Shown piece by piece: positions 1 to 64,000 of a stretch of 64,000 nucleotides of DNA. A model generated the notes under the pieces. It saw only the letters and a program-made list of their open reading frames with translations, made no database searches and was not told where the DNA came from. This DNA is from Actinomycetota bacterium (GTDB lineage: Bacteria > Actinomycetota > Thermoleophilia > Gaiellales > Gaiellaceae): positions 71,276-135,275 of the forward strand of contig PLBK01000015.1 of the NCBI GenBank assembly GCA_003134505.1, in the 5' to 3' direction. The first letter of the stretch is position 1. Every line of letters begins with the position of its first letter. The translations under genes and the position numbers were made by a program.

Positions 1-711
1 TACGAGCGCGGCATCGTCTTCCGCCTCGGCCGGCTGTTCCCCGAGCCGAAGGGGCCGGGCCTGTTCACGCGGATCCCGATCATCGACCAGGTGATCAAGG
101 TCGACTTGCGGACGATCACGCTGATGATCCCTCCGCAGGAGGTGATCACGAAGGACAACGTCCCCGTGCGCGTGAACGCGGTCGCCTACTTCCGGATCGT
201 CGACCCGAACGCGGCGATCACGCAGGTCGAGAACTTCATGGTCGCCACCTCCCAGATCGCGCAGACGACCCTGCGCTCGGTGCTCGGCCAGCACGTGCTC
301 GACGAGTTGCTGTCGGAGCGCGAGAAGATCAACACGATCCTGCAGGGGATCATCGACGAGTCCACGGCGCCCTGGGGGATCAAGGTCTCGATCGTCGAGG
401 TCAAGGACGTCGAGATCCCGACTGACATGCAGCGGGCCATGGCTCGCCAGGCCGAGGCCGAGCGTGAGCGGCGCGCGAAGATCATCAACGCCGAGGGCGA
501 GTTCCAGGCGGCCGAGCGGCTCAAGGACGCAGCACTCGTGATCGCCGACCATCCGATCGCGCTGCAGCTCCGCTACCTCCAGACGCTGCTCGAGATCGGC
601 ACCGACAACTCGACCACGATCGTCTTCCCCGCGCCGATCGAGCTGCTGCGCCCGTTCCTGAGCGGGCCTGGCTCGACCGGATCGCCGGCGGGCACACCGA
701 AGGACGGATGA
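1..711 (+). CDS. SPFH/band-7 (stomatin/prohibitin-like) protein, 5' truncated by window edge
   Basis: Frame open from base 1 ([40 protein letters not shown]...); SPFH-type sequence followed by [17 protein letters not shown]. Confidence 0.9.
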
Positions 712-1568
712 CGCCCGAAGTCGTTGCGGAGACCGAGCTCCGCAAAGATCCGCTCTCAGGCCGTCTCGTCGTCGTCGCCCCCGGGCGGTCGAAGCGGCCG
801 GGCGCGTTCCGCCGCTCCCCGCTCGAGGTGACGCCGGAGGAGCTCGAGTCGTGCCCGTTCTGCGCGGGGCGCGAGGAGCGGACGCCGCCCGAGACGCTGC
901 GGATCCCGATCGGCGCCGAGCGGTGGCAGGTGCGAGTCGTGCCGAACCTCTACCCCGCCTTCGAGGGCCAGGAGGTCGTCGTCCATACCCCACGCCACTG
1001 TCACTTCCTCGCCGAGCTGACGGGCGAGGAGATCGCCGCCGTCGCAGAAGCCTGGCAGGCGCGGGCGGCTGCCCGCGAGGGCTACCTGCACGCGTTCGTG
1101 AACGAGCGTTCCGAGGCCGGCGCGAGCCTCCCGCACACGCACTCGCAACTCGTCTGGTTCGACCGGCCGCCGCCCGAGGTCGAGCGCGAGCTCAGGCCCG
1201 GATACTGCCGTGTCTGCGACCCGCCAGGCGGGGCGGAACTCGTGATCGCCGAGCAGGGCGGCGTCGTCATGCGCGCCGCGTGGGCAGGACGCGTGCCGTA
1301 CGAGCTTCTCATCGCGCCGCTCGAGCACGAGAGCAACCCCTGGGAGAGCGACCTCCTCGAGCCGGCGCTCCGGCTCGCTGCAGAGGGTCTCCGCCGCCTG
1401 CACGGCATCGAGGGGCCGTGCCCGATGAACCTCTGGCTCCACGCCTCGGGCCACTGGCACGTCGAGGTCGTGCCCCGGCTGACGGTGCTGGCCGGCATCG
1501 AGCTCGGCGCCGGCTACTTCGTGAACCCGCTACCGCCCGAGGCGGCCGCGGAAGCATTGCGCACTTAG
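708..1568 (+). CDS. galT: Galactose-1-phosphate uridylyltransferase-like HIT-superfamily protein
   Basis: [32 protein letters not shown] motifs; ATGA overlap with upstream gene. Confidence 0.8.
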
Positions 1569-1602
1569 GCCAGCATTGCGCAGTTAAGCCAGCAGGGCGC
1601 AG

Positions 1603-6571
<4,969 letters not shown>

Positions 6572-6584
6572 TGATTGAAGTGTA

Positions 6585-7046
6585 TCAGAACGAGCGGCCG
6601 TCAGGGGTCCGTGCGAGGCCCAACGCAGCGGCTCGCGCGACCCGTTCACGGAGCTCCTCGTCGTCGATCGCGGCGGCGAGCGAGGCCGCGGCGGCGAGAG
6701 CCTCCGGGGACGGCACCGGGGTCTCGCGGCGCGTCGCTCCACCGGCAGCAGGCGGAGCCTCGGGCAGGTGGCCCTGGACGAATCGGAGCGTCTTCGGTGC
6801 CTGCTCTCCCAGCTCGGCGGCGAGCCGCTCGACGATCCGCGGCGCGAGCTGACCCAGCTCGAAGGCCCACACCGACGAGCTCGTGTGGACGTGGAGCGTG
6901 CCGTCGCGGGCCACCCGGGCGGGCCACGCGTTTCGGGCCACCTCCTCGCCGACCGCTCCGGGCCAGGCGGACACGATCCGGGGCATCGAGCCCTGGCCGT
7001 CGAAGCGGCCGAGCTGCCGCTCGACGAGGTGCTGGATCCGGTCCAT
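6585..7046 (-). CDS. DUF721/DciA-like protein
   Basis: W.GAVGEEVARNAWPARVARDGTLHVHTSSSVWAFELGQLAPRIVERLAAELG; position recF-X-gyrB typical of DUF721. Confidence 0.8.
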   Translation of the reverse strand: MDRIQHLVERQLGRFDGQGSMPRIVSAWPGAVGEEVARNAWPARVARDGTLHVHTSSSVWAFELGQLAPRIVERLAAELGEQAPKTLRFVQGHLPEAPPAAGGATRRETPVPSPEALAAAASLAAAIDDEELRERVARAAALGLARTPDGRSF

Positions 7047-7059
7047 CAGGCCGGCTCCG

Positions 7060-8046
7060 TCACGCCGCCCAGGCCCTTCCCGGCGTGACCTCGATCACCT
7101 GCGCAGGATCGGCCGGCAGCGCCTGCCGCGAAGTCGACGTGATCACCGTCTGGCCGCGTCCGGCGACGCGGGCGGCGAGGATCTCCCTCCGCCCGGGGTC
7201 GAGCTCCGAAAGCACGTCGTCGAGCAGGAGCAACGGCGGGGACGGCCGGCTCTCGGCGATCAGGTCGGACTCGGCGAGCAGGAGCGACAGGACCGCGAGC
7301 CGTTGCTCGCCCTGCGAGCCGAAGCTCCGCACGTCGCGCGACCCCGAAACGATCGCGATCTCGTCGAGATGCGGGCCGAGGCCGGTCGAACCCCGGTCGA
7401 GGTCGCGGTCGAGCCGCGCCTCGAGCGCGGAGGTCGAGAGGGGCTCGCCGCGATAGTCGAGGGAAACGTCCTCAAGGCCCAGCTCACCCGCCCGTTCGGC
7501 GAAGCCCGGCCCGAGCAGGTCGAGCACGCGCCGCCGCGACACGACCAGCTCCGTCCCGAGCTCGACGACCTGCTCGCTCCACGGAGTCACCGCGTCCCGT
7601 GTCGAGAGGCCGAGCCCGACCCTGCGCAGCGCCGCGTTCCGCTGGCCGAGCGCCTCGCCGTAGGCCGCGGGCACGCCGGCCTGCGCGGGCAGCAGGCGCC
7701 CGAGCGCGCGGTCGAAGTACGCACGCCGCACCGCCGGACCACCCTTGACGACGGCGAGCCTGTCCGGCGTGAAGACGAGCGTCGCCAGCTCGCTCCGCAG
7801 CCGCTCCGGCCGCTCGACGCGGGCACCGTTCATCCGCGCCTCCTTGCCGCCGCTGCGCTGGAGGACGACCTCCGTCTCGACTGCCACCGCGCCTCTCATG
7901 CCGTGCATGACGACACGGGCGGCCTCGGCACCGAAGCGGATGAGCTGGGCGTCGGCCCGGGTTCGCGGCGAGAAGCCCTGCGTCCCGACGTGGAGCGACT
8001 CGAGCAGGTTCGTCTTGCCCGCGCCGTTCGGGCCGACGACGAGCAC
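7060..8046 (-). CDS. recF: DNA replication/repair protein RecF (true start likely ~60-80 bp upstream)
   Basis: VGPNGAGKTNLLE Walker A, LLLLDDVLSELDPGRR; upstream in-frame residues LVVDSLTLRDFRSYTALDLDL look like the RecF N-terminus. Confidence 0.92.
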   Translation of the reverse strand: MLVVGPNGAGKTNLLESLHVGTQGFSPRTRADAQLIRFGAEAARVVMHGMRGAVAVETEVVLQRSGGKEARMNGARVERPERLRSELATLVFTPDRLAVVKGGPAVRRAYFDRALGRLLPAQAGVPAAYGEALGQRNAALRRVGLGLSTRDAVTPWSEQVVELGTELVVSRRRVLDLLGPGFAERAGELGLEDVSLDYRGEPLSTSALEARLDRDLDRGSTGLGPHLDEIAIVSGSRDVRSFGSQGEQRLAVLSLLLAESDLIAESRPSPPLLLLDDVLSELDPGRREILAARVAGRGQTVITSTSRQALPADPAQVIEVTPGRAWAA

Positions 8047-8143
8047 GATGCCGGATGCGAGGTCGAGATCGAGCGCCGTGTACGACCGGAAGTCGCGAAG
8101 CGTGAGCGAATCGACGACCAGGCTATAGCGCCCAGCGACCGGC

Positions 8144-9241
8144 TCAGCCTGCCAGCCGGATCGGCATGATCAGGTACCAGAAGTCGCCGCTCGTCTCGGC
8201 GATCACGGCCGGCCGCAGCGCGTTGATCAGCTTCAGGGTCAGCTCGTCCTCGACGACCGACTCGATGCCGTCGCGCAGCCAGACGGGGTTGAAGCCGATC
8301 TCGAGAGGCTCGCCGCTGAACCCGATCGGCATCTGCTCGCGCGCCTCGCCGATGTCCTGCGTCTGGGCCGACACGGTCAGCTCGCCCTCGGCGAACCGCA
8401 GCCGCAGCGGCGTCGAGCGCTGCGCCATCACGGCCGCGCGGCGGATCACGTCGAGGAACTCATCGCGCGGCAGCTTCACCTCGTGCTCGAACGCCTCCGG
8501 CAGCAGCTGGCGGTAGTTCGGGAACTGCCCGTCGATCCGGCGCGTGGTCAGCCACGTGTCGCCGACTCCGAAGATCACGTGGTTGTCCAGCGTGCCGAGC
8601 TGGATCTCACCGGCACCGGCTGCGATGCGGCGGAGCTCGTCGAGCGCCCGGGCCGGCACGATCGCGTCCAGGTCGGGCGGAGAGCCCCCGACGGAGGTTT
8701 CCTTCACCGCCATCCGGTAGGAGTCCGTCGCAGCCATCACCAGGCTCGACCCCTCGAACCGCACCAGGATGCCGGTCAGCACTGGGCGCGACTCGTCGCG
8801 GCTCGCAGCTCGGCTCACCCGCGAGATCGTGTCGAGCAGCGGCTCCGCCTCAAGTGTCGACAGCGCCGAGGTCGCCGGGTCGGGCAGACGGGGGAAGTCC
8901 TCGACCGCGTACGTGCGCAGGCGCGACTCCGACGAGCCGCTCGTCACGTAGACGGTGCTCTCCTCGACACGGTGCTCGAGCACGACCTGCTCCTCCGGGA
9001 GCAGCCGCACGATCTCCGTCAGCAACCGCCCCGGAACGACGGCCGAGCCCTCGCCTTCCACGTTCCCGTCGAGCTTGGCCCGCAGCGAGAGCTCCATGTC
9101 CGTGGCCGCGAGCTCGAGGTGGCCGTCCTGCACCTGCAGCAGCACTCCCGCCAGGATCTGAACCGTTCCGCGTGTCGACAGGCCGCGCGACACGACACCG
9201 AGGCGCGCAGCCAGATCATCTCGCGAGCAAGTGATTTTCAT
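8144..9241 (-). CDS. dnaN: DNA polymerase III beta sliding clamp
   Basis: MKITCSRDDLAARLGVVSRGLSTRGTVQILAGVLLQV...; C-terminal IMPIRLAG; ATG at 9241 preferred over ORF start at 9271. Confidence 0.95.
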   Translation of the reverse strand: MKITCSRDDLAARLGVVSRGLSTRGTVQILAGVLLQVQDGHLELAATDMELSLRAKLDGNVEGEGSAVVPGRLLTEIVRLLPEEQVVLEHRVEESTVYVTSGSSESRLRTYAVEDFPRLPDPATSALSTLEAEPLLDTISRVSRAASRDESRPVLTGILVRFEGSSLVMAATDSYRMAVKETSVGGSPPDLDAIVPARALDELRRIAAGAGEIQLGTLDNHVIFGVGDTWLTTRRIDGQFPNYRQLLPEAFEHEVKLPRDEFLDVIRRAAVMAQRSTPLRLRFAEGELTVSAQTQDIGEAREQMPIGFSGEPLEIGFNPVWLRDGIESVVEDELTLKLINALRPAVIAETSGDFWYLIMPIRLAG

Positions 9242-9270
9242 CCCCGTCCCCACTACTAGTTCTGTTGTCA

Positions 9271-9313
9271 TTCTTCTTTAAAAGATCGTAGTAGTCATAG
9301 GTAGTGTGGATGA
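9271..9313. promoter_or_regulatory. Candidate origin unwinding element (DnaA box, TAG/CTA trios, AT-rich tract) between dnaA and dnaN
   Basis: Minus strand reads TCATCCACA-CTACCTATGACTACTACGATC-TTTTAAAGAAGAAT; box at 9305-9313 is 1 mismatch from TTATCCACA. Confidence 0.5.
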
Positions 9314-9428
9314 TGGGGATGACGCCCCGAAGCCATGACCCCGTGCGGCTTCGCGGCTGGGGACGCGGCTGGGGACGGATTGGCTGTTTCGCACAGGGGT
9401 TTCGCGGTCGGGTCCGAGATCGCCGAGA

Positions 9429-10757
9429 TCAGTGGAGTTGTCGGATCCTGGCGGTCAGTTCTTGCACAAGGCTGTACACAGACGGGTCCTCGCGGATCAG
9501 CCGCGCAATCTTGGACGTCGCGTGGATCACGGTGGTGTGGTCGCGGCCGCCGAACTCCTTGCCGATCTTCGGTAGCGAGGAGTCGGTCAGCTCGCGCGAC
9601 AGGTACATCGCGACCTGCCTCGGGTAGACGATGTTCTGCGAGCGCTTGTCCCCGCAGAGCTCGGTGAGCGAGAGCCCGAAGCGGTCGGCGACGGACTCCT
9701 GGATCGTCTTGATCGAGACCTGCTGGGCGCCACCCTGGGGGAAGACGTCCTTGAGGACGTCCTGGGCGAGCTCGACGGTCATCGCGCGGCCGGTCAGCGA
9801 GGAGAACGCGACCACGCGGGTGAGCGCGCCTTCGAGCTCGCGGATGTTGGTCGACACGCGGCCGGCGATGAAGGTGAGCACCTGCGGGTCGGGCACGTGG
9901 ATGCCGTCGGTCTTGACCTTCTTGCGCAGGATCGCGATCCGGGTCTCGAGGTCGGGCGGCTGGATGTCCGTGATCAGGCCCCACTCGAACCGCGACCGCA
10001 GCCTCGCCTCCAGCGTCGCGATCTCGCGCGGCGGTCGGTCCGAGGACATCACGATCTGGCTCCCAGCCTCGTAGAGCGAGTTGAAGGTGTGGAAGAACTC
10101 CTCCTGGATCCGCTCCTTGTGCTCGAAGAACTGCACGTCGTCGATCAGCAGCACGTCGTAGTTGCGGTAGCGCTGCTTGAAGCCCTCGATGCGCTTGTCG
10201 CGGAGCGAGTTGATGAAGTCGTTCATGAACGTCTCGCTCGTGATGTAGCGCACGGTCAGTGGGCTCGTGTGCTCGAGGACGTAGTGCGCGATCGCCTGCA
10301 GGAGGTGCGTCTTGCCGAGGCCGGTGCCGCCGTAGATGAACAGCGGGTTGTAGGCCTGTGCCGGCGCCTCCGCGACGGCGAGCGCCGCAGCGTGCGCGAA
10401 CCGGTTCGACGAGCCGATCACGAACAGGTCGAACGTGTACTTCGGGTTCAACCCGGGCAGCGTCTCGCGCGCGTGTGCCTCGTCGGGCGCCGCGACCGCT
10501 GCGCGCGAGAGCGACTCGTCGACCCGGAAGCGCACCGTCGTCTCCGACGAGCTGGCATCGCTGACAGCCGCTCTGACGAGACTCCCGAAATGGGTCTCGA
10601 TCCACTCCCGCGTGAAGTTGTTCGGAACGGCGACGAGCAGCTCGCCGTTCGAGATCGTCACCGGCCGGGCCTCGCCGAACCAGGTTCGGTAGGCAGAATC
10701 GTTCAACGCGCCCTTGAGCCGGCCGGCTACCTCGGACCAGAGCGCATCTGCAGTCAC
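9429..10757 (-). CDS. dnaA: Chromosomal replication initiator DnaA
   Basis: [52 protein letters not shown] start at 10757 ([18 protein letters not shown]) preferred. Confidence 0.97.
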
Positions 10758-10904
10758 CCCAAGAGCTTGCTCCACCCTTCTGTCCCCGCCTTCCTTACGC
10801 CTCGAAAGTGGGCGCGAGCATACCAATGTGCCTGCGGAGCGACAACGGCTCCGGAACGCCTCTTTCTCCCGACCGGTTTCAGACGTTTTGCAGGGGTTTC
10901 ACGC

Positions 10905-11024
10905 GCGTCCACACGGTTCTCCACAGGTGTGGAAAGTGTCGGATTTTCGGCGTTGACAACACCGCGCTCCGGCTCCGCGAGCCAAGTTCCCTCCGGCGCT
11001 TGATCCGCGGCGGGCTGTGGACAA
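10905..11024. promoter_or_regulatory. DnaA-box cluster between dnaA and rpmH (candidate oriC component)
   Basis: TTCTCCACA 10917-10925, GTGTGGAAA 10927-10935 (head-to-head), TGTGGACAA 11016-11024 (= TTGTCCACA on minus), GCGTCCACA 10905-10913. Confidence 0.6.
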
Positions 11025-11087
11025 CTGCGAACCCGAATCGGCTCGTCTATACTTGCGAAACGGGCGCTCGGAGCGCCTCTTTCTACG

Positions 11088-11222
11088 ATGAAGAGGACCT
11101 ATCAGCCAAACGTGCGGAGACGGAAGCGCAAGCACGGCTTCCGCGCACGCATGGCCACTCGGGCAGGCAGGGCGATTCTGAAGCGTCGCCGGGCGAAGGG
11201 CCGCAAGCGACTCTCCGCCTGA
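11088..11222 (+). CDS. rpmH: 50S ribosomal protein L34 (not in the supplied ORF track)
   Basis: Translates [44 protein letters not shown]. Confidence 0.97.
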
Positions 11223-11307
11223 TCCGTTCCTGCCGGCTCAAACTGAAGTCACGCACGCCACGCTCTCCCCGCCCGCGCTCCGCCCGTTCGCGACTACTCT
11301 GCCGCGT

Positions 11308-11655
11308 ATGCATCGCCGCTACCGGCTGACGCGTTCGCACGACTTCGACGCCGTCTACCGGCGGGGTCGCTCGGTTTCGACCCGCTTCCTCGTCCTCTAC
11401 TGGTTCCCGCGCGAGGACGAGAGCGAGGAGCCGCGGCTCGGCCTGGCCGTGCCGAAGCGCGTCGGCTCGGCCGCCGACCGCAACCGCGCCAAGCGCCGTC
11501 TCCGCGAGCTGTGGCGGGCGCGGCTCGAGTCGATCCCGACCGGCTGCGACTACGTGCTCGTCGTGAGGCCGGGCTTCGTCGAGGCGGCGGAGAGCCGCGA
11601 TGCCGACTGGCTCGGCGAGCGCCTCGACGAGGTGCTCGGAAAGGCGAGCGCGTGA
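11308..11655 (+). CDS. rnpA: Ribonuclease P protein component
   Basis: [17 protein letters not shown]..., NRAKRRLRE. Confidence 0.95.
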
Positions 11656-11855
11656 AGCACGTATCGTTCTTCCTGCGCGCGTTCTTCCCGTCTCCCGGCG
11701 TCGCGGGAGCGCCGACATGCAAGTACCACCCGAGCTGCTCGCAGTACGCGTCCGAGGCTCTCCGCCGGCACGGCTTCGTCAAGGGCTCGGCGAAGACGGC
11801 CTGGCGGCTCCTGCGCTGCAACCCCTGGAGTCTCGGGGGAGTGGATCACCCGTGA
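11652..11855 (+). CDS. yidD: Membrane protein insertion efficiency factor YidD
   Basis: [48 protein letters not shown] start overlapping rnpA stop. Confidence 0.95.
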
Positions 11856-12673
11856 TCCTCGGCATCGCCGTCCTCGACCAGCTGGAGACCGTCCTCCGTC
11901 ACGTGCTCAAGTGGCTCGGGCCGCACGGCGCGATCGGGCTGCCGTGGGCCTGGGCGATCGTGGCCCTGACGGTGAGCGTCCGCATCCTGATCGTCCCGCT
12001 CGCCGTCAAGCAGATCCACTCGATGCAGGCCCTGCAGCGCTTCGCTCCGCAGATGAAGGAGATCCAGCAGAAGTACAAGGCGGACAAGCAGAAGCAGAAC
12101 GAAGAGCTGATGAAGTTCTACAAGGAGCACAAGATCAACCCGGCTGCCTCGTGCCTGCCGCTGGTCGCCCAGCTCCCGGTCTTCTTCTCGCTCTACTTCG
12201 TGCTGAAGCATCAGAGCACGTTCGTCCTCAAGGGCGACAACCTGAACTGGCTCGGCCTGATCAACATCACGCAGCACGCGACGGTCGGGTGGGGCCCGCT
12301 GCTGATCGTGATCTACGTCGCCAGCCAGCTCTCCTCGTCGTACTTCATGTCGACCACGGTGGACAAGAACCAGCGCGTCCTGCTGATGGTGCTGCCGGTC
12401 CTGTTCGTCCCGTTCATCATCCGCTTCCCGACCGGCCTCGTCCTCTACTGGGTGACCACCAACCTGTGGACGGTGGGCCAGGGCCTGATCACCCGCCGCC
12501 TGCTCCCCAAGCCGGCCGTGCCGGTGAAACGCACCTCTCGAACGCCTGCGCGTGAGGCACCTGCGCAGGAGGACTCCGGGGACGGGACGAAGGTCGCAAG
12601 CTTGCAGGCAAAGCCGGCCGCGCCTGCTGCCCCGCGCCGGGTGAAACGCAAGAAGAAGAGGACGCGGCGGTGA
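11852..12673 (+). CDS. yidC: Membrane protein insertase YidC
   Basis: [41 protein letters not shown]...; GTG start overlapping yidD. Confidence 0.95.
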
Positions 12674-13389
12674 GCGACGAGGCCCCGCTCGTGGTCGAGG
12701 CCGAGGGCGAGACCGTCGGCGAGGCCAAGTGGGTGGGCCTGCGCGAGCTCGAGCGGCGCTACCCGGGCCTCGACCGCGAATCGGTCACCTTCGAGGTGAT
12801 CTCGGCCGGAGAGCGCGGGTTGCTCGGCGTCGGCACCTCGCCCGCGCGGGTTCTCGCGCGCTTCGATCCGGCCACTGCTCCGCCTGCACCGGCGGCGCAG
12901 CCGGCCACGCCCCGCCCGAGGATGGACGAGAGCGACCGTGCCGCCCTCGTCCGCGAGATGCTGGAAGAGATCGCCCGGGCGCTGGGCGCCGACTGCGCCA
13001 TCGACGTCGAGGAGGCGGGCGAGAGCATCGCGGCGACGCTCGACGGCCCCGACGTGGCGGTGATGATCGGAAAGCGGGGCAAGACGATCGACTCGATCCA
13101 GTACCTGATCGGCGCGGCGATGGCGTCCGCAGGGGGCGAAGCTCCGGGCCAGGTGACCGTCGATGCGGCCGGCTATCGTGACCGCCGCGAAGCGCGGCTC
13201 TCGGACCTTGCGGCGAGGTCGGCCGAGCAGACGCTGAGGACGGGACGCGCGATCAGCCTCGAGCCGATGACGTCGGTGGAGCGGAAGATCGTGCACATGC
13301 ACCTGAAGGACGCTCCCGGCATCGAGACGCACAGCGAAGGTGACGAGCCGAACCGCTACGTCGTTGTCTCGCCGGCCGGCACTGACTGA
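12670..13389 (+). CDS. jag: Jag/KhpB RNA-binding protein (Jag-N, KH, R3H)
   Basis: RYPGLDRESVTFEVISAGERGLLGVG; MIGKRGKTIDSIQYL; R3H-like C-terminus. Confidence 0.92.
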   Translation: MSDEAPLVVEAEGETVGEAKWVGLRELERRYPGLDRESVTFEVISAGERGLLGVGTSPARVLARFDPATAPPAPAAQPATPRPRMDESDRAALVREMLEEIARALGADCAIDVEEAGESIAATLDGPDVAVMIGKRGKTIDSIQYLIGAAMASAGGEAPGQVTVDAAGYRDRREARLSDLAARSAEQTLRTGRAISLEPMTSVERKIVHMHLKDAPGIETHSEGDEPNRYVVVSPAGTD

Positions 13390-13951
13390 CTGGCTCCGCG
13401 CCGTCGTCGAGACGCCGGGGCTGACCGCGCTCCGCGACCCCGCGGAAGCCCGGCGGGTGCTCGTGGACGATTCGCTGCGCGTTCTGCCCGTGCTCGCGCG
13501 CTTCGGCGATCCGATCGTCGACGTCGGCTCGGGCGGAGGCGCGCCGGGGATCCCGCTCGCGCTCGAGCTCCCGCACCGTGAGTTCGTCCTGCTCGAGTCG
13601 CAGCGGCGCAAGTGCCTCTTCCTCGAGCGCTGGGCGCCGCCGAATGCTCGCGTCGTGTGCGGCCGGGCCGAGGAGCAAGAGACGGACTGGGCCGGGGTGG
13701 CTCTCGCGAAGGCGCTCGCCCGGCCGCCGGTCGCGGTCGAGTGGTGCCTGCCGCTCGTGCGCCCCGGAGGGGCGGCGGTGCTGTTCGTCGGGCCGGCGGT
13801 GGACGTCGGAGCCGTGGCCCGCGCGGCCGCGCAGCTGGGCGGCGGCGAGCCGGAGGATCACGGCGGCCTGCTCGTCGTCCCGAAGCTCGGCCCGACTCCG
13901 CCGGGCTTCCCGCGCCGTCCGGGCATCGCCCGGAAGCGCCCGCTCGCCTGA
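13340..13951 (+). CDS. rsmG: 16S rRNA (guanine-N7)-methyltransferase RsmG (start uncertain)
   Basis: PIVDVGSGGGAPGIPLALELPHREFVLLESQRRKCLFL; conserved position between jag and parA. Confidence 0.88.
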   Translation: MTSRTATSLSRRPALTDWLRAVVETPGLTALRDPAEARRVLVDDSLRVLPVLARFGDPIVDVGSGGGAPGIPLALELPHREFVLLESQRRKCLFLERWAPPNARVVCGRAEEQETDWAGVALAKALARPPVAVEWCLPLVRPGGAAVLFVGPAVDVGAVARAAAQLGGGEPEDHGGLLVVPKLGPTPPGFPRRPGIARKRPLA

Positions 13952-13997
13952 TCCAGGAGAGGAGCCGGGCGTCCGACCCCGAAGAAAGAATGTTCGA

Positions 13998-14753
13998 GTG
14001 ACCACCCGGATCTACGCCGTCGCCAACCAGAAGGGCGGGGTCGGCAAGACGACCACGGCCGTCAATCTGGCGGCCTGCCTCGCCGAGGCCGGCGAGAGTG
14101 CGCTCGTCATCGATCTCGATCCGCAGGCGAACGCGACCTCGGGGCTCGGCGAGCGCGCGAACGGCGTCTCGAGCTACGACCTGCTCGACGGCGTACCGCT
14201 CCGCGAACTGGCGAAGCCGACCCGGTTCCCGAACCTCCATCTCGTCCCGTCGAAGCCCGATCTGGCGGGTGCGGTGGTCGAGCTTTCGCGCCGAGACGAC
14301 GGCGAGAGCTTCCTCGCGCGCTCGCTGGCCGACGCCGACGAGCGGTATGCGTTCATCTTCCTCGACTGCCCGCCCTCGCTCGGGCCGCTGACCGTGAACG
14401 CGCTGGCCGCGGCCGACCGCGTGCTCGTGCCGGTGCAGGCCGAGTACTACGCGCTCGAGGGCCTGACGCAGCTCCTGCGCTCGGTCGAGCTCGTGCGCCA
14501 GCGGCTCAACCCGCGCCTGGCGCTCGCCGGCGTGCTGCTGACGATGGTCGACCGCCGGACGCGGCTCGCCGCGCAGGTGGAGGAAGAGGTGCGTCGGCAT
14601 CTCGGCGAGCTCGTCTTCGAGACGACCGTGCCCCGGTCAGTGCGGCTCGCGGAGGCGCCGAGCCACGGGCTGCCGGCGATCGCGTACGACCGGGCGTCGG
14701 CGGGCGCGCAGGCGTACTGGAAGGTGGCGATGGAGCTTGTCGAGCGCGCCTGA
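13998..14753 (+). CDS. parA: Chromosome partitioning ATPase ParA/Soj
   Basis: VTTRIYAVANQKGGVGKTTTAVNLAACLAEAGE (deviant Walker A); GTG start. Confidence 0.96.
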   Translation: MTTRIYAVANQKGGVGKTTTAVNLAACLAEAGESALVIDLDPQANATSGLGERANGVSSYDLLDGVPLRELAKPTRFPNLHLVPSKPDLAGAVVELSRRDDGESFLARSLADADERYAFIFLDCPPSLGPLTVNALAAADRVLVPVQAEYYALEGLTQLLRSVELVRQRLNPRLALAGVLLTMVDRRTRLAAQVEEEVRRHLGELVFETTVPRSVRLAEAPSHGLPAIAYDRASAGAQAYWKVAMELVERA

Positions 14754-15597
14754 GCCATCCGGGAGCGGCCGCCGCGGGCTCGGTCGAGGCCTCGAGGTGC
14801 TGCTCGGCGGTGCCGCGCAGGTCGACCTGGCGCAGCTCCCGGTCGACGCGATCCACCCCAATCCGCGCCAGCCGCGGCGCCGCTTCGACCACGAGGCGAC
14901 CTCGGGCCTGGCCGAGTCGATCCGCTCGCAGGGCGTTGTCCAGCCCGTGCTCGTCCGGCCCCGCGCCGCCGGCGGCTGGGAGCTGATCGCCGGCGAGCGA
15001 CGCTGGCGAGCTGCGCGGGAGGCGGGTGTCGCGACGGTGCCGGCGGTGGTGCGCCAGGCGGACGACCGCGACTCGCTCCTGCTCGCGCTGGTCGAGAACG
15101 TCGCTCGCGAGCAGCTGTCGCCGGTCGAGGAGGCCCGCGCCTACGCGGCGCTCATCGACGAGTTCGCACTGTCGCTCGGAGACGTGGCCGAGCGCGTCGG
15201 GCGGTCGAAGCCGTCCGTGTCGAACCGCTTGCGCCTGCTCGAGCTGCCCGACGACGTGCTGGGCATGGTCGAGCGCGGCGAGCTGACGGAAGGTCACGCG
15301 CGCGCGGTGCTCGCCGTGCCCGACCAGGAAGGGCGCCGCCGGCTCGCCCGGCAGATCGTCCGCCGCGGCCTGTCGGTGCGCGCCGCCGAGCGCGCAGCCC
15401 GCTGGGCCGGAGCGAAGCAGAAGCCCCGCGCGAAGGCAGCTCCGGTCGATCCGGCGCTCGCTGCGCGTGTCCGCGAGGCGTTCCGCAGGCTGACCGGCCA
15501 CGAGCCTCGCGTCACGGGCTCCCGCATCGAGATCGAGTTCGCCGACGAGCACGAGCTCCACGAGCTCGTCGAGGCCCTCGAGGCCGCGGCCGGCTAA
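14737..15597 (+). CDS. parB: Chromosome partitioning protein ParB
   Basis: RGLGRGLEVLLGG..., IHPNPRQPRRRFD, GERRWRAAREAG, NVAREQLSPVEEARAY. Confidence 0.96.
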   Translation: MSSAPEPSGSGRRGLGRGLEVLLGGAAQVDLAQLPVDAIHPNPRQPRRRFDHEATSGLAESIRSQGVVQPVLVRPRAAGGWELIAGERRWRAAREAGVATVPAVVRQADDRDSLLLALVENVAREQLSPVEEARAYAALIDEFALSLGDVAERVGRSKPSVSNRLRLLELPDDVLGMVERGELTEGHARAVLAVPDQEGRRRLARQIVRRGLSVRAAERAARWAGAKQKPRAKAAPVDPALAARVREAFRRLTGHEPRVTGSRIEIEFADEHELHELVEALEAAAG

Positions 15598-15644
15598 GCG
15601 CCGCTGCGGAGCCGCCGGGCGGCGGCCCCGCGAGCGGCATGAGG

Positions 15645-16313
15645 CTACGGAACCAGGACCTCGACGGCGAAGTCGCGGTTGGCGACGCTGGCAGGGCTCG
15701 TGCTTCCCGTGAGCGTCCAGCAGCGGATGGTGATCGACGACGTGGTCGGCACCGGCGAGGCGTTCAGGCTCGTCGAGGCCCAGTCGTAGTTGTCCGTGTC
15801 GGCGGTGGCGAAGCTGGCGATCTTGTCCTTGCTCGTGGCGCCCGGGTACGAGCCGTTGAAGGTGACGTCGAAGCATCCGACGCCGCACGAGAGCACACTC
15901 GCCCCCGTCGTTCCCTGACCGCCGAAGCTGCGGATGCTCGGCGACGCGCCGACGCCGTTGACGTTCGCGAACGCGACCAGGCTGTTGTTGCCCGCGTCTC
16001 CCTTCGCGCCTGCTGCTCCGGCCGGCCCCTGGGCTCCTGCGGGCCCGGCGGGCCCAGGCGGCCCGGCCGGGATCTGGCCGGCGGCGAAGTCGGCCTTCTG
16101 GAGCGAGCCGTTCTTGACCCTGGAGCCGGTCACGGCGTTGGCCGCGATCTTCGGGTTGGTGACCGCGCCGTTCTTCAGTGCCGCCGTGTTGACGCTGTTC
16201 GGCGGCGCAGTGGCCGCGACCGCGGCATACCCGGTGCCGCCGAGTGCCACGAGGAGCGCAATCGACGCCACGATCAGTGCGGGTGAGGGCCGGAAACGCG
16301 CTAGACCTGCCAT
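15645..16313 (-). CDS. Secreted/anchored protein with short collagen-like GXY segment
   Basis: N-terminal hydrophobic signal (ALIVASIALLVALGGTGYAAV) then GPPGPAGPAGAQGPAGAAGAKGDAG. Confidence 0.7.
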   Translation of the reverse strand: MAGLARFRPSPALIVASIALLVALGGTGYAAVAATAPPNSVNTAALKNGAVTNPKIAANAVTGSRVKNGSLQKADFAAGQIPAGPPGPAGPAGAQGPAGAAGAKGDAGNNSLVAFANVNGVGASPSIRSFGGQGTTGASVLSCGVGCFDVTFNGSYPGATSKDKIASFATADTDNYDWASTSLNASPVPTTSSITIRCWTLTGSTSPASVANRDFAVEVLVP

Positions 16314-16356
16314 GGATCCCCCTTTTCCTTGCGGTTTGGTCTACTCGTCGCGAAGG

Positions 16357-17139
16357 CTACTGACGTGAAGGCTCGATCGCGTCCGGGCGAGCCGCATGGG
16401 AGACGACGGCTCGCTGGCGCTCGTCGAGAACCGGCCGCAGCTCCTCGGCCGCGAGAGCGAAGAGCTCGAGCGCTGCCGTGCAGCTCGCCTCGAAGCTCTC
16501 GCCGCTCGCGTTCAGCGCCGCCCGTTGCGCGTCGGCCCACGGTTCGCCCGACTCCTTCGCGACGAGGTCCCACAGGACGTTCTCGGTGCCGTACAGGAGC
16601 CGCCGGTGGATCGCCATGACCGGCGCAAGTCGGATCGCGAGCACCGATCGCTGGATCGCCGCCGTGATCCGATCGCCGGTCCGGAGGCTCCGCCGGAGCT
16701 TGACGACCTCCTCGGCGTATCCGGTGAGCTGCTCGGCGACCCAACCGTCGCAGGCTGCCTCGACCTCGCTCCAGGACCAGCCGAGCGCCTCGCGCTGGAT
16801 CGCGCCAGCGAGGCCTTCCGGATCGTGGAGCAGCACGGCAGCGCGCCAACCGGGGACGTGCGTGGCGAGATAGCCGGGGTCGTAGAGCCGCCGCCGCTGC
16901 TCCTCCGGGCTCGCCCAGCCGAGCGAGACGAGAAGCCCGTCCTGCTCCTCGAGCCGGTAGTGGGGCCCGTCGCCGACCACGGCCAGGTCGAGGTCCGAAT
17001 CTGCGTCGGCGGTCCCGGTGGCGCGGCTGCCGACGAGCGCCACGGCCCGCGCACCGCGCTTCGCGAGCTCTGCCGCGACTCTCCGGGCGGTCGCTTCCGG
17101 ATCGACCGCCTCGTTCATGCCCTGGCCATACGGTCCCAT
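16357..17139 (-). CDS. Nucleotidyltransferase-domain protein
   Basis: ALVGSRATGTADADSDLDLAVVGD (GS-x-DxD motif). Confidence 0.8.
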   Translation of the reverse strand: MGPYGQGMNEAVDPEATARRVAAELAKRGARAVALVGSRATGTADADSDLDLAVVGDGPHYRLEEQDGLLVSLGWASPEEQRRRLYDPGYLATHVPGWRAAVLLHDPEGLAGAIQREALGWSWSEVEAACDGWVAEQLTGYAEEVVKLRRSLRTGDRITAAIQRSVLAIRLAPVMAIHRRLLYGTENVLWDLVAKESGEPWADAQRAALNASGESFEASCTAALELFALAAEELRPVLDERQRAVVSHAARPDAIEPSRQ

Positions 17140-17175
17140 GCGCCCACCTCGGGAGCGGTGGTGGTAGCGGCGAGG

Positions 17176-17249
17176 TGGGCGATCGTGGATTCGAACCACG
17201 GACCTCCGCCTTATCAGAGCGGCGCTCTAACCGACTGAGCTAATCGCCC
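17176..17249 (-). tRNA. tRNA-Ile (GAT)
   Basis: Minus strand GGGCGATTAGCTCAGTCGGTTAGAGCGCCGCTCTGATAAGGCGGAGGTCCGTGGTTCGAATCCACGATCGCCCA; anticodon loop CTGATAA. Confidence 0.95.
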
Positions 17250-17330
17250 GCGGTCGGGGATTGTAGCCGCCCGCCGCCGCGACCGGCATGACGGGCGCGG
17301 CTCCTCTCCGGCCGGGACGCGAGCCGGGGG

Positions 17331-17349
17331 TCTGGGGGTGTCCCCCAGA
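17331..17349. repeat. Perfect hairpin TCTGGGGG-TGT-CCCCCAGA
   Basis: 8-bp perfect inverted repeat with 3-nt spacer in intergenic DNA. Confidence 0.6.
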
Positions 17350-17402
17350 GCGCAGCGCCGGATCGGCGCCAGCTAGCTAACATCGCCCCGGGGACTCCGG
17401 GC

Positions 17403-17969
17403 ATGCAGGAGATGGTCATCTACGGCGTCAGCTTCGACCTGGTCGGCAAGCAGCCGATCGTTCTCCTCAAGACGGCCGACGGCAACAAGTTCCTGCCGAT
17501 CTGGATCGGCCACCCGGAAGCGGCGGCGATCCTGATGAAGCTGCAGGGCGCGGCCACCCCTCGGCCCCTGACGCACGATCTCTTCTCCGAGACGCTCAGC
17601 CAGCTCGAGGCGCACGTGACCAAGGTCTGTGTGACCGAGCTCCGGGACAACACGTTCTTCGCGACGATCACCATCCTGCAGGACGGTGGCGAGATCGAGG
17701 TCGACTCGCGGCCTTCGGACGCGATCGCGCTCGCCGTCCGGGCCGAGGCCCCGATCTTCGCCGACGACCGGGTGCTCGAGGAGTCCGCGATCGAATTCGA
17801 GGGGGAAGAGGTGAACGAGGAGGAGATCGTCGACGAGTTCCGCAAGTTCCTCGATCAGGTGACGCCCGAGGAGTTCGCGTCCGAGCTAGCGGAGGAGCAG
17901 GCCGAGCCGGACGACGAGGACGACGCCGGCGACGCCGAGCTCGACTCAGAGGAAGAGGAGCACGACTAG
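17403..17969 (+). CDS. Bifunctional nuclease family (DUF151) protein
   Basis: PIVLLKTADGNKFLPIWIGHPEAAAILMKLQG...RPSDAIALAVRAEAPIF. Confidence 0.92.
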   Translation: MQEMVIYGVSFDLVGKQPIVLLKTADGNKFLPIWIGHPEAAAILMKLQGAATPRPLTHDLFSETLSQLEAHVTKVCVTELRDNTFFATITILQDGGEIEVDSRPSDAIALAVRAEAPIFADDRVLEESAIEFEGEEVNEEEIVDEFRKFLDQVTPEEFASELAEEQAEPDDEDDAGDAELDSEEEEHD

Positions 17970-17972
17970 TCG

Positions 17973-18452
17973 CTAGTAGCGGCCCGCGTACTTGACGCTC
18001 ACGTGCTTCCCGCTCTTCGGGACCGTGAGCAACAGGTAGGGAAACGTGATCGTCGGTTCAACGATCTCGCCGAGCGCCGGCGTTCGCTCACGAACGAGGA
18101 CGTCGATGTTCCCGGACTGGGTCACCCTCACGACGTGCAGCGAGTACCCCGTGCTCGAGCGCGGCCCGACAGCGACCAGGATCACCTCGAGCCGTGAGAA
18201 ATCGACTCGGGGAGGCCTCGGGCGCGGCGGTAGGAGTGCGACTTCGAAGAGCTTCCCGAGCTTGGCCTGGTTCTTGACGATGCTGATGGTGGGTCGCGCC
18301 CAGCGTGCGGCTCCGACCTCGCTCGTGATGTCCGCCCAGGCGACCGGCTTTCTGACGAGCTTGCTCCCGGTCTCGAGGAATCCGACGATCGCCCCGACGA
18401 GAAGCAGCAGGGCTGCGGCGCCCGCGACGCGCGCTCTAAGAGTCCCTTTCAA
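17973..18452 (-). CDS. Putative membrane-anchored PrcB-like domain protein
   Basis: N-terminal TM; VILVAVGPRSSTGYSLHVVRVTQSGNIDVLVRERTPALGEIVEPTITFPYLLLTVPK. Confidence 0.6.
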   Translation of the reverse strand: MKGTLRARVAGAAALLLLVGAIVGFLETGSKLVRKPVAWADITSEVGAARWARPTISIVKNQAKLGKLFEVALLPPRPRPPRVDFSRLEVILVAVGPRSSTGYSLHVVRVTQSGNIDVLVRERTPALGEIVEPTITFPYLLLTVPKSGKHVSVKYAGRY

Positions 18453-18460
18453 GATGGACT

Positions 18461-19627
18461 CTAATAGACGTAAACGGTCTCGCCGTAGGGCTCGGAGTTG
18501 TACAGGCGCTCGATCACGAAGTTCGGCACCCGGATGCAGCCGTGTGAGGCCGGGTAGGGCGGCACGGACGGGTTCCCGTGGATCGCATAGCCGCCGGTGA
18601 AGTACATCGGCTTGTAGAGGATCCCGAGCGGGCTCGGGTCGTAGCCCGGGACCTTGCGGTAGATGGAGAAGCGGCCGACGGGCGTGAAGCGGCCCGGAAG
18701 CCCGGCGGTCGACACCGGCGAGATCAGCTTCACCTGGCCGTTGCGGACGACGTAGATGACCTGGTGGGCCTTGTCGACCTCGATGTGCGAGGCGGGCAGG
18801 AGGTAGCGCGGCTTGGGGATGAGTGGATGGTCGAGGTGCGCCCAGAAGGTCGCGTCGACGATGCCGGTGCGGTCGAGGTTCTCCACCTTCTCGAAGGCAT
18901 AGACGCTCTCGAGCACGTTGTAGTCGAACTCCTGGGTGCTGCTCGGCACCTCGTAGCCGAGTGCGCCGAGCCGGTCGAGCAATCCCGCCACCAGGGGGCT
19001 GCGCACGCCGAAGGTGAGGCTCGGCGGCCGCAGCGAGACGGGGAGCGTGCGCGAGACGGCGACGAAGCCCGGGCTGGGCAGGTCCTCGACGACGACCTGG
19101 AAGCTCTCGATCTCCGTGGTCCCCAGCTTGACGGCCGCGTCCGGTCCGAACACCTGCGCGAAGCTCTTGCCGCCCGACCGCTTCACAAGGACTCGTAGCG
19201 TGCCGGCGTAGGAGGGCGTCAGCCGTGCGTTCAGCGACAGCGGGCTGCCGGCGACGCGTGGCCCGACCAGCGTGGTCTCCAGGAACGGGACGATTCGCAC
19301 GGTGACGGGCGGCGACGCGACTCCTGCCGCCTCCGCCTGGAACGGGCCGGGCCGGGCGATCGCGACCTTGAAGCGGAAGCCGCCGCCGGCGCCTGTCGTC
19401 GCCGACGCCACGAAGACCGTGCCGCGAAGCAGGCGGACGTGCACTCCGCCTGCCGCCGGCGCGAGGCGGCCGACGAAATCGATCTCGTGCCCGTAGGTGG
19501 TCGTCCCCGGCCCCGCGAGCGTGAGAGCGGGGGGTGCCGGCGTGGTCGTCGGGGGCGGCGGGTCGTCCGGCCGGGCGGCGGCCGGGAAGGCGAGCACGAC
19601 GACCGTGAGGAGCAGGAAACGACGCAT
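18461..19627 (-). CDS. L,D-transpeptidase (YkuD) with signal peptide
   Basis: C-terminal YAIHGNPSVPPYPASHGCIRVPNFVIERLY catalytic motif; peptidoglycan-binding-like segment. Confidence 0.9.
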   Translation of the reverse strand: MRRFLLLTVVVLAFPAAARPDDPPPPTTTPAPPALTLAGPGTTTYGHEIDFVGRLAPAAGGVHVRLLRGTVFVASATTGAGGGFRFKVAIARPGPFQAEAAGVASPPVTVRIVPFLETTLVGPRVAGSPLSLNARLTPSYAGTLRVLVKRSGGKSFAQVFGPDAAVKLGTTEIESFQVVVEDLPSPGFVAVSRTLPVSLRPPSLTFGVRSPLVAGLLDRLGALGYEVPSSTQEFDYNVLESVYAFEKVENLDRTGIVDATFWAHLDHPLIPKPRYLLPASHIEVDKAHQVIYVVRNGQVKLISPVSTAGLPGRFTPVGRFSIYRKVPGYDPSPLGILYKPMYFTGGYAIHGNPSVPPYPASHGCIRVPNFVIERLYNSEPYGETVYVY

Positions 19628-19649
19628 GGGCGCGCAGGATAAAGGCAGA

Positions 19650-20294
19650 TCAGGTCGTCACGGCGAGCGTGAGCGCGATCGCGTTGAACACGGCGTGCAC
19701 GAGGACGCAGGGATAGAGGCTGTCGGTCCGCGCCCGCAGGTAGGCGAGGGCGGCTCCCAGCGCGACGAGAATCGGGAGCGCTTCGACGAGGCCGTGAGCC
19801 AGGCCGAACAGGATGCCGATCCCGACGATCGCGACGATCCTTCCGTACGGCTCGAGCAGGCTGTAGCCGAGCCCGCGGAAGGTCGCCTCCTCGACGAACG
19901 GCCCGACGATCGCGAGCGCGACGAAGCTGGCCGCGAACGCCGCCGCGTGCGAGGGCTCCCAGCGGGTGGGGGTCAGGCCCTGCTCGCGGTCGGCGTGGAG
20001 CACCGGATTGAGCACCGCCTCGAAGATGAGCACTGCGACGATCACGGCGGCCGCGACTCCGGCCGCTGTGCTCCACGATCGCGGCCGCCGGAGCGCCAGA
20101 AGCCTCCTGACGTCGTCCTTGCCGATCGCCAGCACGATCGCGAGGAAGATCCCGTAGTAGACGACCGACGCGAGCGACGTGCTCCAGTGGTAGACGGCGT
20201 TCCGATCGGTTTTCCCCTGCGTCGCGCGGGTTGTGTACCCGAGGAGGATCTGGGCGCCGACGAGGGTCAGCCAGGCAAGCAGCCGCCCGCTCAC
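19650..20294 (-). CDS. CPBP-family intramembrane glutamic endopeptidase
   Basis: FVEEATFRGLGYSLLEPYGRIVA, FGLAHG, ... VHAVFNAIAL motifs. Confidence 0.85.
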   Translation of the reverse strand: MSGRLLAWLTLVGAQILLGYTTRATQGKTDRNAVYHWSTSLASVVYYGIFLAIVLAIGKDDVRRLLALRRPRSWSTAAGVAAAVIVAVLIFEAVLNPVLHADREQGLTPTRWEPSHAAAFAASFVALAIVGPFVEEATFRGLGYSLLEPYGRIVAIVGIGILFGLAHGLVEALPILVALGAALAYLRARTDSLYPCVLVHAVFNAIALTLAVTT

Positions 20295-20923
20295 GACCAA
20301 CCCTCGAACGCCGTCGCGAGCGGGGCGGGCGCGAACGCCAGCCCGGCGGCACGGGCACCCTCCTCGTCGATCTGCTCGTCGCCGACGTGCAGCGCTCGCT
20401 CCGGCCGGACGCCGAGCTCCCGCAGCGCGAGCTCGAAGATGGCCGGGTCGGGCTTTGACGCTCCGGCTCTCGCCGAGGTGACGACCGTGTCGAAGAGGTC
20501 GAGGAGGTCCGCGCTCTCGAGGTGCTCGGGGAGCGCGCAATCCCAGTTGGCGACGACGCCGAGGCGAAGGCCGCGTGCCCGGAGCGCGGCGACCGCCTCC
20601 ACCGCACCGGCGATCGGCTCGAACACGAGCGAGGCCAGGAAGTCGCCGACGAATCCTCCCGGCTCGAGCGGATCGCCGAGCGCTGCGAGGAAGACCTCGA
20701 CGCAGGCCCGCCTGAGGCCTGCGAGGCTGGCCGGGTCGCGCCCCTCTTGCGACCGCGGCCGGTAGTAGCCGACCTCGGCCCGGAACGCCCGGCCGACCTC
20801 GTCCTCCGACCGCTCGATTCCGCGAGCGGCGAGCGCTCCGCGCAGCGTCGGGACCGGGTCGATCAGGTGGAGCAGCGTTCCGTAGCCGTCGACGGTGACG
20901 GCGTCGAGCTCAGCGAAACGCAT
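20291..20923 (-). CDS. HAD-superfamily hydrolase
   Basis: DAVTVDGYGTLL...GVVANWD...SKPDPAIFELALRELGVRPERALHVGDE. Confidence 0.88.
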   Translation of the reverse strand: MRFAELDAVTVDGYGTLLHLIDPVPTLRGALAARGIERSEDEVGRAFRAEVGYYRPRSQEGRDPASLAGLRRACVEVFLAALGDPLEPGGFVGDFLASLVFEPIAGAVEAVAALRARGLRLGVVANWDCALPEHLESADLLDLFDTVVTSARAGASKPDPAIFELALRELGVRPERALHVGDEQIDEEGARAAGLAFAPAPLATAFEGWS

Positions 20924-21779
20924 CCGGATGCAGCAGGCGGGCGAGCTCGAGGAGACCCTGTCCGATCCCCGCCCCGGGAGCGAGCAGGCCGGCGTCTACG
21001 ATCACGAACCGGCCGGCCCGGACCGCGGCGAGCTTCTTCGTCTTCGGGTTCCGGCGCAGCTTCGCCAGGGTCGTGCCGCTGTCGGACGTGGCCACGTACC
21101 AGCCCGGGTCGAGCCGGGCGAGCGCGCCGGGGTCGAACGGCCCCACCTGCGTCGAGTCCCCGGCCACGTTGCGGGCGTGCGCTTCGCGGAGGAGGTCGCC
21201 GATCAGCGACTGGTCCGAGACGGTGACGAACAGACCGGTGTCCACGAAGACGCTCACGCCACGGGCGCCGGCGAGCCGCGCGTGGACGAGCGCCCGCTTC
21301 TTCTCGATCTCCTGCACGAGCCTGGCCGCGGCGGCCGGCCGGCCGGTGACCAGGCCGAGCTCGGTGATCGTCTGCTCCACGCCCGTGATCGAGTCGTCCG
21401 GGACCACGTACAGCTGCGCGCCGCGCCCGGCCTCCGCCGCCTGGCGGAGGCTCTGGTCGTCGGTGGTCGAGGAGGCGACGACCAGGTCGGGTCTGAGCGC
21501 GCGCAGCGCGGAGATCTCGACGGTGCCGTTCTGGGCGGTCGGCGTTCCGGCGATCTGCCGCCCCGCGCCGAGGTCGACGAGGATCCGCTCGACGCTCGGC
21601 GCGATCACCGCGATCCGCCTCGCCGGCCGCGGCAGGACGAGCGGCTTGCCTCCGCTCGACGACGCCACGGTGACGGGGTAGAGCGACGCGCCGGGGCCGG
21701 TCGGCTCGTTCCGCTCACCGCACGCCGTCAGGACGAGCAGGAGCAGCGCCGCAACGGCGAGGCTCGCTACGCGACCCAT
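20910..21779 (-). CDS. Substrate-binding lipoprotein, BtuF/FecB-like
   Basis: LLLLVLTACGERN lipobox; PARRIAVIAPSVERILVDLGAGRQIAGTP. Confidence 0.85.
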   Translation of the reverse strand: MGRVASLAVAALLLLVLTACGERNEPTGPGASLYPVTVASSSGGKPLVLPRPARRIAVIAPSVERILVDLGAGRQIAGTPTAQNGTVEISALRALRPDLVVASSTTDDQSLRQAAEAGRGAQLYVVPDDSITGVEQTITELGLVTGRPAAAARLVQEIEKKRALVHARLAGARGVSVFVDTGLFVTVSDQSLIGDLLREAHARNVAGDSTQVGPFDPGALARLDPGWYVATSDSGTTLAKLRRNPKTKKLAAVRAGRFVIVDAGLLAPGAGIGQGLLELARLLHPDAFR

Positions 21780-23023
21780 TGCCACAGGGCCCACTGGGAG
21801 ACAGCCACGCCGAGCAGGATCCCGCTCACCGCCAGGATCGCCGTGTGGACGCGCGGGCGGCCACCGACCACGGCCAGCGCGAGGAAGATCGGGAAGAGGG
21901 CGAGCCCGAAGCGCGGCATCGACAGCAGCGGCCACTTGCTGCTCGGGACGCTGAGCGGGATCGCGAGGCTGACGAGGCAGTAGACGCCGTACACCGGTCC
22001 GAAGCGCCGCCAGGCGACCACACTCAGAAAGACGAACAGCACCAGAAAGGCGAGCGCCGACAGGTTGATCGCCGCCGTCCGGATCGGGTCCGAGTCCGCA
22101 AGCGGCACGGCTGTCCAGTAGCGGTGCGTGTGCGACCCGCTCGCGAGCTGCTCGATCCCGGCCCAGCCGGAGCGGAGCCCGTCCCAGATGCCGCCGAGCG
22201 GGCCGGCGTAGGAGAAATGGCGCTGCCAGTTCCCCTGCGAGTGCACGAATGCCCAGCCGTCTCCGGTCCGGGCTGCGAGGTAGATCGGGTAGCCGGCGAA
22301 CAGCCCGGCCGGGATCAGGACGCCGGCGAGGGCGCGTCGCCGGTCCGGGGACCGCCAGGCCAGGAGCAGGAGCGCGGGGAGTAGCGCGAGCCCCGCGATC
22401 CGGGTGAGCAGCGCCAGCCCGGCCACCGTCCAGGCCGGAAGCCAGCGCCCTCGCTCGGCGAGCCAGAATGCCGCCAGCGCCAGCAGCAGGAAGAGCGACT
22501 CGCTGTAGACGGCGATCAGGAACAGCGACATCGGGAACACGGCCAGATAGAGCACGGTGCGCCGAGCCCCGTCCACGCCGAGCCGCTCCTCGGCCACGCG
22601 GTGCAGCAGCAGGAAGGCGCCAAGGGAGGCGACCAGCGAGATCAGCAGCCCGGCGACCACGTAGTGGCCGAAGAAGACGCGACCGAGCCCGGCCACCGTG
22701 GCCGGATAGAGCGGGTAGAAGGCTGCGTCGGCGTGTGAGGCGGAGGCGTAGCCGTGCTCGGCGATGCGCAGGAACCAGACGCTGTCCCAACGCGCCCAGA
22801 CGTCGGTGATCGCGCCGAGGTCGTGCGTCAGCTTCGGATCGTCCCACCTGTCCGCGAGCGGATTGCGGTTCGGCTGGAACGTGAACAGGGCGAACAGCGC
22901 CGCCGCCCAGATCGCGCAGCGGCTCCAGAGCCAGATGCCGAACACGGGCGAGCGCGCCGCGACGGGCGGGGGTGTCTCGACGCCGCTCGCGCGACGCTCC
23001 CGAAGCCGTTGACCTCCGCTCAC
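21767..23023 (-). CDS. PIG-V-like membrane mannosyltransferase
   Basis: WARWDSVWFLRIAEHGYASASHADAAFYPLYPATV; multiple TMs. Confidence 0.85.
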   Translation of the reverse strand: MSGGQRLRERRASGVETPPPVAARSPVFGIWLWSRCAIWAAALFALFTFQPNRNPLADRWDDPKLTHDLGAITDVWARWDSVWFLRIAEHGYASASHADAAFYPLYPATVAGLGRVFFGHYVVAGLLISLVASLGAFLLLHRVAEERLGVDGARRTVLYLAVFPMSLFLIAVYSESLFLLLALAAFWLAERGRWLPAWTVAGLALLTRIAGLALLPALLLLAWRSPDRRRALAGVLIPAGLFAGYPIYLAARTGDGWAFVHSQGNWQRHFSYAGPLGGIWDGLRSGWAGIEQLASGSHTHRYWTAVPLADSDPIRTAAINLSALAFLVLFVFLSVVAWRRFGPVYGVYCLVSLAIPLSVPSSKWPLLSMPRFGLALFPIFLALAVVGGRPRVHTAILAVSGILLGVAVSQWALWQWVA

Positions 23024-23094
23024 GCCGCCCGGATCATAGTTTCGCTGCCGAAGGCTCCTCCCGGCGCCCGTCGTGACGTGCCCATAATCCATCT

Positions 23095-25164
23095 GTGAGC
23101 CCATCCCGCCAGCAGCGCTCAGCGGAGCTGATTGCGCTCCTCGACGGCCGCCGGCGCAGGCGCTCGAGGATCCAGCGTCGCCGGCGTCGCGCCACGCTCG
23201 TCGTCGTCGCGCTCGCGATCTGCGTCCCGCTCGGGCTCGTCGTGGCCGGCTTCACGACCGCCGAGGCCTTTCTCGGCAGCTGCAGCCTCAGCTCGCTGAA
23301 GCCGATCGACATCGGCCAGACCAGCTTCCTGTACGCGGCCGACGGCTCGCTGCTCGGCTCGATCCCGGCCCAGCGCCACCGGCAGCCGGTGCGGCTCCGG
23401 GCCGTCAGCCACTGGATGCAGAGCGCGACGGTGGCCGTGGAGGACAGGCGCTTCTACAGCAACAACGGAGTCGACTACGAGGCCATCGCCCGCGCCTTCT
23501 GGCGCGACGTCACCTCGCGGAAGGTCGTCCAGGGAGGCTCGACGCTGACGCAGCAGCTCGTGCGCAACCTCTACATCGGGAACACCGGGCGCACCTTCAG
23601 CCGCAAGGTGAAGGAGGCATGCCTCGCGATCAAGCTCGGCCAGAAGTGGACGAAGAAGCAGATCCTCGAGGCCTGGCTGAACAACGTGTACTTCGGCTCC
23701 AGCGCCTACGGGATCGAGGCCGCCTCCGAGGTCTACTTCTCCAAGCACGCCAGCGAGCTGAGCCTGAAGGAGGCCGCGCTCCTCGCCGGTCTCCCGCAGG
23801 CGCCCTCGAGCTACGACCCGTTCGTCGACCCCAAGGCGGCGATCGAGCGTCGTGACGAGGTCCTGCGCTCGATGCTCGAGACGGGGGCGATCAACGACTA
23901 CCAGTACCGGACGGTCATCAAGGACCGAAGCCCGCACCTGCGGCCGGGGAAGCTCTATTCGACGATCCGCGAGCCGTACTTCTTCAACTACGTGATCGAC
24001 GAGCTCGTCGCGGCCTACGGGGCGAACACGGTTCGCGAAGGCGGGCTGCAGGTCTACACGACGATCGATCCGCGCCTGCAGCGCGCGGCCGAGCACGCGA
24101 TCACCGACACGCTGAACCTGAAGACCGACCCGGCCTCGGCGCTCGTCGCCATCGACCCGCGGACGGGGGCGATCCGGGCCATGAACGCGGTCACGCCGGG
24201 CCAGGCCGGGAACCAGTTCAACCTCGCGGTACAGGCCCGCCGGCAGCCGGGCTCGACCTTCAAGGCCTTCGTGCTCACGGCGGCGGTCGCGCAGGGGATC
24301 AACCCGGCGTCGAGCTACTACGTCTCAGCGCCGTTCGAGTACCAGCCGAACCCCTCCGTGCCGGCCTGGAACGTCACGACGTACGACCACACCTACGTTG
24401 GCTGGATCTCGGTCGAGCAGGCGACGCTGCGCTCCGACAACACGGTGTACGCCCAGCTGACCCTCGACGTGGGCCCGGCGAACGTGGCCGCGATGGCGCA
24501 CAAGCTCGGAGTCCAGTCGCCGCTGGCCCCGGTGCCGTCGATCGGCCTCGGGACGCTGGGCGTCTCGCCGCTCGAGATGGCGTCCGCGTACGCGACCCTG
24601 TCCGCGGGAGGCATCTACTCGCGCCCGATGGCGATCACGAAGGTGGTCCTCCCGAACGGCAAGACGGACGGTGACGCGGGCTGGGGCAAGCCGGCGCGCA
24701 AGCGGGTCATCCCGGAAGGCGTCGCCTACGTCGTCACGAAGATCCTGGAGGAGAACGTGCTCTACGGGACGGGCACCGCCGCGTACTTCGGCCGCCCGGC
24801 GGCCGGCAAGACCGGCACGACGGACAACCACGCCGACGCCTGGTTCGTCGGGTACACGCCGACGCTGGACGCGGCCGTCTGGGTCGGCTACCCGCAGGGC
24901 GAGGTCCCGATGACGGACGTGCACGGGATCGCGGTCGCCGGCGGGACCTTCCCGGCGCAGATCTGGCACAAGTTCATGCAGCCGGCGCTCGGGTCGCTTC
25001 CGCCGCAGGATTGGCCCACCCCGAAGGTCCTGCCGACCTGGAAGCCGTTCCAGCGCGGAAAGTACGCGCTCAGCTACGTGCCGTCCTACCTGCAGCCGAC
25101 GACGACGACGACGACGACCGATACGGCGCCGCCGCCTCCGGGCCCGCCGGGGGGGCTGCACTGA
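23095..25164 (+). CDS. Class A penicillin-binding protein (transglycosylase/transpeptidase)
   Basis: VEDRRFYSNNGVDYEAIARAFW, GGSTLTQQLVRNLY, RRQPGSTFKAFV, AGKTGTTDNHADAWFVGYTP. Confidence 0.96.
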   Translation: MSPSRQQRSAELIALLDGRRRRRSRIQRRRRRATLVVVALAICVPLGLVVAGFTTAEAFLGSCSLSSLKPIDIGQTSFLYAADGSLLGSIPAQRHRQPVRLRAVSHWMQSATVAVEDRRFYSNNGVDYEAIARAFWRDVTSRKVVQGGSTLTQQLVRNLYIGNTGRTFSRKVKEACLAIKLGQKWTKKQILEAWLNNVYFGSSAYGIEAASEVYFSKHASELSLKEAALLAGLPQAPSSYDPFVDPKAAIERRDEVLRSMLETGAINDYQYRTVIKDRSPHLRPGKLYSTIREPYFFNYVIDELVAAYGANTVREGGLQVYTTIDPRLQRAAEHAITDTLNLKTDPASALVAIDPRTGAIRAMNAVTPGQAGNQFNLAVQARRQPGSTFKAFVLTAAVAQGINPASSYYVSAPFEYQPNPSVPAWNVTTYDHTYVGWISVEQATLRSDNTVYAQLTLDVGPANVAAMAHKLGVQSPLAPVPSIGLGTLGVSPLEMASAYATLSAGGIYSRPMAITKVVLPNGKTDGDAGWGKPARKRVIPEGVAYVVTKILEENVLYGTGTAAYFGRPAAGKTGTTDNHADAWFVGYTPTLDAAVWVGYPQGEVPMTDVHGIAVAGGTFPAQIWHKFMQPALGSLPPQDWPTPKVLPTWKPFQRGKYALSYVPSYLQPTTTTTTTDTAPPPPGPPGGLH

Positions 25165-26572
25165 TCCGCCGGAAGACGAGCACGCCGTCCTGCTCGAACA
25201 CGAGCCGCCAGCCCGGGTCGCGACGCAGGTCGGCGATGTCGGTCTCCATCGGCAGCGGCCCCGTGCTGTCAAGGTAGCTGCCGTTCGTCTCGTCGACGGC
25301 GACCCAGGTGGCGTCGTCGAGCCGGGGGAAGCTGAGGATGCGCCGCCTCGCGGACAGGTGCGCGCCGAGCGAGTTCGTGGCGCTGACGACGGCGCCGTCC
25401 GGGACGAGCGCCACCGCTCGTGCCGTGATCCGGTCGTGAGCGGTGATCCGCGTCGCGTTCTGCTGGAAGTTGTTCCCGCCCGGCAGCGAGGCCCAGACCG
25501 GGATCGCGCCGAGCCAGAAGTTCGAGAGCACGGCGAGCACGAGCACGGCGGGCCCGATCAGCGGCTTCACGCCGGGGCTCCGTCGCGCCAGCCGCGCCCC
25601 GCCGAGCACGCTCGCGATCACCAGCGGCGGGATCAGTCCGGCGGTGTAGTGGAAGTGGACGGACGCCTGGTAGGGGTTCTTGGACAGGACGTTGAGCGCC
25701 GCCTCCGGCAGCGCGGCGAGCAGCAGCACCGGTGAGAGCACCCACAGGAAGCCGAGCGGGACGAGCAGGTGCCCCAGGTAGTCGAGGTCGCTCTTCGAGA
25801 ACGCGTTCCCGAGCACGCGCAGCGGGTGCGTGAAGAGCGTCCGGAGGATGCCGCCGGGCGTGCCGCCGACCTCGCTGTAGCGCGAGTAGAACGCCGACGC
25901 GCTGCCGCTGAAGTGCGGCACGACGACCTCGACCGCGACCGCGGAGGCGGCCACTCCGGCGGCCACGATCCCGGCTCCCATCCGCCAGCGGCGTCGCGAG
26001 ACGAGGTACCAGACGCCGAAGCCTGCGACGACGAGACCGATCTCCTCCTTGCTGGCCATGGCTGCGAGCGCGAAGGCTGCGAAGGGCAGGAGCCGGTCCT
26101 CGTCCAGGTACCAGAACGCGTACAGGAGCAGCGGGCACGCGAACGCGACCGGGTGGAACTCGTTCAGCGTCAGCCACTCCGTGGCCGGGTAGAGGAGGTA
26201 GGCGAGCGAGAAGCCGAGCGCGGCGTGCTGCGAGTCGAGGTGCTTGCGGGCGAGCCAGAAGATCGGGACGGCACCGAGCGCGACGGCGATCGCCTGCACG
26301 GTCATCAGCATGTCCGGGCTGGGCCAGGCGAGCCACAGCGGCGCGAGCGCGGCCAGGATCGGGTCGAAGTGCGAGCCGAGGCGCGAGGTCTGCTCCCCGG
26401 CCAGGTTCGTGACCTCGAGGAAGTGGCCGTGCGCCGTCGCCCAGACGGCTTGCGTCATGTTGCCGAGGTCGAAGCGACCCGTGTTGAAGGCTCGCTGGCG
26501 GCCGATCGAGAGCGCCGTGAAGCCGACGGAGAACGCGGCGACGGCCAGCCACAGGATCGCCCTCGCTCTCAC
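25070..26572 (-). CDS. DUF2079-like multi-TM membrane protein
   Basis: RAFNTGRFDLGNMTQAVWATAHGHFLEVTN...GSHFDPILAALAPLWLAWPSP. Confidence 0.8.
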   Translation of the reverse strand: MRARAILWLAVAAFSVGFTALSIGRQRAFNTGRFDLGNMTQAVWATAHGHFLEVTNLAGEQTSRLGSHFDPILAALAPLWLAWPSPDMLMTVQAIAVALGAVPIFWLARKHLDSQHAALGFSLAYLLYPATEWLTLNEFHPVAFACPLLLYAFWYLDEDRLLPFAAFALAAMASKEEIGLVVAGFGVWYLVSRRRWRMGAGIVAAGVAASAVAVEVVVPHFSGSASAFYSRYSEVGGTPGGILRTLFTHPLRVLGNAFSKSDLDYLGHLLVPLGFLWVLSPVLLLAALPEAALNVLSKNPYQASVHFHYTAGLIPPLVIASVLGGARLARRSPGVKPLIGPAVLVLAVLSNFWLGAIPVWASLPGGNNFQQNATRITAHDRITARAVALVPDGAVVSATNSLGAHLSARRRILSFPRLDDATWVAVDETNGSYLDSTGPLPMETDIADLRRDPGWRLVFEQDGVLVFRRISAAPPAGPEAAAPYRSSSSSSSAAGRTARS

Positions 26573-27633
26573 GCGAGCGCCTCGAGCAGGCCGCGCCAGC
26601 GGGCTCCGAGCACGTCCTCGCTCGCGTGCTCGCGATAGGCGGCCAGGCCGCCGGCGGAGAGCCGCTGCGCCAGGCCGGGATCGGCAGCGAGCCGGCGCAG
26701 CGCCTCCGCGAGCGCCTCCGCGTCGCCCGGCGGCACGAGCAGGGCGCTCTCGCCCTCGACGAGCAGCTCCCGGGCTGCCGGCGTGTCGGCCGTGACGAGC
26801 GGCGTCGCGCAGGCGAGCGCCTGGAAGGCCTTGTTCGGGATCACTCGCGCCGCCTTGGCGGACGTGCCGAAGACGCCGAGCGCGCAGCCGGCGCGGTGCA
26901 GCTCTCCGGGCAGCCGCTCGTAGTCGACCCAGGGCACGTGCTCGACGTTCGCAGGCGCCTCGGCCAGCAGCGGCTCGAGCTGGCCGGAGCCGACGACGCG
27001 GAACGGGAGCTCCGGGGTGAGGCGGGCCGCCGTGAGAATCGTCTCCAGGCCGTGCAGGGGGATCAGCTTGCCCACGAACAGGCAGGTGAACGGCTCGTGT
27101 GGCTGCCAGCCGGGCGTGAAGACGCGTTCCTCGGCGCCGACGAGGCAGACGGCGACCTTGCCCGGCTCGAGGCCGGCCAGCGCGGCGAGATGGTCGGCGT
27201 GGGCCTGCGTGTCGCAGACGACGAGATCGGCCGAGCGGAGGGCGTGCCGGTCGACGAGCCCGAGCGCCCGCGCGGCCGCCGAGCCCTCCCGGAAGCGCCC
27301 TCTGTCCTCGACAAAGGTGTCCGCGAGCGAGACGAGCGGGTTGAACACGACCGGGGCACCGCGCGCCGCCCGGCGCGCCGCCGGCAGGTCGAAGTGCCCG
27401 GGGTAGCCGACGATCACCGCGTCGAACCGCTCGCGCGGGGAGCGTAAGAGCCGCGCCTCGGCGAGGGCGAGCCGGGCCGCGTCCCTGATCCCGGCCCGCC
27501 AGCTGTCACGCCGCCCGTCCCAGACGGCCTCGTGCCGCTCCCGCACCTCGACCCCGGCGCGCCGGAGGCACGAGATCACCTGCGCGTTTCGCGGATAGCT
27601 CCGGTCGTACGTCCCGAAGTAGAGAACTTTCAC
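26569..27633 (-). CDS. Glycosyltransferase (GT4-like)
   Basis: VKVLYFGTYDRSYPRNAQVI; FTCLFVGKLIPLHGLETILTAARL; IPNKAFQALACATPLVTADTPAARELL. Confidence 0.88.
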   Translation of the reverse strand: MKVLYFGTYDRSYPRNAQVISCLRRAGVEVRERHEAVWDGRRDSWRAGIRDAARLALAEARLLRSPRERFDAVIVGYPGHFDLPAARRAARGAPVVFNPLVSLADTFVEDRGRFREGSAAARALGLVDRHALRSADLVVCDTQAHADHLAALAGLEPGKVAVCLVGAEERVFTPGWQPHEPFTCLFVGKLIPLHGLETILTAARLTPELPFRVVGSGQLEPLLAEAPANVEHVPWVDYERLPGELHRAGCALGVFGTSAKAARVIPNKAFQALACATPLVTADTPAARELLVEGESALLVPPGDAEALAEALRRLAADPGLAQRLSAGGLAAYREHASEDVLGARWRGLLEALA

Positions 27634-27709
27634 ACGGCCCAACGATTTGTCGGCCGCACGAAAGGCCCCCTCGCTTCTGCGCCGCAGGCGCTGCAAGCGG
27701 GGGGAATCC

Positions 27710-28654
27710 TCAAGTGCGCGTCAGGACTTCGTCGACCACTGCCTCGGAGCGGCTTCGCTCGTCCGACCGCTCCTCGTGAAGGCTCGTGATCATCTCGCCG
27801 ATCAGCCCGAGCGACAGCAGCTGGATCCCCACGACGACGAGCAGCACGCCGAGGATCAGCAGCGGCCGGTTGCCGATCGCGTGGCCCTGCGCCTTGAGCA
27901 GCGTCAGGTAGATCAGGCAGACGCCGCCGCCGAGCATCGTCAGCAGGCCGAGGCCGCCGAAGAGGTGCAGCGGCCGGTGGCGGTAGCGGCCGATGAAGGA
28001 CACGCTCAGCAGGTCGAAGAATCCGCGCAGGTAGCGCTCGAAGCCGTAGCGCGAGCGGCCGTGCGCGCGCGGCCGGTGGTTGACGGGCAGCTCGGCGATC
28101 CGGTAGCCGCGCTGGTGGGCCAGCACGGGCAGGAAGCGGTGCAACTCGCCGTACAGCGGCAGCCCACGGACGACAGTGGCGCGATAGGCCTTGAGCCCGC
28201 AGTTCATGTCGTGGAGGTGCACCCCGGAGACGAGCCCCACGCCCGCGTTGAAGACACGCGAGAAGGCCCGCCGCGTGAGCGGGTCCTGGCGCTTCGCCTT
28301 CCAGCCCGAGACCAGGTCGAAGCCTTCCTCGAGCTTGGCGAGCAGGCGCGGGATCTCGGCGGGATCGTCCTGGAGGTCGCCGTCGATGGTCACGATCACG
28401 TCGCCGGTCGCGTGCCCGAAGCCGGCGGCGAGCGCGGCCGCCTTGCCGAAGTTGCGGCGCAGCCGGACGACGCGGACGTTGTCGTGCAGTGCGTGCAGCC
28501 GCGTGAGCGCGGCGAACGAGCCGTCGGTCGACCCGTCGTCGACGTAGACGACCTCCCAGCCGGGCTCGAGGGGGTCGAGCGCCGCCTGCAGCTCCTCGTA
28601 GAGCAGCGCGACGCTCCGCTCCTCGTTGTAGACGGGCACGACGACGGAGATCAC
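27710..28654 (-). CDS. Glycosyltransferase family 2 (polyprenyl-phosphate glycosyltransferase-like)
   Basis: MISVVVPVYNEERSVALLYEEL...VVYVDDGSTDGS...TIDGDLQDDP; two C-terminal TMs. Confidence 0.93.
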   Translation of the reverse strand: MISVVVPVYNEERSVALLYEELQAALDPLEPGWEVVYVDDGSTDGSFAALTRLHALHDNVRVVRLRRNFGKAAALAAGFGHATGDVIVTIDGDLQDDPAEIPRLLAKLEEGFDLVSGWKAKRQDPLTRRAFSRVFNAGVGLVSGVHLHDMNCGLKAYRATVVRGLPLYGELHRFLPVLAHQRGYRIAELPVNHRPRAHGRSRYGFERYLRGFFDLLSVSFIGRYRHRPLHLFGGLGLLTMLGGGVCLIYLTLLKAQGHAIGNRPLLILGVLLVVVGIQLLSLGLIGEMITSLHEERSDERSRSEAVVDEVLTRT

Positions 28655-28674
28655 GGCCGATAGCGTATTCCGAA

Positions 28675-29853
28675 ATGGCTGGGCTGCTCACCGTGGACGA
28701 GGCGCTTCGGGCCGTGCTGGCGCGCATCCAGCCGCTGCCGACCGAGCGCGTGCCGCTCGCCGAGGCGTCGGGCCGCGTGCTGTCAGAGCCCGCGCGGGCG
28801 CTCTGCGACCTGCCGCCGTTCCCGAGCTCGGCGATGGACGGCTTCGCGGTGCGCGCCGCGGACACGCCGGGACGCCTTCCCGTCGTGGACCGCGTGGCCG
28901 CCGGCCGGCCGGCTTCCCGTGCGCTCGCACCCGGTGAGGCGATGGGGATCGCGACCGGCGGTGTCGTGCCGGAGGGAGCGGACGCGGTCGTCCCGATCGA
29001 GCGCGTCGTGGCCAGCGGCGAGCAGGTCGAGGTCCCGGATCCGGCCGCCGTGGGCGCCAACGTGCGTCCTCGGGGCGGCGACGTGCTCTCGGGTGCGGTC
29101 GTGGTCGATGCCGGCGCGAGGCTCGGCGCGGCGCAGATCGGGGCCCTGGCCGCCGCCGGGTTCGGCGAGGTCGAGTGCGCCCGCCGGCCGCGTGTGGCCG
29201 TGCTCACGACCGGGACGGAGCTCCGCCGGCCGGGCGAGCCGCTCGCGCCGGGTGAGATCTACGAGTCGAACGGTGCGATGCTCCGTGCGCTTCTCGCCGA
29301 GGTTGGCGCGATCGTCGAGCCGCTCGAAACGGTCGAGGACGACGAGGCCGCGCATCGCAGCGCGATCGAGCGCGGGCTGGAGCATGACGTGCTCGTCACG
29401 TCGGGCGGCGTCTCGGTCGGCCCGCACGATCTCGTGCGCCGGGTCGAGGCCGAGCTCGGGGTCGAGGAGGTGTTCTGGGGCGTGTCCGTGAGGCCGGGAA
29501 AGCCGCTCGCGTTCGGGGTGCGCGACCGGACGCTCGTGTTCGGGCTCCCGGGGAACCCGGTCTCGTCGCTCGTCTCGAGCGTGCTCTTCGTACTGCCGGC
29601 GCTGCGGGCGCTGCAGGGAGAGCGCGACCCGGAGCCGCGCTACGAGCACGCTGCGCTCGCCCGCGCGGTTCGGCCCGACCCGCGCCGCGACGAGCTCGTC
29701 CGCGCTCGCCTGACGGCGGACGGCATCGAGCCGCTCTCCGGCCAGGAGTCGCACATGATCGTCCGCGCCGCCGAGGCGAACGCGCTGATCTACGTGCCGA
29801 GCGGCTCCGAGGAGCTGCCCGCGGGCGCTGCGGTCCGCTACCTCCGGCTCTAG
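28675..29853 (+). CDS. moeA: Molybdopterin molybdenumtransferase MoeA
   Basis: FPSSAMDGFAVRAADT, GATGG-like ATGGVVPEGADAV, TSGGVSVGPHD, GLPGNPVSS. Confidence 0.95.
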   Translation: MAGLLTVDEALRAVLARIQPLPTERVPLAEASGRVLSEPARALCDLPPFPSSAMDGFAVRAADTPGRLPVVDRVAAGRPASRALAPGEAMGIATGGVVPEGADAVVPIERVVASGEQVEVPDPAAVGANVRPRGGDVLSGAVVVDAGARLGAAQIGALAAAGFGEVECARRPRVAVLTTGTELRRPGEPLAPGEIYESNGAMLRALLAEVGAIVEPLETVEDDEAAHRSAIERGLEHDVLVTSGGVSVGPHDLVRRVEAELGVEEVFWGVSVRPGKPLAFGVRDRTLVFGLPGNPVSSLVSSVLFVLPALRALQGERDPEPRYEHAALARAVRPDPRRDELVRARLTADGIEPLSGQESHMIVRAAEANALIYVPSGSEELPAGAAVRYLRL

Positions 29854-30581
29854 CTCCGCTCTGCGGTCAGGTGGCCCGTGACCGAGATCGTGTAGGGCAC
29901 GCCGTGGCGCGGGATGACCTGGACCGGCCGGGCGTAGGCGATGTAGCGATGCGTCGCGAAGAAGCGCGGATGGCAGGCCTGCAGCGCGACCTGCTCGTAG
30001 CCTCGCGACTCGAGCCGGGACAGGTCGTCGGCCGGCACGATCACATGGCCGGTGATCCGGTAGACGAACGTGGCGTAGGGAAGCTCGAGCGTCACGCTGT
30101 CGCCGCGGCGCAGCGCGTCGATGTGCGCGAACGGCGCCAGATACGTCGTTCGATGGCCCGCTATGTAGATCAGCTGGCCTTCTCCGGGCAGGCGGGTGCC
30201 CGTGTACCAGCCGGGCCCCTTCTCCAGCGACGCCTCGTCGGTGCCCGTGACGACGATGATCGAAAGGCCGAGGCGCGGCACGCGCAGCCGCCCGAGTGGC
30301 TGGCCGACCTTGAGCGTGCGTCGGTAGCGCGCCGCCTCCTGTGCGATCAGGCGCTGCTCGGCGCGGACGTCGACGACGCGGTGGGTGGCGAGCTGCGCGG
30401 GCGGGTGGTACCCGGCGAAGGTCCTGTCGTAGGTCTCCGTCAGCTTGTGCTGCTCGTAGGTCGTGTACAGCGCGGTGATCGGGTCCTGCCACTGCCAGAC
30501 GACGAGCGCCCAGGCGAGCCCGAGCGCGCCGGCGCCGACAAGGACTGCCCCCGTGATCCTGACCGCCTGGCGCACGGACAC
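29850..30581 (-). CDS. Sortase (class D/E-like)
   Basis: YIAGHRTTYLAPFAHIDALRRGDSVTLELPYATFVYRITG (His) ... VALQACHPRFFATHRYIAYARPV (Cys/Arg). Confidence 0.88.
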   Translation of the reverse strand: MSVRQAVRITGAVLVGAGALGLAWALVVWQWQDPITALYTTYEQHKLTETYDRTFAGYHPPAQLATHRVVDVRAEQRLIAQEAARYRRTLKVGQPLGRLRVPRLGLSIIVVTGTDEASLEKGPGWYTGTRLPGEGQLIYIAGHRTTYLAPFAHIDALRRGDSVTLELPYATFVYRITGHVIVPADDLSRLESRGYEQVALQACHPRFFATHRYIAYARPVQVIPRHGVPYTISVTGHLTAERS

Positions 30582-30585
30582 CCGG

Positions 30586-32448
30586 CTAGCTCCCGTACTC
30601 TCGGCGGGCGAGCGCGGAGCGGCGCCGACGCCCGCGCACGCCGAGGACGACGGTCCGAACGCCGGTACGCAGCAGGCCCGGAGGCGTGCCCTCGGCTGCG
30701 CCGGGATAGGGCGCGTAGCGGCCGGTCGAGACGACGAGGAGCTGGGCGGCGGCGGCCACCCAGGCGAGCGCGAGCACGACGGCCACAATCGGTACGTAGC
30801 CGATGGCGGTCAACTCCGCAAGGTACCAGGGCGTATCCAGACCGAGCCGGAACCGTTTGGCGAGCAGGCCGAGCAGCAGCGCGGGGCCGATCAGGCCGGC
30901 CGCGAACACCATCGCGCGAACGAGCCGTGGGCGGTCGCGAACCTGCGGAAGCCACAGCCACGCATGCAGCGAGGGCAGAAACAGGATGAGGGCGTAGACG
31001 TTGGTGGCGATCACGAGCAACGAGATCAGGCCGAGCGCGAGCAGCGCGACCGTCTGCCCCGCGAGCTCCTCTTCGGCCGTGGCCGGTTGCGTGGGGGCGA
31101 GGCGGACGCGCGCCACGAGCCAGCCGGCCGCGGCCAGGAGCACGAAGGCGGTCACCGCGAGCCGTGGCCAGCTGCCGGCGGCGCTCGACGCGGGATCGAG
31201 CGGCACGGCCGCGCCGCCCGGAAAGGCGCCGAAGAACGCGAACAGCTCGAACAGCGCTCCCACTGACAGCCAGAAGCCGAGCCGCCGCCGCAAGGCGCGG
31301 AACGCAGGCCCGAGCGGGACGTGCCGGCGCCGGCAGCGGGCGAAAAGGTCGATGGAGCCGGCGCCGAAGGGGATCACCAGCGCGACCAGCACCAGCGCGA
31401 GCGCCCAGCCGTGCACGATCCGGTCGGCGACGTACACGTAGCTGCTCGTCCCCTGCGACAGCTCGAGCCCCTGGTCGAGCGAGGAGACGAGCCCCTGCGC
31501 TGCGCTGCCGACCTGTCCGAGGCGCCGCACATCGAACCGACCCGGTGCCGGGTCGGATCCGGGCCGGTCGCCGGCGGTCGTCAGCGTGATCGCCGAGATC
31601 TGATGCTCGAGGAAGGGCCACTGCTCGTAGAGGCTGAACGGGAAGGCGAGGTCGACGAGCTGGCCGAAGAGGCTCGTCCGGCCGGGGGAGCTGAGGGTCA
31701 GCTTCGTGACGCGGTCGACCGCCGAGCCGAGCAGCGTCGGGGACGGCGAGTGCGGCCCCGGTCCCGAGATCTCGATCCGGAGACGCCGGTTTGTGGCGAT
31801 CGTATCGAGGTTCACGACGGCGAGGACGTTCTCCGCCTCGGGGGAGTGCTCCACGAAGTGCTCGGCGCCGAGACCGCCGAAGGCCCCGCCGTCGGTGGAC
31901 AGGAAGACGATCGTGTGCTGCGGCTTGACGCCCGCCGCGCCACCGGTGTTGGTGTACGCGCGAGCGATCTCGATCAGCGCCGCCGTTCCCGACCGGTTGT
32001 CGCGATGGACGACGAGCCCCTCTCCGGCGGTGTCCCGGTGGGCCATGACCACGATCGTCTGCGGCGATCGCCCCGGCACGGTCGCGGCCACGTTCCGCAG
32101 CGTCACCCGGCCTTCGCCGGGGATCACGGCCGTGAACGTGTCCGTCGTGACCCGGAGACCGAAGGGCTGGAACTCGCCGGTGATCCAGGAGGCCGCGTCG
32201 GCGTCGAAGTTCGAGCCGGGGGTCCGGATCGGGTCACGCGCCCTGAGCGCGGCGGCGATCTCGCCTGCCGCGGGCCCGCTGAACGTCGGCGGCAGCGTCG
32301 TCGCCGGCAGCACCGTGGGCCGGGTGACCGTGAACGCGGCGATCACCAGCGGCAGCGCGACGGCGAGCCAGGCGACCCGGTAGAGGCGGCCGTTGACGGG
32401 CCGTCCGACCGAGCCCCGCCGTGCCCTGCGCGGTGGGGTTGGTGGCAA
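30586..32448 (-). CDS. M28-like peptidase domain plus C-terminal multi-TM region
   Basis: VVMAHRDTAGEGLVVHRDNRSGTAALIEIARAY...VFLSTDGGAFGGLGAEHFVEH; downstream hydrophobic helices. Confidence 0.82.
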   Translation of the reverse strand: MPPTPPRRARRGSVGRPVNGRLYRVAWLAVALPLVIAAFTVTRPTVLPATTLPPTFSGPAAGEIAAALRARDPIRTPGSNFDADAASWITGEFQPFGLRVTTDTFTAVIPGEGRVTLRNVAATVPGRSPQTIVVMAHRDTAGEGLVVHRDNRSGTAALIEIARAYTNTGGAAGVKPQHTIVFLSTDGGAFGGLGAEHFVEHSPEAENVLAVVNLDTIATNRRLRIEISGPGPHSPSPTLLGSAVDRVTKLTLSSPGRTSLFGQLVDLAFPFSLYEQWPFLEHQISAITLTTAGDRPGSDPAPGRFDVRRLGQVGSAAQGLVSSLDQGLELSQGTSSYVYVADRIVHGWALALVLVALVIPFGAGSIDLFARCRRRHVPLGPAFRALRRRLGFWLSVGALFELFAFFGAFPGGAAVPLDPASSAAGSWPRLAVTAFVLLAAAGWLVARVRLAPTQPATAEEELAGQTVALLALGLISLLVIATNVYALILFLPSLHAWLWLPQVRDRPRLVRAMVFAAGLIGPALLLGLLAKRFRLGLDTPWYLAELTAIGYVPIVAVVLALAWVAAAAQLLVVSTGRYAPYPGAAEGTPPGLLRTGVRTVVLGVRGRRRRSALARREYGS

Positions 32449-32495
32449 GGGGGTCGAGATACCGTGGCTATAGTAGGAACCCGACCCGCGGGAAC

Positions 32496-33197
32496 ATGTC
32501 GACGACTGCCGCGACCATTCTCCTCGTTGACGACGAGGAGTCGATTCAGAAGCTGCTCACGTATCCGTTGGAGCGGGACGGCTACCGCGTCGTGCACGCG
32601 CGTGACGGCGACGAGGCGCTCCGGCGCTTCGACGAGGAGCCGATCGATCTCGTCGTCCTCGACGTCATGCTGCCGAAGCTCGACGGCCTCGAGGTCTGCA
32701 AGCAGCTGCGCTCGACGAGCTTCGTCCCGATCATCATGCTGACCGCCCGCGACGACGAGGTCGACAAGGTGCTCGGCCTCGAGCTCGGCGCGGACGACTA
32801 CATCACGAAGCCGTTCTCGATCCGCGAGTTCAGGAGCCGTGTCCGGGCGGCCCTGCGCCGAGCGGCGACACCGCAGCACGACTCGAGCGAGCCCGAGTCG
32901 ATTGCGGTGAACGGGCTGACGATCGATCCGGCGCGCCGCACCGTGGACATCGGCGGCCAGCCCGTCCAGCTCACCTACGTGGAGTTCGAGCTGCTGCGAG
33001 CCCTCGCCTCGCGCCCGGGCCGCGTGTTCACCCGCCAGGCCCTGCTCGAGGCCGTCTGGGGCGGCTCCGACTACCGCGACCCGCGGACGATCGACGTCCA
33101 CGTGCGTCACCTGCGGGAGAAGCTCGAGCGCGACGCGTCTGAGCCGGAGATCATCCTGACCGTGCGCGGTGTCGGCTACCGCTTCCGCGACCGGTGA
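32496..33197 (+). CDS. OmpR/PhoB-type response regulator
   Basis: ILLVDDEESIQKLL..LVVLDVMLPKLDGLEV; winged helix C-terminus ILTVRGVGYRF. Confidence 0.95.
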   Translation: MSTTAATILLVDDEESIQKLLTYPLERDGYRVVHARDGDEALRRFDEEPIDLVVLDVMLPKLDGLEVCKQLRSTSFVPIIMLTARDDEVDKVLGLELGADDYITKPFSIREFRSRVRAALRRAATPQHDSSEPESIAVNGLTIDPARRTVDIGGQPVQLTYVEFELLRALASRPGRVFTRQALLEAVWGGSDYRDPRTIDVHVRHLREKLERDASEPEIILTVRGVGYRFRDR

Positions 33198-34609
33198 ATC
33201 CGCTTCGCAGCGTCGGGGCCCGGCTGAGCCTCGCGCTCCTGCTTGTCGTGGCCGGCTCGCTGACGCTCGTCTACCTGGTCGTCATCCCGTCGCTGCAGAG
33301 CCGGCTGATCGACAGCAAGATCGCGCAGCTGCGGAGCTCGGAGTCGCGGCTGCTCGGCCAGTACAGCTCCGACTACCCGTTCTTCGCGACCGACGCGGCC
33401 GACGTCGTCAACGCGCGGGTCGTCCTCTTCCACGTCCTGGACCTGAACCCGCCCTCCCTCCAGTCGATCCAGGACTCCTTCGGAGGCCCGTCGTCGGTCG
33501 ACGTCGAGAACGACCCGGTCGCCTTGAGGGCAGCCGTCAGCGGTAATCTCGAGAAAGGGTCGGTCGACCGTCGTGACGGCCACTTCGCCGAGATCGCGTT
33601 CTCCGCGACCGACGGAAACATCATTCTCGTCTCGTCCGCGCTCGGCGACACGCTCGACGCGGTGGGCGTCGCGCGGCAACGCCTGCTGATCGCGGGCGGC
33701 ATCGTCCTGGCGCTCGTCCTCGTCCTCGGCTACTTCGCCGCCTGGATGTTCGCGCGGCGGATCCGCAGGCTCGAGCGGGCCGCCGAGCGGATCTCCAGCG
33801 GACGGTTCGACGATGCGATCGTCGATCGCGGACAGGACGAGATCGGCCAGCTGGCGCGGGCCTTCGAGCGCATGCGCCTGCGCCTGGCCCAGCTCGACCG
33901 CGCGCGCCGCGAGTTCATCGCCAACGCGTCGCACGAGCTGCGCACGCCGTTGTTCTCGCTCGGCGGCTTCCTCGAGCTGCTGGACGACGAGGAGCTCGAT
34001 CCGGCCACCCGTGACGAGTTCCTGGCGACGGCGCGCGACCAGGTCACGCGCCTGACGAAGCTCGCGACCGAGCTGCTCGACCTGTCGCGCCTCGACGCCG
34101 GCCAGATCGAGATCGAGCGCGAGCCGGTGTCGCTCGCCGGAACCGCGCGGCTCGTCGCCGACGAGTTCGCCGCCGTCGGCAAGCGGACAGAGCACACGCT
34201 GGCGGTCGACGCCGACGAGGACGCCGTCGCGCTCGGGGACGAGCAGCGGGTCGTGCAGATCATCCGCAGCCTGGTCGAGAACGCAGTCGTCCACACGCCG
34301 CCGGGCACGCGGGTGCTGGTGCGGGCGGAGCGGAGCCGTGCGGGCGTCTCGCTCTCGGTCGAGGACGACGGGCCGGGCATAGCGCACGAGCACCTCGGTC
34401 ACGTGTTCGAGCGCTTCTACCGCGGCGACGGCTCGCGGGCGTCGGGCAGCGGGCTCGGCCTCGCGATCGCGCTCGAGCTGGCGCGGGTCATGGGCGGGAC
34501 ACTCGAGCTCGAGAGCGTCGATGGGCGGACCGTGTTCAGGTTGACGCTGCCGTCCGCGGAGATGCCCGAGACGGGCACGCCCTCCCCGCTCGAGCCCGTC
34601 GAAGCTTGA
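33194..34609 (+). CDS. Sensor histidine kinase (HAMP, HisKA, HATPase)
   Basis: FIANASHELRTPLFSLGGFLELL; SVEDDGPGIAHEHLGHVFERFYRGDGSRASGSGLGLAIALEL. Confidence 0.96.
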   Translation: MNPLRSVGARLSLALLLVVAGSLTLVYLVVIPSLQSRLIDSKIAQLRSSESRLLGQYSSDYPFFATDAADVVNARVVLFHVLDLNPPSLQSIQDSFGGPSSVDVENDPVALRAAVSGNLEKGSVDRRDGHFAEIAFSATDGNIILVSSALGDTLDAVGVARQRLLIAGGIVLALVLVLGYFAAWMFARRIRRLERAAERISSGRFDDAIVDRGQDEIGQLARAFERMRLRLAQLDRARREFIANASHELRTPLFSLGGFLELLDDEELDPATRDEFLATARDQVTRLTKLATELLDLSRLDAGQIEIEREPVSLAGTARLVADEFAAVGKRTEHTLAVDADEDAVALGDEQRVVQIIRSLVENAVVHTPPGTRVLVRAERSRAGVSLSVEDDGPGIAHEHLGHVFERFYRGDGSRASGSGLGLAIALELARVMGGTLELESVDGRTVFRLTLPSAEMPETGTPSPLEPVEA

Positions 34610-34703
34610 CGTTTTGGCGAACGTTCCGAAGGGGCGCGACGAGGAGGGCCGGCCGCCGCAGTTCTGGGTCGCCGCCACGACGAGTGCGGTCGCTGAGCCT
34701 GTT

Positions 34704-34723
34704 CCGTTTCCACGTGGAAACGG
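34704..34723. promoter_or_regulatory. 20-bp perfect palindrome CCGTTTCCACGTGGAAACGG (parS-like or operator)
   Basis: Perfect dyad centred on CACGTG, intergenic between histidine kinase and HtrA start; read directly. Confidence 0.55.
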
Positions 34724-34748
34724 CCGCCGTGGCTACAGTGGGTCGGCC

Positions 34749-35921
34749 GTGCGAACCGTTCTCGCCGCTCTCGCCTCGGCCGTCGCGGCTGCGCTGATCG
34801 CGCTGGGAATCGCCCACTGGAGCGGCTGGTTCGACGGCAAGGGGCGGATCGTGGTCGTTCCCGAGGCGGTCCCGGCGTCCACGGTCGCAGCGCCTGTCCG
34901 CGCCACGAAGCCGGTGCTCGGCAACGGCTTCGATCCGTCGGCGCTCTACACAGCGCGCTCGCCCGGCGTGGTCACGATCTACGCGGAGTTCGGCACCAGC
35001 GAGTCGCAGGGTTCCGGCTTCGCCGTCACGCGCACGGGCCTGATCCTGACGAGCTCGCACGTGATCACGGACGCCGGCAGCCAGACGCCCGGCTCACGCG
35101 TTACCGCCGCGTCGAAGGTCTACGTCGAGTTCGCCGACCGCGACCGCCTGCCGGCGCGCATCGTCGGCTGGGACGTCTTCGACGACGTCGGCGTGATCAA
35201 GGTCGATCCGAAGGTGCACCCGGTCCAGCCCGTGCCGCTCGGCCGGTCGAGCGCCGTTCGCGTCGGACAGCCCGTCGCAGTGATCGGCAGCCCCTTCGGC
35301 AACGAGAATTCGCTGGACGTGGGCGTCGTCTCGGGCATCCGCCGCTCGATCGACTCGCTGACCTCGACCTTCCGGCTCGCGGACGCGATCCAGATCGATG
35401 CTCCGATCACGCACGGGAACTCGGGCGGCCCCGTTTTCGACGCCACCGGCCGCGTGATCGGGATCGCCGCGCAGATTCGCACGGACACGGGCCAGGCCGA
35501 GGGCATCGGGTTCGCGGTCCCGATCGATTCGGCCCGCCGCTCGCTCACGCAGTTGGTCACCACGGGCAAAGTCGCCTATGCGTTCGCCGGCATCCGCACC
35601 GTGGATCTGACGCCGACGCTGGCGCGGAAACTCGGTCTCGACGTGCTGCGCGGCGCGCTGATCGTGAAAGTCGAGGCCGGCACCGGGGCCGCGCGGGCCG
35701 GTCTCCGCCAGGGCTCGGGCCAGCGGGTCGTCAACGGCGTCACCGTCCGTACGGGTGGCGACGTGATCCTGGCGATCGCCGGCCGTCCGGCCCAGACCGG
35801 CGAGGACGTGGCGCGGGTCGTCGGCCAGGAGCTGCGACCGGGACAGACGGTGACGTTCACCGTGCTCCGGCACGGGAAGCGTCTGAACGTCGGGGTTCGC
35901 CTCGGCGCACGGAAGCCCTGA
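34749..35921 (+). CDS. HtrA/DegP-like trypsin-like serine protease with PDZ
   Basis: [39 protein letters not shown]-terminal PDZ; GTG start at 34749. Confidence 0.93.
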
Positions 35922-35942
35922 GCGCGGCTGGTCGGCGCTAAG

Positions 35943-36410
35943 GTGCGCCGCGTGGGAGACGAGCGCCAGGAGCTCTCGCACGTGGACGCCGTCGGCCGCG
36001 TGCACATGGTCGACGTCGGCGCGAAGCCGGAGTCGCGGCGGCGCGCGGTCGCCCGGGCGCGACTGCGGATGGCGCCGGAGACGGCCGCACGTCTGCGGGA
36101 CCTGCCGAAGGGAGACGCGCTTGCGACGGCCGAGCTGGCCGGCGTCATGGCCGCCAAGCGGACGAGCGAGCTGATCCCGCTCTGCCATCAGCTGCCGCTC
36201 TCGGTCGTCCGGGTGAGCGCCGAGGTCGTGGGCGGTGGCGTCGAGATCACCGCGTCCGCCGAGACGGTGGCGCAGACCGGTGTCGAGATGGAGGCGCTGG
36301 TGGCGGCGTCGGTTGCGGCCCTGACCGTGTACGACATGGCCAAGGCGATCGACAAGGGGATGGTGGTCGAAGACGTGCGCCTCGTCGAGAAGACCAAGGA
36401 GCCGCTGTGA
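35943..36410 (+). CDS. moaC: Cyclic pyranopterin monophosphate synthase MoaC
   Basis: [44 protein letters not shown]. Confidence 0.95.
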
Positions 36411-36889
36411 CTGCCGCGGTGCTGACCGTCTCGGACGGGGTCTCCGACGGGACACGGGAGGACTCGAGCGGCGACCTCCTCCAGGGCCTGCTCGAGGCGG
36501 AAGGGCTCGACGTCGTCCGGCGGGTCGTGCCCGACGAGCGCGGCGAGATCGCCCGAGCGATCGAGGAGCTCGCGGACGAGGCGGTCGTCGTCGTGACGAC
36601 GGGCGGCACCGGGCTCGGGCCGCGGGACGTGACCCCGGAGGCGACGGCCGGCGTCCTCGATCGTCTCGCACCTGGTATTGCCGAGGCGATCCGCGCCGAC
36701 TCGATCGCGAAGACGCCGCACGCGTTGCTGTCCCGCGGGCTGGCCGGCGTGCGGGGGCGGACGCTCGTGGTCAACCTCCCCGGGTCTCCCGGCGGCTGCC
36801 GGGACGGCTTCGCCGTGCTCAGGCCCGCGCTCGCGCATGCGCTCGAGCTCCTGGCGGGGGAGCGGGACGTCGGGCACAGGCAGACATGA
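36407..36889 (+). CDS. MoaB/Mog molybdopterin adenylyltransferase-like
   Basis: [30 protein letters not shown]. Confidence 0.93.
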
Positions 36890-37761
36890 CGGGAACGACC
36901 GACGGCGTGCTCATCTACCCGCGCCGCTTCGCCTCGCTTGTCAAGATCGAGCACACGCTGTTCGCGCTCCCGTTCGCCTACGTCGGCGCGTTCCTGGCGG
37001 TCGGCGCCGTTCCGAGCGCGCACAACCTGCTCTGGATCACGGTTGCGATGGTCGGCGCGCGGACGCTGGCCATGGGCCTGAATCGGCTGATCGATGCCGG
37101 CATCGACGCTCGCAACCCGCGTACGGCGGGTCGTGAGCTGCCACAGGGCTTGCTGCGGCCGTGGCACGTCGCCGGGCTCTGTCTCGTCGCGCTCGGCGTC
37201 TTCCTCGTTGCCGTCTACCAGCTCGACCCGATCGTGCGCTGGCTGTGGCCGATCCCGGTCGTGGGCTTCGTCGTCTACCCGTACCTGAAGCGGTTCACCT
37301 GGCTCTGCCATCTGTGGCTCGGCGCCGTCGACGGCCTGGCGCCGGTCGGCGCCTGGGTCGCGATCACGGGCAAGCTCCCCTGGCAGGCCTGGGTGCTCGG
37401 GGCGGCGGTCGCGGCCTGGGTGGCGGGGTTCGACCTGTTCTACTCGCTGTTCGACGCCGAGATCGATCGCGGCCAGGGACTTCACTCGGTCACGACCCGG
37501 TTCGGAGTCGGCGGAGCCTTCCTCGGCGCGCGACTCCTTCATGTGGCAACTGTGGCTTGTCTGTGCGCCGCCGGTGCCGGGCTGTCCGTCGGCGTTGCCT
37601 ACTGGCTCGGCGTGGGCGCCGTCGCGGGCCTGCTCGCCTACGAGCACGCCATCGTGCACCCGAACGACCTCCGCCGGCTGGACATGGCCTTCTTCGCCAT
37701 GAACGGCGTGATCAGCGTCGCGTTCTTCGGCTTCGTCCTCGTGGATGCGCTCGTCTCGTGA
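36886..37761 (+). CDS. UbiA-family prenyltransferase
   Basis: MGLNRLIDAGIDARNPRTAGRELPQG; DLFYSLFDAEIDRGQGLHSVTTRFG. Confidence 0.93.
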   Translation: MTGTTDGVLIYPRRFASLVKIEHTLFALPFAYVGAFLAVGAVPSAHNLLWITVAMVGARTLAMGLNRLIDAGIDARNPRTAGRELPQGLLRPWHVAGLCLVALGVFLVAVYQLDPIVRWLWPIPVVGFVVYPYLKRFTWLCHLWLGAVDGLAPVGAWVAITGKLPWQAWVLGAAVAAWVAGFDLFYSLFDAEIDRGQGLHSVTTRFGVGGAFLGARLLHVATVACLCAAGAGLSVGVAYWLGVGAVAGLLAYEHAIVHPNDLRRLDMAFFAMNGVISVAFFGFVLVDALVS

Positions 37762-38363
37762 CGGCCGTCGAGCCGCCGGTGATCCGGGCCCGCGGGCTCG
37801 GGAAGCGCTACGGCGACAAGCGCGTGCTCGCCGCGCTCGACTTCGAGATCGAGAGCAAGGGCTTCATGCTCGTCACGGGCCCGAACGGCTCGGGAAAGAC
37901 CACGTTGCTCCGCCTCTGCGCCGGCCTCGCGATCCCGACCTCGGGTGAGCTCGAGGTGACGGCGCCTCGCGAGACGATCGGCTTCGCGGGTCACGAGCCG
38001 CTTGTCTACCGCGAGCTGACGGCGATCGAGAACCTCGACCTGTACGGCCGTCTCTACCGCGTGCCCGAGCGCCGCGAGCGGATCGGCATGCTGCTCGAGC
38101 GCTTCGGCCTGTGGGAGGCGCGGAACGAGCGGGCGGGCTCCTTCTCCCGCGGCATGCAGCAACGGCTCTCGCTCTGTCGCGCGCTCTTGCACGAGCCGGC
38201 GCTGCTCGTGCTCGACGAGCCCTACAGCGGGCTCGACGACGCGGGCGCCGAGCTGCTCGACCGCGAGCTGGCCGAGCTCCGCCCGGGTGCGACGTTCCTG
38301 GTCGCCACTCACGACCCGGCGCGGCTCATGCCGCTCGCGAGCTCACGGCTCGGCTTCGCATGA
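37758..38363 (+). CDS. ccmA: Heme exporter ABC ATPase CcmA
   Basis: GPNGSGKTTLLRLCAGLAIP; FSRGMQQRLSLCRALLHEPALLVLDEPYSGLD; followed by ccmB/ccmC. Confidence 0.9.
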   Translation: MTAVEPPVIRARGLGKRYGDKRVLAALDFEIESKGFMLVTGPNGSGKTTLLRLCAGLAIPTSGELEVTAPRETIGFAGHEPLVYRELTAIENLDLYGRLYRVPERRERIGMLLERFGLWEARNERAGSFSRGMQQRLSLCRALLHEPALLVLDEPYSGLDDAGAELLDRELAELRPGATFLVATHDPARLMPLASSRLGFA

Positions 38364-39001
38364 GGCGCTACGCGGCCGACGTGGCTGTGCTCGCCCGCAA
38401 GGACCTGATGCTCGAGCTCCGGGCGCGCGACACGCTGCCGGCGATGCTCCTGTTCGTCATCTCTGCACTCGTCGTCTTCCACTTCGCGCTGCCGAGCCAC
38501 AGCTCCGACCTGGCCGCGAAAGGGCTGCTCTGGGTGGCGATCGTGTTCACGGCGCTCGTCGGACTGACGCGGGCGTTCGTGGCCGAGCGGGAGCAACGGC
38601 TGATCGACGGGCTCTTGCTGGCGCCCTGCGACCGGAGCGCGATCTGGCTCGCAAAGGCCATCTCCGTGCTCGCCTTCCTCGGCGCGGCCGAGGTCGTGGC
38701 GCTGCCGGCGTACGCGGCGTTCTTCTCCGGGATCGGCTGGAGCACGGTTGCCGCCGTCGCGCTCGCCGACATCGGCATCGTGGCCGTGGGGACGCTGCTG
38801 GCCGCGGTCGCCGCGGTGAGCCGAACGCGCGAGCTGATCTTGCCGCTGCTCTTCCTGCCGCTTGCGATCCCGGTCGTGATCGGCGGCGTGGGTGCCAGCG
38901 TCGTCGGCAGCCCGGGCCGGTACCTTGGCTTCCTGTGCCTCTACGACGCCGTGTTTGCGATCATTTCCTGGGCCTCCTTTGAGTACGTGGTCACGGAATA
39001 A
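38360..39001 (+). CDS. ccmB: Heme exporter protein CcmB
   Basis: KDLMLELRARDTLPAMLLFVISALVVFHF; six TMs. Confidence 0.9.
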   Translation: MRRYAADVAVLARKDLMLELRARDTLPAMLLFVISALVVFHFALPSHSSDLAAKGLLWVAIVFTALVGLTRAFVAEREQRLIDGLLLAPCDRSAIWLAKAISVLAFLGAAEVVALPAYAAFFSGIGWSTVAAVALADIGIVAVGTLLAAVAAVSRTRELILPLLFLPLAIPVVIGGVGASVVGSPGRYLGFLCLYDAVFAIISWASFEYVVTE

Positions 39002-39665
39002 CCCGCTCACGGCCCTCGCCGTCGTGACGACAGTGCTGCTCGGCGGTGCGGTCGCGCTCATCTTCTTCTACGCGCCCGTGGATCAGGACGGGCTGAACCA
39101 GAAGATCTTCTACTTCCACGTGCCGATCGCGCTGACGTCGTACGCGTGCTTCGGCTGGGGCGCGCTGAAGGCCTTTCAGCACCTGTGGAAGCGCACGCCG
39201 GGCGCCGATCTCGAGAGCTACGTCGCGATCCACCAGGGCGTGATCTTCGGCGCCATGACCCTCGTCACCGGGTCGATCTGGGCCAAGGTCCGCTGGGGCG
39301 TCTGGTGGGTCTGGGGCGACGAGCAGCTCGTCCTCTTCCTCGTCCTGTTCCTCTTCTACTGCGCGTACTTCATGCTCCGCTTCTCGGTCGATCCCGGGCC
39401 GCAGCGGGCCAACCTCTGCGCCGTGTACGCGCTCTTCGGCGTCGTCCTCATCCCGATCAGCTTCCTCGCCATCCGGCTCGCGAACAGCTACATCCACCCG
39501 ACCGTGTTCACGAGCAACGGGCCGCAGATGGCCACGTCCCAGCTCGCAACCTTCTGCGTGGCCTGGGCGGCGATGCTCTCGCTCGCCTACTTCCTCTACC
39601 GGTTCGAGCTGGCGGGGAAGCGGCTCGACGCCGACCTCAAAGAGCTCCGAGAGCTCTTGGCATGA
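38979..39665 (+). CDS. ccmC: Heme exporter protein CcmC (CcsA family)
   Basis: KIFYFHVPIALTSYACFGWGALKAF; WAKVRWGVWWVWGDEQLVLFLVLFLFYCAYFML (WGxWW-type motif); likely TTG start. Confidence 0.9.
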   Translation: MSTWSRNNPLTALAVVTTVLLGGAVALIFFYAPVDQDGLNQKIFYFHVPIALTSYACFGWGALKAFQHLWKRTPGADLESYVAIHQGVIFGAMTLVTGSIWAKVRWGVWWVWGDEQLVLFLVLFLFYCAYFMLRFSVDPGPQRANLCAVYALFGVVLIPISFLAIRLANSYIHPTVFTSNGPQMATSQLATFCVAWAAMLSLAYFLYRFELAGKRLDADLKELRELLA

Positions 39666-39859
39666 GCACCGAGGAGAAATACGTCGCGGCGGCGTACCTC
39701 GTCGTCTTCCTGTTCGTGCTCGTCTACGTGCTGATCATGGCCGCGAAGCTGTCCCGGCTCGGCCGCGACGTCGCCGAGCTGACGGCGCTGGCGCGGGAGC
39801 GCAAGCGGGCCGGGCAGGGCTCGACGGAGCAACCGCCGAAGCAGGTGAGAGTTGGCTGA
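39662..39859 (+). CDS. CcmD-like small membrane protein
   Basis: Single TM 65-aa protein between ccmC and CcsA-like gene; ATGA overlap. Confidence 0.6.
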   Translation: MSTEEKYVAAAYLVVFLFVLVYVLIMAAKLSRLGRDVAELTALARERKRAGQGSTEQPPKQVRVG

Positions 39860-40640
39860 GCTCCTGTTCTGGCCGGCGCTCCTCGCCTACAGCGAGGCGG
39901 CCGTCGCCTATGCTGGCAACGCACGCCGGCCGGGGCGAGCCGGGCGCTTCGCGACCTGGGGCGTCAGGGTCGGCTGGCTCGCGCAGACCGCGCTCCTCGG
40001 CGTGCAGGCCGAGAGGAGCGACGGCTTCCCCTGGGACACGTGGGCGGGCTCGCTCGACCTGTTCGTCTGGCTCGTCGTCACGGCCTACCTGTTCTGGGGC
40101 TGCCGCAGCCGGTTCCGGCTGCTCGGGCTCGCGGTCATGCCTCCCGCGGTCGGCCTGCTCTTCGCCGCCTGGCTCGGCGGCGCCACGAAGACGCACGTGA
40201 ACGATGCGTACTCGTCGGCGTTCCTGGCGCTCCACGTCGGGCTGGTCCTGGCCGCGTTCGCCGGGTTCACGCTCTCGGCCGGCCTGGCCGCGCTCTATCT
40301 CTGGCAGGAGCGCCGCCTGAAGCTCCACCGGGCGGGCGGCTTGCTCGGGCGGGCGCCGTCGCTCGTCACGCTCGATGCGCTGGAGGGACGCGTGGTCGCG
40401 TTCGCCGTCCCGGCGCTGACCGGCGGGATCGTCGCCGGCTTCGTCCGGCTGCGCTCCCACGGGGGTTCGGTCGACGCGCTGATGATCGTGACCCTCGTGA
40501 CCTGGGCCGTGTTCGCCGCCTATCTCGTCCTCCGCCACGGCCTCGGGTGGCGTGGCCGCCGCGCCGCCTATCTCGTCCTCGCCGGGTTCGCGCTCGTCGT
40601 CGTCGCGCGTCTCGGCCTGCCGCTCACCCATTTCGCATGA
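39852..40640 (+). CDS. CcsA/HemX-type cytochrome c assembly membrane protein
   Basis: Multi-TM; VGWLAQTALLGVQAERSDGFPWDTWAGSLDLFVWLVVTAYLFWG; directly upstream of hemA. Confidence 0.85.
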   Translation: MAELLFWPALLAYSEAAVAYAGNARRPGRAGRFATWGVRVGWLAQTALLGVQAERSDGFPWDTWAGSLDLFVWLVVTAYLFWGCRSRFRLLGLAVMPPAVGLLFAAWLGGATKTHVNDAYSSAFLALHVGLVLAAFAGFTLSAGLAALYLWQERRLKLHRAGGLLGRAPSLVTLDALEGRVVAFAVPALTGGIVAGFVRLRSHGGSVDALMIVTLVTWAVFAAYLVLRHGLGWRGRRAAYLVLAGFALVVVARLGLPLTHFA

Positions 40641-41914
40641 ACCTGCTGCTGGTCGGCATCTCGCATCGCGTCGCACCGGTGGAGCTGCGCGAGCGCGTCG
40701 CTCTCGACGGCGACGAGGCAGCGGCGCTGGCCCGCGAGCTGGCGGCCGAGGGGTGCGAGGCGGTCTGCCTGTCGACCTGCAACCGCACGGAGCTCTACCT
40801 CGCGGGCGGGACGGCACCGGACGTGGCCGAACGGGCCGTGGCTGCGCTGGCCGAGCGGGCGGGGCTGGAGGAGGGCAGGCTCCGGGCGGTGCTCTACCGG
40901 CTCGAGGACGAGGCCGCCGGCATCCACCTGTTCCGGGTCGCGGCCGGCCTCGACTCGATGGTTCCGGGTGAAGGAGAGATTCTGGGTCAGGTGCGCGCGG
41001 CCTTCGAGGTCGGCCAGCCGGGCCCGCTGCTCGACCGGCTCTTCCGCCAGGCGATCCACGCGGGCAAGAAGGTGCGAACCGAGACCGCGATCGCCGAGAG
41101 CCCTGCGTCGGTCTCCTCGGCCGCAGCGGCGCTCGCGGAGCAGGTGTTCGGAGATCTGACCGGCTGCCGCGTGCTGCTCGTCGGGGCAGGCAAGATCGGC
41201 GAGCTGGCCGCACGCAACCTCGGCTCGCGCGGCGCCGAGATCGCGGTCGTCGCGAACCGGTCGCTCGAGAAGGCGCAAGAGCTTTCCGGCCGGTTCGGCG
41301 GTCGGGCGATCTCCCTCGAGGAGCTTCCGACCGCGCTCGCCGGGATCGACGTCGTGCTCTCGTCGACGAGCGCCTCGGGCCACGTGCTGACGCGGGAGGA
41401 CGTGGCGCGAGCGCTCCGTGACCGGAAGGGGCGGCCGCTCTTCCTGATCGACATCGCCGTGCCCCGTGACCTCGATCCCGCGATCCACGATCTCGACGGC
41501 TGCTACCTGTACGACATCGACGATCTCGAGAGCGTCGTCGCCGAGACTTTGGCCGGCCGGCGGCGCGAGGCCGGTCGCGCGGAGGCGATCGTCCTCGACG
41601 AGGCTGAGCGCTTCCGGGCCTGGGAGGCGTCCCGAGAGGTGGTGCCCGCGATCGCGTCGCTGCGCGCGCTGGCCGAGGAGATCCGGGAGAGCGAGCTCGA
41701 CCGCGCCCGAGCCCGGCTGGAGCGGCTGACGGAGGCGGAGCGACGCGCCGTGGAGGCGGTGACGTCGCGCATCGTCGACAAGCTTCTGCACGTGCCGACG
41801 GTGAAGATGAAGGAGGCCGCCGCCGGCGCGGATGGTGCCGTCTACGCGGACGCGCTCCGCCACCTCTTCGGTCTCGGTGACGATGCTGCTTCGAGTCGGC
41901 ACCCGCGGCAGTAG
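40637..41914 (+). CDS. hemA: Glutamyl-tRNA reductase
   Basis: LLLVGISHRVAPVELRERVAL; LSTCNRTELYLA; GEGEILGQVRAAF. Confidence 0.96.
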   Translation: MNLLLVGISHRVAPVELRERVALDGDEAAALARELAAEGCEAVCLSTCNRTELYLAGGTAPDVAERAVAALAERAGLEEGRLRAVLYRLEDEAAGIHLFRVAAGLDSMVPGEGEILGQVRAAFEVGQPGPLLDRLFRQAIHAGKKVRTETAIAESPASVSSAAAALAEQVFGDLTGCRVLLVGAGKIGELAARNLGSRGAEIAVVANRSLEKAQELSGRFGGRAISLEELPTALAGIDVVLSSTSASGHVLTREDVARALRDRKGRPLFLIDIAVPRDLDPAIHDLDGCYLYDIDDLESVVAETLAGRRREAGRAEAIVLDEAERFRAWEASREVVPAIASLRALAEEIRESELDRARARLERLTEAERRAVEAVTSRIVDKLLHVPTVKMKEAAAGADGAVYADALRHLFGLGDDAASSRHPRQ

Positions 41915-42716
41915 GCTCGCGCTCACGCAGGCCGAGCAGGCGGCGGAGCGGCTGCGGCGACCGGGGGTGGAGATCGCGCTCGTCCCGATCACGACCGCGG
42001 GCGACCGCGACCGGACGCGGCCGTTCGGCGAGATCGGAGGGCGCGGCGTCTTCGTCAAGGAGCTCGAGGAGGCGCTGCTCGCCGGCCGGATCGACGTCGC
42101 CGTCCACTCCGCGAAGGATCTGACCGCCACCGAGGTCGACGGCCTGGCGGTGGGGGCATATCTCCCCCGCGAGGATCCGCGCGACGCTCTCTGCGGTTCG
42201 GACGGGTTGCGGCCGGGAATGCGCATCGGCACCGCGTCGGTGCGGCGGCGCGCTCAGCTGCTCGCGCTGGAGCCCTCCCTCCGGGTCGAGCCGCTGCGCG
42301 GGAACATCGACACACGCCTGCGCAAGCGCGGCGAGCGGGGGCTCGACGCCGTGGTGCTCGCGGCCTGCGGGCTCGACCGGCTCGGGCTGGGAGCCGAGAT
42401 CGGGTACCGCTTCGAGCCCGGCGAGATGCTGCCGGAGGCAGGCCAGGGCGCCTTGGCGATGCAGGTTCGGCGTGGCGAGGAGCTCCTCGTCGCGGCGGCG
42501 GACGACGCGGAGACGCGTCGGCGGGTGGAGGCGGAGCGTCGCTGCGTGGCGGTCGTCGGCGCCGGGTGCCTCGCGCCGGTGGCTGCGCACCATGACGGCG
42601 ACGGCCTCGAGGGGCTGGTCGCAGACGAGGACGGCCGCTGGATCGAGCGCCGCCGCGGCGACGATCCCGAAGCGCTCGGCCGCGAGCTTGCCTCGGCCGC
42701 CTCGGCGCACGCCTGA
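41883..42716 (+). CDS. hemC: Porphobilinogen deaminase
   Basis: LRVGTRGSRLALTQAEQAAERL; VHSAKDL; GNIDTRLRK; EAGQGALAMQ. Confidence 0.96.
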   Translation: MLLRVGTRGSRLALTQAEQAAERLRRPGVEIALVPITTAGDRDRTRPFGEIGGRGVFVKELEEALLAGRIDVAVHSAKDLTATEVDGLAVGAYLPREDPRDALCGSDGLRPGMRIGTASVRRRAQLLALEPSLRVEPLRGNIDTRLRKRGERGLDAVVLAACGLDRLGLGAEIGYRFEPGEMLPEAGQGALAMQVRRGEELLVAAADDAETRRRVEAERRCVAVVGAGCLAPVAAHHDGDGLEGLVADEDGRWIERRRGDDPEALGRELASAASAHA

Positions 42717-43354
42717 TGCGCGTGATCGTCACGCGGCCCGAGGGACAGGCCGGCGAGCTGGCCGACCGCCTGCGCGCGCTCGGGCACGAGGTCGTGCTCT
42801 GCCCGCTCGTGCGCATCGAGCCGCTCGGAGACGGGCCTGTCGACGTGTCCTCGTACGACTGGGTGATCGTCACGAGCGCGAACGGCGCACGGGAGCTCGC
42901 GCGGCGACTTCAGGGCCGCCCGCGCCGGCTCGCCGCGATTGGGCCTGCGACCGCCGCCGCGCTGGCCGACCACGGGCTCGTGGCCGACCTCGTCCCGCGA
43001 GTCTCGACCCAGGAGGGCCTGCTCGCGGAGCTGCAGCAGCCCGCGGGCAAGGTTCTGGTCGCGGCTGCCGAAGGGGCCCGCCGTCTCCTCGTCGACGAGC
43101 TCGGCGCGGACTTCGTCCCGCTCTACCGGACGGTCGAGCTGCGGCCTCCGGTTTCCCCGTCCGGCGACCTGGTCGTGCTCACCTCCGGGTCCGCGGCCCG
43201 TGCCTTCGCTGCGCTCGGGTTGGATCTTCCAGCGGTCTCGATCGGGCCGCAAACGACGGCTGCGGCGGAAGCGGCCGGCGTTCGCGTCGTCGCCGAAGCA
43301 GCCGACCACGACCTGGACGGGCTCGTGAATACGATCGCTAGGCTCGGGCCGTGA
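42716..43354 (+). CDS. hemD: Uroporphyrinogen-III synthase
   Basis: VIVTRPEGQAGELADRLRALGHEVVLCPLVRIEP; downstream of hemC. Confidence 0.92.
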   Translation: MRVIVTRPEGQAGELADRLRALGHEVVLCPLVRIEPLGDGPVDVSSYDWVIVTSANGARELARRLQGRPRRLAAIGPATAAALADHGLVADLVPRVSTQEGLLAELQQPAGKVLVAAAEGARRLLVDELGADFVPLYRTVELRPPVSPSGDLVVLTSGSAARAFAALGLDLPAVSIGPQTTAAAEAAGVRVVAEAADHDLDGLVNTIARLGP

Positions 43355-44160
43355 TCATCACCTTCCTGACCGACTTCGGGCTGCAGGACGACTTCGTCGG
43401 CACGTGCCACGGGGTGATGAAGCGGATCGCGCCGGACGCGGACATCATCGACATCACCCACGGCATCGGCCCGCAGCAGGTGCTCCAGGGCGCACTCGTC
43501 CTCGCCGGCACGCTCCCGTACATGCCGGAGGGCGTGCACCTGGCGGTCGTCGATCCGGGGGTCGGCACCGATCGGAAGGCGCTCGCCTTGCGCGGTGCGG
43601 ACGGCCGGCTCTACGTCGGGCCGGACAACGGCCTGCTCGTGCCGGCGGCCGAGCGGCTCGGCGGGGTCGCCGAGGCGTGGGAGCTCGAGAACACGGCCTT
43701 CCGGCTCGAGCCCGTCTCCCGGACCTTCCACGGACGCGATCTGTTCGCCCCCGCGGCGGCGCATCTCGCGGCGGGAGTCGATCCGGCCTCGCTCGGCCCT
43801 GTCCTCGATCCGGCCTCGCTCGTCCGTCTCGACGTGCCGGTGGCCGTGATGGGCGACGGCTTCGTGCGAGCGCACGTGCTGATCGTCGACCGCTTCGGGA
43901 ACATCCAGCTCAACCTGACCACGGAGGACCTGTCCCGCGTCGGCATCGAGCCGGGGACGCGGGTGGAGATCGAGCTCGGCCTCCAGCGCTTCTACGCGTC
44001 CGCGGCCCGGACGTTCGCCGACGTGCGCGTGGGCGACATCGTGCTCTACGAGGACGCGTACGGGAACGTGGCGATCGCGATCAACGCCGGGAATGCGGCC
44101 GAGATGCTCGGTGCCCGTCCCGGGGACGAGGTCGGCGTCACCGTCCGTCCCGGGCCCTGA
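43351..44160 (+). CDS. DUF62 / SAM hydroxide-adenosyltransferase family protein
   Basis: ITFLTDFGLQDDFVGTCHGVMKRIAPDADIIDITHGIGPQQVLQGA; VVDPGVGTDRK. Confidence 0.93.
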   Translation: MIITFLTDFGLQDDFVGTCHGVMKRIAPDADIIDITHGIGPQQVLQGALVLAGTLPYMPEGVHLAVVDPGVGTDRKALALRGADGRLYVGPDNGLLVPAAERLGGVAEAWELENTAFRLEPVSRTFHGRDLFAPAAAHLAAGVDPASLGPVLDPASLVRLDVPVAVMGDGFVRAHVLIVDRFGNIQLNLTTEDLSRVGIEPGTRVEIELGLQRFYASAARTFADVRVGDIVLYEDAYGNVAIAINAGNAAEMLGARPGDEVGVTVRPGP

Positions 44161-44226
44161 ACTCGCAGCGGGCCGCGAGAGACCTGGTGCTGTGCCGCGC
44201 CCGTCGAGCCGGTCGCGGCGGCGGAG

Positions 44227-44299
44227 TGGCGAGGGCCGGAGTCGAACCGGCGACACCACGGTTTTCAGCCGTGTGCTCTACCGACTGAGCTACCTCGCC
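44227..44299 (-). tRNA. tRNA-Phe (GAA)
   Basis: Minus strand GGCGAGGTAGCTCAGTCGGTAGAGCACACGGCTGAAAACCGTGGTGTCGCCGGTTCGACTCCGGCCCTCGCCA; loop CTGAAAA. Confidence 0.95.
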
Positions 44300-44349
44300 G
44301 CGCCGCGGAAGTCTAGCGGCCGTGCTTTCCGCGGCCACGACTACGCTTC

Positions 44350-45267
44350 GTGGCGGTGGGCGGAGCGAATGGGACTGCGCCGGTTGCGATCATCGGAGCG
44401 GCGCTCGATCTGGGCCAGGGGCGCCGCGGCGTCGACATGGGCCCGTCGGCGATCCGCTACGCGGGGCTGGACGCGCGCATCGTCGAGCTCGGGCGGGTCT
44501 GTCACGACTGGGGGAACGTCGTCACGCCGGTGGCCGAGTCGATCGCCTTCGGCGACGAGCACGCGCGCTTCCTCGACGAGATCAAGGCGACGTGCGAGCG
44601 CATCGCCGACCTAGTCGCCCGGGCGAAGGAGCGGGGCTACCTGCCACTCGTTCTCGGCGGCGACCATTCGGTGGCGCTCGGCACGCTGGGCGGGCTCGCG
44701 CGCTCGGCCGGCCCCGGGGGAGCGCTGTGGCTCGACGCGCACGGCGACCTGAACCGGCCGGAGACGAGCCCGACCGGCAACGTGCACGGCATGGTGCTGG
44801 CGGCGGCGCTCGGCCTCGCCGGCCCGCTGTTCGAGGGCGAGAAGTGGCCGATCCCCATGGTCGATCCGTCCCGGGTCGCGCTGGTCGGCGTCCGGGCGCT
44901 GGACGAGGGCGAGCGCAACCTGCTCCGCCAGCTCGGGGCGCTCGTCTACACGATGAGCGACGTCGACCGGATCGGCGTCGAGCGCGCGATCCGCGAGTCG
45001 CTCGAGCACATCGCCGGCTCCGGCTTCGTCCACGTCAGCCTCGACATGGACGTCGTCGATCCCGAGGTGGCGCCCGGCGTCGGCACGCCGGTCCGGGGCG
45101 GCTTCTCCTACCGGGAGGCGCACTTCGCACTCGAGCTGGTCGCCGAGTCCGGCCTCGCGGGATCGCTCGAGGTGGTCGAGGTCAACCCGATCCTCGACCG
45201 GGAGAACGCGACCGGCCGGCTCGCGGTGGAGCTGGTCGCGAGCGCGCTCGGCGCCCGGATTCTCTAG
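44350..45267 (+). CDS. Arginase/agmatinase family (arginase-like)
   Basis: GVDMGPSAIRYAGL; VLGGDHSVALGTLGG; WLDAHGDLN; SLDMDVVDPEVAPGVGTPVRGG. Confidence 0.92.
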   Translation: MAVGGANGTAPVAIIGAALDLGQGRRGVDMGPSAIRYAGLDARIVELGRVCHDWGNVVTPVAESIAFGDEHARFLDEIKATCERIADLVARAKERGYLPLVLGGDHSVALGTLGGLARSAGPGGALWLDAHGDLNRPETSPTGNVHGMVLAAALGLAGPLFEGEKWPIPMVDPSRVALVGVRALDEGERNLLRQLGALVYTMSDVDRIGVERAIRESLEHIAGSGFVHVSLDMDVVDPEVAPGVGTPVRGGFSYREAHFALELVAESGLAGSLEVVEVNPILDRENATGRLAVELVASALGARIL

Positions 45268-45710
45268 CCCGCGAGCGAGGCGTCGACGGTGATCTCGACG
45301 TTGCCCTCGAGCGCCTTCGAGACCGGGCAGTTGACCTTCGCACCGTCGGCTGCCTCCTTGAACGCCGCGGCGTCGACGCCCGGGACGTCGCCGCTCACGC
45401 GCAGCGCGATCTTGGTCAGGCGGAAGCCGGCGTCGGTCTTGTCGAACTCCGCGGTCGCGTGGGTCTCGAGGTGAGCCGCTGGGCTCCCGGCCTGCGCAAG
45501 CCCGTGTGAGAGCGCCATCGAGAAGCAGCCGGCGAGCGCGGCGGCGATCAGCTCCTCCGGGCTCGACCCGGCGGAGGCGTCCTCGGCGCGGGCACGCCAG
45601 CTCAGCGGGACCCCGCTGACGGCGCCGCTCCCGACCGAGACCGTTCCGGACCCGCTCATCAGGTCACCGTCCCACGTCGCCGATGCAGTGTGCTCAGCCG
45701 CCATGCTCAT
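45264..45710 (-). CDS. OsmC/Ohr-family protein
   Basis: MSMAAEHTASATWDGDLMSGSGTVSVGSG...SPEELIAAALAGCFSMALSHGL...NCPVSKALEGNVEITVDA. Confidence 0.92.
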   Translation of the reverse strand: MSMAAEHTASATWDGDLMSGSGTVSVGSGAVSGVPLSWRARAEDASAGSSPEELIAAALAGCFSMALSHGLAQAGSPAAHLETHATAEFDKTDAGFRLTKIALRVSGDVPGVDAAAFKEAADGAKVNCPVSKALEGNVEITVDASLAG

Positions 45711-45774
45711 CCTCCTTGTCGTTGCTCGCCTGCGGCCGATAGTACTTGCGGCCCTTGAGGTGGTAGGGCACTTC
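45694..45774 (-). pseudogene. Severed native 3' end of rarA/mgsA (27 codons including stop)
   Basis: Minus frame: E VPYHLKGRKYYRPQASNDKEDEHGG stop; continues in frame from rarA codon 407 (SGTE) at 59431-59433 when the element is removed; carries the conserved RarA-type GRxYYRP motif. Confidence 0.85.
45766..45774. other. attL crossover (GGGCACT-TC)
   Basis: Left half of reconstructed attB plus central TC dinucleotide. Confidence 0.8.
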
Positions 45775-45852
45775 GGTATTGACTTCCCGCGCCATCTACG
45801 CGTACATGAGGCGTAGGGCGGATGGGCCGCCCCACGCCGCAAGGGAGGATAG

Positions 45853-47376
45853 ATGGCCACGTTCGACATCTACGTCAGGATCTCGGCCGAGGGTGATCGC
45901 TCGCCCGCCGAGGTTGCGGAGCAGCTCGATCTCTACGAGGCGACGTGCCGCGAGTGGGCTGAGCGGAACGGAATCGAGGTCGGGGAGGTGGCGCGTGAAT
46001 CGAACGTCTCGGGCGCAGCCAAGATCGATGAGCGCGAACTGGGGCACCTGATCCGGCGCGTCGAGGCCGGTGAGTCGGCGGGCATCCTGACGCCGTATCT
46101 CGATCGCTTCGGCCGCGACACCGTCGAAGGGTGCTTGGCGTATCGCCGGATCAAGCAGGCGAGCGGTCGGCTCGTGTGCGTCTCGGACGGCATCGACTCT
46201 GACCGGCCCGGCGACGAGACGATCTTCCAGGTGCGGATGGTCTTCGCCGAGGACTACCTGCGCCGGGTGAACGCGAACTTCCAGGCGCGCATCGACCGGG
46301 CCGCAGCGGCGGGCGCGTACCTCGCCGGGTGGCCGCCTGTCGGCTACGACCGCGATGCCGAGGGTCGGATCACGCCGAACGCGAAGGCGAAGCCGCTCGT
46401 GCGCGAGGCGTTCCGGCGACGGGCGGAAGGCGTGACCGCCGAGGCGATCCGCGACTACCTGCGAGAGAAGGGCAACGGCATCGAGACCCGCGACGAGCGG
46501 AAGCCCGAGGGCAAGAAAGCGCTGCGCCCGTTCGACAACATCTCGAAGGGCGGCGTACGGCACATGCTCGCGAACCGCGCTTACCTCGGCGAGTCTCGCG
46601 TGCGGACGGAGCGGAAGGGCGAGCCGCGCACGATCCTGAACGCGCATCCGCCAATCGTGACCGAGGACGAGTGGGAGCGGGCGCGGGCGGCGGGCGGCCT
46701 GTATCACCCGCGCAACGGCCGATGGGCTTCGCGCTCTCGGCTGCGCGGACTCGTGCAGTGCCCGAACGGCCATCGGATGAAGGTCGGGGCCTCCGGTCGG
46801 CGTCCTGGCCCCGAGCCTGCGCGAGCCGCCTACATCTGCACGCATGAGACCTGCAACGCGCGGGCAGCGATTCTCGCCGAGCCACTGGACGAGTTCATCG
46901 CCGGGCTGCTGCAGATGGCCGTCGTCACCGACGTGCCCGAGGTGATCGCGGTGCTGGCGGGCGACGATCGCTACCAGCGCGCCCTGACCGCCGTCGAGGC
47001 TGCGAGAACGGAGCTGGACGCGTACATCGAGACGGTGAAGGTCTCCGACGTGGGCCGCGACAGCTGGATCCGAGGCAAGGAAGCCCGACAGGCCGCGCTC
47101 GACGCCGCTCGTGCTGAGCTACGAGCGACTCCAGCCCCGACGCCGTTCAGGAAGGCTGCTCGCGGTAGGGCGATGACGTTCGAGGAGGCGCTGCCGGGTC
47201 TGGAGCGAGACGAGTTCGCCCGGTTCGTGGATCGTGTGGTCGTGAGGCCGGTGGGCCGGGGCAAGCGGGTGCCCTTCTACGAGCGGCTGGAGGTGTACTG
47301 GGTCGGGGCCGAGGATCCAGCTGACCTGTCGCTGGCGATCCCGACCGAAGAAGTGCTCTACGAGGTGGCGGCATGA
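45853..47376 (+). CDS. Large serine recombinase (resolvase N-terminus, recombinase, zinc-ribbon domains)
   Basis: FDIYVRISAEGDRS...AGILTPYLDRFGRDT...AAAGAYLAGWPPVGYDRDAEGRITPN...GGVRHMLANRAYLGESRV...GLVQCPNGHRMKV..CTHETCNARA. Confidence 0.95.
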   Translation: MATFDIYVRISAEGDRSPAEVAEQLDLYEATCREWAERNGIEVGEVARESNVSGAAKIDERELGHLIRRVEAGESAGILTPYLDRFGRDTVEGCLAYRRIKQASGRLVCVSDGIDSDRPGDETIFQVRMVFAEDYLRRVNANFQARIDRAAAAGAYLAGWPPVGYDRDAEGRITPNAKAKPLVREAFRRRAEGVTAEAIRDYLREKGNGIETRDERKPEGKKALRPFDNISKGGVRHMLANRAYLGESRVRTERKGEPRTILNAHPPIVTEDEWERARAAGGLYHPRNGRWASRSRLRGLVQCPNGHRMKVGASGRRPGPEPARAAYICTHETCNARAAILAEPLDEFIAGLLQMAVVTDVPEVIAVLAGDDRYQRALTAVEAARTELDAYIETVKVSDVGRDSWIRGKEARQAALDAARAELRATPAPTPFRKAARGRAMTFEEALPGLERDEFARFVDRVVVRPVGRGKRVPFYERLEVYWVGAEDPADLSLAIPTEEVLYEVAA

Positions 47377-47582
47377 GCGACGGACACCTCAGCCCGCTCC
47401 AGCGATGCTGGGTGCTGCTGGACGACCTGGAGGATCGCGTGCGCCGTGAAGGGCTTCAGGTGACCGCCGATGACCTGGCCCTGGCGAAGCGGTTCCTGAT
47501 GGAGCACGACGAGGAAGCCGATGCTGGGCGCTTTCCAGGCGGTGCGATGGGTGCCTCCTGGGGCGAGGGCAGCGTAGAGTAA
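47373..47582 (+). CDS. Small hypothetical protein, translationally coupled to integrase
   Basis: ATGA overlap with recombinase stop; 69 aa. Confidence 0.6.
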   Translation: MSDGHLSPLQRCWVLLDDLEDRVRREGLQVTADDLALAKRFLMEHDEEADAGRFPGGAMGASWGEGSVE

Positions 47583-47610
47583 AAGCCAGCCTCACTCCTC
47601 CTACAGGCTC

Positions 47611-47634
47611 CGCAGCTCGCTTCGGCGAGCTGCG
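47611..47634 (+). terminator. Strong hairpin CGCAGCTCGC-TTCG-GCGAGCTGCG
   Basis: 10-bp perfect stem with UUCG tetraloop after the integrase operon. Confidence 0.75.
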
Positions 47635-47710
47635 TCGTGTTGACGGATAACCGGTCAACTCGTGCAGAGCGAATGAGGCGGATAACCGTCACGGCAGATA
47701 CCCTGCGGGG

Positions 47711-48337
47711 ATGGCCGAGGGGATGCCGGAGCCGAGGTTCTCGACTCCAGAGGAGATCAGGCAGCTCCGAGAGGGGCGACTCCGCCAACAGCAGGCGGCG
47801 CGCGACGAGCAATGGCAGACGAGCGGCTGGGGCGCGGTAGGTGTCCGGTGGTGCAGCCGCTGCACGGAGAGGTTCGACGGCGCGGCTTACATCTTCGATG
47901 ATCCTTTCGGGCGGAGCTACCTCTGCGCGAAGTGCTTCAGGAAGGAGTGCAAGCGGGTGGAGCGGTTGCTCGCGAAGGTAGGAGGAACCGATGACGAGCC
48001 TGATGTCAGGAGGCGGCTTCGGACGCTGCACGACGCGGTGCCGCAGCCGTGCGTCGTCTGCGGGCGGCCGTTCGCCTGGGTCGGCGGTACGGGGCCTCGC
48101 GTGAAGCGGGACGAGAGCGTCGATCCCTTCGCGCTCTACTCGCTACCGCGTCCTCGCATCCATCTCTGCTCCGATGTCTGCCGCCGCGAGTGGCGCAACC
48201 GTAGGAGGCGCGTCCAGCACGCGGGCGGAGTCTGCGAGTGTGGCTGCGGCGAGTCGCTGCGCGGGATGCGCCGAGGCGCGAAGTACTTCTCGGGCGCGTG
48301 CAGGATGCGCGCTCTGAGGGCGCGGCGGGCGGCCTAG
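47711..48337 (+). CDS. Cys-rich multi zinc-finger hypothetical protein
   Basis: CSRC...CAKC; CVVC...CSDVC; CECGCG...C. Confidence 0.7.
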   Translation: MAEGMPEPRFSTPEEIRQLREGRLRQQQAARDEQWQTSGWGAVGVRWCSRCTERFDGAAYIFDDPFGRSYLCAKCFRKECKRVERLLAKVGGTDDEPDVRRRLRTLHDAVPQPCVVCGRPFAWVGGTGPRVKRDESVDPFALYSLPRPRIHLCSDVCRREWRNRRRRVQHAGGVCECGCGESLRGMRRGAKYFSGACRMRALRARRAA

Positions 48338-48663
48338 ATGATCGGCTTGAAGATCGGGATCACGTAGACGACGTTCGAGCCGTCCTCCGCGGGCACCCGC
48401 ACGTCCGCGACGTGGCGGGAGGTCTCGGGTGGCGGTGGTGGGCGGCGCAAGCGCTCATGTCTGATGAGCACCGAGGCGCTTCTCCTACGGATGTCGGCGC
48501 GGGGATTCTGCAGCAGCTCGTGAAGGACTTCCACGGCGACCTCACCGCCATGCCGAGCGAGCGATTCCGCCGCGCGCAACCTCTCCATCGGCGACTTCGA
48601 CTGAAGTTGCAGGCGGAGGACGGCGAGGGCGGCCGACTCAGGGGCGGGCTGGCTCTCGCTCAC
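48334..48663 (-). CDS. Small helical protein, HEAT-repeat-like
   Basis: SPMERLRAAESLARHGGEVAVEVLHELLQNPRADIRRRSASVLIRH. Confidence 0.6.
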   Translation of the reverse strand: MSESQPAPESAALAVLRLQLQSKSPMERLRAAESLARHGGEVAVEVLHELLQNPRADIRRRSASVLIRHERLRRPPPPPETSRHVADVRVPAEDGSNVVYVIPIFKPII

Positions 48664-49208
48664 CAGAACTGCAACCTGCCGACCGTGGCCAGCTCCACCT
48701 GTGGCTCGGCGTCCGGCTCGCGGCGGCCGGACGGATCGTGCGGAACCGTGGAGCCAAGGCGCGTGCGCTCACGGCGGTGGCCGTTGAGGGCGCGGCGCTC
48801 ATACTCTTCGGGGCTGATCCGGCCAAGGTCACGGTCTCGCATGTTCAAGAACTGGATGAAGCCTCGGTCGCCTGAGAGCAGCTCCTCCGTGACGGGCGGC
48901 CGATGCGACTTCGGCAGCGGGCCGTGCGCGGGCTGGCCAGGCTCGCGGTAGTCGGGATCGCCGCGAGCGACCCTCCGATTTCGCTCGACGGCTCGCTGGG
49001 TACCTTCGGCCTGGGCAAGCCTCGCTGCGTCCTCGGCCTCGCGCGGCTCGACCACCTGCTCGCGGTAGCGCTTGATCTTCGCGGCGGTGACGGAGCGGCT
49101 CAGCCCGAGCTGCGCGCCAACGGCCCTCACCGACTTCAGCCTGAGCCAAAGCCGATAGGCGTCCTCGTCCTCGATGCCCTTCGGCGCGAATTGAGCCTCA
49201 CGATCCAT
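48660..49208 (-). CDS. HTH-containing phage-like protein, coupled to HEAT-like gene
   Basis: RLKSVRAVGAQLGLSRSVTAAKIKRYREQV (helix-turn-helix-like); ATGA overlap with 48663 start. Confidence 0.6.
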   Translation of the reverse strand: MDREAQFAPKGIEDEDAYRLWLRLKSVRAVGAQLGLSRSVTAAKIKRYREQVVEPREAEDAARLAQAEGTQRAVERNRRVARGDPDYREPGQPAHGPLPKSHRPPVTEELLSGDRGFIQFLNMRDRDLGRISPEEYERRALNGHRRERTRLGSTVPHDPSGRREPDAEPQVELATVGRLQFW

Positions 49209-49633
49209 GCCATGAACATAGCTCCATCGTCCGGCCCGTCCTGGGTCGCCGAGGCGGCCGAGGAGCCGGAGCGTCCCGCCCGCCCACGGCCTCCGTCCCG
49301 GCCCACGTCGGCCACGTAGCGATCGAGCGGCCCCACCGGCCCAGGAGGCGCTTTCCGACCACACGAGCCGCTACAGGGCCTCGGGCCTCAGGAGGCCGCG
49401 GAATCGGCCGCGAGAACTTCCTTTCCCCTGCACACGAGCTATTCCGGGTCGGACATAGCCAAGTAGGGCAGGTAGGGATGCCGATTCAGGCCGCCAACCG
49501 AGCCGATCGAGGCCAGCTGCCCGGCAGTGACGCAGGCGCATCGCGGAGGCGGTCGAGAGGGCGGCGGGCGGAATCCCCTCGCCGGACTAGCTCGCTGATC
49601 TGCCGATTTGCAGATCTTCCGGCTTGACCTTGT

Positions 49634-49760
49634 CGGCCCTCGTCGGCCCTCGCTTTTCGGCCCTTCCCGGCCCTTCGCGGCCCTTTCCCGACCCACTGTT
49701 CATGCGGTGTCGGCCCTTGTCGGCCCTGACCGGCCCTCTCCGGGGCACCTTGTCGGCCCT
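49634..49760. repeat. Direct-repeat (iteron-like) array, 9 x CGGCCCT
   Basis: Copies begin at 49634, 49644, 49658, 49668, 49678, 49711, 49721, 49731, 49754; dominant spacing 10 bp; intergenic between divergent genes. Confidence 0.8.
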
Positions 49761-49768
49761 TTCTCGTA

Positions 49769-49787
49769 GGGGCTACGTAGTAGCCCC
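49769..49787. repeat. Perfect inverted repeat GGGGCTAC-GTA-GTAGCCCC
   Basis: 8-bp arms, 3-nt spacer, 9 bp after the repeat array. Confidence 0.7.
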
Positions 49788-49861
49788 GAGGGCCGGGAAG
49801 CCGGGCCGGGGCCGTGGCCGTCCTGTCGGTGGAACGAGATAAGCAGCTAAACTGTATCTCG

Positions 49862-50158
49862 ATGCCGCCTCGCCCGACCACCGCTCCGACGTTCCCGCCC
49901 GAGCTTGGCCCGCTGCCTCCGCCTGGCCCGATCGACGGCCTGCCGCGCCCGGCGAGCTTTCGCGTCGGCTCCGCCTCCACCCACGGCATCGTCTCCACGT
50001 ACTCGCGCGGCTGCCGTTGTCCGCACTGCACCTTCGCATGGCGCGAGTACCGCCGACCGCGAGTTCGAGCTTGGTCGCAACGGAAGGCGGCGGAGCGCAA
50101 GCTGGCCGAGGCCCGCCGTCTCGTCGCCGAGGCTGACCGGCAGGAAAGCGGCCAGTGA
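49862..50158 (+). CDS. Small Cys-containing actinophage/plasmid-type protein
   Basis: HGIVSTYSRGCRCPHCTFAWREYRR (GCRC.xC-type motif). Confidence 0.65.
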   Translation: MPPRPTTAPTFPPELGPLPPPGPIDGLPRPASFRVGSASTHGIVSTYSRGCRCPHCTFAWREYRRPRVRAWSQRKAAERKLAEARRLVAEADRQESGQ

Positions 50159-51393
50159 CGTTCACGGCGGAGGAGGTCGAGCAGCAGCACGCGCTCGCGC
50201 ACCAGGCGCGGGCGGAGGCTCGTGCTGGGGCTGCGTTCGCGCAGGCTGCGGCCGAGGATCCGCTGCGGCTTCCCGACTTCTTCCCGCTGCTGCTCGCGGC
50301 CTACGACGATGAGCCGCTGACCGCCGAGGAGCAGGCGCAGCTTGCCGCCTACGAGAACGCGCTTGTCGAGGCAGAACGGCGGCGCGGCCTGCTCGGCCTG
50401 GTTGATCTCGCCGAGGTCATGCGCCACGGCTCGACCGAGCCGGAGATGCTCGTGCCCGACCTGCTCGTCCGGGGCCTGCACCACCTCATCTACGGCGCGA
50501 AGGAATCGGCGAAGACGTGGCTGCTGCTGTGGGCCGCCGCGCAGCTGCTCGTCCGAGGCGAGACCGTGCTGTGGGTGGACAAGGAGATGGGTCGAGGCTC
50601 GCTGGCAGACCGGCTGAAGACGCTCGCCGGGGCCGGGCGAGAGACGGCGATGGCGAACGTGGTCGAGGAGCACCTGGTCTACTGCGAGCACCCGACGATG
50701 GATCGGTCGGCCGAGTCGGTCGCGTTGTGGACGGCGCTGCTCCAGAACCGGCAGCCTGCCCTCGTCATCATCGATGCGCAGACTGAGGTGCTGGCCGACG
50801 CCGGGTTGAACGAGAACATCGGCACCGACGTGGAGCGATGGATGCAGTCGTACCTCACTCCTGCGCGACGGCTCGGCGTGACGACGGTCTTCCTCGATCA
50901 CACGCCGCTCGACTCGTCCGGTCGCGCCGTCTCGTCTCGTCAGAAGGGCGCGGCGGCAAAAGTCGAGCTTGAGGTCGTGAAGACGGCTCACTTCGACCGC
51001 GACACGGTCGGCCTCGTCACCGTCACGCGCAACAAGAACACGGTCTCCGCTCCGATCCCCGAGACGCAGGGCTTCCGCATCGGCGGCACTCCCTTCGTGC
51101 TGGAGCCGTCCGAGCTGCTGCTGCCGGGCGCAGCTGCGACGGCGGCCGGGGCCTACCTGCGAGTGCGGTCGGACATCCGGCTCCTGATCCAGCGCGCCGA
51201 GGAGCCACTCACGAAGTCGCAGATCACCGACTCGATCTCGGGCAAGGACTCGATCAAGCGCCGTGCGCTTGCCGACCTGGCGGGCGACCCGACCGAGCCG
51301 GTCGAGGCTCGTCCAGGCTCTCGCGTCGGATCGCTTCTTTACTCGTGGACGGGCGAGCCAGCGCCCGAGCCGCTGCCGGAGCCGGTCATCTGA
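50155..51393 (+). CDS. RepA/RecA-like AAA ATPase (replicative helicase-type)
   Basis: LIYGAKESAKTWLLLWAAAQLLVRGETVLWVDKEMGRGSLADRL (Walker A variant), ALVIIDAQ (Walker B), TTVFLDHTPLDSSGRA. Confidence 0.8.
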   Translation: MTFTAEEVEQQHALAHQARAEARAGAAFAQAAAEDPLRLPDFFPLLLAAYDDEPLTAEEQAQLAAYENALVEAERRRGLLGLVDLAEVMRHGSTEPEMLVPDLLVRGLHHLIYGAKESAKTWLLLWAAAQLLVRGETVLWVDKEMGRGSLADRLKTLAGAGRETAMANVVEEHLVYCEHPTMDRSAESVALWTALLQNRQPALVIIDAQTEVLADAGLNENIGTDVERWMQSYLTPARRLGVTTVFLDHTPLDSSGRAVSSRQKGAAAKVELEVVKTAHFDRDTVGLVTVTRNKNTVSAPIPETQGFRIGGTPFVLEPSELLLPGAAATAAGAYLRVRSDIRLLIQRAEEPLTKSQITDSISGKDSIKRRALADLAGDPTEPVEARPGSRVGSLLYSWTGEPAPEPLPEPVI

Positions 51394-51509
51394 TGCAACC
51401 CGTCATCACGCACGGCCTGGCGCTCCCGGCCTGACGTAGTTCCCGCAAAACGCGACAGACCGGGGACGACTGCCGACGATCACCGGCGTTTCTTATCCAG
51501 GGGTGAGAT

Positions 51510-52154
51510 TTACGCTGCCGGTGCGGGGCTGGGCGCGTCGGCTGCCCCGTTGCTGCGCCGGTAGATGAGGGCGCTCACGATCAGCGTCCAGACGGCGAGC
51601 GCGAAGAGCGTGAGCCAGCCGATCGGCGTGAGCGCCACGACTCCCAACACGATCGAGACCCAGCCAAGCCAGCGCGGCAACAGCCGGGAACGCTCGATCG
51701 CGAGACCGCTTGCCATGTACACCACGCCCAGTCCAGCGAGTAAAGCGCCCGTTGCCAGGTCGCTTTGGATCACGTTCAACGCCTGCGCTGCCCCCGATGT
51801 CAACTTCGCGGGAACGTCAGCAAGCGCGAACAAGCTCCCCGCAGCGAGTGCGCCAGCCGCGGCGAACAGCACGCCTCCGGCAAGGGCGACGGCCGCGAGT
51901 CGTTCGGCCACGGCTGACTGGCGCAGATAGCCGCGCAGCGAGCCGAAAAAGAACAGGCCGAAGAACAAGCTCAGCGTTATCAGGTAGGCCGCAGCAGTCA
52001 GTCTGCCGTTGTGCGAGTGGTAGTAGGAGATCACCTTCAGCCCGCTGGAATCGCTGTTGGGCGTGTTCCCCGACAACACGAAACCGACCGCCAACAACAC
52101 CACGAACAGAACGCCCGCCACCAACGACCCCAGACGACCCCACCGATCCAGCAC
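51510..52154 (-). CDS. DUF4386-like membrane protein
   Basis: 6-TM pattern; GLKVISYYHSHNGRLTAAAYLITLSLFFGLFFFGSLRGYLR. Confidence 0.6.
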   Translation of the reverse strand: MLDRWGRLGSLVAGVLFVVLLAVGFVLSGNTPNSDSSGLKVISYYHSHNGRLTAAAYLITLSLFFGLFFFGSLRGYLRQSAVAERLAAVALAGGVLFAAAGALAAGSLFALADVPAKLTSGAAQALNVIQSDLATGALLAGLGVVYMASGLAIERSRLLPRWLGWVSIVLGVVALTPIGWLTLFALAVWTLIVSALIYRRSNGAADAPSPAPAA

Positions 52155-52525
52155 GCGCCGACCCTAACACTCCGACTCGAAAGCAACAAGACCAAGCAGA
52201 GGAGTTGCGGAACCCGGTCGAAGGGCCGCCAACTCCACCGGTCTGACACGTCCGTGCAATTGGGGCGTCCGGTTTCGGTTGCCGGCCTTCCACCAGATCG
52301 CGTCATCCGGCCGCCGAAGCAGCAAAGGCCGGTGGCGGTCACCGGCCCTCGCGCGAACGACCGTCGACAGGATCGCCGAGCGCATCACCGTCCAGTGGCT
52401 GCTCGGCGCTGCGGAGGGAGGACTCAGGCGCGGGAACCGGCTGAAGCCACTCGTGACGGCCGTGTCATCTCGCGTTCCGGCTTTATGGCCCGCGCCCTAC
52501 AGCGACTCTACCGCGACGAGTCACT

Positions 52526-52547
52526 ACAAGTGACCTAGGTCACTTGT
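52526..52547. promoter_or_regulatory. 22-bp perfect palindrome ACAAGTGACCTAGGTCACTTGT
   Basis: Perfect dyad 30 bp upstream of the 52577 GTG start. Confidence 0.75.
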
Positions 52548-52576
52548 TCCGGGGCACGGCGGTACAGTCGTGTGAT

Positions 52577-52981
52577 GTGAACAGCTACGAGAAAAGGCTC
52601 TCCGAGATCGACGCCTTGGTCAAGGCCTTGCGCGGTCTCGGCCACACGGACGACGAGATCGTCGTTGAGCTGCGGAAGCATCTCCCCGGCCTCGCTGAGA
52701 AGCCGCCGCGCACCCTCGGCGAGCACATCCAGAAGTCGCTCATGAATCCCGGTACGCCGGTCATCTTCACGGACGGCCCTCGGGGAGACGGCGGCTCCGC
52801 CCACCATGAGATGACCGAGAAGACGCGCGGCGCACGCGCCAAGCGGGACGAGGACGATTCGGCTGAGGCGACGCGCAAGAGCGCACGCCGGGCAGAGGTC
52901 TCGGGCGCGCAGAGCATCATCGCGAAGGCGATCCGCGAGCCGGGCAAGGCGCACGTCCTCGGCGACGGGTACGCCTCATGA
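52577..52981 (+). CDS. Hypothetical protein
   Basis: VNSYEKRLSEIDALVKALRGLGHTDDEIVVELRKHLPG...; GTG start; first gene of a coupled array. Confidence 0.65.
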   Translation: MNSYEKRLSEIDALVKALRGLGHTDDEIVVELRKHLPGLAEKPPRTLGEHIQKSLMNPGTPVIFTDGPRGDGGSAHHEMTEKTRGARAKRDEDDSAEATRKSARRAEVSGAQSIIAKAIREPGKAHVLGDGYAS

Positions 52982-53100
52982 CCACGGCATCACGCGGTCT
53001 CGTCCGCCTGACCAAGTTCTGGAACGGCCAGCACCTGACCTGCTTCGTCCACGAGGCTGAGGTCGCCGAGCGTCTAGCTCGCGGCTGGAGGCGGGCATGA
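52978..53100 (+). CDS. Small hypothetical protein (40 aa)
   Basis: MTTASRGLVRLTKFWNGQHLTCFVHEAEVAERLARGWRRA; ATGA overlaps on both sides. Confidence 0.55.
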   Translation: MTTASRGLVRLTKFWNGQHLTCFVHEAEVAERLARGWRRA

Positions 53101-53702
53101 GCACGGCCCTGCGCGAGCGGGACGCTGTCGCGGTCGGATTTGACCACTCGAAGAACCTCTCGGAGGGCATGGAGTACGTCGAGGAGAACGGCATCACGAG
53201 CTGGCGCGAGATCGAAGGCTGGACTCCGCCCGAGCCGGAAGACGAGATCGAGCTGGACGTGATCCAGAACGACTGGCAGGAGCCGGGGCGGGACGAGCTG
53301 CTGGTCGCTGACCCGTACGCTGATCTTCCCGCCGAGAGCCGGCGACTTCATGAACGACAGCACGAGCTGACCACGCTCGCCGAGACCGTCTCCCTCTCGA
53401 AGCGGGCGCAGGCTGAGCTGGCCTCGATCCCCGTGAAGATCGCTGCGTTCCACAAGCAGGACGACGAGGCCCGCGCCGAGCGCGAGCGTCTGGGCGCCGA
53501 GCTGGGCGAGGCGCGCGAGCGGATCCTCACCGAGACATGGATTCCGGCTGCCGAACGATTCTGCGAGGCGAACGACCAACTGCGTGCGATCGACATCACG
53601 GCGCAGCGCCAGGGCGTCCGCCCGACTGGATCGGAGCGACCCGAGGTGCGCGCTCAGCACGATCACGATTTCCGTCTTCTACTGGCTCGACTCCGAGGCT
53701 GA
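53097..53702 (+). CDS. Coiled-coil hypothetical protein
   Basis: Glu/Arg-rich helical centre; coupled to upstream ORF. Confidence 0.6.
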   Translation: MSTALRERDAVAVGFDHSKNLSEGMEYVEENGITSWREIEGWTPPEPEDEIELDVIQNDWQEPGRDELLVADPYADLPAESRRLHERQHELTTLAETVSLSKRAQAELASIPVKIAAFHKQDDEARAERERLGAELGEARERILTETWIPAAERFCEANDQLRAIDITAQRQGVRPTGSERPEVRAQHDHDFRLLLARLRG

Positions 53703-53703
53703 C

Positions 53704-53940
53704 ATGGGTCGGCGAGGTTTCCAGATGGCTCCGCTGCACAAGGCGAGGCACTACCCTCGGGCGGTGGTTCGCGGGCGTCCCGCTTCGCCGTCGTTCGCCT
53801 CGGCTGAGCAGGGCATCGTGAAGGCTCGCGCCGAGCAGGGCGCGGACGGCATCCACCTCCACGTGACGGTCAAGCCCTCGCCAGTCAACGTCCACATCCA
53901 CGAGTACGACGGCACCGAGCAGGCGCTGGCTCATGCGTGA
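53704..53940 (+). CDS. Small hypothetical protein
   Basis: MGRRGFQMAPLHKARHYPRAVVRGRPASPSFASAEQGIVKARAEQGADGIHLHVTVKPSPVNVHIHEYDG. Confidence 0.55.
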   Translation: MGRRGFQMAPLHKARHYPRAVVRGRPASPSFASAEQGIVKARAEQGADGIHLHVTVKPSPVNVHIHEYDGTEQALAHA

Positions 53941-54202
53941 GCTGACCGACATCCAGAAGAGCGTCCTCGGCGAGCTGTTCAAGGCGACGGGAACCGTCCG
54001 CCTGGACACCTTGGAGATGGACGAGATCTCCGGCGTGGACGCCGGGGCCAACCTCATCGACGGATGGATGGTTCTCAAAGCGCGCCACGCCGAGACGGGC
54101 CGTTTCGTGCCCGAGGGCCATCCCCGCGTGAAGCCAGAGGCCGGGATCTTCCGCCGCGCCACACCGGCTCAGCGCCGGTTCGGCGGCCGGTTCTTCAGCT
54201 GA
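53933..54202 (+). CDS. Phage-like small protein with VDAGAN motif
   Basis: MDEISGVDAGANLIDGWMVLKARHAETGRFVPEGHPRV; resembles N-termini of XkdF/prohead-protease-type phage proteins. Confidence 0.5.
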   Translation: MRELTDIQKSVLGELFKATGTVRLDTLEMDEISGVDAGANLIDGWMVLKARHAETGRFVPEGHPRVKPEAGIFRRATPAQRRFGGRFFS

Positions 54203-54332
54203 CTTCCTTGCTTCCCGCGCCGGGCAGCCGTGCGAGCTCAGCATCGGCAGTTCCGGCAGAGCCTGTTCCGCTCGACGAACGCGCACGTCTTCTGCATCTG
54301 GTTAACCCTGGCGATAAGAGGTCGCTGACCAG

Positions 54333-55550
54333 CTACCTGACGGTCTCGCGATTCCCAGGGAGCACCGTCTTCTCAAAAGCGAGGGCGCGGTTGTACGTGT
54401 TTACACCTACTACCTTCCACTGCTCCTTGGTGGCGAGGTCCTTCCAGTCGCCGTCGTAGAGGATCTCGCGCATCCATAGACCGGCTCCCCGCAAGGGCAC
54501 CGGCACCAGTTTGAGACGGGAGAGATCGTAGTTGTTGTAGTACCACCCTCCGGCGTAGGGGAACAGATCGGCGAACAGATCCAAGGAACGTCGCGCCTGC
54601 TTCGAGGTGCAACATGCCTGCCGCCCGATCTTCTTGAACTCGCCGGCCTCGGCGTCGAGGCAAATCATCGCGCCGAAGCCCAGGAAGTACACCTGGAGGA
54701 CGGACGGCAGGTACCAGGCCTCGTCCTCCGCGATTGTCCGCACCATCTCGCGGAACGATGAGGGTGCCATCCGCGCCCACCGGCTCGACTCGTCCGCGAG
54801 TGCGGCACAGCGAGTCGCCGCGAAGGCGAGTTCGATCCGCTTCCGGTGCTCCAGATAGAAGCACGCCTGCATCTCGGCCGAGGTGCCGTCGAACATCGCT
54901 CGCCTGAACAGCTCACGTGCGCCGCCGCCGCCGCTGATCTCCGTCGCCATCGTCAACGAGATGTCTGGGGCCTCCTGGTAGAGCAGGTACAGGCGAACTG
55001 CCTGCCGCCACGGATCCGGCTCCAGCCAAACCCGCGAAAGGAGGTGCTGTAGCTGCTTCTTCACGAGACGGATGGTTTCGTACCGCTGCCACAGGTTCTT
55101 GTCGTTGATGACCTTGATGAAGGCGTCCTCGACGCGGTAGCAGCTCACCCACGCCTCCAGCACTTCATCTGGCGGCTCCAACTCGATCAACCCAGCCTCG
55201 GCGAAACTCCCCGCGATAGTCCTCGCATCCCGGTCAACGACCGCGATCTCGTGGCCGATCGCCAGCTGCACCTTCCGGGTGTGCAGCGGGTCGCTTGGAT
55301 CAGCGAGGAGCACTCCGCTGTCGATCCCGAGGTGGGTCTTGAGACCGAGCAACTTCCAGAGATCGCTGAAGCCACTCCGCCCGACCTTCGACTCGACGAG
55401 GACTGACTCCTCCTCACCACCGGGGAAGCGGTAGCCCAGAACGTCCAGCTCGAACGCCTGGAAGCTCTCGTCCAGCACGCGCCGGCGGACGTACCAGCCC
55501 GCTGCTTGCAGAGCAGCGGCAACGCTGCGCTCAAGATCTGCCCCGGTCAC
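54333..55550 (-). CDS. PD-(D/E)XK nuclease-like protein (putative restriction/defence)
   Basis: AFELDVLGYRFPGGEEESVLVESKVGRSGFSDLWKLLGLKTHLGI: ELD ... ESK nuclease signature; long helical C-terminal region. Confidence 0.65.
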   Translation of the reverse strand: MTGADLERSVAAALQAAGWYVRRRVLDESFQAFELDVLGYRFPGGEEESVLVESKVGRSGFSDLWKLLGLKTHLGIDSGVLLADPSDPLHTRKVQLAIGHEIAVVDRDARTIAGSFAEAGLIELEPPDEVLEAWVSCYRVEDAFIKVINDKNLWQRYETIRLVKKQLQHLLSRVWLEPDPWRQAVRLYLLYQEAPDISLTMATEISGGGGARELFRRAMFDGTSAEMQACFYLEHRKRIELAFAATRCAALADESSRWARMAPSSFREMVRTIAEDEAWYLPSVLQVYFLGFGAMICLDAEAGEFKKIGRQACCTSKQARRSLDLFADLFPYAGGWYYNNYDLSRLKLVPVPLRGAGLWMREILYDGDWKDLATKEQWKVVGVNTYNRALAFEKTVLPGNRETVR

Positions 55551-55673
55551 GGATCAGGTGTAGCAGAGGGTTGGCTCGGGATCCCTCTTCTGGACACTTG
55601 ATGCGTGGGCGCTGGTTCCCGTAGTACGTGCGTGACCGGCCGCGCGAGGCGGCCCGCACTAGGAGGATCGAGA

Positions 55674-55933
55674 TGGCCACCAAGATCAGGATCACCGGCA
55701 AGCTGGCAGTCGCTCAGGTGCTCGCGGACGGCAAGCCGAAGAAGTCGAAGGTCATCTGCGCCGAGGCGGCAGCCATCGCCACCGAGCTGAAGGGCCGCAC
55801 TCCCGAGGCCACCCTGAGCGCCCTGCTCGCGACCGAGGCGAAGAAGGCGGACGGCCTCGTCGTCCGCACGAAGCCGGGCGAGTTCAAGCTCCGGCCGAAG
55901 CGGAAGGCCCGCGTAAAGGCCGTCGCTCCGTGA
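55674..55933 (+). CDS. HARE-HTH-like domain protein
   Basis: AVAQVLADGKPKKSKVICAEAAAIATELKGRTPEATLSALLATEAKKADGLVVRTKPGEFKL fits the HARE-HTH pattern (gkP...TPeatlsa.L...v.pG.F.L). Confidence 0.6.
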
Positions 55934-56037
55934 CGCGCTGCTGAGTCCGCCACGTCGAGGGCCGCCGATGAGGCGGCCTTCTCGTTGGCCGAGGCTCGGC
56001 CCAGGTGCCCCTCCGGCGCGACTCCTAGACTGGGCCG

Positions 56038-57663
56038 GTGGAGCCGAACCAGCTGTTCTACGGCGACAACCTCGATGTGCTCCAGCGACACGTGAAGGAC
56101 GAGTCCATCGATCTCGTCTACCTCGATCCACCCTTCAAGTCGAACCAGGACTACAACGTGCTGTTCGCCGAGCACGGCACCCGTTCAACCGCGCAGATCA
56201 AGGCTTTCGAGGACACCTGGCGCTGGGACGAGGTGGCGGCGGCGGCCTACGAGGAGACCGTCGAGTCGGGCGGCGAGGTGGCGCAGGCGATGCGCGCCTT
56301 CCGCACGTTGATCGGCACGAGCGACATGCTCGCCTACCTCTCGATGATGGCCCCGCGTCTGGTCGAACTGCGCCGCGTGCTGAAGCCGACAGGATCGCTC
56401 TACCTCCACTGCGATCCGGCAGCGAGCCACTACCTGAAGCTCCTCCTCGACGCGATCTTCGGCCCGACGCGCTTCCGGAACGAGATCATCTGGAAGCGAA
56501 CCTCGTCCCACAGCAGCTCGAAGAAGTACGCCCCGATCCACGACACGATCCTCTACTACGGCAAGAGCGAGTCGGCGTCGTGGAACAGCCCTCGCGTGGA
56601 CTACGAGGAGGAGTATCTCGACCGCTACTACAAGTACGACGACGGAGACGGCCGCCTCCACTGGCGCGCCGACTTGTGCGCCGCTGGCACTCGGAAAGGG
56701 AGCAGTGGCCAGCCCTGGCGTGGCTTCGATCCGGCGGTCAAGGGGATGCACTGGAAGTTCAAGGTGGAGCGCCTTGATGAGCTTGATGCCGAGGGCCGGA
56801 TCTACTGGCCACCAGGAGGGACGGGCTGGCCGCAGTACAAGCGCTACCGCGAGGAGCTGAAGGGCAAGGTCATCCCGGACATCTGGGACGACATCAACCG
56901 GATCAACCCGGTGGGAGGCGAGCGGCTTGGCTACCCGACCCAGAAGCCACAGGCGCTACTGGAGAGGATCATCCAGGCGAGCACGCACGAGGGCGACACC
57001 GTGCTCGATCCCTTCTGCGGCTGTGGCACGACGATTGCCGCCGCGCAGCGCCTCCGACGCCGCTGGATCGGCATCGACATCACTCACCTGGCGATCAACC
57101 TCATCCGGCACCGCCTGCGGGACGCCTACGGGAACGACATCACGAAGGACTACCGCGTAATCGGTGAGCCAGTGACCGCAGACGAAGCGGGTGAGCTGGC
57201 GAAGGAGGATCCGTACCAGTTCCAGTGGTGGGCGCTCGGACTCGTTGGCGCGCGGCCCACGGAGCAGAAGAAGGGAGCGGACAAGGGCATCGACGGGCGC
57301 ATCTACTTCCACGACGAGGGGCCGGGAGGGAAGACGAAGCAGATCATCCTTTCGGTGAAAGCGGGCAGCACAAGCGTCCCTCACCTACGCGACCTTCGAG
57401 GCGTGATGGAGCGCGAGAACGCCGAGATCGGCGTGCTGATCACGATGAAGGGGCCAACGCAGCCGATGCGAACCGAGGCGGCGAGCGCGGGCTACTTCAC
57501 GTCACCCGGCTGGCAGACGAAGCACCCGCGCCTTCAGATCCTCACCGTCGAGGAGCTGCTCGATGGGAAGCAGATCGATTACCCGCACGTCACCGGCGTC
57601 ACCTTCAAGAAGGCCCCGAAGGCGAAGCCGAACGAGTTGGAACCTGAGCCGCTGTTCGAGTAG
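56038..57663 (+). CDS. Site-specific DNA methyltransferase (beta-class, DPPF) with C-terminal Mrr-like nuclease-fold domain
   Basis: LVYLDPPFKSNQDYNVLF (motif IV), VLDPFCGCGTTIAAAQRLRRRWIGIDIT (motif I), C-terminal GADKGIDGRIYF...IILSVKAG. Confidence 0.88.
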   Translation: MEPNQLFYGDNLDVLQRHVKDESIDLVYLDPPFKSNQDYNVLFAEHGTRSTAQIKAFEDTWRWDEVAAAAYEETVESGGEVAQAMRAFRTLIGTSDMLAYLSMMAPRLVELRRVLKPTGSLYLHCDPAASHYLKLLLDAIFGPTRFRNEIIWKRTSSHSSSKKYAPIHDTILYYGKSESASWNSPRVDYEEEYLDRYYKYDDGDGRLHWRADLCAAGTRKGSSGQPWRGFDPAVKGMHWKFKVERLDELDAEGRIYWPPGGTGWPQYKRYREELKGKVIPDIWDDINRINPVGGERLGYPTQKPQALLERIIQASTHEGDTVLDPFCGCGTTIAAAQRLRRRWIGIDITHLAINLIRHRLRDAYGNDITKDYRVIGEPVTADEAGELAKEDPYQFQWWALGLVGARPTEQKKGADKGIDGRIYFHDEGPGGKTKQIILSVKAGSTSVPHLRDLRGVMERENAEIGVLITMKGPTQPMRTEAASAGYFTSPGWQTKHPRLQILTVEELLDGKQIDYPHVTGVTFKKAPKAKPNELEPEPLFE

Positions 57664-57709
57664 TGCATGGCTGCCATCCGGCCCGCCCAGTACGCTGAAG
57701 GCTCTACCC

Positions 57710-57886
57710 ATGAGGGAGAAGTTCGTGACCGATAAGAAGATCGAGAAAATCGCGATGCCCGGCGAGACTTATGGCATCGGCGCTGACATCGTGAACAACG
57801 TCGTGAGCGGTGCCGTAGGTGGTGTCGCAGGCGCGGTCGCCAGTCAGGCGATGGGCAAGATCAAGTCCGGCAAGAAGGAGAAGTAG
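57710..57886 (+). CDS. Small glycine-zipper-like protein
   Basis: IGADIVNNVVSGAVGGVAGAVASQAMGKIKSGKKEK. Confidence 0.5.
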   Translation: MREKFVTDKKIEKIAMPGETYGIGADIVNNVVSGAVGGVAGAVASQAMGKIKSGKKEK

Positions 57887-57896
57887 GGCCGCGAGG

Positions 57897-58274
57897 ATGT
57901 ACCGGATCGACTGGAACCTCTGGGCGAAGCTCGTGATCGGCTGCGAGGCGCTCCGGTCGATGATTTGGGCGCTCCAGAACGCGCATCGGGCCGACTTGTG
58001 GCTCGACCAGCACGTCTTCCAGCCCCTTTTGCAGCGCTTCTTTGGCCCAAAGGTCGTGGCCGACTCCGGCGTCAACGTTTTGACTATCACGCAGGGCGAT
58101 GAAGAGCTGCCCGTCATCGGGGACATGCCGTCCCCAGGCCGCTCGCCTTTCCAGCGCCGGACATACGGCTCCTTGATGCCGCCTCGACGGCCGGGCTTGA
58201 GGCTCGGCGGCTCGGCCACGTCCTCAGTCGTGGTGCATAGCCCGGTCGTCGGAGGGATCGTGCTCGGCAGCTGA
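57897..58274 (+). CDS. Hypothetical protein
   Basis: MYRIDWNLWAKLVIGCEALRSMIWALQNAHRADLWLDQHVFQPLLQRFFGPK. Confidence 0.5.
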   Translation: MYRIDWNLWAKLVIGCEALRSMIWALQNAHRADLWLDQHVFQPLLQRFFGPKVVADSGVNVLTITQGDEELPVIGDMPSPGRSPFQRRTYGSLMPPRRPGLRLGGSATSSVVVHSPVVGGIVLGS

Positions 58275-58314
58275 TCGCCTTCAGGTGACCGTCCGCCGCA
58301 TCTAGACTGGCCGC

Positions 58315-58524
58315 ATGACCGATACTGCACCTCCGCCTCCTCCGGCTCCCCGCACGAAGATCCAAGCCGCCCGTCACTCGATCTCGAACGACTACTTCGA
58401 GCCTGCGACGGTGACGGGAACCTCGACTCACCTGGAGCAGCTCTACGTCGAGTTCACGTACGACGGCGACGGCGAGCCAGGGAAGCATCCTTGGCCGTCT
58501 GATGCGATCCGCGTCGAGGAGTAG
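58315..58524 (+). CDS. Small hypothetical protein
   Basis: MTDTAPPPPPAPRTKIQAARHSISNDYFEPATVTGTSTHLEQLYVEFTYDGDGEPGKHPW. Confidence 0.45.
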   Translation: MTDTAPPPPPAPRTKIQAARHSISNDYFEPATVTGTSTHLEQLYVEFTYDGDGEPGKHPWPSDAIRVEE

Positions 58525-58534
58525 CGACCGCCTC

Positions 58535-58774
58535 ATGCTTCCGCCGCTCGATCTGAGTGTCCTCGACAGGATCGTGAAGCTCGCGGAGCGCATCCTGCAC
58601 GACGCCTACGAGATCGCCCTCGTCTCCATGGCGATCGACCGCTACCGCAACAGGGCACGGATCCCGGCTCCGGCCGATCAGCGCTCCGTGACCATCCAGG
58701 TACCAGCCGCACGCGCGGCCGCCGTTATGGGGAAGGCGACCGTGACCTGCGAGCTGACGCTCGTCGGTCGGTAG
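58535..58774 (+). CDS. Small hypothetical protein
   Basis: MLPPLDLSVLDRIVKLAERILHDAYEIALVSMAIDRYRNRARI. Confidence 0.45.
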   Translation: MLPPLDLSVLDRIVKLAERILHDAYEIALVSMAIDRYRNRARIPAPADQRSVTIQVPAARAAAVMGKATVTCELTLVGR

Positions 58775-58851
58775 CGCGTAGCTCGTCCTTTCGCTCTTAC
58801 GAGCACTCCGAGTTGTAAGCCCAGGGCCTCCGCCGTAGTACGCTCCGGCAC

Positions 58852-59295
58852 GTGTCTCGGCGCACGAAGATCATCATCGGCGTGGTCGGGGCTGTCGTGT
58901 TCATCGTCATCCTCGCGGCCGTTGCGAGTAGCAAGACGAAGACCGTGACCAAGACGAAGACCGTGACCAAGACGCGGATCGTCTACAGGACGAAGACCAG
59001 GATCGTCTACAGGACGAAGTCTGCCGTGACCTACCGCGTCCCAGGCGGCTGCACCTCGGCGATCCGCGATGCCAGGAACGCCTTCCTCATCATCCACGAT
59101 GCGTTCAAGGCAGTGCAGCCTTTCCCGACCTACGTTTACCAGGCGGCGCAGGCGGGTGCCGCGCAGGACTCGGCGAAGATCACGAGCATCGCGAACGAGA
59201 TGAACGCGGCGAACAAGAAGGTGGAATCGGACGCATCAGCGCTCGGTACGGCCGGTCTGCTCTTCAACGGCGATGCCTCGATCTGCAAGAAGTAG
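58852..59295 (+). CDS. Membrane-anchored protein with Thr/Lys tandem repeats
   Basis: N-terminal TM then TKTVTKTKTVTKTRIVYRTKTRIVYRTK; DNA tandem repeats 58933-59020. Confidence 0.65.
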   Translation: MSRRTKIIIGVVGAVVFIVILAAVASSKTKTVTKTKTVTKTRIVYRTKTRIVYRTKSAVTYRVPGGCTSAIRDARNAFLIIHDAFKAVQPFPTYVYQAAQAGAAQDSAKITSIANEMNAANKKVESDASALGTAGLLFNGDASICKK

Positions 59296-60651
59296 CTACT
59301 CCGGCCTGAGTCCATCGATCTTCTCGGCCGCGCTCGTCTCGCCCGCGTCTCGCAGGAAGTCGGCGACGGCCTTCAGGTTGATCCCCTGCAGGACGTTCGC
59401 GGGCTTGTAGTAGCGACCGCGTGAACTTCCTTCAGTGCCCGACTTCAGCTCGTCGGGGAGGTAGTCCACGTCGAAGCCGGCGGGATCCGAATGCGGGTAG
59501 ACGTACCCCTCGCCATGGCCGAGCTTCCTCGCTCCCGGGTAGTGGGCGTCGCGGAGCGACTTCGGCGGGCGCAGGTTGCCTCGCTCGCGCACGTCGCGCG
59601 TCGCGTCGGAGAGCGCACGCGTGACCGCATTCGACTTGGGCGCGCAGGCGAGGTAGATGGCCGCCTGCGCCAGGTTGAGCTTCGCCTCGGGCAGGCCGAC
59701 GTGCTCCAGCGCCTGGGCCGCCGCGACCGCGACGACCAGCGCCTGCGGGTCGACGTCGCCCACGTCCTCGGAGGCGAGGATGACCATGCGCCGCGCGACG
59801 AACCTCGGGTCCTCGCCGGCCTCCAGCATCGCCGCGAGGTAGTAGACGGCCGCGTCCGGATCGGAGCCGCGCATCGACTTGATGAACGCGGACGTGAAGT
59901 CGTAGTGCATGTCACCGGAGCGGTCATAGACGAGCGGCCGCTTGCGCGCCGCGTCCTCGACGTGCTCCGCGGCCATCGCCGTGCCCTCCGCCTCCGCGGT
60001 CTGGGCCGCGAGCTCGAGGATGTTCAGCGCCGAGCGCCCGTCGCCTCCGGCCCGCCGGGCGATCAACGCGGCGAGCCCGTCCGGAACGGCCACGTCCAGC
60101 ATCGCCGCCCCTCGCCGCACGACGAGCGCCGCCTCCTCGTCGGACAAGGGTTCCAGCTCGTACAGCTGCATTCGTGACATCAGCGCCGAGTTGACCTCGA
60201 AGTACGGGTTCTCGGTGGTCGCGCCGATCAGCGTCACCAGCCCCTCTTCGACCGCGGGCAGCAGCGCGTCCTGCTGGGCTTTGTTGAAGCGGTGGATCTC
60301 GTCGAGGAACAGGATCGTGCGCTGTCCCTGGGCGCCGAGCCGCTCCCGTGCCCGGGCGAGCACGGCCCGTACCTCGGCAACGGTGGCCGACACCGCCGAG
60401 AGCTCCTCGAACGCGGCGCCGGTCTGGGCCGCGACGATCCTCGCGAGCGTCGTCTTGCCGCTCCCTGGCGGGCCGTAGAACACGGACGAGACGACCCGGT
60501 CGCCTTCGATCGCGAGCCTCAGGGCCGAGCGCTCGCCGAGCACGTGCCGCTGGCCGACGAAGTCCTCGAGCGTCGCCGGGCGCGCACGCTGGGCCAGCGG
60601 CGCCGAATCGGGCATCCGCTCGCGCGCCGCGTCGGCGAAGAGGTCGCCCAT
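59296..60651 (-). CDS. rarA: Replication-associated recombination protein RarA/MgsA, chimeric: codons 1-407 chromosomal, last 44 aa from the element
   Basis: PLAQRARPATLEDFVGQRHVLG, FYGPPGSGKTTLARIVA, FLDEIHRFNKAQQDALLPAVE; C-terminus crosses the attR junction at 59431-59433. Confidence 0.93.
   Translation of the reverse strand: MGDLFADAARERMPDSAPLAQRARPATLEDFVGQRHVLGERSALRLAIEGDRVVSSVFYGPPGSGKTTLARIVAAQTGAAFEELSAVSATVAEVRAVLARARERLGAQGQRTILFLDEIHRFNKAQQDALLPAVEEGLVTLIGATTENPYFEVNSALMSRMQLYELEPLSDEEAALVVRRGAAMLDVAVPDGLAALIARRAGGDGRSALNILELAAQTAEAEGTAMAAEHVEDAARKRPLVYDRSGDMHYDFTSAFIKSMRGSDPDAAVYYLAAMLEAGEDPRFVARRMVILASEDVGDVDPQALVVAVAAAQALEHVGLPEAKLNLAQAAIYLACAPKSNAVTRALSDATRDVRERGNLRPPKSLRDAHYPGARKLGHGEGYVYPHSDPAGFDVDYLPDELKSGTEGSSRGRYYKPANVLQGINLKAVADFLRDAGETSAAEKIDGLRPE
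59432..59440. other. attR crossover (TC-AGTGCCC)
   Basis: Central TC plus right half of reconstructed attB. Confidence 0.8.
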
Positions 60652-60671
60652 CGGCGAAGTATGCTCAGGAC

Positions 60672-61406
60672 GTGTCCAGGCGCGAGCAGACCGGCCTCGA
60701 GGACGAGCTCGGGCCCGTCCTTCCCGGCCCCGGCGCGAGCGACTACGAGCGCTACATCCGCACCGACGAGCTGCTCGCGCTGCAGAAGACGGAGGACGAG
60801 CGGGCGCACCACGACGAGCTGCTCTTCCAGGTCACACACCAGTCGTCGGAGCTCTGGCTGAAGCTCGCTTCGACCGAGATCGACACCGCGACCGCGCGGC
60901 TCGTTGGCGGCGACCTCCGGGCCGCGATCCGGCTGCTGCGGCGCACGATCTTGGGCATCAAGCTGATCACCGAGCAGCTCGACATGCTCGAGCTGATGTC
61001 GCCCTGGGAGTACACCTCGGGCGTGCGGCCCGAGCTCGGGCACGGCAGCGGCTTCGACTCACCCGGCTGGAACCACTTGCGGCGCGCCATCCCGGGGGCC
61101 GGCGAGGCGTTCCACGTGCTCCGCCGCGCCGAAGGCCTGTCGCTGGCCGACGTCTACCGTCGCGCGCGTACGCACGAGGATCTCTACGAGCTCGCGGAGA
61201 CGCTGACCGAGCTCGACGAGCGCGCGGGCGTCTGGCGCATCCGCCACCTGCGGGTGGTCGAGCGGATCATCGGCGGCGACGTGGTCGGCACGCAGGGCAC
61301 GCCGGTCGAGCTGCTGGCGGGGCTCGTCCATCGGAAGTTCTTCCCGGAGCTGTGGGACGTGCGCAACGAGCTGACCGGGCTGGCCAAGGCCGAGGAGGAG
61401 GGATGA
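60672..61406 (+). CDS. kynA: Tryptophan 2,3-dioxygenase-like
   Basis: YIRTDELLALQK...ELLFQVTHQSSELWLKLASTEI...SPWEYTSGVRPELGHGSGFDSPGW. Confidence 0.9.
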   Translation: MSRREQTGLEDELGPVLPGPGASDYERYIRTDELLALQKTEDERAHHDELLFQVTHQSSELWLKLASTEIDTATARLVGGDLRAAIRLLRRTILGIKLITEQLDMLELMSPWEYTSGVRPELGHGSGFDSPGWNHLRRAIPGAGEAFHVLRRAEGLSLADVYRRARTHEDLYELAETLTELDERAGVWRIRHLRVVERIIGGDVVGTQGTPVELLAGLVHRKFFPELWDVRNELTGLAKAEEEG

Positions 61407-62197
61407 GCTTCGAGGAGCTCAAGGAGCGGCAGCGGATCGCGTGGGGCGCCGCCCCGTTCGAGAAGATCGAGGGCTCGATCGCCGTCATGCACGACGACCT
61501 CGTCGGCAGGCTCGCGCCCCAGCCGGGCGAGCGGTGGCTCGATGTCGGCTGCGGCACGGGCGCCGTCTCGATGCGAGCGGCCCGGGCCGGCGCGGAGGTC
61601 ACGGGCGTCGATCTCTCGGAGGTGATGGTCGAGACTGCGAGCCGCCGCGCCCGGGAGGAAGGGCTGGCGATCTCCTACGCGACCGGCGACGCGGAAGAGC
61701 TCCCCTGCCCCGACGCGAGCTTCGACGTCGTGTCATCGTCGGTGGCCGCCATGTTCGCGCCCGACCAGGCTGCGGCGGCGCGCGAGCTCGCCCGCGCCGG
61801 CCGGCCGGCCGGTCGACTCGGGCTGACGGCGTGGCGACCCGGCAGCGGTGTCGCGAGGACGATGCAGGTCGCAGCCCGGTTCCAGCCGCCTCCGCCCGAA
61901 GGGGTGGGGAATCCGTTCGCGTGGGGGACCGAGGAGCACGTGAGCGCGTTGCTCGGCGAGTCGTTCGAGCTCGAGTTCCACGAAGGAGACGCCCCGCAGA
62001 CCGGGGAGTCCGGCGAGGCGCTGTGGGAGTACTTCCTGTCCGGCGTCGGCCCGACCCGGCTGCTCTACGACTCGCTCGACCCCGAGCGGCGCGAGGAGTA
62101 CCGCCGCGCGTCGGTCGAGCTCTACGAGCAGGATCGCCGGGGCGATGAGATCTACCAGTCGCGGCCATATCTCCTCACCCTCGGCCGCCGGAAGTAG
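61403..62197 (+). CDS. Class I SAM-dependent methyltransferase
   Basis: RWLDVGCGTGAVSMRAARAGAEVTGVDLSEVMVETA. Confidence 0.92.
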   Translation: MSFEELKERQRIAWGAAPFEKIEGSIAVMHDDLVGRLAPQPGERWLDVGCGTGAVSMRAARAGAEVTGVDLSEVMVETASRRAREEGLAISYATGDAEELPCPDASFDVVSSSVAAMFAPDQAAAARELARAGRPAGRLGLTAWRPGSGVARTMQVAARFQPPPPEGVGNPFAWGTEEHVSALLGESFELEFHEGDAPQTGESGEALWEYFLSGVGPTRLLYDSLDPERREEYRRASVELYEQDRRGDEIYQSRPYLLTLGRRK

Positions 62198-63513
62198 TGG
62201 AGACCAGCTCGTTGCGCGAGGAGGTGACGAGCCTCCTCCAGCAGCTGATCCGCCTCGACACCGTCAACCCGCCGGGGAACGAGACGCAGGCGGCGGAGCT
62301 CCTGCGCGACTACCTGGAGCCGTTCGGGGTCGAGTGCGGGCTGTACGCGCGCGTGCCCGAGCGGGCGAACCTGGTGGCGCGCCTGCGTGGGACGGGCGGC
62401 GGGCCGCGGCTGCTGCTCCTGTCGCATACCGACACCGTGCTCGCCGACCCGGCCGAGTGGACGGTCGATCCCTGGTCGGGCGAGCTGCGCGACGGCCAGG
62501 TCTGGGGGCGCGGCGCGCTCGACATGAAGGGACAGGTCGCGGCGAGCGCGGTCGCGATCGCCTCGCTGGCCAGCGAGGGCTTCGAGCCGCGCGGCGACCT
62601 GATCTTCGCGGCCACGGCCGACGAGGAGGTGGGCGACGATCCCGACTACGGGCTCTCCTGGCTCTGCCGCGAGCACCCCGAGTCGGTACGCGCCGAGTTC
62701 GCTGTCAACGAGGGCGCCGGTGACCGGGTCGTGGTCGGCGGGCGGGTCTTCTACCTCTGCGCGACCGCGGAGAAGATGAGCTCGCCGTTCGTCCTGCGCG
62801 TGCACGGGCGGAGCGGGCACGCGTCGCTGCCGTCGATCGCCGACAACGCCCTCGTTAAGGCGGCCCGTCACATAGAGCGGCTGGCCGAGTTCGCGCCGGA
62901 GCCGCAGCTCATCCCGGAGGTCGAGGCGTTTCTCGCGGCCGTGTGCGGGTCGATCCCACCGGCGGGCGACGCGCTTGCGGCGGCCCGGAAGGTGGATCCG
63001 GCCGCAGCGGGGATGATCGAGGCGCTCCTCTCGCTGACCGTCTCGCCGACGATGATCACCGCGTCGCACAAGCGCAACGTGATCCCGGCGCTGACCGAGG
63101 TGACCGTCGACTGCCGCTTGCTCCCGGGGCAGACGCAGGCGGACGTCGAGCCGGAGCTGCGGAACTGGCTCGGCGAGGGCGACTACGAAATCGTCTGGAG
63201 GGCGGGCCAGGGCGGCACCCGCTCGCTGATGGACACGCCCCTGTGGGCCGCGGCCGAGTCGTTCATCGCGGAGGTCGAGCCCGGAGCCCGCGTGGCGCCG
63301 ATCTGCGTCGCCGGCTTCACCGACAGCCACTGGCTCCGCGACGCCTTCGGCACGGTCGCCTACGGCTTCTTCCCGGTCAAGAAGATGGACCCGGACCTGG
63401 CCGCCCGGCTCGTCCACTCAGCGGACGAGCGCGCCGAGGTCGACGACCTCGAGTTGGGCGTTCGCTTCCTGCGCCGCGCGGCGCAGACGATCGGAGCAGA
63501 GGAGCGCTCCTGA
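62194..63513 (+). CDS. M20 family metallopeptidase (ArgE/DapE-like)
   Basis: LLLLSHTDTVLADPAEWTVDPWSGELRDGQVWGRGALDMKGQVAA. Confidence 0.92.
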   Translation, partial: VVETSSLREEVTSLLQQLIRLDTVNPPGNETQAAELLRDYLEPFGVECGLYARVPERANLVARLRGTGGGPRLLLLSHTDTVLADPAEWTVDPWSGELRDGQVWGRGALDMKGQVAASAVAIASLASEGFEPRGDLIFAATADEEVGDDPDYGLSWLCREHPESVRAEFAVNEGAGDRVVVGGRVFYLCATAEKMSSPFVLRVHGRSGHASLPSIADNALVKAARHIERLAEFAPEPQLIPEVEAFLAAVCGSIPPAGDALAAARKVDPAAAGMIEALLSLTVSPTMITASHKRNVIPALTEVTVDCRLLPGQTQADVEPELRNWLGEGDYEIVWRAGQGGTRSLMDTPLWAAAESFIAEVEPGARVAPICVAGFTDSHWLRDAFGTVAYGFFPVKKMDPDLAARLVHSADERAEVDDLELGVRFLRRAAQTIGAEERS

Positions 63514-63605
63514 CTAGGAGGGTCTAGCGAGACAGCCGGCGAACGGCACTTCTTGCGTAGTTACTACGGACGACCTGGTGGGAAGATCGGAGAAATCTTC
63601 TCGTT

Positions 63606-63785
63606 GTGCGGCTGGCGCTGAGCTACTCGTTCGAGGAAGAACGGGACGGCGAGGATTACGGTGCGGTCTGGACCTGGGATCAAGACGACCCGGACTACGC
63701 AACCGCCGAGGACCTGGGTTTGATGAAGCTCTCAGACGCAAAGGCGTACGCCGAGGAACGGGGCTACCCGTTCTACGGTCACTGA
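63606..63785 (+). CDS. Small hypothetical protein (GTG start, not in ORF track)
   Basis: VRLALSYSFEEERDGEDYGAVWTWDQDDPDYATAEDLGLMKLSDAKAYAEERGYPFYGH*. Confidence 0.5.
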   Translation: MRLALSYSFEEERDGEDYGAVWTWDQDDPDYATAEDLGLMKLSDAKAYAEERGYPFYGH

Positions 63786-63925
63786 GCGGTCGATTACGCC
63801 GCGAGTGGGACGGCTCGCGTATCGGGCGAGTGCCTGCGCGAGCAACGCGAGGATGCAGAGGTCGGCGTGGAGCGCAACGCGCCCTCGGCCTCGAAGGCAC
63901 GTGCGACTAGGCCGGACTCGTGTGC

Positions 63926-64000
63926 CTAGACAGGAACAGCGGTCAGGACGATGTTGTCGCGGTAGTGGCGGGTCGCCTGGTCGAACGGGCCGCCGCAGGT
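63926..64000 (-). CDS. Sortase C-terminus (class F-like), truncated by window edge
   Basis: Minus frame TCGGPFDQATRHYRDNIVLTAVPV*, matching the sortase TC catalytic-Cys region. Confidence 0.65.
   Translation of the reverse strand, partial: TCGGPFDQATRHYRDNIVLTAVPV

Follow-up and report, generated by a model that had tools for sequence, protein, structure and literature searches.

The window, by which we mean the whole stretch of 64,000 nucleotides that was analysed, carries a host rarA gene with an integrated element in its 3' end (Table 1). The rarA frame on the minus strand (59296-60651) is open over 451 aa, enters element DNA and stops at 59296-59298, directly against the convergent gene 58852-59295 with zero gap between the two stops, as the first-pass annotation had noted. 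Its product is a RarA/MgsA AAA+ ATPase with both an AAA+ core and an MgsA_C domain (profile matches: MgsA_C, 5.3e-58; AAA_assoc_2, 5.1e-22; AAA, 1.1e-18), and it matches the E. coli RarA structure 3PVS with 330 bits (2.5e-97). It is the only rarA found in the source assembly, a single genome of 56 contigs with 82% completeness.

Table 1. Features of the rarA locus and of the element inserted in it (positions in the window).
Feature	Position	Strand	Basis or remark
osmC-like host gene, downstream of rarA before insertion	45264..45704	-	Pfam OsmC 1.9e-19; synteny in relatives
Displaced native rarA 3' end (GRKYYRPQASNDKEDEHGG and stop)	45694..45753	-	tail pattern of relatives; 11-bp overlap with osmC start
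Reciprocal hybrid ORF, 33 aa	45694..45795	-	element start MAREVNTEVPYHLK joined in frame to native RarA tail GRKYYRPQASNDKEDEHGG
Probable crossover dinucleotide CT at attL	45758..45759	-	
Left attP arm GTGCCC	45766..45771	-	sequence; reconstructed attP
Whole integrated element, ~13.7 kb	45759..59447		att core to att core; in 3' end of rarA
Large serine recombinase (integrase), 507 aa	45853..47376	+	Pfam Resolvase 1.8e-17, Recombinase 1.9e-13; phrog_95 integrase 2.9e-59
Weak HNH match	47711-48337		element gene
RecA-like/AAA_25 ATPase	50155-51393		element gene
DNA methyltransferase with Mrr-like end	56038-57663	+	element gene
Last element gene	58852..59295	+	runs towards the rarA tail; the two stops abut
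Element-derived tail of chimeric RarA, 48 codons and stop (SGTEGSSRGRYYKPANVLQGINLKAVADFLRDAGETSAAEKIDGLRPE)	59296..59442	-	no internal start codon; codon score
Right attP arm GGGCAC	59435..59440	-	sequence; reconstructed attP
Probable crossover dinucleotide CT at attR	59447..59448	-	within shared string CT[G/C]AAG, 59443-59448
Host-derived part of rarA, codons 1-403, ending DYLPDELK	59443..60651	-	alignment to 29 family relatives; native homology stops at LPDELK

The large serine recombinase has intact resolvase and recombinase domains and adjoins one att site, its start lying 94 bp from the left core (attL). The element is otherwise small and rich in orphans: nearly all ORFs in 47373-58774 are on the plus strand, most of those searched have no Pfam or PHROG match, and no capsid or conjugation gene was recognised among the element ORFs searched. 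The single 541-aa product of the methyltransferase gene joins an N4/N6 DNA methyltransferase (residues 24-354) to an Mrr/NA-iREase1-like domain (residues 403-509). For the last gene, Pfam and PHROG searches gave no convincing family; its product has a membrane-like stretch at the N terminus and, after it, a repetitive KTKTVTKTKT / RTKTRIVYRTK segment, and shows a weak match to the superinfection-exclusion family phrog_4980 (E 6e-4). No terminator shared by this gene and rarA was recognised at the convergent stops, where the predicted fold was no more stable than that of shuffled sequences.

The empty site, of which the genomes compared gave no example from the same species, was fixed by the native ends of 45 relatives and by the junction of rarA with the next gene. 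The RarA proteins of 29 members of the same family end in LPDELKGRxYYRPSGSGEEKEDxxGG, and in 16 others, most of them more distantly related, [YF]YxP immediately follows the LP segment, giving the native pattern LPDELKGRxYYxP across all 45; diverse RarAs of the phylum were also compared for their native ends. The displaced native tail, with its GRKYYRP, is sited at the other end of the element. When the flanks are re-joined, rarA encodes 422 aa ending in DYLPDELKGRKYYRPQASNDKEDEHGG, and its stop overlaps the osmC ATG (45704) by 11 bp, an overlap that is identical in seven relatives. The native tail had earlier been read as VPYHLKGRKYYRPQ, including VPYH. This reading was not borne out: the string is a hybrid, the relatives continue from LPDELK straight into GRxYYRP, and VPYH belongs to the left att arm of the element.

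The insertion separates the overlapping rarA-osmC pair. The osmC-like gene retains AAGGAGG within the displaced rarA end and now sits behind the 33-aa hybrid ORF that begins in the element. Because the last rarA codons of E. coli hold a regulatory sequence of serS (PMC9012371), insertions in the rarA 3' end may matter through the downstream gene.

The two ends of the element have only CT[G/C]AAG in common, and a search for exact words yielded no convincing long att repeat, consistent with a serine recombinase that has a very small core. The CT of the reconstructed attP is flanked, at a distance of 6 bp on each side, by the inverted arms GTGCCC and GGGCAC; 13 of 25 arm positions are symmetric, which is a modest value. 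A short common core within an attP of inverted arms is the layout of a large-serine-recombinase element. Since the arms are symmetric about the CT, we infer that this is the likely dinucleotide of exchange; the mismatched third base of the core leaves the crossover point ambiguous by a few bases, with neither protein altered.

The insertion and the chimeric protein are firm. In rarA, the last 19 native residues have been lost and 48 element residues, beginning SGTEGSSRGRYYKP, have been gained, with the first codon after LPDELK at 59442. The first-pass annotation had the in-frame entry into element DNA right and the length wrong, giving 44 aa from 59433 where there are 48 aa (59299-59442, starting SGTE). 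In the reconstructed circle, a 62-codon ORF (MAREVNTEVPYHLK-SGTEGSSRGRYYKPANVLQGINLKAVADFLRDAGETSAAEKIDGLRPE) spans attP in the same frame that rarA has across attB, and integration therefore swaps the 3' ends of the two frames. An attP inside an element ORF is also found in systems of integration-dependent immunity; here the coding signal is on the right side of attP, and the left side is neutral.

The tail is coding sequence read across the att core, a conclusion that is well supported by codon usage. Scored with element usage, the 41 codons that run from RGRYY to the stop reach +32.3 bits, and with host usage +30.2 bits; the other frames of this stretch give values between -3 and -49, and not one open wrong-frame stretch out of 624 scored as high. 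The GC content at codon positions 1, 2 and 3 is 0.68, 0.44 and 0.90. Codons of the att arms are unbiased (SGTEGSS, -9.3; MAREVNTEVPYHL, +2.4), as expected if integrase binding shapes them. Length is no argument for coding, because 48 open codons follow from about 47% of the positions in the DNA of the window. The tail contains no ATG, GTG or TTG, and its translation must therefore enter across the att core. What the codon bias attests is selection for coding in the past; it does not speak for a current role as a RarA tail. The bias is also the evidence for the 62-aa ORF as a putative gene, and a recently captured fragment of another gene would look alike. A crude scan found no promoter-like site for this ORF, and at the sensitivity used it had no credible homologue in family, class and phylum genomes, phage records or IMG/VR, no Pfam match, and in PHROG only phrog_11367 (E 0.2).

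We propose an in-frame reciprocal exchange of tails that is probably tolerated; as a reading of sequence data we give it a probability of about 0.62. A single crossover at a site centred on CT, within the final 20 rarA codons, integrated an element that encodes a large serine recombinase; the attP of this element lies close to the 5' end of a small ORF of its own (62 aa in the circle), which is in frame with rarA. On integration, rarA lost GRKYYRPQASNDKEDEHGG and gained the 48-aa body of the predicted element protein, and the element start codon gained the native RarA tail, resulting in a 33-aa ORF that ends over the osmC start. The 62-aa ORF would be a genuine element gene expressed in the circle. 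As the junction comes after the conserved AAA+ and helical domains, the chimeric RarA presumably keeps its core activity, so that the insertion would be tolerated; even a tail-less RarA matches positions 1-142 of the MgsA_C profile.

Could the new tail stand in for the lost one? The YYxP motif is nearly universal in RarA ends and their most constant feature (RYYFP in E. coli 3PVS). Both tails had been said to carry GR(x)YY(R/K)P, and YY[RK]P with a nearby GR is indeed present in each; the full likeness fails, as the motif of the chimera lies 7 residues further from LP. The LP-to-YY spacing is 14 in the chimera versus 7 in 51 of the 52 natural RarAs measured, and the chimera thus departs from a conserved family trait, which is not a definition of the family. 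When the tail was shuffled 2000 times, YYxP appeared twice, and no instance of it occurs among 8642 overlapping 48-aa windows taken from other long ORFs. The YYKP of the tail, a post hoc observation, is suggestive at best.

Profile comparisons point the same way. The Pfam MgsA_C scores are 209.4 bits for the native protein, 194.9 for the truncated one and 198.2 for the chimera, so the tail regains 3.3 of the 14.5 bits that truncation costs. The 3-bit gain of the chimera against profiles of 29 family and 25 diverse RarAs was equalled by 13-20% of shuffled tails and by 7-13% of real segments. With YYKP held fixed, 26% of the shuffles match canonical RarA tails equally well, and the likeness after YYKP is therefore no better than chance. 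The tail lacks both the canonical G-x-E helix that follows YYxP and the acidic end seen in this family. In the structure predictions, for which the two alignments held only three sequences each, the C-terminal pLDDT was mostly below 50. The shuffle tests, together with the tails of the f3 genomes whose alignment ran further in, also led us to reject an origin of the tail from the RarA of another lineage. The earlier proposal that the element substitutes a functional-looking C-terminus thus survives as a new, in-frame, coding C-terminus; as a functional copy it is not supported by bits, shuffles or spacing. The analogy with the restoration of tRNA 3' ends does not carry over, serine integrases having only a tiny common core and the tail being non-homologous. 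Any restoration or change of RarA function is hypothetical.

Searches of 103 family, 399 class and 297 phylum genomes, of IMG/VR and of phage records turned up no sibling tail. Two candidates were rejected, one (E 0.008) that sits in an unrelated ORF and one that has only a short SRGRYY segment in common with the tail. The nearest relative of the integrase is 48% identical, and no relative was found beside a RarA tail motif. The nearest integrases, at 48% and 41-42% identity, adjoin other protein-coding genes, and the genes upstream of them we take, by eye, to be an acyl-CoA-dehydrogenase-like gene, an ornithine-cyclodeaminase-like fragment and a D-aminopeptidase-like fragment. Because its members adjoin such gene fragments, the integrase clade seems to target coding genes. 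Four relatives (37-48% identical) adjoin, by eye, apparent fragments of other metabolic genes, and two of these four appear to have one target in common.

The exchange may instead be incidental: the integrase would happen to target rarA, the tail would be whatever lies to the right of attP, and RarA would be partly or fully impaired. We consider this doubtful, if deserving of serious weight. It would agree with the commonness of open runs of this length, with a tail that resembles RarA ends in nothing beyond YYKP and sets the motif at 14 instead of 7 residues from LP, and with integrase relatives that lie beside other genes; the inactivation of GroEL1 by Bxb1 integration (PMC9262239) is a precedent. 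On the other hand, a strong coding signature in the exact rarA frame is unexpected for arbitrary downstream DNA, and both hybrids remain in frame.

A selected functional replacement, in which the tail would restore a YYxP-bearing C-terminus and RarA would work in carriers, appears unlikely. The near-universal motif with a GR before it, its rarity in shuffles and real windows, and the gain over truncation in MgsA_C would be accounted for, but the motif is displaced by 7 residues, comparable profile gains come from shuffled tails and real segments, and the canonical helix and acidic end are missing.

We regard as improbable a state switch in which a 62-aa protein is made in the circle and integration delivers its body as a RarA fusion, tying it to forks or removing the free form; in this reading, osmC would be entered from the other hybrid ORF. 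That the tail alters RarA at replication forks in favour of the element, as the first-pass annotation had offered as its alternative, or that the exchange is an integration-state switch for the small element protein, we judge very improbable. The integration-dependent immunity of phage BPs (PMC4557955) is built on an attP within an element ORF, two studies describe RarA acting at stalled forks and post-replication gaps (PMC8735627, PMC6374455), and the tail is real coding sequence; however, Pfam and PHROG searches found no annotation, homologue or repressor-like feature in it. A mis-joining of contigs at the rarA-tail junction can practically be dismissed in spite of the fragmented and incomplete assembly, as both junctions agree with one crossover at the common core, with the integrase beside attL and symmetric attP arms, and re-joining restores the exact rarA-osmC overlap typical of the family.

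Elements that supply a tail, serine integrases whose insertion abolishes the function of a coding gene, and attP within an element ORF are already known. Within the limited open literature searched, nothing was reported on rarA as an integration site, nor did any paper describe a serine integrase that exchanges unrelated host and element tails reciprocally and in frame. The e14 prophage in icd of E. coli K-12 likewise lies inside a conserved coding gene and supplies a replacement C-terminus in frame, but its tail repeats the 54 displaced residues almost exactly, with two conservative changes (PMC11148124), whereas the rarA tail is non-homologous, with only YY[RK]P in common with the displaced end, and was brought by a serine recombinase whose core is tiny. 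Mycobacteriophage Bxb1, which integrates in groEL1, is similar in its large serine integrase, actinobacterial host and protein-coding target; it inactivates GroEL1, while the rarA element attaches a long tail with a coding signature. In phage BPs, attP also lies within an element ORF and integration changes the C-terminus of the element protein. BPs differs in its tyrosine integrase, its tRNA attB and its repressor, which loses a degradation tag on integration; the ORF body of the rarA element is fused to a host protein and, by the Pfam and PHROG results above, has no repressor match. The dusA-specific element IMEVchUSA3 restores the reading frame of its target with an altered end too, in that case the N-terminus and promoter, with 61% identity over 35 residues (PMC8409611), in contrast to the non-homologous C-terminus here. 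Should the arrangement recur in sibling elements, mobile elements would have in their integrases a means of creating and fixing fusions of host and element proteins in a single step. Target-repairing elements usually carry a copy of the end that is lost; the rarA element attaches an unrelated and clearly coding tail to a conserved DNA-repair ATPase.
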